Below, piece after piece: positions 1 to 45,372 of a stretch of DNA of 45,372 nt. The stretch spans positions 1 through 45,372 of the forward strand of contig JAKSDO010000199.1 of the NCBI GenBank assembly GCA_022360055.1, in the 5' to 3' direction. The notes under the pieces were generated by a model. The model was not told where the DNA came from. It did not search any database and saw only the letters and a list, made by a program, of their open reading frames with translations. A program made the position numbers and the translations under genes. Each line of letters starts with the position of its first letter. Positions within the stretch are counted from its first letter, which is position 1. The DNA comes from Cytophagales bacterium. GTDB taxonomy: Bacteria > Bacteroidota > Bacteroidia > Cytophagales > Cyclobacteriaceae.

Positions 1-486
1 ATCAATAATTCGCTTTACTACCCTGGAAGTATTCGCAGCGAGCTCGGAAGGTTTTAGTATTACGCAATTTCCGGCCGCAAGCGAACCAACCAAAGGCTGA
101 AATATCAGCATTACGGGATAGTTCCACGGGCCAATAATCAGTGATTGTCCAAAAGGTTCATAATATACGAAGCTTTTGGAAGGGAGACTTGCCAGAGACG
201 ACTTTACTCTTGTAGGTTTTACAAGACCCGGAAGTCTTTTGATGAAGTATTTTATCTCTTCCCGAACAAGCGCGATCTCAGTACCAAAGGCTTCAAACTT
301 CGATTTCTTAAAATCGAGATATAAAGCTTCGAAGATCGCATCTTCATGACTTGAAAGCGCCAAATATAAATTCCTGAGCAGCTTGAGCCTGAACTTTAAC
401 TTTAAAGTTTCACCGCTCCTGAAAAATATTTTCTGCCTCTCAAGAATTTCCTTTATCTCATCTTTTCCTAATTCCCGGGTTACCAT
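1..486 (-). CDS. Aldehyde dehydrogenase, ALDH3-like, N-terminal part (runs off the window)
   Basis: Only the first 162 codons are present; the frame is open to base 1. They read as the NAD-binding half of an aldehyde dehydrogenase, which oxidises aldehydes to acids with NAD(P). Visible are the GPWNYP segment near residue 119, the AAGNCVILKPSE nucleotide-binding segment near 140-151, and a helical start (LALSSHEDAIFEALYLDF) like that of class 3 enzymes. The catalytic Cys and Glu would lie outside the window, so activity cannot be judged. The ATG at 486 is the first good start. It diverges from the DUF2147 gene across about 130 bases. The exact substrate class is not decidable; the family call is secure. 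Confidence 0.88.
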   Translation of the reverse strand, partial: MVTRELGKDEIKEILERQKIFFRSGETLKLKFRLKLLRNLYLALSSHEDAIFEALYLDFKKSKFEAFGTEIALVREEIKYFIKRLPGLVKPTRVKSSLASLPSKSFVYYEPFGQSLIIGPWNYPVMLIFQPLVGSLAAGNCVILKPSELAANTSRVVKRIID

Positions 487-619
487 TCAAATATTTTTAC
501 GATAAACTTTCGGGAGATATTCAATTCAACCATCGTAACGATAAGTTGAAGTATTCGTAAGAATGAAATGAATTATCTCATAGTTGAACGCAAATTTTTT
601 TAATTTTAAGCGCAATACC

Positions 620-1054
620 ATGAAAAGATTTATTTTTTTGCTTTCCGTAATATTATCTTCCTTCGGTTTGGTAGCGCAGGCTGGCAATCCTGACCAAATT
701 GTTGGTGTATGGAGATCCCCTACCAACAGCCTGATGATAAAAATTGATAAAGTAGGAAATCATTTTCAGGGTAGAATTGTATGGCTTAGAACGCATCAAC
801 CAAATAAACCGGCCCTGGATGAAAACAATCCCGACGAACACTTGCAGAATATGCCATTGAAAGGGAACAAAGTAATTAAGGAACTTTCATTCAATTCTTC
901 GGAAGAGGTTTGGGAAGGAGGAACATTTTATCATCATATTGATGGTAAATTGTATAATTGTCGTATCGCGCTGCACAGTAACAACCAGATAAAGATTACC
1001 AGGTTTATACAGAGCCGTCAGGATGGTGTTTCGGAGACCTGGACACGTCAATAG
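620..1054 (+). CDS. DUF2147 family secreted protein
   Basis: A protein of 144 residues with a cleavable signal peptide (MKRFIFLLS..., cleavage near residue 20). The mature part carries the DUF2147 pattern: IVGVWRSP at its start, FQGRIVWL, LDENNPDE, an EGGTFY segment, and SETWTR at the very end. The family is exported and of unknown biochemical role, with a small beta-barrel fold expected. I chose the ATG at 620 over the in-frame ATG at 584 because the signal peptide begins there. It stands alone, followed by a 223-base gap with no gene. Family assignment is strong; function is unknown. Confidence 0.85.
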   Translation: MKRFIFLLSVILSSFGLVAQAGNPDQIVGVWRSPTNSLMIKIDKVGNHFQGRIVWLRTHQPNKPALDENNPDEHLQNMPLKGNKVIKELSFNSSEEVWEGGTFYHHIDGKLYNCRIALHSNNQIKITRFIQSRQDGVSETWTRQ

Positions 1055-1277
1055 AACGGTCTTATTTGCTGTTAGCTCCGCGAGCATCCCGCCTTCAGGC
1101 ATCGTATACCAAACCGTACCGCTGCAAACTCCATTATTTCGTCGATTCCAAATGTTTTACCTTATTTGTTTGTAACCATAATAGGTTCGTCGAACATAAA
1201 CTTCGCATCTATGGATTTTTAAATGCGTATTTATTGTTATACGGATGTAGTCTTTTACAAAACCAAAGAAACAAATC

Positions 1278-1982
1278 ATGAGCAATATACTACTAACCTA
1301 CATGAAAAATCGATTTAACTATGAAAGTTCGATTTCAAAAAAAAAGAAAAGCAAAACGGGTCCGGTTGTTACCATTTCGAGAGATTACGGATGTCCTGCC
1401 AAGCGATTGGCCGGAATACTGTCATCCGAACTTAACCGGATAGAACTTGAGAATTACAGCCAAAACAGGTGGCAATGGATTAGCAAAGAAATACTCGATG
1501 AATCGGCCAAGGAGCTTAATCTCAAACCCGCCCTTATACGGGAAGTAGCAAATAAAGAGCAGGATGGAATTGTTGATGATATTGTAAAATCGCTTTCTCA
1601 TAAGGATTATCCTGGAGATATAAAAATCAAAAAGACGATTGGAGAAGTGATCCGGTCTTTTGCCGAGCATGGTCGTGTGATAATCGTTGGAAGGGGAGGG
1701 GTGTCAATTACAAGGGACATCCCGAACTCATTACACGTCAAAATTCAGGCGCCGCTCGAATGGAGGATTAATGATGTGAGCAAAAAACAAATGATCTCAC
1801 TCTCCGAGGCCAGAAAGAAAATTCATCATGCCGATAGTCAGCGCGCTATGATTCGCGATTTCTTTGAAGGTAAAAAAGTAGATGACAGTGCTTTCGATGT
1901 TGTCTTTAACTATTTCTCCTTAGATGAGGAAGATATAATTGCAGCGATATTGAAGCTAATGGAATCAAGAGATCTAATCTGA
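1278..1982 (+). CDS. Cytidylate kinase-like family protein
   Basis: A soluble protein of 234 residues resembling the cytidylate-kinase-like family. After a lysine-rich start it has VVTISRDYGCPAKRLA near residues 30-46, which takes the place of the P-loop. Later come IIVGRGGVSITRD and HVKIQAPLEWRI, and an arginine-rich lid segment (SEARKKIHHADSQRAMIRDF). Family members are often annotated as cytidylate kinases, but many lack a classical GxxGxGK loop, and this one does too, so CMP phosphorylation is not demonstrated. It sits alone between two gene-poor gaps. A GTTCRTCGAACAT word occurs about 80 bases upstream and again downstream. Confidence 0.8.
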   Translation: MSNILLTYMKNRFNYESSISKKKKSKTGPVVTISRDYGCPAKRLAGILSSELNRIELENYSQNRWQWISKEILDESAKELNLKPALIREVANKEQDGIVDDIVKSLSHKDYPGDIKIKKTIGEVIRSFAEHGRVIIVGRGGVSITRDIPNSLHVKIQAPLEWRINDVSKKQMISLSEARKKIHHADSQRAMIRDFFEGKKVDDSAFDVVFNYFSLDEEDIIAAILKLMESRDLI

Positions 1983-2363
1983 TATCTGATTCTGCACTAT
2001 TGATCTTGTCATATACGATCTCAAAAAAGTTCAATAAATAATTCTTTCATTACATGATTAGAAATAGCTTATACTTTCAGTGCATTTTCCAGAATTGCAG
2101 CAGACTATTTTTTTTATCGACAAAAAAATTATGTTCATCGAACATTCAAATCACTTTATCTATTTTACAAAAAAACTCATAATGTCAAGATAATTCTTGA
2201 ATTATATTTTGAGCATTCTTCGCCTTCCAAATATCTTGATACCTTACCAAAAAAACGTTTTGAGCAAGGGCTACCTTTGCTGAGAATGAATGATTTATTG
2301 ATAAAACACAGTAAATTTGATAAGCGAATTAAACAGACGAGAACGAATTCTAAAATAAAAGTG
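1983..2363. other. Gene-poor gap of about 380 bases with promoter-like site and dyad
   Basis: No convincing gene lies here. The stretch is very AT-rich. It contains a small perfect dyad, ATGTTC-ATC-GAACAT (2131-2145), nearly identical to GTTCGTCGAACAT at 1185-1197. It also contains a TACCTTTG box (2272-2279) matching the Bacteroidota -7 consensus TAnnTTTG and positioned to drive the YfiR-family gene. No clear TTTG -33 element is found at the usual distance. No terminator with a good GC stem is visible after the kinase-like gene. Confidence 0.4.
2272..2279 (+). promoter_or_regulatory. Candidate -7 element TACCTTTG for the YfiR-family gene
   Basis: An exact match to TAnnTTTG, the -7 consensus of the Bacteroidota housekeeping sigma factor. 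It would place the transcript start near 2286 and give a leader of about 80 bases before the ATG at 2364. No TTTG element lies 19 bases upstream, so support is partial. Confidence 0.4.
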
Positions 2364-2900
2364 ATGGAAACGCAGAGTATTTATAACTTTAAGTTAAAAG
2401 TTTTAATCGTAATGGCCTTGATGATGGTCTTCGTCGGAATAGGCAATGCATTTTCGCAAGCTGCAAATTTGTACAAAATTCAATCGTTGTTTTTGTACAA
2501 CTTTACGAAGCACGTGAAATGGGAAAATACGGAAGGGGCATTCACAATTGGTATTTACGGCAACCCGAAAGCGTTGGCGGAAATTAAGTCCAACCTGGGA
2601 AGCAAAATCGTTTGGGGGAAAAATATTAACGTAATTGAGATCACTTCTCCGGCAGATATTAGTAATTGTCAATTGGTTTATATGCCCAGATCAAATAAAA
2701 AGAAAATAATAGACTTTATAGGTAATTCGGACCTTTCGAATACACTTCTCGTAACGGAAGACGATTTGACCAGCGATGGTGCGGCAATCAGTTTTGTATT
2801 TGAACAGTCTAAAATGAAGTTTAAAATCAGTAAAACCAAGATTGAGGAGGCTGGATTAAAGGTGAGTAGTTCACTCATATCGATTGGGATACCCGTATGA
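2364..2900 (+). CDS. YfiR/DUF4154 family periplasmic protein
   Basis: A protein of 178 residues with an N-terminal membrane-spanning signal (LKVLIVMALMMVFVGIGNAFSQA, ending near residue 34). The mature domain follows the YfiR (DUF4154) pattern: YKIQSLFLYNFTKHVKWE at its start, then FTIGIYGNP, and a C-terminal FEQSKMKFKISKTKIEEAGLKVSSSLISI. YfiR of Pseudomonas is a periplasmic inhibitor of a diguanylate cyclase. No cyclase or kinase partner lies next to this gene, so its target is unknown. I chose the ATG at 2364; in-frame starts further upstream would add a non-signal extension. It converges with the membrane gene that follows, sharing a terminator. Confidence 0.82.
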   Translation: METQSIYNFKLKVLIVMALMMVFVGIGNAFSQAANLYKIQSLFLYNFTKHVKWENTEGAFTIGIYGNPKALAEIKSNLGSKIVWGKNINVIEITSPADISNCQLVYMPRSNKKKIIDFIGNSDLSNTLLVTEDDLTSDGAAISFVFEQSKMKFKISKTKIEEAGLKVSSSLISIGIPV

Positions 2901-2921
2901 TATACACTTTTTAACCTAAAT

Positions 2922-2957
2922 AAAAAAAGGCCACGCTCGTATCGGCGGGGCTTTTTT
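2922..2957. terminator. Probable bidirectional terminator
   Basis: A run of A, then arms GGCCACGC and GGCGGGGC separated by a short loop, then a run of T. The stem pairs with two mismatches. The A and T runs make it usable from either strand, between the convergent YfiR-family gene and the sigma-factor operon, whose last stop codon overlaps the T run. Confidence 0.65.
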
Positions 2958-3393
2958 AATGTTCCAGCTGTTTTAACTTACTTCTTATCAGTTTATCATC
3001 GAGAATTTGTATCAAAGAAAAAATTGCCATTCCAAAAAGGAAGTACGCCAGGTTTCCTTTAAAAACTTCCACTATATTCCAAAAAAATTCCCGCCCGATT
3101 GAAAAAATAGCTGTTAAACTGAGTGCAATCAATGGAATAGCCACAGCAATATGCAAAGATATTTTCCTAAAAATATCTTTTAGGTGCTTTCGTTTATGGG
3201 CAATTTCAATTGTTGTTTTCGCAAAGTCTTCGGAAATCGAAATGGCCGGTTCTTCCTCCAGATTTTTAAAAAGATTTTCGTATAGCTTTGCATCTTCATT
3301 GAGCAAAATCAATTCATTCTTTTCCAAAGATGACATCGGATCGCCAATTGCTTTTTGGATTTCCTCGTCGCTGTATTTATTGCGTTTTTTCAT
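2956..3393 (-). CDS. Two-span membrane protein, probable sigma-factor partner
   Basis: A protein of 145 residues. Residues 1-75 are hydrophilic and helical, rich in Glu and Lys. Two hydrophobic spans follow: LHIAVAIPLIALSLTAIFSI and AYFLFGMAIFSLIQIL, with a basic tail. It is the last gene after an ECF sigma factor on the same strand, 90 bases away, a position typical of anti-sigma or accessory membrane proteins in Bacteroidota. No zinc-finger (HxxxCxxC) or other named anti-sigma motif is seen, so the role is inferred from context only. The gap to the sigma gene holds the MKPVGPEQ element. Confidence 0.7.
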   Translation of the reverse strand: MKKRNKYSDEEIQKAIGDPMSSLEKNELILLNEDAKLYENLFKNLEEEPAISISEDFAKTTIEIAHKRKHLKDIFRKISLHIAVAIPLIALSLTAIFSIGREFFWNIVEVFKGNLAYFLFGMAIFSLIQILDDKLIRSKLKQLEH

Positions 3394-3398
3394 CTGTT

Positions 3399-3470
3399 TT
3401 ATTTTTCACACAGAGTAATATAATCGTGCCTGTATGTGTCCTGAATTTGCTCCGGTCCTACCGGTTTCAT
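3399..3470 (-). other. MKPVGPEQ element, copy 1 (small open frame in the operon gap)
   Basis: Reading the minus strand from 3470, an ATG opens a 23-codon frame beginning MKPVGPEQIQ and ending in TAA six bases before the ATG of the membrane gene. A second copy lies at 36084-36176. The first 63 bases of the two copies align without gaps with 51 identities (28 of the first 30), and both sit in the same orientation just before a gene start. The start contains CCGG-TAGGA-CCGG, able to form a short hairpin. Only 2 of 12 differences are silent, so a protein role is not proven; a structured leader RNA or a repeat is equally possible. Confidence 0.5.
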
Positions 3471-3483
3471 CCTGTTTTCACAT

Positions 3484-4053
3484 TTAAATCGAAATGAATA
3501 TTCTGTTTTTTTTCAAGATATCCTTCAATATTTTCCGGGCTCTGAAAAGATAATTCTTTACCGTTCCATCCGGCATGGCCGTAATATCAGCAATCTCTTT
3601 GTAGCTAAAACCATTTAAATGATAGAGCGTGACAATTGTCCGGTACTGAATGGGCAACTCATTGACCATGTTGTGAATATATTCCTTTTTCTCCTTGCAT
3701 TCTACTTTTTGATGAGGTGTGTTTTCATAAGATGCGTGATCAATTATGATCTCGTCTGTCAAATCTGAAAAACTTACCTTTTTTCTTTTCTTCAAATGAT
3801 TCAGCGTAAATCGATAGGCGATCGTTGCAATCCATGTTGAGAGCTTCGAATCAAAATTAAACTTTTCAAGTTTTAAATAAATCTGGATAAAAACCTCCTG
3901 ACAAATATCCTTGATCTCATCTTCCTCCACGACCATTCGCGACACTATAAACCAAACCATCCGCTCATACTTCTTTACAAGTATGGAAAAAGCCGATTTA
4001 TTTCCATCCAGTATTTTATTTACAAGTTCCCGGTCTTCGTACATGCTGACCAT
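3484..4053 (-). CDS. RNA polymerase ECF sigma factor (sigma-70 family)
   Basis: A protein of 189 residues. Sigma region 2 is seen as FSILVKKYERMVWFIVSRMV followed by DICQEVFIQIYLKLEKF (about residues 22-68), then LSTWIATIAYRFTLNHLKKRKK. Sigma region 4 is seen as LPIQYRTIVTLYHLNGFSYKEIADITAMPDGTVKNYLFRARKIL (about 133-178), containing the helix-turn-helix that reads the -35 element. It would direct RNA polymerase to a small regulon; the signal is unknown. The ATG at 4053 is used; an in-frame ATG at 4044 is possible. It heads an operon with a two-span membrane protein and is divergent from a DUF6249-like gene. An 11-bp dyad lies directly upstream. Confidence 0.9.
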   Translation of the reverse strand: MVSMYEDRELVNKILDGNKSAFSILVKKYERMVWFIVSRMVVEEDEIKDICQEVFIQIYLKLEKFNFDSKLSTWIATIAYRFTLNHLKKRKKVSFSDLTDEIIIDHASYENTPHQKVECKEKKEYIHNMVNELPIQYRTIVTLYHLNGFSYKEIADITAMPDGTVKNYLFRARKILKDILKKNRIFISI

Positions 4054-4071
4054 ATGACATTCAACCTAAAA

Positions 4072-4108
4072 AAAATGTTGCAGATTTTTTAATTATGTGC
4101 AACATTTT
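4072..4108. promoter_or_regulatory. 11-bp perfect inverted repeat upstream of the sigma factor
   Basis: AAAATGTTGCA (4072-4082) and TGCAACATTTT (4098-4108) are perfect reverse complements around a 15-base loop. On the minus strand the second arm runs into further T residues, so in the sigma-factor transcript it would resemble an intrinsic terminator or attenuator. As DNA it would be a good dimeric operator shared by both divergent genes. Confidence 0.5.
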
Positions 4109-4158
4109 GAAAACTGTTTTTGTCACATGGAAAAAAATGTTTAAGTAAATTATATAAA

Positions 4159-4527
4159 ATGAACGAAGGATTAGCAATATTATCCGTAATTGCCATTATA
4201 GCATTTGGAATTGTTTCAATTATCAAGGTGATCACCGAGTATAAGCTCAAACGAAGACTAATAGACAAAGCCGAGGTGAACGAAGGATTTAGCACTGCAC
4301 TTGAAGAAAGCATGAAATCGATTTCTTCAAGAGTTGAAGAAAACAGGTATCCTGCACTTAAATGGGGGCTGGTATTTTTTTTCGTAGGAACCGGATTGAT
4401 TGTACTTCATTTTATGGAGTTTAATTACCAAAGCTCATTGCCTTTTGGCATGTTATCTGCGTGCGCTGCACTAGGATTTTTAATTTATTATTTCCTGATG
4501 AAAAAAGAATTGAAAAAGCCTGAATGA
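4159..4527 (+). CDS. DUF6249-like small membrane protein
   Basis: A protein of 122 residues with an N-terminal membrane span (AILSVIAIIAFGIVSIIKVI), a charged cytoplasmic stretch (EYKLKRRLIDKAEV...) and two more spans beginning LKWGLVFFFVGTGLIVL and PFGMLSACAALGFLIYYFLM. The KWGL segment and layout resemble DUF6249 proteins, which are commonly found beside ECF sigma factors in Bacteroidota. I chose the ATG at 4159; an upstream TTG at 4120 would add an implausible extension. It is divergent from the sigma factor and shares the 11-bp dyad region, so joint control is likely. The function is unknown. Confidence 0.72.
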   Translation: MNEGLAILSVIAIIAFGIVSIIKVITEYKLKRRLIDKAEVNEGFSTALEESMKSISSRVEENRYPALKWGLVFFFVGTGLIVLHFMEFNYQSSLPFGMLSACAALGFLIYYFLMKKELKKPE

Positions 4528-4536
4528 TCAGGCTTT
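4515..4536. terminator. Intrinsic terminator between convergent genes
   Basis: AAAGCCTGA and TCAGGCTTT form a perfect 9-bp stem around an ATGA loop. On the minus strand it is followed by a T run, so it ends the AlbA_2/PhoH transcript. It also covers the stop codon of the DUF6249-like gene. Confidence 0.8.
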
Positions 4537-4537
4537 C

Positions 4538-5875
4538 CTACAATAATTCGTTCGCAAGATTTGCCAATTCCGACCGCTCCCCCTTTTCAAGTGTAATATG
4601 AGCATACAAAGGGTTTCCCTGGATCCTGTCGATCAAATAAGATAAGCCGTTACTTTGCGAATCGAGATAAGGTGTATCGATCTGATATATATCCCCGGTG
4701 AAAATAATTTTTGTGTTTTCGCCCGCTCTGGAAATTATGGTCTTAACTTCATGAGGTGTTAAGTTCTGAGCTTCATCGACAATGAAGAATATATTTGATA
4801 GAGATCTCCCTCGTATATATGCCAAAGGTGTTATTAACAGCTTTTCCTTATTTACCATTTCAGTCAGCCGCTTAAATTCCTTATCTGTTTCATTAAACTG
4901 ATTTTGGATAAATTTCAAATTATCCCAAAGAGGTTCCATATAAGGATTCAGCTTTGATTTAATGTCGCCCGGAAGATATCCTATGTCCTTATTGCTCAGT
5001 GGAACAATTGGCCTGGCCAGATAAATTTGCTTGAAATTTCTTCGCTGTTCCAATGCACTTGCCAGTGCAAGCAAGGTTTTGCCCGTTCCGGCGACACCAG
5101 TAATCGAAATAAGTTTTACTTCAGGATTCAAAAGTGCGTGTATGGCGAAAGTCTGCTCGGCATTTCGTGGCTTTATGCCGTATACGGGCCTCTTTTCTAC
5201 TAATTCGATAAGCTTTGACCCGGGATTGTAATAACCTAAGCCGGATTTTCGACCGCTCTTCAAAATAAAATAGTTATGAGCAACCGGCTTTTTCCTTTTC
5301 AACAAAGTCCCTACATTACAGGATTTATGTACATAAAGATTATTAATGAGCTCCGCTTCTGCATTGTCAATTACCGATTTACCCGTATATAGCGTATTTA
5401 CATTCTTAATTTTTCCTGTCTCATAGTCTTCAGCGGATAAGTTAAGAGATTTGGCTTTTAACCTGAGATTTACGTCTTTGGTTACCAGGATAACGCTATT
5501 ATTTCCATATTCCTTTTGAAGTTGAAGCGCCGCATTCAGAATTTTATGATCGGGTTTTTTTTCGTCAAAGATCTTTTCGGCGTCCAATTCACTTTGAGCG
5601 CTCATCAACACCTTAAACCTTCCCTTGGATTTCCCATTTATCGGAATCCAGTTTTGAAGCTTCTGCCCCTTTGAGATTTTCTCTATAATTCGAATGAATT
5701 CACGCGCTTCGAAATTCTTTATGTCATTTCCTTTTTTGAAATTATCCAATTCTTCAAGAACTGTAATGGGAATTGCCACATCATGCTCAGCGAAATTCAT
5801 GATGGCGTCATGAGAATAAATAATAACTGAAGTATCTAATACAAATATCTTTTTCGCTTTATTTGTTTTAGTCAT
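4538..5875 (-). CDS. PIN domain-PhoH family ATPase/ribonuclease
   Basis: A protein of 445 residues with two domains. The N-terminal PIN nuclease domain (about 10-150) starts FVLDTSVIIYSHDA with Asp14, and carries Glu41/Glu42 and the VTKDVNLRLKA segment with Asp134, consistent with metal-binding acids. The C-terminal PhoH domain (about 235-445) has the Walker A GVAGTGKT (260-267), ARPIVP, LPGD (301-304) and Walker B IVDEAQN (365-371). Proteins of this fusion are ATP-dependent RNA helicase/ribonucleases in related systems. It follows the AlbA_2 gene by 12 bases, so the two are probably co-transcribed. The length is normal for the family. Confidence 0.92.
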   Translation of the reverse strand: MTKTNKAKKIFVLDTSVIIYSHDAIMNFAEHDVAIPITVLEELDNFKKGNDIKNFEAREFIRIIEKISKGQKLQNWIPINGKSKGRFKVLMSAQSELDAEKIFDEKKPDHKILNAALQLQKEYGNNSVILVTKDVNLRLKAKSLNLSAEDYETGKIKNVNTLYTGKSVIDNAEAELINNLYVHKSCNVGTLLKRKKPVAHNYFILKSGRKSGLGYYNPGSKLIELVEKRPVYGIKPRNAEQTFAIHALLNPEVKLISITGVAGTGKTLLALASALEQRRNFKQIYLARPIVPLSNKDIGYLPGDIKSKLNPYMEPLWDNLKFIQNQFNETDKEFKRLTEMVNKEKLLITPLAYIRGRSLSNIFFIVDEAQNLTPHEVKTIISRAGENTKIIFTGDIYQIDTPYLDSQSNGLSYLIDRIQGNPLYAHITLEKGERSELANLANELL

Positions 5876-5887
5876 TTTGTTACCTTA

Positions 5888-6532
5888 TTAGCTGGTTTTC
5901 ATTGAATAGAAATCTGTTTTTTCACCAATTTCAATCGACAAAATATTAGAAACCACGAGTCCTATTAAAATTCTCGAAGCGCTCTGTTTTGTCAGTCCTG
6001 AAATCTTGATGAAATCGGAAAGACTTGCTTTTCCATACTTGTCAATGTGCTGAAAGAGAAGATGTTCATCTTTGCCAAGGTGCACAGGAAAGGACCGATT
6101 ATGTTTCATTCGCTTCAGGATTTCAACCATTTCTCTGCTGGCCTGAACACTTCTATCTTTTACTCTCACATAAACTTTCCCTCTCTTCCCGGGATCGGAG
6201 AGATAATATGTCGGCTTTTTTCTATTTTCATGGATTTTGTAATGGAGCACACTTCGTTTTCTGTTGATAGGGATTATTTCGTACTGATAGCTTATGCCGG
6301 GCCTACTATGAGATTCTATGGCTTTTTCAATGACAAATCGGTCTTCTTCTGCAAACTTTAAACCGGTTATTCGCCCAAAATCGTCAACGCCTACAAATAG
6401 TTGTCCTCCTTCCGTGTTGGCAAAAGCAACCATTTCCTTCACAATTTTTTCAGGAAATGAGGCCTTCAATTTAAACTCCAATAGCTGGCCCTCTCCTTTG
6501 CTAATCAAGTCTTCAAGCTCTTGTAGTTCCAT
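5888..6532 (-). CDS. AlbA_2 (Schlafen-type) domain protein
   Basis: A protein of 214 residues. The N-terminal AlbA_2 domain (about 5-145) shows GQLLEFKLKAS, VKEMVAFANTEGGQLFVGVDDFGRITGL and KPTYYLSDPGKRGKVYVRVKDRSVQAS. A C-terminal helical part (about 155-205) looks like a winged helix: LLFQHIDKYGKASLSDFIKISGLTKQSASRILIGLV. AlbA_2 proteins are often called ATP-binding proteins or transcriptional regulators, and the domain is related to Schlafen nucleases. Its tight spacing to the PIN-PhoH gene suggests a shared role, possibly in RNA handling. TAnnTTTG-like boxes on the minus strand lie at 6544-6551 and 6577-6584. Confidence 0.83.
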   Translation of the reverse strand: MELQELEDLISKGEGQLLEFKLKASFPEKIVKEMVAFANTEGGQLFVGVDDFGRITGLKFAEEDRFVIEKAIESHSRPGISYQYEIIPINRKRSVLHYKIHENRKKPTYYLSDPGKRGKVYVRVKDRSVQASREMVEILKRMKHNRSFPVHLGKDEHLLFQHIDKYGKASLSDFIKISGLTKQSASRILIGLVVSNILSIEIGEKTDFYSMKTS

Positions 6533-6605
6533 CTTTCAATGAGCAAAACTAATCAAATAATTTGCTTAGCGGCAATCAAAGCTAAAAATTAATTACCTAA
6601 TTCGA

Positions 6606-8132
6606 CTACCCTATATCGGATAAAAATTCATCATCGGGGTCTGAATTTGGGGCTGTAAACATGCTGCTTAGAAGGTCCTTAAAGCTCAATCCGGTGGTAA
6701 TGTGTTTTTTACTTATCATGCTATATTCGGCCAGGCCGTGCAGTGCAAATTCCATAAAGAACAACCTGTCTTTTTGATTAATCTTCTTCAAATACTTGTT
6801 TACCAGCTCCGACAGCCCGGGAATATTAACAAGCAGCCGCTCATACGCTTCATCCGAAATATCATTCAAAAGATCCACCTCATTACCTTCGCCAAACCAC
6901 TCGATAATCTTTTTATAGGGATTATCCTCTTTTTGCTTTCTTACCCGATCCGGATCGGGGAAATAACCGACAAATTGCGAGCGAATTGCTTTCCCGAGCA
7001 GATCTTTTGCGACTATTCCCGGCCCTTCCTGCTCCCCCTCATAAACGAGCTCAACTTTTCCTGTGATCGCCGGAATTACCCCATTGAAATCGGAAATCCG
7101 AATAGTTGTCGAGTTTTCATGGTTTATCAAGGCTCTTCGTTCGGCAGCGCTTTTTAGATTTTCAAAAGCAGAAATTGTCAATCGCGCCGAGACGCCGCTT
7201 TTCTCATCAACAAATTCGCTATCTCTTGCCTGGATAGCTATCTCTTCAATCAGGTCCCTGACGTGTTCGTTGATATTAATCTTTTCTTCCTGACCAGCCT
7301 TTTTACGGGCCTCCTGTTCGGTGATCTTCTTGCCTATTTCAATGGATATTGGATAATGCGTTATGATTTGACTATCGATCCTGTCCTTTAGCGGAGTGAC
7401 AATGCTGCCCCGGTTCGTATAATCTTCGGGATTGGCTGTAAATACAAACTGGATATCCAAGGGAAGCCTCAACTTGAATCCTCGAATTTGGATATCGCCT
7501 TCCTGGAGAATATTAAACAAAGCTACCTGAATCCTGGCCTGAAGGTCCGGAAGTTCATTAATAACGAATATACAACGGTGAGACCTGGGGATTAAGCCGT
7601 AATGAATAACGCGCTCATCTGCATAATTAAGTTTCATGGAAGCTGCCTTGATCGGATCTACATCGCCAATTAAATCAGCCACGGAGACGTCGGGTGTAGC
7701 CAGTTTTTCAGTATACCTTTCGTCGCAGTGCATCCAGTGAATCGGAGCATGATCTCCATGTTCCCCGATGATATCTCTTCCGTATTTCGATATCGGACTC
7801 AACGGATCCTCATTCAATTCGGATCCATCTAAAACCGGGATATATTCATCCAACAAGTTCACCATTAATCTGGCAATCTTTGTTTTAGCCTGCCCGCGAA
7901 GTCCCAGCAAATTAATATTGTGCATGGACAATATTGCCCGCTCAATATCCGGAATCACAGTTTCATTGTACCCCCAAATACCCTCAAACGGATTTTCATT
8001 TTTCCGCAATTTCAATATAAGATTTTCACGCAATTCTTGTTTGATCGATTTTGGCTGGTATCCAGATCCTTTCAATGCACCAATTGTTTTTATATTGTGA
8101 AGCTGTTTGTGCGGGATATCCTTAAATTTCAT
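6606..8132 (-). CDS. MoxR-like AAA+ ATPase (magnesium-chelatase-I-like)
   Basis: A protein of 508 residues. The AAA+ module shows NLLGLRGQAKTKIARLM (Walker A, 77-84), CIFVINELPDL (Walker B, about 187-197), a sensor-1-like FVFTANPEDYTNRGSIVTPLKDRID, and a helical lid with SGVSARLTISAFENLKSAAERRAL. The Walker A reads GLRGQAKT, with Ala where the second invariant Gly is usual; I believe this is typical of the subfamily, but it deserves a check. MoxR-type ATPases act as chaperone-like remodelers with VWA partners. The VWA gene lies 18 bases upstream on the same strand, so the two form one operon and probably one complex. Confidence 0.88.
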   Translation of the reverse strand: MKFKDIPHKQLHNIKTIGALKGSGYQPKSIKQELRENLILKLRKNENPFEGIWGYNETVIPDIERAILSMHNINLLGLRGQAKTKIARLMVNLLDEYIPVLDGSELNEDPLSPISKYGRDIIGEHGDHAPIHWMHCDERYTEKLATPDVSVADLIGDVDPIKAASMKLNYADERVIHYGLIPRSHRCIFVINELPDLQARIQVALFNILQEGDIQIRGFKLRLPLDIQFVFTANPEDYTNRGSIVTPLKDRIDSQIITHYPISIEIGKKITEQEARKKAGQEEKININEHVRDLIEEIAIQARDSEFVDEKSGVSARLTISAFENLKSAAERRALINHENSTTIRISDFNGVIPAITGKVELVYEGEQEGPGIVAKDLLGKAIRSQFVGYFPDPDRVRKQKEDNPYKKIIEWFGEGNEVDLLNDISDEAYERLLVNIPGLSELVNKYLKKINQKDRLFFMEFALHGLAEYSMISKKHITTGLSFKDLLSSMFTAPNSDPDDEFLSDIG

Positions 8133-8150
8133 TTAGGAGTTGATTAATGG

Positions 8151-9248
8151 TTAAAAATGTTTCTTTCTATTTCTTCGATAATCTTCAAACACAAGGTTAC
8201 CCAGCCCCTGAAGACCGCTGTAATAGGCATTTCCATTATTTACCTTGGTAAAATCCTTTACAAATTCCCGTAAATAGGGATCTGAGGCAATCATAAATGT
8301 AGTAACAGGTATTTTTATTTTTCTGCATTGAGCGGCAAGTGTCATGGTTTTTTTTATGATCCTGGGATCCAATCCAAAACTGTTTTTATAATATTTAATC
8401 CCTTGCTTCATACAGGTCGGTTTCCCGTCGGTTATCATAAAAATCTGCTTGTTGGGATTTTTCCTTTTCCTTAACAAATCCATCGCCAGTTCCAGTCCGG
8501 CAATGGTGTTGGTGTGATAAGGACCGACTTCAAGATAAGGCAGATCTTTGATTTCGATTTGCCACGCATCATTACCAAAGACGATTACATCAAGTGTGTC
8601 TTTCCTGTAATTCTTTGTAATTAATTCCGCCAGGGCCATAGCCACTTTCTTTGCGGGTGTTATTCGATCTTCACCGTATAGGATCATTGAGTGTGATATA
8701 TCGATCATCAACACTGTTGAGGTCTGAGCTTTATGCTCGTTTTCCACGATTTCCAGATCGTCTTCGGTGAGATGGAAATCGCTTAAGCCGTGATTTACCT
8801 GAGCATTCTTTATGGAATCAGTCATGGAAATCTGATCAAGATTGTCGCCAAACCTGAATGCTCTTTTATCGACTGTTTTTTCATCTCCGAGACCTCTGTG
8901 ATTTGAAGTGTGATTCCCTTTTTTTGATTTTTTAAGCTTTCCAAATATTTCTTCCAGGGCCCCTTTTCTTAATTCCTGTTCGCTTTTAGCCGTAATCTTC
9001 AATGTACCTTTTTGGCTGTCTTCTGTAATGTACCCTTTTTCTTTTAGGTCTTCAATAAAATCACCAATGCCATACTTATCGTCCGTTAGACCATACTGCC
9101 TATCCAGATTTGTAAGCCAGCTCAACGCTTCGGAAACATTTCCCGAAGTCATCAGAATTAACTGTTTAAATATATCGTGAAGATGATCAAATCCACTTTT
9201 ATTGGCCTTTTTGGGCGGAATATATTTTGAAAATCTAAAACCTGACAT
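8151..9248 (-). CDS. VWA domain protein, partner of the MoxR-like ATPase
   Basis: A protein of 365 residues. The first 175 residues are helical and charged, with a Lys-rich linker. The C-terminal von Willebrand A domain starts TVLMIDISHSM, giving the MIDAS residues Asp183, Ser185 and Ser187. It continues with the MIDAS Thr in HTNTIAGLELA and the Asp in MITDGKPT. No signal peptide is seen, so it is cytoplasmic. It precedes the MoxR-like ATPase in the same operon, the arrangement seen for MoxR/CoxE-like and magnesium-chelatase I/D-like pairs. The client protein cannot be told from the sequence. Confidence 0.87.
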   Translation of the reverse strand: MSGFRFSKYIPPKKANKSGFDHLHDIFKQLILMTSGNVSEALSWLTNLDRQYGLTDDKYGIGDFIEDLKEKGYITEDSQKGTLKITAKSEQELRKGALEEIFGKLKKSKKGNHTSNHRGLGDEKTVDKRAFRFGDNLDQISMTDSIKNAQVNHGLSDFHLTEDDLEIVENEHKAQTSTVLMIDISHSMILYGEDRITPAKKVAMALAELITKNYRKDTLDVIVFGNDAWQIEIKDLPYLEVGPYHTNTIAGLELAMDLLRKRKNPNKQIFMITDGKPTCMKQGIKYYKNSFGLDPRIIKKTMTLAAQCRKIKIPVTTFMIASDPYLREFVKDFTKVNNGNAYYSGLQGLGNLVFEDYRRNRKKHF

Positions 9249-9462
9249 ATAATAATTGGCTTATGTCGATAAAATATAGTTCTATTTATCCGTTATAAGA
9301 AATGCACGGTTAAGTTTAAAACCGAAAAATCATGGTTAATTGTTTTATTCAGAATACATTTTTTTTGTTACTGATGTAATTTTTTTCTTGGATATGGTAG
9401 GTTTGGCAGGTTACATGAATTTAACTTTACATATAAATAATTGCATTTAAAACAGATGAATT

Positions 9463-9609
9463 ATGAGAAATTTAGTGGTAATTTTTGCAATTGTCTTTAC
9501 TTGTCTGGCGGCTTCCTGCACACAGCGGACATGTCCTACCTATACAAAAGAGATGAAGGATATTCCGCAGGAAGAACAGGTAAATGTAGAGAACGACAAA
9601 AGCGTCTAG
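9463..9609 (+). CDS. Small lipoprotein of 48 residues
   Basis: A short gene beginning MRNLVVIFAIVFTCLAASC, which is a signal peptide ending in a lipobox with Cys19, then TQRTCPTYTKEMKDIPQEEQ and a short acidic tail to the TAG at 9607. Small lipoproteins with a CPTYT-like segment after the lipid anchor are recurrent in Cytophagales. An overlapping longer frame starting at 9441 lacks these features and is rejected. It stands alone with its own terminator at 9688. A TTTG (9402) and TAACTTTA (9422) pair upstream resembles a promoter with a shorter than usual spacer. Confidence 0.72.
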   Translation: MRNLVVIFAIVFTCLAASCTQRTCPTYTKEMKDIPQEEQVNVENDKSV

Positions 9610-9687
9610 ATTTTGACATCAATGTTCTAAACATTGATTAGAGATATTTAAAATAGTGTATTTATAGATTTGTTGTTATGTCAGATT

Positions 9688-9715
9688 AAAGCCTTTTTTA
9701 AGGCTTTTATCTTTT
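9688..9715 (+). terminator. Intrinsic terminator after the small lipoprotein
   Basis: AAAGCCTT and AAGGCTTT form an 8-bp stem with a TTTT loop, followed by TATCTTTTT. It lies 79 bases past the stop of the 48-residue lipoprotein. Confidence 0.7.
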
Positions 9716-9723
9716 TAGACATT

Positions 9724-9756
9724 AAAAAAGGGAGTGAGTAGAATTCGCCCCCTTTT
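9724..9756 (-). terminator. Intrinsic terminator after rho
   Basis: Arms AAAAGGGAGTGA (9726-9737) and TCGCCCCCTTTT (9745-9756) pair over 12 positions with one mismatch and one wobble. On the minus strand the stem is followed by a T run, placing the terminator about 25 bases past the rho stop. Confidence 0.72.
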
Positions 9757-9778
9757 AGTTGTCTTTTTAATTAAGATC

Positions 9779-11350
9779 TTATCCGTTCATAGAAATCAGG
9801 AATTCTTCGTTGCTCCGGGTTCCCTTCATTTTGCTCAGTAAGAATTCCATAGCTTCGACAGAATTCATATCAGACATAAACTTTCTCAAAATCCACACCC
9901 TTTGCAGAAATTCCTGATCGAGCAGTAATTCTTCGCGCCTTGTTCCGGAAGTTGGAACATCGATGGCAGGGTAAACCCGCTTATTGGATAATTTTCTATC
10001 CAGTTGAAGCTCCATATTGCCCGTTCCTTTGAATTCCTCGAAGATCACTTCGTCCATCTTAGATCCGGTCTCGATCAAAGCCGTGGCGATAATGGTTAGT
10101 GATCCGCCATTTTCAACATTCCTCGCCGCTCCAAAAAACCGCTTGGGTTTGTGAAGCGCATTAGCATCTACACCCCCGGAAAGAATTTTACCGGAAGACG
10201 GAACCACGGTATTGTGCGCCCGGGCAAGTCTTGTGATGGAATCCAAAAGTATAACTACGTCATGGCCACATTCAACCATTCTTTTTGCTTTTTCAAGCAC
10301 GATGCCGGCCACCTTTACATGTCTTTCCGCTTGCTCGTCAAAGGTCGATGAAATAACTTCGGCTTTTACACTTCTCGCCATATCCGTTACTTCCTCAGGC
10401 CTTTCATCTATGAGCAGGATCATCAGGTAAACCTCGGGATGATTTTCAGCGATTGCATTTGCTATATTTTGTAAAAGAACCGTTTTGCCGGTTTTTGGCT
10501 GGGCTACGATCATTCCTCTTTGTCCCTTGCCTATGGGCGAAAACATATCCATAATTCTCGTCGAGTAATTATTTGGCGCTCCGCTAAGGTTGAGTTTTTC
10601 TTCAGGGAATAATGGGGTGAGGTATTCAAATTGAACCCTGTCTCTGATCTCTTCCGTGGTTTTGCCATTTACCGATCCTACCCTTAAAAGGGCAAAGTAT
10701 TTTTCTCCGTCTTTTGGCGGCCGGATTTGTCCTTTGACAATATCTCCGGTCTTTAACCCAAAGAGTTTTATTTGAGAAGGCGAAACATAAATATCGTCGG
10801 GGCTAGCCAAATAATTATAGTCGGAAGACCTCAGAAAACCATATCCATCCTGCATGATTTCCAATACACCCTCATTTTCAATAGCTCCGTCAAATTCCTT
10901 TAGGTTGGACTTGCCGAGTTTTTTCTGCTCAAATCTACTGTCCTTAGGATCTTCCTTGCTTTGATCCTCGCTCTTTTTCGATTTTAAAGAATCTTTGTCA
11001 AAGGAAACCAGAGAGGGGTCGAAATCTGCTGATATTGATTCCAACAATTCTTCAGCACTCATCTCGTCCACGGACGGTTCCGGAGCCTTTTCTTCAGCTT
11101 TTTTTACGTTTTCCCGCTTGAAGCTCAGTTTCTTTTTTTTCTCCTCTTTAGGAGTGTCTGCCGTTTTGTTTTCCTCCTCTGCGGCGCTTTCTTTTGGCTT
11201 TTTTTCGACAGGATTGGCAGCCTGAAAATCAAGAATCTTATATATCAATTCTTTTTTGGGAAGTTTTTTGTAATTCTCAAGCCCTAACTCCTCGGCAATT
11301 TCTTTCAACTCTGAAAGCAATCGCACATTTAAATCTTGAATAGTGTACAT
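9779..11350 (-). CDS. rho: Transcription termination factor Rho with long disordered insert
   Basis: A protein of 523 residues, the hexameric RNA helicase that ends transcription. The N-terminal helix bundle (about 1-43) is followed by roughly 110 residues of Lys/Glu/Ser-rich low-complexity sequence (about 45-155). Then comes the cold-shock RNA-binding domain ([15 protein letters not shown], 161-175), Walker A QPKTGKT (284-290), a Walker B-like [14 protein letters not shown], the Q loop [15 protein letters not shown] and the [10 protein letters not shown] segment. E. coli Rho is about 419 residues; the difference is almost all insert. In Bacteroides thetaiotaomicron a similar disordered region has been reported to drive condensates. 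A hairpin lies in its leader. Confidence 0.97.
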
Positions 11351-11363
11351 TTAATTAAGCAAT

Positions 11364-11394
11364 AACTTTTAAGGAGAGAGATCTCCTAAAAGTT
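11364..11394. promoter_or_regulatory. Hairpin in the rho leader
   Basis: AACTTTT(A)AGGAGA and TCTCCTAAAAGTT pair over 13 bp with one bulged A and a 4-base loop. The near edge of the stem lies 14 bases before the rho start on the minus strand. Further upstream in the leader the word TCTAAAAG or a variant recurs on the plus strand (near 11424, 11442 and 11456). It may be a leader control element for rho. Confidence 0.45.
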
Positions 11395-11593
11395 TATTAT
11401 TAGTATTTGAATAATATGATTTATCTAAAAGAAAAAGAAATTCTAAAGGGATCTTTCTAAAAGAAAAAATCTTTTGAAGTATTGTTTATGCAATAATAGA
11501 TGACCCTTTTCTAATAGTCAAGTATTTAGGGCAAATTTCGATTTTTTCACACGGTAATTTGGCAAAAAGTACATGATCATGGTTTAAAAAGCC

Positions 11594-11601
11594 TACATTT
11601 G
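11594..11601 (+). promoter_or_regulatory. Candidate -7 element TACATTTG for serS
   Basis: An exact TAnnTTTG match that ends 17 bases before the serS ATG at 11618. The TTTG at 11558 is too far upstream (32 bases) to be a normal -33 element, so only the -7 box supports this. Confidence 0.4.
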
Positions 11602-11617
11602 CGAAAAATTTTAAGTG

Positions 11618-12892
11618 ATGCTGAGAATTGCAGATATCATCGGAAACGAAAAAAAAGTCGCCGAAGGACTTGAAAAGAAGCATATTGAAAATGCCGTTGA
11701 AAAATTGAATGAACTCCTGCTGCTGGATGATACCAGGAAGAAAATACAGGCCGAATTAGATGCAACTTTAAACGAATCAAAAAAAATATCAAAGCGTATC
11801 GGAGCCCTGATAAAAGCTGGAGACAAAAAGAGTGCCGAGCAGGTGAAAATCCGGACCGGGCAACTTAAATCATATACTAAAGATCTGCAAGAAAAGTTAA
11901 ATTCTGTAGAAAAAGAATTGAAACAGGCACTGTATAATTTGCCAAATGTAGCTCACCAAAGCGTGCCGGCGGGTCGTACTTCTGAAGACAATGAGGTAAT
12001 TTACGAAAGAGGTAACATCCCCTGTCTGCGCGACGGGGCAAAGCCGCATTGGGAACTCATTGAACAATATGACATCATTGATTTCAATCTGGGAAATAAA
12101 ATTTCGGGCGCTGGATTTCCGGTCTATAAAGACAAAGGAGCAAAATTGCAGCGGGCACTTATAAATTTCTTCCTGGATGAAGCTGAAAAGGCCGGATTTA
12201 AGGAAGTTCAGCCACCGGTCATTATCAATTCCGACTCCGGTTATGGAACCGGACAGCTCCCGGACAAGGAAGGACAAATGTATGGGATTGCTGACAGTGA
12301 TTTATTTCTTATCCCCACTGCCGAAGTACCGATTACGAACTTGTACCGGGATGTCATTGTCGATGAAGGAAATTTGCCAATAAGAAACGTGGGGTATACC
12401 CCGTGTTTCCGCAGAGAGGCAGGTTCCTGGGGGGCCCATGTTCGCGGATTGAATCGACTGCATCAATTCGACAAGGTAGAAATTGTTCAAATAACCAAAC
12501 CTGAAGACTCGTACGATGCATTGGAAGAAATGTGCGAATATGTGGAAGGATTGCTGGAAAAACTGGAATTGCCCTTTAGAAAACTTCTATTATGCGGCGG
12601 TGATCTCGGATTTACTTCTGCAATGACTTATGATATGGAGGTTTACTCCGCAGCTCAGAAAAAATGGTTGGAGGTGAGCTCGGTAAGTAATTTCGAGGCG
12701 TACCAGGCAAATCGATTGAAGCTCCGATACAAAAACGAAAACAAAAAGACCGTCTTGTTGCACACCTTAAATGGAAGTGCCCTGGCGCTGCCAAGGATCG
12801 TTGCTGCGATCCTGGAAAATAATCAGTCGGATAAAGGTATTTATATCCCCAAAGTCTTGAGAGCTTATACCGGCTATGATTTGATCGAATAG
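11618..12892 (+). CDS. serS: Serine-tRNA ligase
   Basis: A protein of 424 residues, a class II aminoacyl-tRNA synthetase charging tRNA-Ser. The N-terminal coiled coil (about 30-105, rich in Lys/Glu) binds the tRNA long arm. The catalytic domain shows motif 2 in GYTPCFRREAGSWG (with the RHQF-like RLHQFDKVEI) and motif 3 in LLHTLNGSALALPRIVAAILEN, plus the TAEVPI segment. Length is normal for the family. I chose the ATG at 11618; a GTG sits one codon upstream. It is divergent from rho and convergent with the DUF4286 gene. Confidence 0.97.
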   Translation: MLRIADIIGNEKKVAEGLEKKHIENAVEKLNELLLLDDTRKKIQAELDATLNESKKISKRIGALIKAGDKKSAEQVKIRTGQLKSYTKDLQEKLNSVEKELKQALYNLPNVAHQSVPAGRTSEDNEVIYERGNIPCLRDGAKPHWELIEQYDIIDFNLGNKISGAGFPVYKDKGAKLQRALINFFLDEAEKAGFKEVQPPVIINSDSGYGTGQLPDKEGQMYGIADSDLFLIPTAEVPITNLYRDVIVDEGNLPIRNVGYTPCFRREAGSWGAHVRGLNRLHQFDKVEIVQITKPEDSYDALEEMCEYVEGLLEKLELPFRKLLLCGGDLGFTSAMTYDMEVYSAAQKKWLEVSSVSNFEAYQANRLKLRYKNENKKTVLLHTLNGSALALPRIVAAILENNQSDKGIYIPKVLRAYTGYDLIE

Positions 12893-12921
12893 ATACTTCG
12901 ATGTGATTTATCTTCCGGATT

Positions 12922-13227
12922 TTAATCCAATTGCTCAAGAATTGTCATAAAAGACACATGCTTGTATTTAAATAATTGATTGTGTCTTTCTACAATTTTT
13001 GGAGCAAATATCTCCAGATATGTATTTACTTTTGTCAGTGATTCCGAAAAGCATTGTATCGAATAGGTCAGTCCCTGGTTTTCTATTTCATTGAGCAAAC
13101 AAAATATCTTTATATCGGTAAAGGTACCGGTATCCTTTAAATAGGGAATGTATTCCTCTCTGATCCAGGCGAGCCAGTTATCTTTTATCTCGGGTTCGAT
13201 ATTAAACGTGATGTTGTAGAGGATCAT
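12922..13227 (-). CDS. DUF4286 family protein
   Basis: A protein of 101 residues without signal peptide or membrane span. MILYNITFNIEPEIKDNWLAWIREEYIPYL at the start and QGLTYSIQCF and HNQLFKYKHVSFMTILEQL later match DUF4286, a small alpha/beta domain common in Bacteroidota. The function is unknown; a ferredoxin-like fold is expected from the pattern of strands and helices. It stands alone, convergent with serS, about 220 bases from the large PspC protein. Confidence 0.85.
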   Translation of the reverse strand: MILYNITFNIEPEIKDNWLAWIREEYIPYLKDTGTFTDIKIFCLLNEIENQGLTYSIQCFSESLTKVNTYLEIFAPKIVERHNQLFKYKHVSFMTILEQLD

Positions 13228-13390
13228 AGTTTAACGATTATTTGGTAGGCCCGAAAGGCCACATTTGCCATAAGTTTTTCATAATCCGAAAAACCACGGC
13301 TTCTCCGTCTTTGATAATTTTCTATCCTTTACCCGGAACCAGAACTATCCAATTCCATGTTCGAAATTTATAAAAGAAATCCCAGACAAT

Positions 13391-13421
13391 AAAAAAGGTG
13401 TCCGTCAGTAAAGACGACACC
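13391..13421 (-). terminator. Intrinsic terminator after the PspC/GIN operon
   Basis: GGTGTC(C)GTC (13397-13406) and GACGACACC (13413-13421) pair over 9 bp with a bulged C. The minus strand continues into TTTTTT (13391-13396). It lies 25 bases past the stop of the PspC protein. Confidence 0.8.
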
Positions 13422-13445
13422 TCGACGTACAGAGATTTTTATTGA

Positions 13446-15866
13446 TTAATCCTTCCTTACGGAGCTTCCGCCTCCTTTTTCAATATCAACGGCAGCGTCC
13501 CCTTTATAAACGACATTACTGGCTCCATACGACCGGACCGTCAGGCGGTCGCGGGCGTAAACCCGGGCTGTTGAAGCATTGTGCGTTTCAACTTCCGTAT
13601 CGCTTACCTCAAAATCGTATGCGTTTAATGTGGAGGCGCCATGTACTTCAACCTCAAAACGGTCGCCGGAACCTTCCACTTCCAGTTTTGATGCTCCTTC
13701 TACCACGGCATTTAAAGAGTTTACTTGTACATCAATTTCGGCAAATGCAGCTCCATTTAAGGATACATCCAGAAATTCTTCATTAAATCCGTTGATAAAT
13801 CCTTTGCTGGCACTTCCAAGCTGAATCGAGGTGAGACTAGGCATAGTTACGTAAACATTGATATCTCGCCGTTGTCGCTTGAGCCTGACAACATCACCTT
13901 TGAAGTCGATTGAAAGTGTGTTCCCATTTTTCTCGACGACAACTTTATCTACATCCTCCCTTCTTCCGTTCAATACGAAACTGTATTCATCGCCGTATTT
14001 CACGTTTACCATGAACGTGCTGTTTACTTCAAGCTCTGAAAAACCGTCTAACTCGTATGTCCGCTGATATCCCGAGATATCCCAGCTCTCATCGCGATCG
14101 GAGTAACCGGATTTATCTTGAGGACAGGTGATACACATTAATCCTTCATCTTGAAACTCCCACACGTTTCCCGCCATTTGATTATTACTATAACCTTCCC
14201 TGTACATAAAACTTCCCAAGAGATACCTCATGTTTTCGTCGAGAATAAATCTCTGGCCCATGGGAAGGTACAGGGTCAGGTCTACACTTTGCCTTCTGAA
14301 ACCGGTGCCCTTCCCAAATTCCAGACTTGAATCAAATGTGAAAACCGAATCCTGAACAGCTACGCTGTAATTTATCAGCTTGGCATTTTCGACAGCTTCT
14401 TTTCTTGTCGACCCGGAAGCATGAAATTCCCGTTCAAGTTTAATAACCGTATCTTCGTAACTTCTTATTCTCAACGAAACAAGATCAAATTCATCTTCAC
14501 CGATGTCGTTGAAATTGAAAACTGCCGTTTTATCCATCAATGGATATCGATTAACTGAGATGTGCCGCCCATTTTCCTGAAAATTTCTGATGTACGGCGG
14601 AATCGTAAAGCTCAATACGACAATACTAATCAACCACAACGCCAGAATAGACCAACCGGCCTTGGAGTTCAATACCTGTTTTTTCATTAAAACAATAAAT
14701 CCCAAAATTGCCAGGTAAAAGAACGGGATGATCAGCGCCATCGCCAGCGCAATACCGGGCAGAACCGCAAGGTCATTTTTGATGATTTCAAAAGGCAACG
14801 GATACATAATATTCAGATCTCCTCCGGCAATCAATCCGACCAGCACTCCGGCAGCAATTAAAACACCCAAAACTCCGCTGATTCCTATAATGGCTAATAA
14901 TACACCAAAGACTACTCTTAGCGCTTCGACCAGAAACGACATAAATGGCCCGAGCGCCCTGGAAAGGAATTCGAAAATAGCGGCGATCAATCTGAAAGGG
15001 AACAGCAGGATCTTCACAATAACATTCTCATCCCCCTCGGTTACGTTCAGGCTTTTCTTAATATTTGATTCTATATTGCTCAGGGTTACCGGTTGTCCTT
15101 GCATCTCCATTTTATCGGTAAGCGTTTTGGCTTCGGGGAGTATAATCCACAAAATGATGTAGAGAATCAAACCTGTACCGGCGATGAATATGGTTGCAAA
15201 GAACAACAGGCGGATAATTACGACGTCAACTCCGAAGTAAGCTGCAATTCCACTGGCGACGCCTCCCAAAACTTTACTGTCCGGATCGCGATACATTTTC
15301 TTGATCTTCTTCTCTTCAACCAGTTCGTCAGAGGCCGGCACCGCAATCCACATCACGATATAAGCTATGAATAAGAAACCCGCTATCGATGGTAAAATCC
15401 AAACCCCAAAAAACAGCAGCACATAAAGCAACCGCATCCACAGCGGGTCTATGTTGAAATAAAACGCAACGCCTGATAAAACTCCGGCCAGAAGCTTGCG
15501 GTTGTTGTCGCGATAAAGCCGTTTTGAAAAAATCGGTTCGCCCTGGTCCTTCTCATCGTCCTCGGATTCCGACTGAGATTCTTTAAAGCTCGTATCTTCT
15601 TCTGCGGCCTGAAAATCTTTTATACTACCCATAGTAGCCACGAGCGCCTCGACATCCTCAATAGCAATTACCTGCTTCCCGTCTTTCAGCTTTGAAAGAA
15701 AGATTTCGGCTATTCGGGTCTCTATATCGGCTATAATCTCCAGGCTATCTTCAAATGTCGAAAAATACCGGTTTATCGATTCAAGATACTCTTTAAGCTG
15801 ATCATAACCATCCTCTTCGATGTGAAATATGATCCCGCTTATATTGATACTTATATTCTTTTTCAT
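13446..15866 (-). CDS. PspC-domain membrane protein with two PspC domains and a C-terminal GIN domain
   Basis: A protein of 806 residues. An N-terminal soluble domain (1-90) with MKKNISINISGIIFHIEEDGY is followed by an acidic linker. Then come two PspC domains: KRLYRDNNRKLLAGVLSGVAFYF... (about 115-177) and KKMYRDPDSKVLGGVASGIAAYF... (about 189-245). A multi-span membrane section (about 285-430) leads to an extracytoplasmic stretch. The last 210 residues form a GIN (DUF2807) beta-helix-like domain with repeated strands and VEGASKLEVEGSGDRFEVEVHGAS. PspC domains sense or respond to envelope stress. It follows the PadR regulator by 8 bases, so it is a probable target of it. Confidence 0.9.
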   Translation of the reverse strand: MKKNISINISGIIFHIEEDGYDQLKEYLESINRYFSTFEDSLEIIADIETRIAEIFLSKLKDGKQVIAIEDVEALVATMGSIKDFQAAEEDTSFKESQSESEDDEKDQGEPIFSKRLYRDNNRKLLAGVLSGVAFYFNIDPLWMRLLYVLLFFGVWILPSIAGFLFIAYIVMWIAVPASDELVEEKKIKKMYRDPDSKVLGGVASGIAAYFGVDVVIIRLLFFATIFIAGTGLILYIILWIILPEAKTLTDKMEMQGQPVTLSNIESNIKKSLNVTEGDENVIVKILLFPFRLIAAIFEFLSRALGPFMSFLVEALRVVFGVLLAIIGISGVLGVLIAAGVLVGLIAGGDLNIMYPLPFEIIKNDLAVLPGIALAMALIIPFFYLAILGFIVLMKKQVLNSKAGWSILALWLISIVVLSFTIPPYIRNFQENGRHISVNRYPLMDKTAVFNFNDIGEDEFDLVSLRIRSYEDTVIKLEREFHASGSTRKEAVENAKLINYSVAVQDSVFTFDSSLEFGKGTGFRRQSVDLTLYLPMGQRFILDENMRYLLGSFMYREGYSNNQMAGNVWEFQDEGLMCITCPQDKSGYSDRDESWDISGYQRTYELDGFSELEVNSTFMVNVKYGDEYSFVLNGRREDVDKVVVEKNGNTLSIDFKGDVVRLKRQRRDINVYVTMPSLTSIQLGSASKGFINGFNEEFLDVSLNGAAFAEIDVQVNSLNAVVEGASKLEVEGSGDRFEVEVHGASTLNAYDFEVSDTEVETHNASTARVYARDRLTVRSYGASNVVYKGDAAVDIEKGGGSSVRKD

Positions 15867-15874
15867 TTTTCTGC

Positions 15875-16231
15875 TTATTTAGAGGTATTTGTTTTTTTTG
15901 ATGAATCGGATTTTATGATTTTATTGGTCGATTCAATCAATTCTTCCCATGTGTTGTCAAGCTGACCTAAAAATTTAAATCCCTCTTCCGTGAGTTTAAA
16001 ATACTTTCTCGGAGGCCCCGACGTCGACTCTACCCATTTGTATTCCACAAGACCAGCTTTTCGCAATCTCGTCAGGAGCGGATACAGCGTGCCTTCCACT
16101 ACGATAATCTTTGCAGACGTCAGCTCCTCAAGCATATCCGAGGCGTAAACCTCGCCTCTCGAAATAATGTGTAAGATACAAAACTCGAGAATGCCTTTTC
16201 TCATCTGAACCTGCGTGTTTTCTACTTTCAT
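15875..16231 (-). CDS. PadR family transcriptional regulator
   Basis: A protein of 118 residues with the PadR winged helix: MKVENTQVQMRKGILEFCILHIIS, then YASDMLEELTSAKIIVVEGTLYPLLTRLRKAGLVEYKW (the VEGTLYPLLxRL recognition helix is diagnostic) and SGPPRKYFKLTEEGFKFL. It binds DNA as a dimer, normally as a repressor of an adjacent membrane-protein gene. I chose the ATG at 16231; in-frame ATGs at 16237 and 16249 would add only four to six residues. It is the first gene of an operon with the PspC/GIN protein. A dyad with 9-bp arms lies about 40 bases upstream and is a likely operator. Confidence 0.93.
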   Translation of the reverse strand: MKVENTQVQMRKGILEFCILHIISRGEVYASDMLEELTSAKIIVVEGTLYPLLTRLRKAGLVEYKWVESTSGPPRKYFKLTEEGFKFLGQLDNTWEELIESTNKIIKSDSSKKTNTSK

Positions 16232-16270
16232 AACCATAATACAGTACATTTCTTAGATAATAATACGAAA

Positions 16271-16295
16271 TAGTACCTTGTATAGCCAAGTACTA
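16271..16295. promoter_or_regulatory. Candidate PadR operator
   Basis: TAGTAC-C-TTG and CAA-GTACTA are reverse complements around a 6-base centre, with one unpaired C. It lies 40 bases upstream of the padR-like start in the gap shared with porV2. PadR proteins commonly bind such dyads in their own promoter. Confidence 0.45.
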
Positions 16296-16315
16296 AGCAA
16301 AAAACATTAGCTTGC

Positions 16316-16346
16316 ATTGAACATTCTTTAAATAATTATATTTTTG
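16316..16346 (+). promoter_or_regulatory. Candidate promoter for the porV2-porU2 operon
   Basis: ATTG (16316-16319), 19 bases, then TATTTTTG (16339-16346), an exact -7 match with a -33 element differing at one base. The leader before the PorV2 start would be about 115 bases or more. Confidence 0.4.
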
Positions 16347-16471
16347 TGTTGCAAAATATAATTATTCCAACAAATACCTGAACGGATATTAATAAAATTG
16401 GTGCAGCGGTTACAGAATTGGTACAATCGAGATAAAAAGTATTCTGATGTTGTTAATTTTAGAACCGAATA

Positions 16472-17590
16472 TTGAATCACAAATGTGAATTGGAGTTGAG
16501 GAGTTTTTTTTTAGTTGCTTTTACACTTTATTCTTTTATATCTGCAGGGCAGGTTACAACCCCCAAATACAGCAACGAGTTTCTCGCCATCGGGGTAGGA
16601 GCTCGCGCGCTCGGTATGTCCAATACGGTAACCTCCAATGTTTCCGATGGAACTTCGGCCTACTGGAATCCGTCGGGATTATTGGGCATCCCTGACAAAT
16701 ATGAAGTCTCGATCATGCATTCGGAATATTTTGCCGGAATTGCAAACTATGATTTTATTGGTTTTGCCATGCCAGTGGATACGCTGAGCCATATCGGCTT
16801 TTCGGTTATACGATTTGGCATTGACGATATTCCCGATACACGGTTTCTTTATGATGCCAACGGGGCGATCAATTACGACAATATTCAATTTTTCTCCGCC
16901 GCTGATTACGCATTTATTTTTTCGTATGCCAGGAAGGTCCCAATTTTGGGAGGGGTTCGGTTTGGCGCTAACTTCAAAGTCGTTCATCGAAGCGTCGGAA
17001 GTTTTGCGAATGCCTGGGGTTTCGGGCTGGATGCAGGGGCTCAAAAGATTATTGGGAAGTGGCAATTCGGTTTGATGCTGAGAGATATCACAGGGACATT
17101 CAACGCCTGGTCCCACAATACGGAATTAGTTGAAGATATATATCTTCAAACCGGAAACATCATCCCTGTTTCATCGATGGAGGTCACATTACCTCGCGCA
17201 ATTATAGGTCTAGGCAGGTCGTTCAGCTTCGGATCAAAAATTGGCCTTTTAACTTCTGCCGATCTTGAGGTGACTTTTGATGGCAAAAGGAACGTCGCTA
17301 TAAAAACAGAGCTTGTTTCTATTTCTCCAATGGTTGGTATGGAATTGAATTATTCCAAAATTGCTTTCTTGAGACTGGGCGGAGGCAAATTTCAAAAGAT
17401 AAAAGCCTTCAATCATGAAACTAAAACATCCTGGCAACCTACATTTGGCCTTGGAGTGAAAATAAAAAAATTAAGAATAGACTATGCCATGACAGATTTT
17501 TCCAATAACGCCGAAGCGTTATACTCTCATGTGTTTTCACTCGCTTTGGGATTGAACGACAAAGGTGATACGGGACATTCGGAGAAATGA
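16472..17590 (+). CDS. porV2: Type IX secretion-associated outer-membrane protein PorV2
   Basis: A protein of up to 372 residues of the PorV/PorQ family. A signal peptide ends near SAGQ. The beta-barrel starts with FLAIGVGARALGMSNTVTSNVSDGTSAYWNPSGL, the family signature, and goes on with many amphipathic strands to a final strand HVFSLALGL. In the T9SS, PorV-type barrels receive cargo and work with the PorU sortase. The stop overlaps the start of the PorU2-like gene (ATGA). No in-frame ATG exists: a stop codon lies at 16460, so the start must be TTG at 16472, 16490 or 16496. The last gives MRSFFLVAF, the most signal-peptide-like. Confidence 0.85.
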   Translation: MNHKCELELRSFFLVAFTLYSFISAGQVTTPKYSNEFLAIGVGARALGMSNTVTSNVSDGTSAYWNPSGLLGIPDKYEVSIMHSEYFAGIANYDFIGFAMPVDTLSHIGFSVIRFGIDDIPDTRFLYDANGAINYDNIQFFSAADYAFIFSYARKVPILGGVRFGANFKVVHRSVGSFANAWGFGLDAGAQKIIGKWQFGLMLRDITGTFNAWSHNTELVEDIYLQTGNIIPVSSMEVTLPRAIIGLGRSFSFGSKIGLLTSADLEVTFDGKRNVAIKTELVSISPMVGMELNYSKIAFLRLGGGKFQKIKAFNHETKTSWQPTFGLGVKIKKLRIDYAMTDFSNNAEALYSHVFSLALGLNDKGDTGHSEK

Positions 17591-20500
17591 AAAAAAGAAT
17601 TGCCATATTGGTCCTCTTATCAATGTCAATGCCGGTCCGCAGCATTGCTCAAGAGTACGGAAATGAATGGATCAATTTTTCTCAAAGGTATTACAAGCTT
17701 TATACGGCCCAGGACGGAATCTACAGGATCACTTATAACGAGTTGGTTACGGTTGGGGTTCCGATTTCAACTATTGATCCCAGGAATATACAGATATTTC
17801 ACAGAGGAAAGGAACAGGCGATATTCGTCAAGGACCAGAATGACGCCAGGTTTGATCCGGAAGATTACATAGATTTCTACGGTAAAAAAAACGACGGCAC
17901 ACTTGATGAAGAACTATATGTGAGCCCGGAAGCACAACCTCATAAATATTACAATTTTTATTCTGATACAACAGCCTATTTCCTTACCTGGAGCCTTTCG
18001 GAGCGCGGGAAAAGAATTTCCGATTTTAATGAAAGCAATATTTTAAACTTACCCGCAGAGCCTTATCACCTGAATGAGCAATTAATTCTTCAAACAAACG
18101 TGTACGCAACCGGTCTGAGGTATCCGGTAGGGGGTGACGTAGCAGATACGTATCTTTCGGCATTTGACTATGGGGAAGGATGGACGGGAACCTTCTTTCC
18201 GAAAGGCCAATACCGAGATGTGCTATTTACCGGTCTGACCGGTGTTGTCACATCCGGCCCAAGACCAATTCTGGAAGTTTTAGTGACCGGTGGAAACAAT
18301 AGATCACATGAAATATCCGTCGCAGTAGGACCGGACCAAGGAAGTTTAAGAGATATTGGCAATATAAGTTTTAATTACCTCTATGATACCCTTGTGACCG
18401 ATACACTGGAATGGTCCGATTTTGCCGGCGATGAATTGGTTTGCCGGGTAAGTATCCTTGACAGAGGAGTTGCTGACCGGGTTGCCATTTCTTACGCAAA
18501 ACTAAAATTTGCCGACAACTGGGACCAGGAATTTTTGGAGCAAAAGAATTATTACCTGCCCGGAACAAATTCCAATCGATCTTACATCAAGATTATCAAT
18601 GTGCCTTTGGGCGTCAAACTATTTGATCTGACCAACGAGAATGATATTGTCGAAATCGGTTATAACCGCTCGGGAAATGATATTGATGCAGTTGTGCCCA
18701 ACGGTACTGACGGAAGGAAATTGATGCTTGTATCCGGCAGAATTCAGGTTCCTAAAATTGAGCCGATTGATATGAGAAATTTTTCCGGTTCAAAGGCCAA
18801 TTACCTGATAATTACCAATAAGGTTTTAAGAAAACCCTCTTTGAATTATCCGGATGTTCCCAGGGCTTATGCCGCCTACAGGGCTTCTGCAATCGGCGGC
18901 AACTTTGATACGTTGTTAGTAAATGTGGATCAGCTCTACAACATATTTAGCTATGGAGAATATACATCTTTGGCCGTTTATAGATTCTGCGATTATATGG
19001 CTTCTTCCGGAAATCCGAGCCATTTATTCATAATTGGGAAGGGAGTTTCCGGATTTTATATGAAAGAAAGCGCCACAGGTGATTTACGGCTTAGCAAACG
19101 AGACCTGGTCCCGACTGCGGGATATCCCGGGTCCGATGTGCTGTACACGGTCGGCTTAAACGGCTCCACGCACGAAGCCGGATTTCCGGTGGGTCGCCTT
19201 TCCGCAGAAACGCCAAATGAAGTAGAAGCCTATTTTGAAAAAGTAAAGGAAATGGAACGTACTCCCCATGACGCATTGTGGAGAAAAGAACTGGTTCACT
19301 TGAGCGGAGGAAGAACTTCTTTTGAGCAGAACCTCTTTCGCAGATACGTCGACGGTTTTAAGTCAATAGCTGAAAATGAGATGTTGGGAGGAGATGTCAC
19401 CACTGTAAGCAAAAAAACCAATGGCGCAACAGAGCTTATCAATATCGCCGAGGAGGTAAATTCCGGAAAAATGCTGATAACTTTTTTCGGACATTCAGGC
19501 GCTACCGGCACGGATATAGATATCGGAAACGTATCGGAAATAGGCTTTGGATATGTCAATAAAGGTAAATATCCGATGTTGCTAATAAACGGTTGCAACG
19601 CCGGAGATATGTTTCGAAATAATCTTTTAAAGGGATTTGGCGAAGACTGGATATTAACCCCGGATAAAGGATCCGTTGGATTCATGGCCCATACAAATAA
19701 CGGAATTACTTCTTATCTCAGAAGATATACGAATATTTTCTACGAAGTTGCCTTTACCGATTCGATGTATCTAAACAAAGGAATCGGTGAAATTCAGAAG
19801 GGAATTGGCAAAAAATATTTGGAGGATTTGGGCCCGGCGCCAAATGAAATCGATATTTCGCAAATTCAGCAAATGGCTTTGCACGGAGATCCTGCTGTTG
19901 CACTTTTTGGAGTGAAAAAACCGGATTTTGATATTATTTCCGATCATGTATTTGTGGAATCCGAAGATGGTTCACCAGTAAACGCTTTTACGGAGATTTT
20001 TAATCTTGGCCTTATCGTGAGAAACTTCGGTTCAACGGTTAATGATTCGTTGAAAGTATCGGTAACAAGGAGATTGAGCAATGGCGTCGAAATAAATTTC
20101 GATACCATATCTTTCAATGCGGTTTTCCATAAGGACACCATATATTTTCCGATTAAAAGCGAAGGTATTGATGGATTTGGGCTAAATCAATTTACAATAA
20201 GCATTGATCCGAGTGCCGAAATCGACGAATTGAATGAAACAAACAACCAGACAGTGTTTGAATTTTTCATGCCGCTTGGCGGAACTTATAATATTGTCCC
20301 CTACAATTATGCTATTACCAACCAAAAGGATGTTAGGTTGATCGCGCAATCTCTTGATGTACTCATGGAAGGGCGGACCTATCGCTTTGAATTGGATACA
20401 ACAAAACGATTCAATAGCCCCGTAAGGCAACAGACCGTCATACAAGGAAATTCGCTGGCGAAGTGGACCGTAAATCTATTTTCCGCCCTGCCTGAAACAG

Positions 20501-22620
20501 ATACCCTTGTCTTTTATTGGAGAACAAAATTTGCCAATCCAAGACCGGATGAGCTCGACATGTGGAATACTTCATCCTTTACCTATGTCAAAGATGGTCA
20601 TCCGGGTTGGGCGATGACGCACTTTCAGCAAATTGAGGAAAACACCTTGCATAATTTGATCGTAAATCAAGCGGCGCAACTTCTTGAATTCGAAAAATTC
20701 GAAACATCGGTTCGCGTCAGAACCTTTGGTAAATTCCATGAAGAATTTGATCATGAGCATGTTGAGCTTTTGATCAATAACCAGGGCTATATATTCCCTA
20801 CCAGGCTATGTACTACCAACTCGATGAATTTTGTGGCTTTTGATGAATCCAATACCATTCCTTACCTTGTTTTGGGACAACCGTCTGTTCTGGATCGGAG
20901 AAATTGCGGCAGGAGCCCTTCGGTAATCAACAATATGCTCAATACTGAAATAGAGCTCAATTTGATGATCGAACAGTACATTAATGCCATGGAAGAGGGT
21001 GATTTTGTAGTCTTGTTTTCCATTGGAAACGTGACCTTCTCAAATTGGCCTTCCACTACCCTGGCAAAGCTGGAAGAAATCGGAGTCAATACTTCTGCCA
21101 TTGAAAATTTGCAGGATGGGGAACCATTAATAATTCTCGGCAAAAAAGGAATAAACCCCGGAGCAGCCACTATAGTTACGGCCGATTATTCCAATCCGAC
21201 TCCGGCTACTCAACAAGAAATTCTACTGGAAGAAATTATTATAGGACAGTCTGCTACCGGTACACTTACAAGTCCCAGAATTGGTCCGGCATCGAGCTGG
21301 ATTTCATTTCACCAGAGAAATTCACAATTAGAGCCGTCGTCGGATCAATATTCATTCGACATTTATGGCATTGATGATTTAAACAAAGCGAACTTATTGT
21401 ATCAAAATGTACAATCTTCAGAGACGGACCTTCAGGGATTAAGCGCCACACAGTATCCATTTTTGAAGATACGAATGCATACCGCTGATGAAATCGATCT
21501 TACTCCTACACAATTAAGAAACTGGTTTGTCATCTACGACGGAGTTCCGGAAGGCATATTAAGCTTTAAATCCGGCCAGACAAAAACCGGAATTGAAATC
21601 AATGAAGGCAACGTCCATAGCGCTTCATACATTTTTGAAAATATATCGGATCTGGATTTTGGTGATTCCATCGCTGTAGAATACAACCTGTTTAACCGCA
21701 CAACCAGAAATTCTTTCATCGATACGATTTTAGTGAAGCCCTTGAAATCCGGAGAGCTGGTTGAGTTTACCATAAACGTCGAAACGCTCGGAAAATCAGG
21801 CACGAATGATCTAAAAACATTTGCCAATCCGTACATACTAAAGGAGCAAAACTTCAACAATAATTTTATTAATTTGCCTGAACACTTATCTATCATCAGC
21901 GACAATATCAATCCAATTCTTGAAGTCACTGTCGATGGTGAATTTATCATGGACGGAGATATTGTTTCACCTTCTCCTATGATCAACTTAAGAATGAAAG
22001 ATGAAAATGGCATACTTTTCAAGCAGGATACATTAGGGATAAATCTCTATCTCAACGAAAAATGCGAAAGCTGTTCACCGACAAGGATAAGTTTCTCTTC
22101 ACCGGAATTGGTGTGGACGCCAGCTACCGAGGAAAATGACTTTACAGTGGAGTATCAGCCTCAAAACCTGAAGGACGGCATCTATACCCTTAAGGCGGAA
22201 GCCTCGGATGCTTCTGGAAATTTATCCGGTTCCGAACCATATGCCGTTAATTTTGAGGTCGTTAATGAATCCCAGATCACGAATTTCTTTCCATATCCGA
22301 ATCCGTTTTCTACGCGGACCCAATTTGTATTTACCTTGACTGGCAGTGAAGTTCCGGAGGAAATTATTATTCAGATTATGACCGTTAACGGTACGGTAGT
22401 AAGGGAAATAACCCAGGATGAAATAGGACCGATTAAGATCGGACATAATAAAACGGAATATGCCTGGGACGGACGGGATGAATACGGGGACCAACTGGCA
22501 AATGGAGTTTACCTGTACAAAGTAAAAATCTATACTAACGGAAAGGAAATGAAACACAGGCGCACATCAGCGGATAAAGCCTTCAAACATGGAGTTGGCA
22601 AGCTTTATTTACTAAAATAA
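17587..22620 (+). CDS. porU2: Gingipain-type C25 peptidase, T9SS sortase PorU2-like
   Basis: A protein of 1677 residues, longer than typical PorU (about 1100-1200). A signal peptide (1-22) is followed by a beta-rich N-terminal part. The C25 caspase-like domain (about 403-770) has catalytic His636 in FFGHSGATG and Cys670 in LLINGCNAGDMF, and ends LHGDPAVALFG. Then come CARDB-like beta domains (about 775 onwards) and a C-terminal domain from about 1567 (FPYPNPFS...), FlgD-like in form and similar to T9SS type A sorting domains. It probably attaches or processes cargo at the surface with the adjacent barrel. It overlaps porV2 by 4 bases, so translation is coupled. Confidence 0.88.
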   Translation: MKKRIAILVLLSMSMPVRSIAQEYGNEWINFSQRYYKLYTAQDGIYRITYNELVTVGVPISTIDPRNIQIFHRGKEQAIFVKDQNDARFDPEDYIDFYGKKNDGTLDEELYVSPEAQPHKYYNFYSDTTAYFLTWSLSERGKRISDFNESNILNLPAEPYHLNEQLILQTNVYATGLRYPVGGDVADTYLSAFDYGEGWTGTFFPKGQYRDVLFTGLTGVVTSGPRPILEVLVTGGNNRSHEISVAVGPDQGSLRDIGNISFNYLYDTLVTDTLEWSDFAGDELVCRVSILDRGVADRVAISYAKLKFADNWDQEFLEQKNYYLPGTNSNRSYIKIINVPLGVKLFDLTNENDIVEIGYNRSGNDIDAVVPNGTDGRKLMLVSGRIQVPKIEPIDMRNFSGSKANYLIITNKVLRKPSLNYPDVPRAYAAYRASAIGGNFDTLLVNVDQLYNIFSYGEYTSLAVYRFCDYMASSGNPSHLFIIGKGVSGFYMKESATGDLRLSKRDLVPTAGYPGSDVLYTVGLNGSTHEAGFPVGRLSAETPNEVEAYFEKVKEMERTPHDALWRKELVHLSGGRTSFEQNLFRRYVDGFKSIAENEMLGGDVTTVSKKTNGATELINIAEEVNSGKMLITFFGHSGATGTDIDIGNVSEIGFGYVNKGKYPMLLINGCNAGDMFRNNLLKGFGEDWILTPDKGSVGFMAHTNNGITSYLRRYTNIFYEVAFTDSMYLNKGIGEIQKGIGKKYLEDLGPAPNEIDISQIQQMALHGDPAVALFGVKKPDFDIISDHVFVESEDGSPVNAFTEIFNLGLIVRNFGSTVNDSLKVSVTRRLSNGVEINFDTISFNAVFHKDTIYFPIKSEGIDGFGLNQFTISIDPSAEIDELNETNNQTVFEFFMPLGGTYNIVPYNYAITNQKDVRLIAQSLDVLMEGRTYRFELDTTKRFNSPVRQQTVIQGNSLAKWTVNLFSALPETDTLVFYWRTKFANPRPDELDMWNTSSFTYVKDGHPGWAMTHFQQIEENTLHNLIVNQAAQLLEFEKFETSVRVRTFGKFHEEFDHEHVELLINNQGYIFPTRLCTTNSMNFVAFDESNTIPYLVLGQPSVLDRRNCGRSPSVINNMLNTEIELNLMIEQYINAMEEGDFVVLFSIGNVTFSNWPSTTLAKLEEIGVNTSAIENLQDGEPLIILGKKGINPGAATIVTADYSNPTPATQQEILLEEIIIGQSATGTLTSPRIGPASSWISFHQRNSQLEPSSDQYSFDIYGIDDLNKANLLYQNVQSSETDLQGLSATQYPFLKIRMHTADEIDLTPTQLRNWFVIYDGVPEGILSFKSGQTKTGIEINEGNVHSASYIFENISDLDFGDSIAVEYNLFNRTTRNSFIDTILVKPLKSGELVEFTINVETLGKSGTNDLKTFANPYILKEQNFNNNFINLPEHLSIISDNINPILEVTVDGEFIMDGDIVSPSPMINLRMKDENGILFKQDTLGINLYLNEKCESCSPTRISFSSPELVWTPATEENDFTVEYQPQNLKDGIYTLKAEASDASGNLSGSEPYAVNFEVVNESQITNFFPYPNPFSTRTQFVFTLTGSEVPEEIIIQIMTVNGTVVREITQDEIGPIKIGHNKTEYAWDGRDEYGDQLANGVYLYKVKIYTNGKEMKHRRTSADKAFKHGVGKLYLLK

Positions 22621-22624
22621 CAGA

Positions 22625-22882
22625 TCAACTCAGCAGGTTTGAAGGTAAGGTGATCTGGTCGGCGTAGAATTTTAATCGCTTGTTTTTTTTCGTAAGGAGC
22701 TCGATTTTCTCCAGTTTATCGAGTTTGTGATTATAAAATACTTCAACATAAAAATTGGAGATCAGGTATAAGTTGATTTTATAGCCATAATAGCGGATAG
22801 AAACCACAAAAGTGCCTTCTCTGTAAAGTTTTTGGATCATATCATCCAAGCTCAAACTGAAGAATTCCTGTTGAGATATCAT
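22625..22882 (-). CDS. Conserved small protein of 85 residues, unknown function
   Basis: A soluble protein of 85 residues, with helix SLDDMIQKLYREGTF at its start and the strand-rich VVSIRYYGYKINLYLISNFYVEVFYNHKLDKLEKIELL, ending LKFYADQITL. The alternation and aromatic residues suggest a compact alpha-beta fold, but I do not recognise a named family. It has no signal peptide or membrane span. It follows the Dabb-domain gene by 20 bases on the same strand and probably shares its transcript. Its stop lies 4 bases from the convergent porU2 stop, leaving no room for a terminator. Confidence 0.68.
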   Translation of the reverse strand: MISQQEFFSLSLDDMIQKLYREGTFVVSIRYYGYKINLYLISNFYVEVFYNHKLDKLEKIELLTKKNKRLKFYADQITLPSNLLS

Positions 22883-22902
22883 CGTTCTATGGCAGTGAGC
22901 AA

Positions 22903-23205
22903 TTAATATTCGAAATCTACAACCTTGCGCTCTTCTACTACTTTTCCAATAAAAGAAGCCGCTTCCCGGTGTTCAGGGTGATTTACATAGCCCATGAGAT
23001 CGTTTTTGTCCTCATGCGTTGTTATAAGTACCAGATCCAGCGCAGCATCGGAAGCATTGAAATTCTCCCCAATCTCCAATGTGTTTATTTCATTGATCGC
23101 TGCTTTCAACTTAAAAAGCTTTTCTTTAATCAATTCGATATTTTTTCCTTTCTCATTGCCTTCGGCCTCTTCTTTGAGCCTCCACATCACAACATGTTTT
23201 ATCAT
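22903..23205 (-). CDS. Dabb (stress-responsive A/B barrel) domain protein
   Basis: A protein of 100 residues with the Dabb signature: MIKHVVMWRLKEEAEG at the start, then LKAAINEINTLEIGENFN and DLVLITTHEDKNDLMGYVNHPEHREAASFI, ending VVEERKVVDFEY. The His in IKHVV and the NHPEH segment are typical of the fold. Dabb proteins form dimeric alpha/beta barrels. Some act in metabolism or stress, but most are uncharacterised. It is upstream of an 85-residue protein in the same direction. Confidence 0.85.
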   Translation of the reverse strand: MIKHVVMWRLKEEAEGNEKGKNIELIKEKLFKLKAAINEINTLEIGENFNASDAALDLVLITTHEDKNDLMGYVNHPEHREAASFIGKVVEERKVVDFEY

Positions 23206-23302
23206 AACCTCGCTTCAAATTTAAGTCATGGAATTACTCTGCGAATAAATAATTAGTTTTAGATAAATGAAAGATAAAACTGTGTGAATTGAAAAAATCA
23301 AC

Positions 23303-23310
23303 TAATTTTG
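23303..23310 (+). promoter_or_regulatory. Candidate -7 element TAATTTTG
   Basis: An exact TAnnTTTG match 27 bases before the ATG at 23338. No good TTTG lies at the expected -33 distance. Confidence 0.35.
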
Positions 23311-23337
23311 GCTACATCCGAAAGTAGATTTTGATGC

Positions 23338-23865
23338 ATGAGATTTTTGATAATTTTTTCATTGGCTCTGATTTTTATTGTTGAAAAAAGTTGCGGACAG
23401 TTTATAATTCCCGGAGAGGGTCTGATGGATGTAAAAATTGGATCCGATTGGGATGAAATTGAATGGGAGCTTGGATTTAAGGGAAAAAAAATCAGGAAAA
23501 GTGACGTCTCATCTTCGCTCCTGCACCTTTCCAAGACGGCAAATGTAGAATTTGATTTTGTTGTTTCATACCGGCACCTCATGTGGTTGCCCGTTTCGGA
23601 ATTGTATTTTAAGAATGACAGGGTGTGTATGATTCGGATCGACAGTTCCCCGGATTACTATAAAATGCTGTGTGTGGATATCGGTACCGTGGAGGGATTG
23701 AATTTTTGGGATAAAACGGAGCGGGTAAAGGAAATATACGGATCCCGGAAGTTTTCGAAACATGATGGAAAATCATTTGTCGCATTCAGTAATATCGGAC
23801 TCGGGGTTGAGTTATCCGAAGATGAGGTTCGGTCTATGGTTATTTTTCAGCCGCAAATAGAATAA
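23338..23865 (+). CDS. Secreted protein of unknown function
   Basis: A protein of 175 residues with an N-terminal hydrophobic signal (MRFLIIFSLALIFIVEKSCGQ). The rest is hydrophilic and strand-rich, with GLMDVKIGSDWDEIEWELGFKGKKI near the start, a small conserved-looking block, and WLPVSELYFKNDRVCMIRID later. I do not recognise the family. The Cys near residue 19 lies in EKSC, which is not a good lipobox, so export by signal peptidase I is more likely. It is a single gene, followed by a lipoprotein gene about 85 bases on. Confidence 0.68.
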   Translation: MRFLIIFSLALIFIVEKSCGQFIIPGEGLMDVKIGSDWDEIEWELGFKGKKIRKSDVSSSLLHLSKTANVEFDFVVSYRHLMWLPVSELYFKNDRVCMIRIDSSPDYYKMLCVDIGTVEGLNFWDKTERVKEIYGSRKFSKHDGKSFVAFSNIGLGVELSEDEVRSMVIFQPQIE

Positions 23866-23951
23866 AAAATATTTTCTTTGATATATTTACCGTCATAAAC
23901 TGACTTAAGCTTTCCATTAACTATTAATTAATACTGAAAACATAATTGGCT

Positions 23952-24854
23952 ATGACTTCAAGAAATTACTACCAACTGAGTAGCAAAATCTTACTGGCAA
24001 TTGTTGTTAGCATTCTCATCGCGTGCGGATCTGAAAAGAAGAAAGATTCGGATGCTTCCAAAGAGTTTGATGATGCGCAAGGACAATTGAAAGAAAAGTT
24101 TGATAATGCAATTCGCGATATTCCACCACCGGCAGAAATCCCATATATTATTCAAAGTACCGGAGCCGATTTCAATCCAAATATTATCAATGATTCTAAA
24201 AAGTATGAATCTTATACTATTTCAGCTAAAAAGGCTGCGTTCAACCTTGGTGTCTATGCGACTGATATTGGATATTTGAGTAGCTATGGCAGAACCCAGG
24301 AAGCGTTAAATTACATGGACGTTTGCCTTAAGCTGACCGAGGCAATTGGCGCCCAGGATGCCATTGACTTCGCTGTTTTGGAAAGTTTTGAGAAGAATCT
24401 ATCCAATCCGGACAGCTTGGCAAAGATTATTGATAAGGTAATTGCAAATAGCGACAATTATTTACAGGAAAATAACCGGGACAACATCGCCGCCCTGATG
24501 ATCGGGGGCACGTTTATAGAAGCGCTTTATATTGCGACTCAAATTATCGATACCTATCCGAAAGATCTGCTCCCCGACGATATGAGAATGCAGGTGTTGG
24601 CACCCCTGGTAAGTATGTTGGTAGATCAGAAAGATTCGCTTAAAGACATCATTGACCTGCTCGAAAGCGTTGACGGAAAAGAAGACTGGGAACTTGCAAC
24701 GATCAACAGTCTTAAGGAGCTGGACGACAATTATACGCGATTTGATCCTAAAGGAAAAATTCAGGAAGGAAGGGGCAATGAAGTTCTCAACGATGAAGTT
24801 TTGAAGAGACTGACAAATCAGGTAGATTCGATTCGAACCAATGTAGTCTATTGA
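23952..24854 (+). CDS. Lipoprotein of unknown function
   Basis: A protein of 300 residues with a lipobox: LLAIVVSILIAC, Cys25. The mature protein is mostly helical, with repeated helices such as ALNYMDVCLKLTEAIGAQDAIDFAVLESFEKNL and long charged stretches, much like helical-repeat envelope proteins. No named family is recognised. The ATG at 23952 is used; a TTG lies two codons upstream. It has its own strong terminator and precedes the TerB/ABCG transporter by about 260 bases. Confidence 0.72.
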   Translation: MTSRNYYQLSSKILLAIVVSILIACGSEKKKDSDASKEFDDAQGQLKEKFDNAIRDIPPPAEIPYIIQSTGADFNPNIINDSKKYESYTISAKKAAFNLGVYATDIGYLSSYGRTQEALNYMDVCLKLTEAIGAQDAIDFAVLESFEKNLSNPDSLAKIIDKVIANSDNYLQENNRDNIAALMIGGTFIEALYIATQIIDTYPKDLLPDDMRMQVLAPLVSMLVDQKDSLKDIIDLLESVDGKEDWELATINSLKELDDNYTRFDPKGKIQEGRGNEVLNDEVLKRLTNQVDSIRTNVVY

Positions 24855-24875
24855 TACATTAAAATATCAAAAAAG

Positions 24876-24911
24876 AAAAGTATTGGAGTATTGCTTCAAT
24901 ACTTTTTTTTT
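24876..24911 (+). terminator. Intrinsic terminator after the lipoprotein
   Basis: AAAAGTATTG (24876-24885) and CAATACTTTT (24897-24906) form a perfect 10-bp stem with an 11-base loop, followed by a run of T to 24911. A weaker TTGATA/TATCAA dyad precedes it at 24851-24870. Confidence 0.85.
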
Positions 24912-25113
24912 ATACGGATTCCTCCTTAATCTCTCGAATATTGGACTTCTTAGCAAAAAATTTCAAGTATTCAACAATCAAATAAATCTCAATGTCAACA
25001 TTCCAATGTGAAATTCATGGCATATTTCGTAATTGGAAGTATTTGAAATTCGTATCTTAAGACTTGTAATTTCCGGGTTATCCGGTGTTTTTAAAATAAT
25101 AACTTCCAATCCT

Positions 25114-28100
25114 ATGAGTGAACAACTACTTGAAGCGGTTATTCAACTATTTGCACTTTTGGCGAGGTTAGATGGCGTAGGTGAGAAAGAAAGACAGAAA
25201 ATGTTCAATTTATTGGACTCGCGCCTGAATAAAGAGGTCATCGGGAAATACATGAATTTATTCAATAGCTTTTGCGATCGAGAATTAAAGGATGGAACCG
25301 ACGAACTCTCCGAAATAACGAAAATTGCCAGGAGAATTAATGGCCAGCTTGCCCAACAGCAAAAAATATTCCTCATTTCTGAATTAACTCAACTCATATA
25401 TGCCGATAATATTCTCTCGGATGATGAATATACTGCGCTTCAAAATATTGGAGAAGAACTCAAAATTGATAAGAAAGAGTTAACATCTATTCAGGAATTT
25501 ATAGCGGCAAATAGTTTGGAGGATTTCAACTCCGAGCATGTATTACTTATTGGTAATCATGCGGATAAGATACCGGCTAAATGTTACCATATCGTCCCTG
25601 AAGGTGAAATTGACGGATTTGTTGCTGTTCTTAATTTAAAGACAATAAAACCATTTTTTCTCCGGTATATTGGCAATTCAAGTGTTTTTTTGAATCAGAT
25701 CCCACTGGAGAGCGGAAAGATCGAAATTGTTCCGACAGGGAGCACAATAAGAAGTAACAGATTCAAAGCCATATACTATAGCGATTTCCTGAGACACTTC
25801 CGAACAGATGAAATCGAATCGCCGATTACTTTCAAGGCCAAAGGTATTTACTTCAAATTCAGAAATGGAAATATTGGACTTAGGGATATTTCGATCAATG
25901 AAAAAAACGGAAGTCTTGTTGGGGTAATGGGCGCCAGCGGATCAGGGAAGTCCACACTGTTTAATGTGTTGAATGGGAATGAAAGGCCCTCTTCCGGCAG
26001 TGTATTAATCAACGATATAGATATTCATGCGGATCGGAAGAAAATTGAAGGCTTAATCGGATTTATACCCCAGGATGATCTACTTATCGAAGATTTGTCC
26101 GTTTTTCAGAATTTGTATTATGCCGCTAAGCTTTGCTTTAGCAACTATACCGAGGACAAGATTAATGAGCTGGTTGACAAGACTCTGATAAGCCTTGGAC
26201 TGTATGAAACCAGGAATCTGAAAGTTGGAAATCCTTTGCAGAAAACGATATCCGGAGGTCAAAGAAAACGATTGAATATTGGACTGGAACTGTTAAGGGA
26301 GCCCATGATTCTGTATGTAGACGAACCTACCTCAGGTCTATCTTCCAGGGATTCCGAAAACATCATGGATTTACTCAAAGAACTTGCCTTGCGCGGTAAG
26401 TTGATATTTGTGGTAATTCACCAACCCTCCTCGGATATTTTCAAAATGTTTGATAAGCTGCTCATTTTGGATGTTGGCGGATATCCGATCTATTATGGAA
26501 ATCCGGTAGAGGCGGTAGTTTATTTTCGTGAAGCCACAAAGCTTATCGATAAACAGTCCGGGTCGTGTAAGGAGTGCGGAAATGTAAATGCCGAACAAAT
26601 CTTTAATATTATCGAAACCCGGGTGGTCGATGAATATGGAAGACATACGGAACAACGGAAAATTACTCCTAAAACCTGGAATGAGATCTACAACGAAAAG
26701 GTAGAATTCCGGGAATTGGAAAAAGTGGATAAAGGCCCGCGAGCGATACTCCATATTCCAAACAGGTTTAAGCAAATAGCAATTTTTACCGCCAGAGATC
26801 TGAAATCAAAACTTGCCAATAAACAATACATTCTAATAAATTTTCTTGAAGCGCCCCTGTTGGCCTTAATTTTGGCCGTTCTAGTAAGATTTTACCCCGG
26901 CGAAGCATTCCGACCGTTCGAATATGTGTTTCAGGAAAATGTAAATATCCCTGCTTATATTTTTATGGGAGTGATTGTGGCTCTGTTCATGGGTTTAACC
27001 GTGAGCGCTGAAGAGATCATAAAAGACAGAAAAATATTAAAGCGCGAATCTTTTCTACATTTAAGCAGGGGCAGCTACATCGCTTCCAAATTGATATTGC
27101 TATTCAGCCTTTCCGCCATCCAGGCATTTTCATTTGTCGTTATCGGCAATTTGATCCTGGCGATCAAAGGAATGTTTTTAGCTTATTGGCTGGTCTTTTT
27201 TTCAGCTTCCTGCTTTGCCAACGTGTTGGGACTGAATATATCGGCTTCATTTAATTCGGCGGTGACCATATACATTCTCATTCCAATATTGCTGATTCCC
27301 CAAATTTTACTCAGTGGAGTGGTCGTTCAGTTCGACCAATTAAATCCTGCCTTCGGTGAAAAATCCAGAGTGCCGTTGATAGGCGATTTAATGATCTCAA
27401 GATGGGCGTATGAAGCCCTGATGGTCAATCAATTTAAAAATAATAAGTTTGAAAGGCTGTTTTATGATGTCGACAGAAAAATTGCATTGTCAGATTACAG
27501 GACGGTGTACTACATTCCAAGATTAGAAACCATGCTCGAATATGCATTTTCCAATAAGGGCAATCGGGATGCTGAAATTATCGATAAAGTAAACGAGAAT
27601 TTAAATGTTTTGAGAAATGAAATCCTACTGCAACTGGATGAATTCGGAGAAGATAAGTTTCAATATTTAAATGATTTAAAAATTGAACGGATCGATTCAA
27701 CTGTCTACTTAGGAACTCAAAAGTTTCTGAATACGCTGAAACGAATTCATAGAGGTCGACGGGGAAAAGCTCAGGATGAAAAGGAGAAACGCATCAAAAA
27801 AATGACCTCTTCCCCCAAAAAGGTAAATGCATTTAATAAGCTGAAAAGAGAAAATACGAACGACCAGGTTAGCTCTCTTGTTTTTGACAACAGGGAAAAA
27901 ACACGCATACTGGAACACAACGGCAAATTAATTCAACAGATCTATCCTATATTCGCCTATCCGGAACCGATGAATTTTTTAGACTTCAGAACCTTGTTTT
28001 ACCTTCCACAGAAGTATTTTGCAGGCAGGTATTACGGTACGCTTTATTTCAATGTTATCATTATGTGGATGATGACAACAGCCCTGGTGATCACATTGTA

Positions 28101-28161
28101 TTATGATGTTTTGAAAAAGATCCTGACACTGGATGGAAGATTTAAATCCAAAATAAAGTGA
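25114..28161 (+). CDS. TerB-like/FHA-like/ABCG-type ABC transporter fusion
   Basis: A protein of 1015 residues from the ATG at 25114. Residues about 1-130 are helical with two EF-like acidic stretches (LLARLDGVGEKER and IYADNILSDDEYTAL), resembling TerB. Residues about 150-235 are beta-rich (LLIGNHADKIP..., VFLNQIPLESGKIEIVPTGSTIRS), like an FHA-type module; this is less sure. The ABC domain has Walker A GASGSGKST (273-281), signature SGGQ (380-383) and Walker B LYVDEPTSGL. Then a Cys485-x2-Cys488 pair, an ABCG-type membrane domain (about six spans), a long charged linker and a last span near the C terminus. It is an exporter-type half transporter of unknown substrate. Confidence 0.87.
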   Translation: MSEQLLEAVIQLFALLARLDGVGEKERQKMFNLLDSRLNKEVIGKYMNLFNSFCDRELKDGTDELSEITKIARRINGQLAQQQKIFLISELTQLIYADNILSDDEYTALQNIGEELKIDKKELTSIQEFIAANSLEDFNSEHVLLIGNHADKIPAKCYHIVPEGEIDGFVAVLNLKTIKPFFLRYIGNSSVFLNQIPLESGKIEIVPTGSTIRSNRFKAIYYSDFLRHFRTDEIESPITFKAKGIYFKFRNGNIGLRDISINEKNGSLVGVMGASGSGKSTLFNVLNGNERPSSGSVLINDIDIHADRKKIEGLIGFIPQDDLLIEDLSVFQNLYYAAKLCFSNYTEDKINELVDKTLISLGLYETRNLKVGNPLQKTISGGQRKRLNIGLELLREPMILYVDEPTSGLSSRDSENIMDLLKELALRGKLIFVVIHQPSSDIFKMFDKLLILDVGGYPIYYGNPVEAVVYFREATKLIDKQSGSCKECGNVNAEQIFNIIETRVVDEYGRHTEQRKITPKTWNEIYNEKVEFRELEKVDKGPRAILHIPNRFKQIAIFTARDLKSKLANKQYILINFLEAPLLALILAVLVRFYPGEAFRPFEYVFQENVNIPAYIFMGVIVALFMGLTVSAEEIIKDRKILKRESFLHLSRGSYIASKLILLFSLSAIQAFSFVVIGNLILAIKGMFLAYWLVFFSASCFANVLGLNISASFNSAVTIYILIPILLIPQILLSGVVVQFDQLNPAFGEKSRVPLIGDLMISRWAYEALMVNQFKNNKFERLFYDVDRKIALSDYRTVYYIPRLETMLEYAFSNKGNRDAEIIDKVNENLNVLRNEILLQLDEFGEDKFQYLNDLKIERIDSTVYLGTQKFLNTLKRIHRGRRGKAQDEKEKRIKKMTSSPKKVNAFNKLKRENTNDQVSSLVFDNREKTRILEHNGKLIQQIYPIFAYPEPMNFLDFRTLFYLPQKYFAGRYYGTLYFNVIIMWMMTTALVITLYYDVLKKILTLDGRFKSKIK

Positions 28162-28164
28162 TGT

Positions 28165-28935
28165 ATGTTTTTCGTTCTTTCAAAATTACTCAGCTATTTC
28201 ATCAAACCGTTCAATCTAATTCTAATCTTTCTTCTATTATCTTGTTTCATCAAAAAGAAAGTGTGGAGAATGAGAATCCGGTGGATGTCTCTGGCATTGT
28301 TTCTCTTCTTTTCAAACGGTGTGATTTTTAATGAGTGTTTGCTCCTGTGGGAGAAACCTGCAACCTTGATCAGTGATTTGGACGATCAATATGAACTTGC
28401 AGTGGTACTTGGCGGCACTACGGATGTTGACAGGAAGCCCGATGACAGATTATTTTTCCGGAAAGGAGCCGACCGGGTGACACATGCCCTGAACCTGTAT
28501 CATGAAGGCAAAGTAAAAAAGATATTATTTACAGGAGGTAATCCCAGGCTTTTTGAAAATCCGAACCGCGACAATGTCCCTATTTTTGATTTTTACGTGA
28601 TGTGCGGCGTTAAGCCTGAAGACATCATGATTGAGAATTCTTCGAGGAATACACGCGAAAATGCCTTTTTCGTAAAGAAAATGTTGAGAAACGACCCCGC
28701 TAATAGAAAGATGATTTTGATAACTTCCGCATTTCACATGAGAAGGGCCGAAGGATGTTTTCGCAAGGTTGGTATTGATGTAACCGGCTTTAGTACGGAT
28801 TTTTATTCTGCCATACCGAAAGACAGGTTTACCTTCCACGCCTTTCTTCCTTCACCTTCGGTTCTGGCCAACTGGAATTTCCTGATCAAGGAATGGATCG
28901 GATACCTGGCATATCAAATGGCCGGATATATTTAA
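28165..28935 (+). CDS. ElyC/SanA/YdcF family membrane protein (DUF218)
   Basis: A protein of 256 residues. Two N-terminal spans (FIKPFNLILIFLLLSCFI and IRWMSLALFLFFSNGVIF) are followed by a DUF218 domain. That domain shows YELAVVLGGT, RKGADRVTHALNLYHEGKVKKILFTGG, ENSSRNTRENAFFVKKML and ILITSAFHMRRAEGCFRKVG. ElyC and SanA act in envelope integrity and peptidoglycan-precursor or lipid-carrier metabolism. The gene starts 4 bases after the stop of the ABCG fusion and is probably co-transcribed with it. Confidence 0.9.
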   Translation: MFFVLSKLLSYFIKPFNLILIFLLLSCFIKKKVWRMRIRWMSLALFLFFSNGVIFNECLLLWEKPATLISDLDDQYELAVVLGGTTDVDRKPDDRLFFRKGADRVTHALNLYHEGKVKKILFTGGNPRLFENPNRDNVPIFDFYVMCGVKPEDIMIENSSRNTRENAFFVKKMLRNDPANRKMILITSAFHMRRAEGCFRKVGIDVTGFSTDFYSAIPKDRFTFHAFLPSPSVLANWNFLIKEWIGYLAYQMAGYI

Positions 28936-29294
28936 CCCAAAAAATTCATAATACTTCGCCCGAAGGGCCGGTCATTATTTTTATGCTCAAACAAGGAACC
29001 TTTTCATGGAAGCACGCATTTTTTTGTCGCTCAAATTTGAGGAATCAATAAAAGTAATGACCGGGGTTATCCCGATGCATATTGGATGATGATTCCATCT
29101 TGTACAGATCTATTAGTCTTTTGAAAATGATTTATTGGGAATAAATCGGATTAACTGTGTCTGTGATGGAATGCCGGTATCCGGTAGCTCATGATACTTT
29201 GCGGAATATGCAAAATGCGGGCTTTAAAAGCGGATCTGAAAAGCTTAACTCGGGTTTGAATGAATATTGCATCTAACATTTCTCGGGTTGCTGC
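28936..29294. other. Gene-free gap of about 360 bases with a 17-bp inverted repeat
   Basis: No gene is supported here. Arms at 28968-28984 (CCGGTCATTATTTTTAT) and 29048-29064 (ATAAAAGTAATGACCGG) pair over 17 bp with one T-G wobble around a 63-base loop. The loop holds a CTCAAATTTGAG palindrome. The rest, 29065-29294, has only a 36-codon frame with no supporting features. It may be a remnant or a structured RNA. The arms are too far apart for a normal terminator. Confidence 0.45.
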
Positions 29295-30659
29295 TCATTT
29301 GATCCAGACAGTTTTTTGATTGGTGAATTCCCGGATGCCAAGATGAGAAAGCTCTCTGCCATAACCGGATTTTTTTATTCCTCCGAATGGTACGGTTGGG
29401 TCCGAAAACATCATCTGATTTACATATACGGCACCGCTTTCAATTTGGTCTGCCAGTTTTTTAGCTTTTTCCATATTGTTTGTCCAAACTGATCCGCCCA
29501 ATCCATATTTGCTTTCATTTGCAATGTCAATGGCCTCTGACAAACCGCTTACAGTAAAAAAAGAGGCAACAGGGCCAAAAATTTCGTCCTCATAGGCGGG
29601 CATTCCAGGTTTTAGATTCCGAAGTATCATTGGGGGGAAATACGCCGAATTGACTTTCTCAGGCAGTTGTCCATAAATCACTTCGGCGCCAAGATCTATA
29701 CTTCTTTTCACTTGATCAAAGATTTCTTCGGCCAGATCCCTTCTCGCCAGCGTTCCGTAATCTGTTTCACTTTTCATCGGATTTCCGTAGGAAAGTTGCT
29801 CCAGCTCGCGAATAAAAGCCTCTGTAAACTCCTGAACTATAGCCGTTTCCATGATAAATCTCTTGGCGGCGATGCAGCTTTGTCCGGTATTCAGCATCCT
29901 GGCCGATACTGCCGCTTTAGCCGCCAGGGCAATATCAGCATCTTTCAAAACGATAAACGCATCGCTACCTCCAAGCTCAAGGACACTTTTTTTGATATTT
30001 TTCCCGGCAATTGAAGCAACATTCCCCCCCGCAAGCTCGCTGCCCGTCAGAGTTACTGCAGATACAAATTCATGTTCGATAACTTGTTGCACCTCTCCGG
30101 AACCAATCAATAAGGTGTTAAAAATATTTTCCGGGAACCCGGCATTTTTAAATATTTGTTCAATTTCCAATGCACACCTCGGAACGTTTGACGCATGCTT
30201 CAACAGGCAGGTATTCCCGGCCATAATGGCCGGAGCCGCAAATCTGAAAACCTGCCAAAACGGAAAATTCCACGGCATTACAGCCAGGACAACTCCTGTC
30301 GGATTAAAATGTATATAAGCTTCTCCATGAGGTGTCTCCAACGGAATATCATCCAAGAAGCCGGCCGCATGATCTGCATAATAATTGCAGACGCTCGCAC
30401 ATTTTTCAATTTCAGCCATAGACTCCTTTATGGGCTTTCCCATTTCCAGAGTGATCGATTCGCTACATTTCTTTTTGTGTTTGAGAAGCGCTTTGGCAGC
30501 TAAACGCATAAGCGCCGCACGCTTTTCAAAACTTGTTTTTCTCCATGTGTCGAATGCGGAATAGGCTCCGTTGATCTTAAGGTTAACCTGCTCTTGTGTA
30601 TCTCCTTCAAATACTTCTAAGACTCTGCCATCATAAGGGCAGACTGATTTGAATTGCAT
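29295..30659 (-). CDS. NAD(P)-dependent succinate-semialdehyde-type dehydrogenase
   Basis: A protein of 454 residues of the aldehyde dehydrogenase family, of the SSADH (GabD/Sad-like) kind. It shows PWNFPFWQVFRFAAPAIMAGNTCLLKHASN, the catalytic Glu in VLELGGSDAF, the catalytic Cys in NTGQSCIAAKRF and the C-terminal FGPVASFF and VPFGGIKKSGYGREL. It oxidises succinate semialdehyde or a related aldehyde; no GABA transaminase lies nearby, so the substrate is not settled. The start at 30659 lies 43 bases inside the upstream EI24-like gene, in another frame. Confidence 0.9.
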   Translation of the reverse strand: MQFKSVCPYDGRVLEVFEGDTQEQVNLKINGAYSAFDTWRKTSFEKRAALMRLAAKALLKHKKKCSESITLEMGKPIKESMAEIEKCASVCNYYADHAAGFLDDIPLETPHGEAYIHFNPTGVVLAVMPWNFPFWQVFRFAAPAIMAGNTCLLKHASNVPRCALEIEQIFKNAGFPENIFNTLLIGSGEVQQVIEHEFVSAVTLTGSELAGGNVASIAGKNIKKSVLELGGSDAFIVLKDADIALAAKAAVSARMLNTGQSCIAAKRFIMETAIVQEFTEAFIRELEQLSYGNPMKSETDYGTLARRDLAEEIFDQVKRSIDLGAEVIYGQLPEKVNSAYFPPMILRNLKPGMPAYEDEIFGPVASFFTVSGLSEAIDIANESKYGLGGSVWTNNMEKAKKLADQIESGAVYVNQMMFSDPTVPFGGIKKSGYGRELSHLGIREFTNQKTVWIK

Positions 30660-31423
30660 AGAATACTTTTTCTTTTTTCCAGATAATTTATTGATAATCC
30701 CGATGAGATCAATGCAAAAGCCGGCGCGGCAAGCATGCCAAAGACCGGAATGAGCAAGAAGATATTAAAAAACAATCCGTTGCCAATGACGAGCCCAAAA
30801 TAGTTGTTGATCAGTTTTCTGCTTTCTTTTTCGGTGATGTTATAGTATTCATTTCGATAGTCCGCCATCGAATAACCCATAAAATAGCTTTCAAAAAACA
30901 ATATGGCCAGGGGAGCTATCGGTATGATCCAGGCGATTAAAAATGAAACAACAATGATCAATGTGGACAATATGATTTCAATAAAGAAATTCTTCAGGGC
31001 AATTTTGATCCCCCTGGAACAATTCAGGAAAAATTTACGTGTACAGGAAATATTCCGCTTACCGGAGTCGATCATTTGGACTTTCGATGAAATAATATAA
31101 AATGAAGGTGCCAGGAGAATAAGTGTCAGGTATCTGTAAATTTTTAAATAGAGAAAGAATACCAATGCCCGAATCACAACCATCAAAAAACCTTCTATGA
31201 AGGAGTGAACCGCTTTGTCGGAGCTGGTCGACTGAAAATTTGCCAGGACATATTCAACAATAAGTCCGGATGTTTTAATAGCAAAAACAATAATCAAAAA
31301 TGCTATAATCGAATCAATAACCGCCGGAATTATCAATAATTTCCATAAATTATTGGCATCAATAAATCGAAACGCCTTCCAGTAAAATGTGAAAGATAAC
31401 TTGATCTGATGTAAATAATCCAT
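30617..31423 (-). CDS. EI24 domain (CysZ-like) membrane protein
   Basis: A protein of 268 residues with several hydrophobic spans: LLIIPAVIDSIIAFLIIVFAI, LMVVIRALVFFLYLKIYRYLTLILLAPSF, EIILSTLIIVVSFLIAWIIPIAPLAILFF and LFFNIFLLIPVFGMLAAPAFALI. The order and the LAPSFYIISSKV and ESYFMGYSMADYRNEYY segments fit the EI24/CysZ family, whose E. coli member takes up sulfate. No sulfate-assimilation genes lie nearby, so transport of sulfate is not proven. Its last 43 bases overlap the start of the dehydrogenase that follows. Confidence 0.83.
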   Translation of the reverse strand: MDYLHQIKLSFTFYWKAFRFIDANNLWKLLIIPAVIDSIIAFLIIVFAIKTSGLIVEYVLANFQSTSSDKAVHSFIEGFLMVVIRALVFFLYLKIYRYLTLILLAPSFYIISSKVQMIDSGKRNISCTRKFFLNCSRGIKIALKNFFIEIILSTLIIVVSFLIAWIIPIAPLAILFFESYFMGYSMADYRNEYYNITEKESRKLINNYFGLVIGNGLFFNIFLLIPVFGMLAAPAFALISSGLSINYLEKRKSILCNSNQSALMMAES

Positions 31424-31536
31424 ATTTACGAAGCTCGTTTTTAAAATTATGCAAATTCGACATAAAGTCCTATACCTTTCAAGTTACGCCCGGCCAAAGA
31501 GTACACTTTATAAAGGTTTTTTCCGGTCTTTTTTTT

Positions 31537-31544
31537 TAATTTTG
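31537..31544 (+). promoter_or_regulatory. Candidate -7 element TAATTTTG for the pta cluster
   Basis: An exact TAnnTTTG match in the gap before pta, giving a leader of about 110 bases. A clear TTTG at the -33 distance is not seen. Confidence 0.35.
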
Positions 31545-31661
31545 TGAACCAATGATCTGATGAATGCCGCTCTGTTTAAATGCGTTTTTCGTATTCTCGG
31601 AAATTTGGGGTTTATTTTTTGATGGATACTTTTTTATGCATCTCCACAAATAATATTTTTT

Positions 31662-32660
31662 ATGAATCTACTTGAAATCATAAAAGAAAGCGCCAGGAAA
31701 CAGCCAAAAAAAATTGTTTTGCCCGAGGGCTCCGAGGAACGCACCCTACAGGCCGCCGACGAAGTACTAAAAGAAAGAATAGCCGAGATTATACTAATCG
31801 GGAATCAAGACGAAATTCGGGATCTTGCTCGTACGAACGGTCTTGGACATTTAAGCAACGCAGTCGTTGTAAATCCGGAAACCGCCGGAAAGAAAAATGC
31901 ATATGCCAATTTAATGGTGGAACTGAGAGGTCACAAGGGCATGACGCTCGAAAAAGCGTACGAGCTTTTGAAAGACCCCCTTTACCTGGCAACCTTAATG
32001 ATTAAGCTCGGAGATGCCGACGGTGAAGTTGCAGGGGCGATGAATGCCACCGGGGATGTATTGCGCCCGGCATTTCAGTACATCAAAACACTCCCCGGAA
32101 TAAGCGTTGTATCCGGCGCTTTTATAATGATTTTACCGGAAAAAACATACGGCGAAAATGGGATGTTGATTTTTGCTGATTGTGCCGTTCACCCGGACCC
32201 TGACGAGCAGCAACTTGCCGAAATTGCTGTTGCTACGGCTCAAACGGCCAGGTCGATTGCTAAAATTGACCCCAGGGTCGCTATGCTGAGTTTTTCGACC
32301 AAGGGTAGCGCCAGTCATGCGTTGGTGGATAAAGTGGTAAACGCAACCAAAATTGCCAAAAAAATGGATCCGGACTTACAAATCGATGGGGAGCTTCAGG
32401 TCGACGCCGCACTGATACAAGCTATAGGAAAGAAAAAAGCACCGGACAGCAATATCGCAGGCTTTGCAAATGTATTGGTATTTCCAAATCTTGAATCCGG
32501 AAATATCGGCTATAAACTTGTTCAGCGGCTTGCCAACGCCGAAGCGGTCGGACCAATTTTACAGGGTATGGCGGCGCCTATAAATGATTTGTCGAGAGGT
32601 TGTTCCGTAGAGGATATTATAAATATGATTGCAATAACAGCCAACCAAGCATCAAAATAA
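31662..32660 (+). CDS. pta: Phosphate acetyltransferase
   Basis: A protein of 332 residues, the PTA_PTB domain alone, without the N-terminal regulatory domains of long Pta proteins. It converts acetyl-CoA and phosphate to acetyl phosphate. Visible are KKIVLPEGSEERTLQAADEVL, AGAMNATGDVLRPAFQYIKT, FADCAVHPDPDEQQLAEIA, MLSFSTKGSASHALVDKV, ELQVDAAL and FPNLESGNIGYKLVQRLA, all typical. It is the first gene of a cluster with a 3-hydroxyacyl-CoA dehydrogenase and acetate kinase, all in one direction with 7- and 20-base gaps. Confidence 0.95.
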   Translation: MNLLEIIKESARKQPKKIVLPEGSEERTLQAADEVLKERIAEIILIGNQDEIRDLARTNGLGHLSNAVVVNPETAGKKNAYANLMVELRGHKGMTLEKAYELLKDPLYLATLMIKLGDADGEVAGAMNATGDVLRPAFQYIKTLPGISVVSGAFIMILPEKTYGENGMLIFADCAVHPDPDEQQLAEIAVATAQTARSIAKIDPRVAMLSFSTKGSASHALVDKVVNATKIAKKMDPDLQIDGELQVDAALIQAIGKKKAPDSNIAGFANVLVFPNLESGNIGYKLVQRLANAEAVGPILQGMAAPINDLSRGCSVEDIINMIAITANQASK

Positions 32661-32667
32661 AAAAATT

Positions 32668-33648
32668 ATGAGTTATTCAGTGGAACCCATAGAAGGGTAT
32701 GCTATAAAAAGAAGGGACCATCCAACAATTAAAAAGAACCGATATGAATTTAACAAGGTCGGCATTGTGGGTTGTGGAATTCTTGGACAGGAAATAACGA
32801 GAATGGTAAGCTCGCACGGAATCGATGTAACTTTCGTGGAAATATCGGAAGGAAAAATTGAGCAGGCCCTCAACAGCATATCCAATGAATTGGACGACAT
32901 GATCGAAAAATGGGGCATGACCTATAGTGAAAAACGGGCAATCATGTCCAGAATAAAAGGGACCATGAATTACGAAGACCTGGAAGGATCCGATATCGTA
33001 ATTGAATCCGTAAAGTCCCGATCGAGGGAAAGTAGCGTGGAGCTGCGAAAGAGAATCTTCAGGGAAATTGAAAAGGATATTGCCCCTGATGCAATAATCG
33101 CGACAAATTCTACCACCCTTGTAATTACTGAAATGTCGTCGGAACTTGAATATCCCGAGCGATGTGTAAGTTTGCATTTTCTGTCCCCCGCAGATAAAAT
33201 TCCGGTAGTTGAGATAGCGCGTGGACTGCACACTTCGGATGAGACGTACGATAAGGTCTGCCAGTTTGCCAGAATGTTCGAAAAAAAAGTAGTCCCCGTA
33301 ATAGAGTCCCCGGGAATTATAAGTACGAGGTTAATTGCCCCGTTGATTAATGAAGCCTGTGAGATATACATGGAGGGCGTGGGAAGGCTTGAAGATATAG
33401 ACGATACGATGAAGATGGGTTTTGGTTTTCCGCTGGGCCCGTTTGAGGTAGCTGATAAGATCGGCTTGGATACCATTGTAAGATGGCTGGAAAATTTATA
33501 TAAAGAATTTGGCGATTTGAAATATAAAGCTTCTCCTCTTTTAAAGAAAATGGTAAGGGCCAACCATTTGGGCAGAGAAACCCTGAGAGGATTTTATAAA
33601 TACAATGCGGAAGGGAAAAAAATTGTTGAGAAAGAGGAAAAGGACTAA
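32668..33648 (+). CDS. 3-hydroxybutyryl-CoA dehydrogenase-like enzyme
   Basis: A protein of 326 residues of the 3-hydroxyacyl-CoA dehydrogenase family. A Rossmann fold begins near residue 30 with VGIVGCGILGQEITRMVS, followed by IVIESVKSR and ATNSTTLVITEM. The catalytic His lies in LHFLSPADKIPVVEI, a variant of the usual HFFNP motif with Ser for Asn. The C-terminal domain shows NEACEIYMEGVGRLEDIDDTMKMGFGFPLGPFEVADKIGLDT and HLGRETLRGFYKY. It interconverts 3-hydroxyacyl-CoA and 3-ketoacyl-CoA with NAD(P). An extra 30 residues precede the Rossmann fold. It sits between pta and ackA, which is unusual. Confidence 0.9.
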   Translation: MSYSVEPIEGYAIKRRDHPTIKKNRYEFNKVGIVGCGILGQEITRMVSSHGIDVTFVEISEGKIEQALNSISNELDDMIEKWGMTYSEKRAIMSRIKGTMNYEDLEGSDIVIESVKSRSRESSVELRKRIFREIEKDIAPDAIIATNSTTLVITEMSSELEYPERCVSLHFLSPADKIPVVEIARGLHTSDETYDKVCQFARMFEKKVVPVIESPGIISTRLIAPLINEACEIYMEGVGRLEDIDDTMKMGFGFPLGPFEVADKIGLDTIVRWLENLYKEFGDLKYKASPLLKKMVRANHLGRETLRGFYKYNAEGKKIVEKEEKD

Positions 33649-33668
33649 AAGCTTATTCAAAGGGTGAT

Positions 33669-34889
33669 ATGATTGTACTGGTATTAAATGCGGGTAGTTC
33701 GTCCATAAAATATCAATTATTTGATGTGGAGGAAAAGAAAGTATTGGCAAAAGGAATCGTTGATAAAATCGGCATGGCTGACGCCGCGCTCATAAATTAT
33801 AGAGATGATGGAGATGAGGTAAAATTGGAAGGGGAAATCGTGGACCACCAGGCCGGGATTGAATATGTTTTAGGCGTTTTAATTAGTGAGAAACACGGTT
33901 CGATAAAATCTCTGGAAGGTATCGACGCCGTCGGCCATCGCGTTGTCCACGGTGGCGAATCCTTTCAATCGAGCGCATTAATAAACGACGAAATTGTCAG
34001 GAAAATCAATGAATGTGTTCCCCTGGCGCCCCTGCATAATCCACCTAATTTAAAAGGGATTGAAGCCGTAACCGAACTGATGCCCGACACACCGCAGGTG
34101 GCCGTATTTGATACCGCCTTTCATCAAACCATGCCGAAATCAGCCTATATGTATGCCATCCCGTATTCCCTCTATAAGAAATATGGGTTAAGACGATATG
34201 GTTTTCACGGGACAAGCCATCATTATGTATCCCGAAGAGCATGTGAAATTGTAGGTGTGGATTATCAAACGCAAAAGATCATTACTTGCCATTTGGGAAA
34301 CGGGGCATCCATTACTGCTATTAAATATGGAAAATCCGTAGATACTTCCATGGGACTTACTCCGGTTGAAGGTATGATTATGGGTACGCGTTCCGGTGAT
34401 CTTGACCTTGGTGTGCTTACCTATATCATCGATAAGGAAGAGCTGGGGGTGAAAGAAGCAAATACACTAATCAATAAGCACAGTGGTATACTCGGTATTT
34501 CCGGTGTTTCATCGGACATGCGGGAGGTCGAGCGCGCCTCGGACGATGGCAACAACCGGGCAAGACTGGCTTTGGAAATGTATGACTACCGAATAATTAA
34601 ATACATCGGTTCATATGCCGCAGCCATGAGCGGGGTGGATATGATCGTATTCACCGGAGGAATTGGAGAAAACGCACATCGCGTTCGCGAGGCCGTCTGC
34701 AAAAAATTCGGCTACATGGGCCTTGAATTTGATTCTGAAAAAAATACCGGATTGAGATCTCAGGAAGCTATAATAAGTAAGCCGGACTCGAAGATAAAGG
34801 TGCTTGTCGTGCCAACCAATGAGGAACTGGTCATCGCACAGGAAACTCTAAAAGTGATAAATAATATCAAAGATTTGTTGAAGGCTTAG
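33669..34889 (+). CDS. ackA: Acetate kinase
   Basis: A protein of 406 residues of the ASKHA kinase fold. It converts acetyl phosphate and ADP to acetate and ATP. VLVLNAGSSSIKYQLFD at the start, VGHRVVHGG, FDTAFHQTMP, YGLRRYGFHGTSHHYV, HLGNGASITAIK, MGLTPVEGMIMGTRSGDLD, ISGVSSDMRE and VFTGGIGENAHRVRE are all classical. The length is normal. It is the last gene of the pta cluster. Its 3' end overlaps the 3' end of the convergent dipeptidase gene by 23 bases. Confidence 0.96.
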   Translation: MIVLVLNAGSSSIKYQLFDVEEKKVLAKGIVDKIGMADAALINYRDDGDEVKLEGEIVDHQAGIEYVLGVLISEKHGSIKSLEGIDAVGHRVVHGGESFQSSALINDEIVRKINECVPLAPLHNPPNLKGIEAVTELMPDTPQVAVFDTAFHQTMPKSAYMYAIPYSLYKKYGLRRYGFHGTSHHYVSRRACEIVGVDYQTQKIITCHLGNGASITAIKYGKSVDTSMGLTPVEGMIMGTRSGDLDLGVLTYIIDKEELGVKEANTLINKHSGILGISGVSSDMREVERASDDGNNRARLALEMYDYRIIKYIGSYAAAMSGVDMIVFTGGIGENAHRVREAVCKKFGYMGLEFDSEKNTGLRSQEAIISKPDSKIKVLVVPTNEELVIAQETLKVINNIKDLLKA

Positions 34890-36087
34890 ATGCTGCTTCA
34901 ATTACTTCATTCCAAACTCTGAAGATATTTTTACTGCATATTTTTTTTATGTCTTCGTGGGAATATCCTCTTCGGAGCAATTCGAGAAACAGGTCCGGAA
35001 GTTTTGAAACATCTTCAAGACCGATTGGTAAGTTTGAAACACCATCAAAATCGGATCCCAAACCAACATATTCTATGCCGGCAATTTTTATGACGTGTTC
35101 AATATGATCGGCGACCAGGGAAACATCTCCCATAAGTTCCGGCTGGTTTTTTATTGAATCTAACTGCGCGGCTATGGAGGGATCATTTTCATTTGCTCCG
35201 GCTTCTATTTCTGCATAAACCTTTTTCAAAGCTTCGTTCCCTTTTGGAGTCAGGAAAAATGAGCCAAAATTGATCATGATCACCCCTCTTCGATCTGCAA
35301 GAAGCTTTATCATTTCATCCGAGACATTGCGCTCAAACCCCGGAGTAAAATGCCTGCACGAAGAATGCGAAGCAATTACCGGTGCACGGGAATGCCTCAC
35401 GGATTGATAAAAAGCGCTATCTGATACATGAGAAACATCGATCATGATTCCCAACTGATTCATCCTGTCAATGACCTGGTAGCCAAAAGGGCTTAATCCT
35501 CCATGCGTATATTTCCGATCATACGAAGAGTCACAAATGTGATTGTCTTTAGAATGGCATAACGTAATATACCGGATTCCTTTTCTATATAAAATATCCA
35601 GGTTTTCCAGTTTACCCTCGATGGGCGCTCCATTTTCCAGCCCCATAGGCAGGGAAATCAATCCCCTTGAAAAATTCAACTCAATTTCATCCGGAGATGT
35701 AGCCATGGCATATTTATCAGGATAATCCCGGCAGATTTTTTCGACCGAAGCAATCAGTTCAAGAGCAAGATCCAAGGCTCCGTCCATCTCTTTACTCGCC
35801 GGAATATAGATCGACATAATCGGTGCGTCCAATCCACCCGCTTTGGCCCGGACATAATCAAAATGCCCTCCTTCAGTACGCGTTGAGACATCCTCCCATT
35901 TATTTTTAAGCCGGTAAGGAAGATCAACATGACCATCAACTACGATGGTTTCCCGACTCAACCTCCTCGCTTCCTCTACCAGGTCTCTGGGTTTTGAATC
36001 CGCCTGCTCCGGGACAGAGCTTTTGTTTTTTTCATTACATGACAAAACAATGAGAATCAATGAAAGGAGAAGATATTTAATTTTCAT
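34867..36087 (-). CDS. Membrane dipeptidase (M19), lipoprotein
   Basis: A protein of 406 residues with a lipoprotein signal: MKIKYLLLSLILIVLSC, Cys17. The M19 (renal dipeptidase) domain shows the metal ligands in VVDGHVDLPYRL (His53, Asp55), IDVSHVSDSAF, VIASHSSCRHFTPGFERN, and GLGSDFDGV. These zinc enzymes cleave dipeptides, often D,L or L,D. The lipid anchor puts it at the periplasmic face of a membrane. I chose the ATG at 36087, where the signal peptide begins; an in-frame ATG at 36129 would add 14 residues and hide the signal. Its start overlaps the stop of the MKPVGPEQ frame. Confidence 0.92.
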   Translation of the reverse strand: MKIKYLLLSLILIVLSCNEKNKSSVPEQADSKPRDLVEEARRLSRETIVVDGHVDLPYRLKNKWEDVSTRTEGGHFDYVRAKAGGLDAPIMSIYIPASKEMDGALDLALELIASVEKICRDYPDKYAMATSPDEIELNFSRGLISLPMGLENGAPIEGKLENLDILYRKGIRYITLCHSKDNHICDSSYDRKYTHGGLSPFGYQVIDRMNQLGIMIDVSHVSDSAFYQSVRHSRAPVIASHSSCRHFTPGFERNVSDEMIKLLADRRGVIMINFGSFFLTPKGNEALKKVYAEIEAGANENDPSIAAQLDSIKNQPELMGDVSLVADHIEHVIKIAGIEYVGLGSDFDGVSNLPIGLEDVSKLPDLFLELLRRGYSHEDIKKICSKNIFRVWNEVIEAASKPSTNL

Positions 36088-36176
36088 CTGTTTATATTTT
36101 TTAAGTTGCTGATACACATAGAAATACAATCATGCTCATGTATGTTCTGAGTTTGCTCCGGCCCTACCGGTTTCAT
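36084..36176 (-). other. MKPVGPEQ element, copy 2 (small open frame coupled to the dipeptidase)
   Basis: Read on the minus strand from 36176, an ATG opens a 30-codon frame beginning MKPVGPEQTQ. Its TGA overlaps the dipeptidase ATG as ATGA, an arrangement that would couple their translation. The ATG lies 10 bases after the stop of the upstream membrane gene. Its first 63 bases match copy 1 at 3470-3408 at 51 positions. A CCGG-TAGGG-CCGG dyad lies in the conserved start. Whether it acts as a peptide, an RNA or a repeat cannot be settled from two copies. Confidence 0.5.
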
Positions 36177-36186
36177 TTTCGGTTAT

Positions 36187-36681
36187 TTATGGAATTTCCA
36201 ATCCGTTAAGTATAATTTGTTTGTCCGAATTTTTCAATTTTAAATCATTAACAATTTTTCTCGTATTGGGATTGTTTATGGAAAACAGTACGATCATGAT
36301 CCCGAATAAGGCGGCAAATGCCTGGAAATTGGTCAGATAAAATCCAATTGTAATAAGAATGGAGCTGAGCCCGTACGTAAAAAACCTGTAATTATTTGCT
36401 TTCCGATACAGAATTAGTTTTTCTTTTAATTCCTTTCCAAGCCTGGCCTTTTCGAGCATGGATCTGTGTTTTCGTATCCCTCTATAGATGATCATGAGAC
36501 ACAAAATTACTATTGGAATAAGTGTTACTGCATGGTATTCGGCCTGAATAATCTCTTCGAGCTCATCAACGGAAGATTCCAGATAAAGATAGATAAAAGG
36601 GATCAGCGGTGCTCCAAGATTTAAATAAGCAATTGTTTGAAGCCTCTGCACATAATTTTTCGTATCCAGTTGATTATGCAT
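36187..36681 (-). CDS. Membrane protein of unknown function
   Basis: A protein of 164 residues with two long hydrophobic regions. The first half has LNLGAPLIPFIYLYL and AVTLIPIVILCLMIIYRGI, then a basic helix (KHRSMLEKARLGKELKEKLILYRKANNYRF). The second half has FTYGLSSILITIGFYLTNFQAFAALFGIMIVLFSI, followed by a hydrophilic tail. No named family is recognised. I chose the ATG at 36681, because the longer frame to 36720 begins at a TTG. It is upstream of the MKPVGPEQ element and the dipeptidase on the same strand, so they may be co-transcribed. Confidence 0.7.
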   Translation of the reverse strand: MHNQLDTKNYVQRLQTIAYLNLGAPLIPFIYLYLESSVDELEEIIQAEYHAVTLIPIVILCLMIIYRGIRKHRSMLEKARLGKELKEKLILYRKANNYRFFTYGLSSILITIGFYLTNFQAFAALFGIMIVLFSINNPNTRKIVNDLKLKNSDKQIILNGLEIP

Positions 36682-36759
36682 GTATAAAGTAATAATTTGA
36701 GTTGTCGCTAAAATTGACAAATCCTAAATTAGGAACCTAATTTTTCCGGATTCAAACAT

Positions 36760-37377
36760 ATGAGTTTTTGCAAAATGTTCATTCTTAATGATAGCTCCAA
36801 ATGGTTCCTTACGATAGGATTTCTGGCATCGGTTTTAATTTCCTGCAGCGATAAAAAACCGACGTCAGATTCCGGCGCAACTGACTCTTTACTGGTCAAA
36901 TACCAGGCCCTCAATGACAGTGTCGAAAGCAACTGGAACATCATGATTGCCGACGATGATGACAAACACCTTTTGATGAAGCGATTATTGCTCGAAATTA
37001 GCTATACGAATAATTATGATAAAGACCGTTTTGATCAGTTTAATCAATTGATCGATGACTTGAAATCAATGCGATACGATCAAAAATCCATGAGCAATTC
37101 CTCCTCCATAGACGAGTATGATAGCGCTACCTTTGCGCTTTCCGATGAGATTATACGCTTTGCCAGGAGTCATCCCAGATATGAAGACTTTCCTCTGATG
37201 GCAGAATTGATCGATGATATCAATGCCAAAAACAATTATATCCTTTTGCATCGGATACATTACGACAATTGGGTAAAAGAATTGAATTCTTTTAAAGCCG
37301 CTAACAAGGAAAAACTCATGTCCTCGGACCCAGCGATCGATATACAAAAAATGCCTTTGTTTGAATTGCCCTCCTAA
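36760..37377 (+). CDS. Helical lipoprotein, unknown function
   Basis: A protein of 205 residues with a lipobox: WFLTIGFLASVLISC, Cys29. The mature part is helical: LLVKYQALNDSVESNWNIMIADDDDKHLLMKRLLLEI, then a linker and ALSDEIIRFARSHPRYEDFPLMAELIDDINAKNNYILLHRIHYDNWVKELNSF. The layout of long helices and the final YDNWVKELNSF resemble LemA-type helical bundles, but this is only a likeness. It is divergent from the membrane gene at 36681 and precedes the amidophosphoribosyltransferase-like gene by about 140 bases. Confidence 0.7.
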   Translation: MSFCKMFILNDSSKWFLTIGFLASVLISCSDKKPTSDSGATDSLLVKYQALNDSVESNWNIMIADDDDKHLLMKRLLLEISYTNNYDKDRFDQFNQLIDDLKSMRYDQKSMSNSSSIDEYDSATFALSDEIIRFARSHPRYEDFPLMAELIDDINAKNNYILLHRIHYDNWVKELNSFKAANKEKLMSSDPAIDIQKMPLFELPS

Positions 37378-37472
37378 CATATTGTCTGTTTTCCGTTATT
37401 TGCCGGTCGGTTAGTGGTTATCGGGGCAATCATCCAGGAATCGCCTTTGTCTCAAGGCATACATGGGTTTTA

Positions 37473-37503
37473 TTTGATCACCTTTTATAATCTGTTAAAT
37501 TTG
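37473..37503 (+). promoter_or_regulatory. Bacteroidota-type promoter for the amidophosphoribosyltransferase-like gene
   Basis: TTTG (37473-37476), exactly 19 bases, then TAAATTTG (37496-37503). Both elements match the TTTG / TAnnTTTG consensus perfectly. The transcript start would lie near 37508, so the ATG at 37520 and not that at 37508 should be the translation start. Confidence 0.65.
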
Positions 37504-37519
37504 CATTTTGATACCAATT

Positions 37520-39406
37520 ATGAGTGATGTTATAAAGCATGAATGTGGTATTGCAATGATCCGTCTTCGCAAACCACTTCAGTATTACCTCGATAAATAT
37601 GGTACCCCGGCATATGCAGCCAATAAGCTGTACTTGCTGATGGAAAAGCAACACAATCGGGGGCAGGATGGAGCCGGAGTTGTAAATATCAAGGTAGACG
37701 TAAATCCCGGCGTTCGATATATTAGTCGATACAGATCCATAGATCAACAGCCCATCGCCAGTATCTTTAAAAAGATTAACAAAAAATACAAGAAGGTAAA
37801 GAAAGCTTTCCCGGACAAGTTTACCGATGCCAGATGGCTCAAACAAAATGTTCCGTTTACCGGAACGGTGTGGTTGGGACACTTACGCTACGGTACTCAT
37901 GGTGGTAATAGCCTGGAAAGCACCCATCCCATGCTCCGGCAGAATAACTGGCGAAGTAGAAATCTGGCAATTGCCGGAAATTTCAATATGACCAATGTAG
38001 ACGAACTTTTTTCGATCCTGATTAAATTAGGTCAACACCCTAAGGAAAAAGTGGATACGGTAACTGTGATGGAGAAAATCGGACATTTTCTGGATCTGGA
38101 AAATCAGGATCTGTTCGATAAATATAAGGGACATTACAGCAACCGGGAAATCACAGAGATCATTGAAAACGAACTTAATCTCGGGAACGTATTAAGAAGA
38201 GCGTGCAAGGACTTTGATGGCGGGTATGCAATGGCGGGAGTTACCGGTCATGGCGCTTCCTTTGTTGCCAGAGATCCTGCCGGGATCAGACCGGCTTATT
38301 ATTACGTTGATGATGAGGTAGTGGTTGTTGCTTCTGAAAAACCTCCGATCAAAACTGCTTTTGACATAAAGTATCGCAGCATTAAGGAGATAAAACCGGG
38401 TCATGCATTGATTATTGATAAACAGGGAAATGTTTCGGAAGAAAAATTCATCGAACCGCTTGAGAAGAAGTCGTGCAGCTTTGAACGGATTTATTTTTCA
38501 AGAGGGACCGATCCGGATATATACAAGGAGCGAAAAGAACTTGGAAGGCTATTGCTGCCACAGGTTTTGAAATCAATAAATTTTGATTTGAAAAATGCGG
38601 TATTCTCATACATTCCAAATACTGCGGAGACTTCTTTCCTGGGCATGATCGACGGCCTTGAAAATTATCTTTCCAAGAGGAGAAAGGATGTCCTGGTAGA
38701 CGGAAAGCCCACTTTGGAAAAAATCGAAGATATCCTGGATTTCCGGCCAAGAGTAGAAAAGATCGTGACCAAAGATGCCAAGCTTAGAACATTTATTACG
38801 GATGACGATCACAGGGATGACCTTGTAGGACATGTTTACGATACCACCTATGAGGTCATCAGAAAGGATAAGGATTCCATCGTGGTTATTGATGATTCCA
38901 TCGTGAGAGGTACCACGCTGGAAAGGAGCATTTTATTTTTACTTGACAAGATCCATCCAAAGAAAATTGTTATTGTATCTTCAGCTCCTCAAATACGATT
39001 TCCGGATTGTTACGGCATAGATATGTCTAAAATGAAGGATTTCATAGCATTTCGAGCCGTCATCGCATTGATAAAGGAACACGGGATGGAAAGCCTGTTG
39101 GATGATGTCTATAATAAATGTATTGCCAGTATTGGTCTGAGAAAAGCCCCGAATTATGTTAAAGAGATTTATGCGCCGTTTACCGATGAACAAATTTCAG
39201 CTAAAATCGCCGATATTGTCACACCGAAACATCTAAATGCGGAAGTGCAAATTGTCTATCAAACTGTGTACAATTTGCACAAAGCATGTCCCAATCACCT
39301 TGGAGATTGGTATTTTACCGGCAACTATCCTACGCCGGGAGGAAACAGGGTTGTCAACAGAGCTTTTATAAATTATATGGAAGGAAAGCTCGTCAGAGCT
39401 TATTGA
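37520..39406 (+). CDS. Amidophosphoribosyltransferase-like protein, long form
   Basis: A protein of 628 residues, longer than usual PurF (about 470-510). The N-terminal class II glutamine amidotransferase domain starts after an eight-residue propeptide, with nucleophile Cys9 in KHECGIAMI. It has KQHNRGQDGAGV and WLGHLRYGTHGGN (as in PurF). Then come FDGGYAMAGV and ARDPAGIRPAYYYVDDEVVVASEKP-like segments, with the PRTase loop IVVIDDSIVRGTT about 453-465. PurF makes phosphoribosylamine from PRPP and glutamine. The extra length and altered middle suggest a paralogue rather than the pathway enzyme. The long insert near 310-370 is unassigned. The start at 37520 is supported by the promoter position. 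Confidence 0.85.
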   Translation: MSDVIKHECGIAMIRLRKPLQYYLDKYGTPAYAANKLYLLMEKQHNRGQDGAGVVNIKVDVNPGVRYISRYRSIDQQPIASIFKKINKKYKKVKKAFPDKFTDARWLKQNVPFTGTVWLGHLRYGTHGGNSLESTHPMLRQNNWRSRNLAIAGNFNMTNVDELFSILIKLGQHPKEKVDTVTVMEKIGHFLDLENQDLFDKYKGHYSNREITEIIENELNLGNVLRRACKDFDGGYAMAGVTGHGASFVARDPAGIRPAYYYVDDEVVVVASEKPPIKTAFDIKYRSIKEIKPGHALIIDKQGNVSEEKFIEPLEKKSCSFERIYFSRGTDPDIYKERKELGRLLLPQVLKSINFDLKNAVFSYIPNTAETSFLGMIDGLENYLSKRRKDVLVDGKPTLEKIEDILDFRPRVEKIVTKDAKLRTFITDDDHRDDLVGHVYDTTYEVIRKDKDSIVVIDDSIVRGTTLERSILFLLDKIHPKKIVIVSSAPQIRFPDCYGIDMSKMKDFIAFRAVIALIKEHGMESLLDDVYNKCIASIGLRKAPNYVKEIYAPFTDEQISAKIADIVTPKHLNAEVQIVYQTVYNLHKACPNHLGDWYFTGNYPTPGGNRVVNRAFINYMEGKLVRAY

Positions 39407-39427
39407 TTTACTTATAAATCATTTGAT

Positions 39428-39754
39428 TTACACGGCAAAACTCTCGCCACAACCACACGTTCTTGACGCATTAGGATTAATGAACTGAAATCCTTTCCCA
39501 TTCAGCCCGTCTGAAAAATCCAGGGTGGTGCCAAGCAGGTAGAGGATACTTCTTTTATCGACAAGAATCTTTACACCTTTGTCTTCAAACACCTTGTCCT
39601 CTTCCTTGATCTCACCATCGAAATCAAGCTGATACATAAGTCCGGAACATCCACCTCCCTGCACCGCAACCCGGACGTTATGATCGTCGGGATGACCTTC
39701 TTCCTTCTTAAGTTGAATAAGTTTTTCTTTTGCTTTATCCGTAACCTTTATCAT
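39428..39754 (-). CDS. Iron-sulfur carrier of the IscA/ErpA/HesB family
   Basis: A protein of 108 residues with the A-type carrier fold. VTDKAKEKLIQLKKEEG begins it, VQGGGCSGLMYQLDF holds Cys36, and the C-terminal NPNASRTCGCGESFAV holds Cys100 and Cys102, the three ligands that bind an iron-sulfur cluster. It delivers clusters to apoproteins. The FVDDKGV-like FEDKGVKILVDKRSILYLLGTTLDFSDGL segment is typical. It stands alone, convergent with the amidophosphoribosyltransferase-like gene across 21 bases. Confidence 0.95.
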   Translation of the reverse strand: MIKVTDKAKEKLIQLKKEEGHPDDHNVRVAVQGGGCSGLMYQLDFDGEIKEEDKVFEDKGVKILVDKRSILYLLGTTLDFSDGLNGKGFQFINPNASRTCGCGESFAV

Positions 39755-39887
39755 CTACTTTTCATTTGATACAATTTGCAAAATAAATTTCCATCCGGTA
39801 TAAATGCAAATTCCTTTACAGTTAACTCAAATATCCGGTTGATTGTTTTTATTTAAACCGGACATGGACCGGGAAGTTAAAATGATA

Positions 39888-39918
39888 TTTTCAAATCGAA
39901 AATATTGAACTACTTTTG
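39888..39918 (+). promoter_or_regulatory. Candidate promoter for thiL
   Basis: TTTT (39888-39891), 19 bases, then TACTTTTG (39911-39918). The -7 box matches TAnnTTTG exactly and the -33 box differs at one base. The start codon at 39942 lies 23 bases downstream. Confidence 0.5.
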
Positions 39919-39941
39919 ACACATCAAATCAATTACAGTGG

Positions 39942-40970
39942 ATGAATAACAGAACAGAGATCAATGAGCTGGGGGAATTTGGATTAATAGATCGAATAAC
40001 AAAAAATTTTTTACATCATAATCCGACCAGCAGGATCGGTGTCGGCGACGATGCAGCGGTTATAGACTACGGAAAGGATTACATGCTTTTGTCGACGGAC
40101 ATGCTTGTGGAAGGGGTGCACTTCGATCTTTCCTACATGCCAATTCAGCATTTGGGGTATAAGTCCATTTCTATTAATGTATCGGATATCGCTGCCATGA
40201 ATGGAATTCCACAGCAAGTAGTAATAGGTGTTGGGTTGAGCAACCGGTTTTCTGTCGAGGCAGTCGACAAATTGTATGAAGGAATCCAGGCAGCCTGCAA
40301 AGACTTTAAAGTGGATTTAGTCGGCGGAGATACGACTTCATCCCCTTCCGGATTAATTTTATCCGTCTCGGTTACAGGAATTGTGGAGAAGAACAGAATT
40401 TCTCTGAGAAGTAAAGTGGAAAAGGGTGATATCATCTGCGCTACCGGTGATCTCGGCGGAGCGTATATGGGATTGCAGGTATTGGAAAGGGAAAAACAGG
40501 TTTTCCTGGCGAATCCGGATATGCAACCGGATCTTCGGAAATATCCCTACATTACGGGAAGGCAGCTCAAGCCCAGGGCAAGGATGGATATTATCTATGA
40601 GTTGGGTGAAATGAATGTGAAACCTAAGGCCATGATCGATATATCCGACGGGCTGGCCTCGGAGCTTTTTCATTTATCAAAACGGTCCGGAGCAGGTTTT
40701 TTTATTTATGAAGACAAGCTGCCGATAGACAAGCAAACCTATGATACTGCCGTAGAATTTAATATAGATCCTGTCACTGCCGTAATGAATGGCGGGGAAG
40801 ATTATGAGCTTCTTTTTTCAATTAACCAGGAGGATTTTGAAGTATTGAAAAACCATCCGGATATTCATTTCATCGGTTATGCCGCTGAATTGGAAAAAGG
40901 GATAAACCTGGTTACAAAAAATCAAAATGTAGTGCCCATTAAAGCCCAGGGCTGGGATCATTTTAAATGA
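39942..40970 (+). CDS. thiL: Thiamine-monophosphate kinase
   Basis: A protein of 342 residues of the ThiL/PurM-like kinase family. It phosphorylates thiamine monophosphate to the diphosphate with ATP. Visible are SRIGVGDDAAVI near the N terminus, LLSTDMLVEGVHFDLSYM, GYKSISINVSDIAAMNG, LVGGDTTSSPSGL, ICATGDLGGAYMGL, MIDISDGLASELFHL and NGGEDYELLFSI, all hallmarks. The length is normal. It stands alone, with a promoter candidate just upstream and no other thiamine genes in view. Confidence 0.95.
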   Translation: MNNRTEINELGEFGLIDRITKNFLHHNPTSRIGVGDDAAVIDYGKDYMLLSTDMLVEGVHFDLSYMPIQHLGYKSISINVSDIAAMNGIPQQVVIGVGLSNRFSVEAVDKLYEGIQAACKDFKVDLVGGDTTSSPSGLILSVSVTGIVEKNRISLRSKVEKGDIICATGDLGGAYMGLQVLEREKQVFLANPDMQPDLRKYPYITGRQLKPRARMDIIYELGEMNVKPKAMIDISDGLASELFHLSKRSGAGFFIYEDKLPIDKQTYDTAVEFNIDPVTAVMNGGEDYELLFSINQEDFEVLKNHPDIHFIGYAAELEKGINLVTKNQNVVPIKAQGWDHFK

Positions 40971-41028
40971 ATGCTACCGGTAAATACTAAAATAAATTAA
41001 GAATTATCCGCTGCCGAATACCAAATTG

Positions 41029-41053
41029 AAAAAGGGACCTTCGTAAGGTTCCT
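41029..41053 (-). terminator. Intrinsic terminator after the transhydrogenase operon
   Basis: GGGACCTT (41034-41041) and AAGGTTCC (41045-41052) pair over 8 bp with one G-T wobble around a CGT loop. On the minus strand it runs into TTTTT, about 80 bases past the pntB stop. Confidence 0.7.
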
Positions 41054-41131
41054 GCCTCAACGGATGTATTGGATGAAGATCGAAACTCCGGAAATAAATC
41101 GCAACAGACCGATCCTCTATTGAAGAAGTCA

Positions 41132-42520
41132 CTAGGCATTCCCAACCTCTTCTTTCAATTTACCAAGAGAATCTTTTGCATCTCCAAACAACATTTTTGT
41201 TTTTTCTCCAAAGAACAATGGGTTTTCGATGCCCGCATAACCGGGGCGCATACTTCTTTTTAATACGATTACGGTCCCGGCAAGCTCAACATCCAGGATC
41301 GGCATGCCATATATCGGACTCCCGGTATCTTCTTTTGCCGCCGGGTTTACCACATCATTTGCACCGATCACAAGTACCATATCCGTAGTTGACATTTGTT
41401 CATTGGCTTCTTCGAGTTCCAGAAGTTTTGGATAGGGGACATCGGCTTCGGCAAGCAGTACATTCATATGGCCGGGCATTCTACCGGCCACCGGGTGGAT
41501 TGCATATTTAACCTCCACACCTTCATTTTCGAGCGCTTTTTCCAGATCATGACAAATATGCTGGGCTTGCGCAACTGCCAGACCATATCCCGGTACAACC
41601 ATAACTTTGTTGGAATATTTAAGTTGAATGGCGGTGTCGCTATGCGATGCTTCTTTGACAACCTGCTCGCGATCACTTCCGCTTGAAGATCCGCTTCCAC
41701 TAAATCCCCCGATGATCACGTTGAATAACGAACGGTTCATCGCCTGACACATCAGGACCGTAAGTATCGTTCCGGATGCTCCGACAATTATCCCTCCGAC
41801 GATCATGACCTGATTTCCATAGATAAGTCCGGCACCGGCTGCTGCAATCCCTGTAAATGAATTTAGCAGAGATATGACAACAGGCATATCGCCTCCACCG
41901 ATCGGAGTTACAAACGTTATCCCATAAACCAGACAGACGATAAGAAGAATTATAACAAGTGTGAAATTAAGCTCCGGTTGCACCATGATGAATCCACTCA
42001 ATACAAGGACAGCCACCAGCATGATGATATTGATCACCTGAGGTGCAGGTAATACCAGGCTATCTCGCAAAAATCCATCCAGCTTCCCCCAGGCGACAAT
42101 ACTGCCCGTAAACGCAATACTGCCTACAAACAACGCGAAAATAATGGTCAACACCTCGGTACTCATCATCGGCGTACCTTCCGGGAGGTTATAAAACTCA
42201 ACCGCGGCAATCAACATAGAACACGCACCCCCGAGTCCGTTGAACAGGGAAACCATTTCCGGCATTGCCGTCATTTTTACTTTTTTTGCCGCAGTAAATC
42301 CAATTATACCTCCGAGGATCAATCCTCCTACAATCCACAGGTAATTGTTGGATTCATTTTCCATGGGATAAAACATGGTAATCAGAATAGCTGCGCCCAT
42401 CCCAAACCCGGCGATCATATTTCCTTTTTTAGCAGTATCCGGATGGCTGAGACGCTTGAGACCAATTATAAAAAGTATTATACAAACGAGGTATAAAAAG
42501 TCTAATATCGGATTTTCCAC
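41132..42520 (-). CDS. pntB: NAD(P) transhydrogenase subunit beta
   Basis: A protein of 462 residues. The first half is a membrane domain of about nine spans, beginning ILDFLYLVCIILFIIGLKRLSHPDTAKKGN. The second half is the NADP-binding domain III, with VMVVPGYGLAVAQAQHICHDLE, HPVAGRMPGHMNVLLAEADVPY and MVLVIGANDVVNPAAKED. With PntA it couples hydride transfer between NADH and NADP to the proton gradient. The gene is third in the operon, 18 bases after the membrane PntA fragment. The length is normal. Confidence 0.96.
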   Translation of the reverse strand: MENPILDFLYLVCIILFIIGLKRLSHPDTAKKGNMIAGFGMGAAILITMFYPMENESNNYLWIVGGLILGGIIGFTAAKKVKMTAMPEMVSLFNGLGGACSMLIAAVEFYNLPEGTPMMSTEVLTIIFALFVGSIAFTGSIVAWGKLDGFLRDSLVLPAPQVINIIMLVAVLVLSGFIMVQPELNFTLVIILLIVCLVYGITFVTPIGGGDMPVVISLLNSFTGIAAAGAGLIYGNQVMIVGGIIVGASGTILTVLMCQAMNRSLFNVIIGGFSGSGSSSGSDREQVVKEASHSDTAIQLKYSNKVMVVPGYGLAVAQAQHICHDLEKALENEGVEVKYAIHPVAGRMPGHMNVLLAEADVPYPKLLELEEANEQMSTTDMVLVIGANDVVNPAAKEDTGSPIYGMPILDVELAGTVIVLKRSMRPGYAGIENPLFFGEKTKMLFGDAKDSLGKLKEEVGNA

Positions 42521-42538
42521 TTTCAGTCGGTTTAAAGG

Positions 42539-42850
42539 TTATTTTTTCTTTTTCTTAAACATGTGCAACATTCTGTCGGTCACGGCAAATCCGCCAATTA
42601 CGTTTACTGTTGCCAAAGCGATCCCAAGCATCCCGATGATAAGCATGATGTAATTCCCGGGATTGGTATTTCGAATAAGGATGATTGCCCCGATCACGAC
42701 TACGCCACTAATGGCATTTGCGCCCGACATGAGTGGTGTGTGCAATACGGTCGGCACTTTCGAAATGACTTCCATGCCGAGAAATATGGCAAACACCAAA
42801 ATGTAAAGCATTTCGATGTTGTCGATTATAAACTGTAAGATACTGTCCAT
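42539..42850 (-). CDS. NAD(P) transhydrogenase subunit alpha, membrane part (PntA2)
   Basis: A protein of 103 residues from the ATG at 42850. It has three spans: EMLYILVFAIFLGMEVISKV, ISGVVVIGAIILIRN and YIMLIIGMLGIALATVNVIGGF, then VTDRMLHMFKKKKK. It matches the C-terminal membrane portion of E. coli PntA, here a separate gene, the split arrangement known in many bacteria. The longer frame to 42901 overlaps PntA1 and is unlikely. It lies 11 bases after the PntA1 stop and 18 before pntB. Confidence 0.9.
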   Translation of the reverse strand: MDSILQFIIDNIEMLYILVFAIFLGMEVISKVPTVLHTPLMSGANAISGVVVIGAIILIRNTNPGNYIMLIIGMLGIALATVNVIGGFAVTDRMLHMFKKKKK

Positions 42851-42861
42851 GATGCTGATTT

Positions 42862-43962
42862 TTAATTTCCGTACACAACCTCTCCATTGGAGACGATGCA
42901 ACTTGATTTTAAGATCTCATTTTCCATATCAATTTCGGCTTTACCTTCTTTCAGAAAGGTTTTTGCGAAATTGTGGATATTTTTGCTGAACAACTGGCTG
43001 GCGTGATTTGGAACGTCCGCTGCCAATTCGGAATTGCCGATTATTGTAACTCCGCTTTTTACAACCGTTTTACCATCTTCAGTCAGCTCACAATTTCCAC
43101 CGGTCGATGAAGCAATGTCTACAATGACGGACCCTTCTTTCATTTGATCGACCATTTCTTTGGTAATCAATACGGGAGCAGGTTTACCCCTCAATTGGGC
43201 AGTGGTAACTATTACATCCGCCTTAACAGCTTCTTCAAAGATTTTTTCCCGTTGCTTTTGTTTGTATTCTTCCGTCTGCTCTACGGCGTAGCCGCCGGCG
43301 CTTTTATCATCGGCGGCACCCTCTACCTCAACAAATTTGGCCCCCAGGCTTTCAACTTCCTCTTTTGCCGCTGCCCGCGTATCAAATGCCTGGACAACCG
43401 CTCCAAGCCTTTTGGCAGTAGCAACGGCTTGTAGCCCGGCAACTCCGGCTCCCATTACCAACACCTTGGCCGGAGGAATGCTTCCCGCGGCAGTTGTTAA
43501 CATCGGAAAATATTTTGGAAGGTGATTAGCGGCAGTGATTACAGCTTTGTAACCGGCGATCGATGCCATGGAAGAAAGTACATCCATCGCCTGGGCCAGA
43601 GTAATCCTTGGAATCATATCCAAACTAAAGACAGTGAAGTTTTTATTCGCAGCGCTTTCGGTTTTGTCCAGGGAAAAATATGGTTGAAACGACGAAATTA
43701 CTACTGCTTCATTTGGGAGTAATTTGTAGTCTTCTTTTTCCAATGGAAAGATGGAACAAATTAGGTCCGATGATTTCAAGACATCTGCTCTGTCCAACAT
43801 TTTGGCTCCCGCACTCAAATAGGTTTCGTCGGAGTACAATGCGGATTCACCGCATCCCTCTTCTGCAAAAATCTCATTCCCCTCGTCAATCAATCGTTTG
43901 ACAAGGTCCGGCACGATCGCTACTCTGTTATCCGTTTTTTCGTTAATTATTCCGATTTTCAT
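42862..43962 (-). CDS. pntA: NAD(P) transhydrogenase subunit alpha, NAD-binding part (PntA1)
   Basis: A protein of 366 residues corresponding to domain I of the transhydrogenase, resembling alanine dehydrogenase. Visible are KIGIINEKTDNRVAIVP at the start, KVLVMGAGVAGLQAVATAKRLGAVVQAFDTRAAAKEEVESLGAKFVEV, then VIVTTAQLRGKPAPVLIT and GSVIVDIASSTGGNCELT. It binds NAD(H) and faces the cytoplasm. It is the first gene of the pntA1-pntA2-pntB operon. The upstream gap of about 170 bases shows no perfect promoter match. Confidence 0.95.
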   Translation of the reverse strand: MKIGIINEKTDNRVAIVPDLVKRLIDEGNEIFAEEGCGESALYSDETYLSAGAKMLDRADVLKSSDLICSIFPLEKEDYKLLPNEAVVISSFQPYFSLDKTESAANKNFTVFSLDMIPRITLAQAMDVLSSMASIAGYKAVITAANHLPKYFPMLTTAAGSIPPAKVLVMGAGVAGLQAVATAKRLGAVVQAFDTRAAAKEEVESLGAKFVEVEGAADDKSAGGYAVEQTEEYKQKQREKIFEEAVKADVIVTTAQLRGKPAPVLITKEMVDQMKEGSVIVDIASSTGGNCELTEDGKTVVKSGVTIIGNSELAADVPNHASQLFSKNIHNFAKTFLKEGKAEIDMENEILKSSCIVSNGEVVYGN

Positions 43963-44136
43963 AATTATCGGCAGGTTTTAAAGATTAAAAAACGATTTCC
44001 ACTTCAAAATTTGAGCTGCAAAATAATAGATTGCTCCAAGTATTGAAATTAATTGTTAATATTAAATTGAATGTTATTATTGTCATTTAAGTTGATATAT
44101 TGATCCGGAAAATTGAGAATTTGATAATATCCGTAA

Positions 44137-45246
44137 ATGAATAGTTCTTCCATCACCCGACCCACGCTTTTGCTGGATGAGAAAAAATGCAGATCCAATA
44201 TTGAACGCATGGTTAAAAAGGCAATTGATCATCACTTGAAGTTCCGTCCGCACTTCAAGACCCATCAGTCCGCCGACATCGGAAATTGGATAAAGGACAT
44301 GGGCATTGAAACCTGTACGGTTTCTTCCGTAAAAATGGCGGAATACTTTGCCGGCTACAATTGGAAAGATATCCTTATTGCTTTTCCGGTAAATGTATTG
44401 GAGGGTGAAAAGATCAATGAGCTCGCCGGGAAATTGAAATTGCAAATTCTGGTGTACAGCGCAGAATCGTTAAGACTTTTAAACAAAAAAATGGATCATT
44501 CCATAGGAGTAAAGATCGAATTGGATGTAGGAAGCAATCGATCCGGATTAAGGACAAATCAACACAAAGAGATTGATGAGATTCTAAAAACGATCGAAGA
44601 AGGTCCGAATTTTCATTTCACAGGGTTTTATTCACATCCGGGCCATACCTATACTTCAAGATCAAAAGAGGAAGTTTTGGAGAAATATACAGCGATTCTC
44701 GAAGAGCTGGATACACTGAAAACCCATTACGAACATACACCGGGATTCTTAATTACGATTGGAGATACGCCGGGTTGTACTCTGGCGGATGATTTTGGTC
44801 ATGTTAATGAAATCTCTCCGGGGAATTTTGTGTTTTATGATGTGATGCAGGTCGATATCGGCTCCTGCACATATGATGATATTGCAGTTGTGATGGCCTG
44901 TCCGGTTGTTGGAAAAAATAAAGACAGAAACGAACTTTTGATTCATGGTGGCGCTGTTCATTTTTCCAAAGAGCAATTAACAGATTCGGACGGCACCTCT
45001 CATTTTGGAAAAATTGCAATTCCTAAGGAGTGTGGGTGGGATTCCTGCGTTCCGGAAGCATATTTGAAGTCGGTATCCCAGGAACACGGCCTCGTACACG
45101 CCACACAAGAAATGCTGGAAAAGATTCGGATCGGAGATTTGTTATACGTCTTTCCGGCGCATTCCTGTCTTTCGGCTGATCTCATGAAATCCTATCTGAC
45201 GACTGAAGAGATCAAAATGGATAGCGCTTCTGCCTTTATGTCTTAG
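44137..45246 (+). CDS. PLP enzyme of the D-threonine aldolase/D-serine dehydratase type
   Basis: A protein of 369 residues of the fold-type III PLP family. The PLP lysine is Lys41 in RPHFKTHQSADIG. The family pattern continues with VKIELDVGSNRSGL, FTGFYSHPGHTYTSR and ITIGDTPGCTLADDF, with HGGAVHF near the C-terminal domain. The FPAHSCLSADLM segment supplies His342 and Cys344, the zinc ligands typical of this family. It would act on a D-amino acid, either cleaving D-threonine-like or dehydrating D-serine-like substrates; the sequence cannot separate these. It stands alone, divergent from the transhydrogenase operon. The ATG at 44137 fits the domain start. Confidence 0.9.
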   Translation: MNSSSITRPTLLLDEKKCRSNIERMVKKAIDHHLKFRPHFKTHQSADIGNWIKDMGIETCTVSSVKMAEYFAGYNWKDILIAFPVNVLEGEKINELAGKLKLQILVYSAESLRLLNKKMDHSIGVKIELDVGSNRSGLRTNQHKEIDEILKTIEEGPNFHFTGFYSHPGHTYTSRSKEEVLEKYTAILEELDTLKTHYEHTPGFLITIGDTPGCTLADDFGHVNEISPGNFVFYDVMQVDIGSCTYDDIAVVMACPVVGKNKDRNELLIHGGAVHFSKEQLTDSDGTSHFGKIAIPKECGWDSCVPEAYLKSVSQEHGLVHATQEMLEKIRIGDLLYVFPAHSCLSADLMKSYLTTEEIKMDSASAFMS

Positions 45247-45289
45247 TTTTTTTGAATCGGACGATTGATTGATGATCTAACCGGATGAT

Positions 45290-45372
45290 TCATCTCCATC
45301 TGTCAAAATTCCGGAGCTCTTTTTGTACGGCATTGATTTTAACCCGATTTATTCCCGATAAATCATTTTCAA
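45290..45372 (-). CDS. Probable 3' end of a gene running off the window
   Basis: On the minus strand one frame is open from the window edge to a TGA at 45290, giving about 26 residues that end NAVQKELRNFDRW and one more Arg. It reads as a charged helical tail. The other two frames close sooner. Too little is present to name a family, and chance cannot be excluded. Confidence 0.35.
   Translation of the reverse strand, partial: ENDLSGINRVKINAVQKELRNFDRWR

Follow-up and report, generated by a model that had tools for sequence, protein, structure and literature searches.

Mobile DNA that settles on start codons without gene breakage is, to our knowledge, represented by a single known case, the mycobacterial MIRUs, and we know of no explanation for their movement. 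MIRUs are present in 40-50 copies, and tandem copies occur. According to PMC12548453, which credits the description to Supply et al. (1997), MIRUs are short dispersed repeats that are apparently mobile and insert at start codons, and whose short open reading frame can couple to the gene through a stop-start overlap.

The repeat described here (family A) is likewise short, dispersed and inserted at start codons. Its short frame ends in an ATGA overlap with the following gene in 11 of 89 copies, reads through into the gene in 26 and stops earlier in 36. It differs from MIRU in its occurrence in Bacteroidota, its preference for ATGAAA, a covarying hairpin and the existence of at least two families, and its copy number is several times the 40-50 of MIRU. 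By described behaviour, MIRU appears to be the closest known kind, and we regard the element as a probable variant of that kind. The listed titles and abstracts contained no description of such an element in Bacteroidota. Mobile DNA that lands where proteins begin and supplies its own start signal is rare. This second case, which offers hundreds of copies in two families, known empty sites, and both carriers and non-carriers among the congeners, is one whose target, ends and enzyme could be elucidated.

Two further systems bear on the comparison, minimal derivatives of the IS200/IS605 family (PMC6006769) and REP elements with RAYT transposases (PMC3733652). The IS200/IS605 derivatives resemble family A in the absence of terminal inverted repeats, in a subterminal hairpin, and in an orientation fixed to a short target. 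In contrast to them, no transposase-bearing family-A copy was found, and the target and ends are unmatched to any known member. REP/RAYT systems share with family A a high-copy, small, palindrome-bearing repeat and a plausible mobilisation in trans by a Y1 transposase. Family A differs in lying at start codons in the sense direction, in its larger unit, in a hairpin internal to an element of about 90 nt, and in showing no linkage to Y1 genes (29 loci).

A REP is defined as a palindrome of 20-40 bp, one end of which bears a conserved tetranucleotide tag. Classification of family A as a REP was rejected, given a unit of about 90 nt and a GTAG that lies within the stem and is not retained in relatives. 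Classification as a classical DDE MITE was rejected as well: the ends are not inverted repeats (ATGAAACCGG... and ...TAAACRGATG), and at most ATG or ATGAAA is repeated, with no target duplication beyond.

Two copies in the window

The window, i.e. the whole stretch of 45,372 nucleotides that was analysed, contains two copies of family A at the following positions.

2956..3393, minus strand: gene downstream of copy 1, 145 aa
3391..3393, minus strand: 3' ATG of copy 1, the start codon of the 145-aa gene (ATGAAAAAA)
3394..3470, minus strand: family-A element copy 1, a shortened 77-nt unit running from ATG to CAG
3399..3470, minus strand: short frame of copy 1, 23 codons and TAA, with no peptide selection visible in the family
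3452..3464, minus strand: hairpin 1 of copy 1 (CCGGT-AGG-ACCGG)
3484..4053, minus strand: gene upstream of copy 1, a sigma factor with Sigma70_r2 and Sigma70_r4_2
34867..36087, minus strand: gene downstream of copy 2, a membrane dipeptidase M19 of 406 aa when read from the 3' ATG of the element
36084..36176, minus strand: short frame of copy 2, 30 codons, whose TGA overlaps the ATG of the gene (ATGA)
36088..36176, minus strand: family-A element copy 2, an 89-nt unit
36111..36146, minus strand: hairpin 2 region of copy 2, a long imperfect stem that is clear only in the own-genome consensus
36158..36170, minus strand: hairpin 1 of copy 2 (CCGGT-AGG-GCCGG)
36187..36720, minus strand: gene upstream of copy 2

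As an earlier note on this DNA had reported, the two sites match on the minus strand with 51 identities over 63 ungapped bases, and each lies between two same-strand genes. Both begin with ATGAAACCGGTAGG(A/G)CCGGAGCAAA..., and the short frames encode the peptides MKPVGPEQIQDTYRHDYITLCEK and MKPVGPEQTQNIHEHDCISMCISNLKNINR, each followed by a stop. The spacing needed correction: the stop of copy 1 lies five bases (AACAG), not six, before the ATG of what the note called the membrane gene. Both sites are confirmed as genuine copies of the dispersed family A of about 90 bp.

A covariance model trained on 49 own copies and run on the window scored copy 1 (3383-3470), which lies outside the training set, at 70.2 bits, and copy 2 (36085-36176) at 93.3 bits, the latter score arising partly by construction because copy 2 belongs to the training alignment (A2). 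The third-best match in the window reached 14.4 bits.

The copy 1 unit measures 77 nt against the usual 90, and the stop of the sigma-factor gene lies 13 nt upstream of it. From its Sigma70_r2 and Sigma70_r4_2 make-up we take this sigma factor to be of the ECF type. The 145-aa gene matched no Pfam family at E<=0.001, and neither did the gene upstream of copy 2, whose stop lies 10 nt upstream of the element. The N-terminus of the M19 dipeptidase looks lipoprotein-like by eye. The listed start of its open reading frame (a TTG at 36129) falls within copy 2, and the true start is very likely the 3' ATG of copy 2 at 36087. The element can mislead gene callers in this manner.

Copy number and anatomy

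A search of the own genome (7,547,564 bases, or 7.55 Mb, in 300 contigs) with a 20-nt core found 248 places at <=3 mismatches, compared to 4 for the backwards control, a result far from the single accidental duplication that the earlier note had considered. The covariance model gave 60 matches at E<=0.1 in 1,160,317 bp of own sequence, 56 of them strong and 4 weak (2 of the weak ones belonging to family B). This sequence consisted of 60 contiguous stretches from contigs already known to hold copies, and its density of copies may run high.

Family A has the consensus ATG-AAACCGGTAGGACCGGAGCAAATTCAGGACACACACGAGCATGATTATATTGCTCTGTGTGTCAGCAAACTAAAAAAATATAAACRG-ATG, a unit of about 90 bp that runs from ATG to ATG, and its 3' end is an A-rich start region, AAAAAATATAAACRG-ATG. 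This end was recognisable in 89 of 98 distinct copies, the other 9 lacking the expected 3' end by the rule used. Among the 89, unit lengths were 90 (57 copies), 89 (17), 91 (6), 88 (4) and 87 (3), with outliers of 77 (window copy 1) and 97 (one copy). Both boundaries are evident from comparison between copies: upstream, flanks are dissimilar up to the ATG, where likeness starts, and downstream it dies away past ATGAAA or the run of A.

The 13 matches in which no 3' end was recognised were read individually, and none was an autonomous copy with an internal gene; about 8 seem to be real copies that are altered or truncated, and 5 seem to be chance matches. The element had no match in viruses, plasmids or phages, viral contigs having been searched with one exact pattern.

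A second family, B, has the form ATGAAACAGGCCATGCCTGAGATAATT...AAACAGATG. Twelve copies were found in the 1,160,317 bp of own sequence, 10 of which adjoin an A or B copy, and 19 of 61 family-A copies stand in A/B tandems. The two families behave alike and pile up in tandem, and this clustering points to a common target, and perhaps common machinery, for the two. At one locus (L015, G000 C196:21-290), three copies stand in tandem, with a single base of difference between the second and the third; this triplet is probably a local, VNTR-like tandem expansion.

Empty sites in congeners

Two junctions could be compared between the own genome and congeners, at genes that we take, from their protein sequences, to be mce, pccB, tgt and lptG. 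Between mce and pccB, the own genome carries a 90-bp copy that extends from 20 nt after the mce stop to the pccB ATGAAAAATC. All 5 recovered congeners (G002, G003, G004, G005 and G006) are empty here, with a single ATGAAAAATCA; the count excludes G001, for which the locus was fetched and the junction not recovered by the pattern. The gap aligns nearly throughout in G002, G003, G005 and G006, but not in G004. Between tgt and lptG, the own genome carries a copy of 88 bp in which decay has turned the 5' ATG into ACG. This site is also empty in all 5 recovered congeners (G001, G002, G003, G004 and G006; G005 gave no match), the stop and the ATGAAAAT start lying 1 to 7 bases apart.

The two junctions therefore show an element added at the start codon without apparent loss of host DNA. 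That it moves we infer from the similarity of the copies and from these two orthologous junctions. For copy 1 of the window, the best match of the upstream sigma factor in six congeners is 33% identical, too distant for such a comparison. The mobility suspected in the earlier note gains support from the hundreds of copies, the two empty-site comparisons, the tandems, and diverged copies in four congeners.

Distribution in relatives

In a set of 59 close genomes, the first model, with stricter filters, found copies in 6 including the own genome: 26 in G001, 12 in G005, 7 in G003, 4 in G004 and 1 in G015, which belongs to another genus. A second model, with at most 17 candidates scored per genome, was applied to 245 genomes of the family and found copies in 9 (own, G001, G003, G004, G005, G015, G159, G204 and G239), with single copies in each of the last four. 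With laxer filters, the congener G002 was free of matches and G006 had a single one, at E 0.365. Significant model matches were confined to the window's own family in the sets of 59 and 245 genomes. A pattern search of 395 genomes of the phylum returned the own genome and one 3-mismatch match, apparently due to chance. The exact pattern occurred in three named records, all uncultured MAGs, of which two are called Cyclobacteriaceae and the third Bacteroidia.

We read 44 copies from relatives individually, 43 from congeners and 1 from G015. From the 3' end of the element, 35 of the 44 open a reading frame of >=50 codons, several of these frames being clipped at the end of the fetched sequence.

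Placement at start codons

Family A is very probably a miniature mobile element of about 90 bp, apparently non-autonomous, which enters genes at the ATG(AAA) of their start codons and mostly in sense. The common relative position pointed out in the earlier note was borne out and narrowed to start-codon insertion in most copies. A rival reading, which we take seriously although we lean against it, is that the element inserts at any ATGAAA and is then purged from genes, start codons being the commonest harmless A-rich ATGAAA.

This rival shares with the preferred reading the support of the target itself, which is ATGAAA-like: ATGAAA follows 60 of 71 non-tandem copies, compared to 162 of 841 called gene starts of the genome, some of these 162 possibly being the elements' own. 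The position of the copies was scored at 52 sites in the fetched stretches and the window, with tandems merged, one edge case falling beyond the 52, and 13 of 66 regular-expression matches excluded for want of a recognised 3' end. Gene calls were plain ORF calls, not an annotation, and an ORF start required an ORF of >=60 codons, or >=20 where the sequence end cuts it. By this scoring, 39 sites are at an ORF start. The other sites are again in line with insertion at any ATGAAA, 8 lying at leader ATGs on the same strand within 400 nt and 5 elsewhere (4 with the next gene on the other strand, 1 at >400 nt). Near-consensus copies are also not more often off start codons than more diverged ones, as purging rather than late loss would predict; the share at ORF starts is 29 of 44 and 33 of 45, respectively, and the site mix is similar. 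With such a similar mix in close and diverged copies, dating by divergence was given up.

The background of non-coding ATGAAA speaks against the rival. Outside elements, the same sequence holds 333 such sites (11 edge cases excluded), 131 at starts, 106 in leaders, 87 with the next gene on the other strand and 9 distant. Non-start sites thus outnumber starts by 202 to 131, whereas among the copies 39 of 52 occupy starts (Fisher p 1.8e-6). Another 356 in-frame ATGAAA inside called genes were kept out of the start class, which may lack a few true starts for this reason; with the background start class set by hand at 165, p was 4.9e-5. A longer A-rich motif could absorb this gap, and a simple preference for ATGAAA, together with purging from genes, could account for part of the start-codon bias. 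In a cruder test, 33 of 59 copies open an ORF of >=50 codons from their 3' end, compared to 24% of 5000 random ATGs (tandems were not followed, and one of 60 matches, clipped at the stretch end, was excluded).

Tolerance and mobilisation

Insertion at a start codon would cost the host little because the element itself delivers a translation start, whether in frame, via the ATGA stop-start overlap, or by re-initiation; copies landing within genes would be lost. The gene would stay translatable because an A-rich initiation region followed by an ATG forms the 3' end of the element, and re-initiation at the 3' ATG, a stop-start overlap or an N-terminal extension may each preserve translation. Many genes may have acquired N-terminal extensions or new start regions from the element. 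Such effects would account for tolerance, but tolerance by itself would not account for aiming at starts. For the aiming, we propose with less assurance that a strand-transfer enzyme acting in trans reads the folded 5' hairpin 1, and that ATG(AAA) may be its cleavage or crossover site. Its orientation and its lack of terminal inverted repeats, together with a short target and a hairpin close to the end, fit a single-strand HUH enzyme (Y1-type) or a site-specific recombinase better than a DDE transposase. In the fullest form of this proposal, which we put not far short of even, one hitherto undescribed mobilising system serves both families and crosses over or cleaves at ATGAAA in an A-rich initiation context, with start codons as its class of attachment site.

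A search for Y1 transposases in 7 genomes of the genus identified no mobilising enzyme. It bears on the unlikely alternative that the copies are REP-like repeats moved by REP-associated Y1 transposases (RAYTs). The short hairpin, the high copy number and the Y1 matches in 7 of 7 genomes (4 in G000) are all compatible with this alternative. However, Y1 transposases are few and their presence does not track the element, matches being present also in both congeners without significant copies (G002 and G006), and a unit of about 90 nt with ATG ends is not a 20-40-bp palindrome. The 29 Y1 loci contained no significant element copy; the best model match, at 23.5 bits (L186, again in the overlapping L198), is transposase coding sequence.

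Hairpins and a possible regulatory role

The dyad singled out in the earlier note can indeed fold, as a small CCGG hairpin (hairpin 1) with covariation. Hairpin 1 is the least variable part of the element, with 0.038 differences per site compared to 0.083 elsewhere and 0.103 in hairpin 2. When covariation was compared across families and species, both sides had changed in 4 of 5 pairs (1.8 in shuffles; 4 of 500 shuffles reach 4), and the covariation score was 0.274 compared to 0.133 +/- 0.017 in shuffles, none of 500 reaching it; the number of further pair types, 6, was not above shuffles (472 of 500 reach it). We read these values as support rather than as probabilities because the related family-B rows supply 7 of the 8 A-U cells of one pair.

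The fold of the whole typed consensus has a z of -4.6, and the own-genome consensus shows hairpin 2 clearly. In own copies, 86% of hairpin 2 cells are paired, and one pair is unpaired in 27 of 49. Taken jointly, hairpins 1 and 2 show modest covariation (0.069 compared to 0.058; 3 of 500), and the number of pairs with both sides changed was reached by 86 of 500 shuffles. Hairpin 2 has no obvious retention in relatives, as judged by eye, and has decayed in copy 1. We do not rely on it because of the modest covariation and the lack of obvious retention.

Sense orientation and start position, the hairpin covariation, and the stable folds of the consensus and of a family-B sequence (z -3.9) would also suit a cis-regulatory RNA or leader (attenuator, riboswitch or uORF control) selected at many genes and spread by recombination. 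We nevertheless judge this improbable. Rfam gave no match at E<=5 for three loci, and copy 1 alone folds no better than chance (z -1.10; 30 of 200 shuffles as good). The N-termini of 79 own downstream proteins look varied by eye. When 20 genes downstream of the element in relatives were set against those of the own genome, one proved a likely ortholog (73% identity), one matched at 49% and two only at 24-30%. In the 73% pair, each gene bears an element of its own species' type. Decayed copies, a peptide that evolves neutrally, and the two congeners without significant copies (none in G002, the single match at E 0.365 in G006) also argue against selection at many genes.

The short peptide

The earlier note had also proposed a selected leader peptide. 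In 82 copies, the substitutions in the frame were 120 synonymous, 311 non-synonymous and 24 to stop, compared to 131, 303 and 21 expected under the same mutation spectrum. The element peptide evolves neutrally, with no detectable selection. Besides the fates of the frame already given for the 89 copies, 6 stop 5-30 nt later and 10 have lost the 5' ATG, so the frame is stopped inside or its ATG is lost in 46 of 89. Selection on a translated small protein family or on an N-terminal extension is very improbable given these neutral counts and the in-frame stops common in own copies and in those of relatives, even though 26 of 89 copies run in frame into the gene and the MKP..PEQ start recurs in relatives. 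Of the initial interpretation, mobility, position and fold are supported, and the selected peptide is not.

Further observations

In G000 C90 (L065), the stop of a sigma-factor relative upstream overlaps the 5' ATG of the element (gap -4), so the element seems to occupy what was once a stop-start overlap ahead of a 129-aa gene. The single diverged copy of G159 (L267), in another genus, ends at an ATGAAA that opens a frame; by eye, the next gene is presumably PIN-toxin-like and the preceding short gene antitoxin-like.

Several copies of relatives (L098, L102, L111, L112 and L266) contain a GC-rich palindrome of the GCCTGCC...GGCAGGC type, inserted either in the loop of hairpin 1 or within the region of hairpin 2, so that one repeat is nested in another.

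G001 also holds 590 matches at <=2 mismatches to AAAGCCTCTAAAATCCATG (281 forward, 309 reverse; control 0), compared to 16 in G003, 10 in G002, 4 in G005 and none in the own genome, G004 or G006. Several of the G001 matches form inverted pairs with a common CATG, and some half copies stop exactly at the ATG that opens an element. The loci are L243, L245, L248 (directly upstream of an element), L255, L259 and L263.
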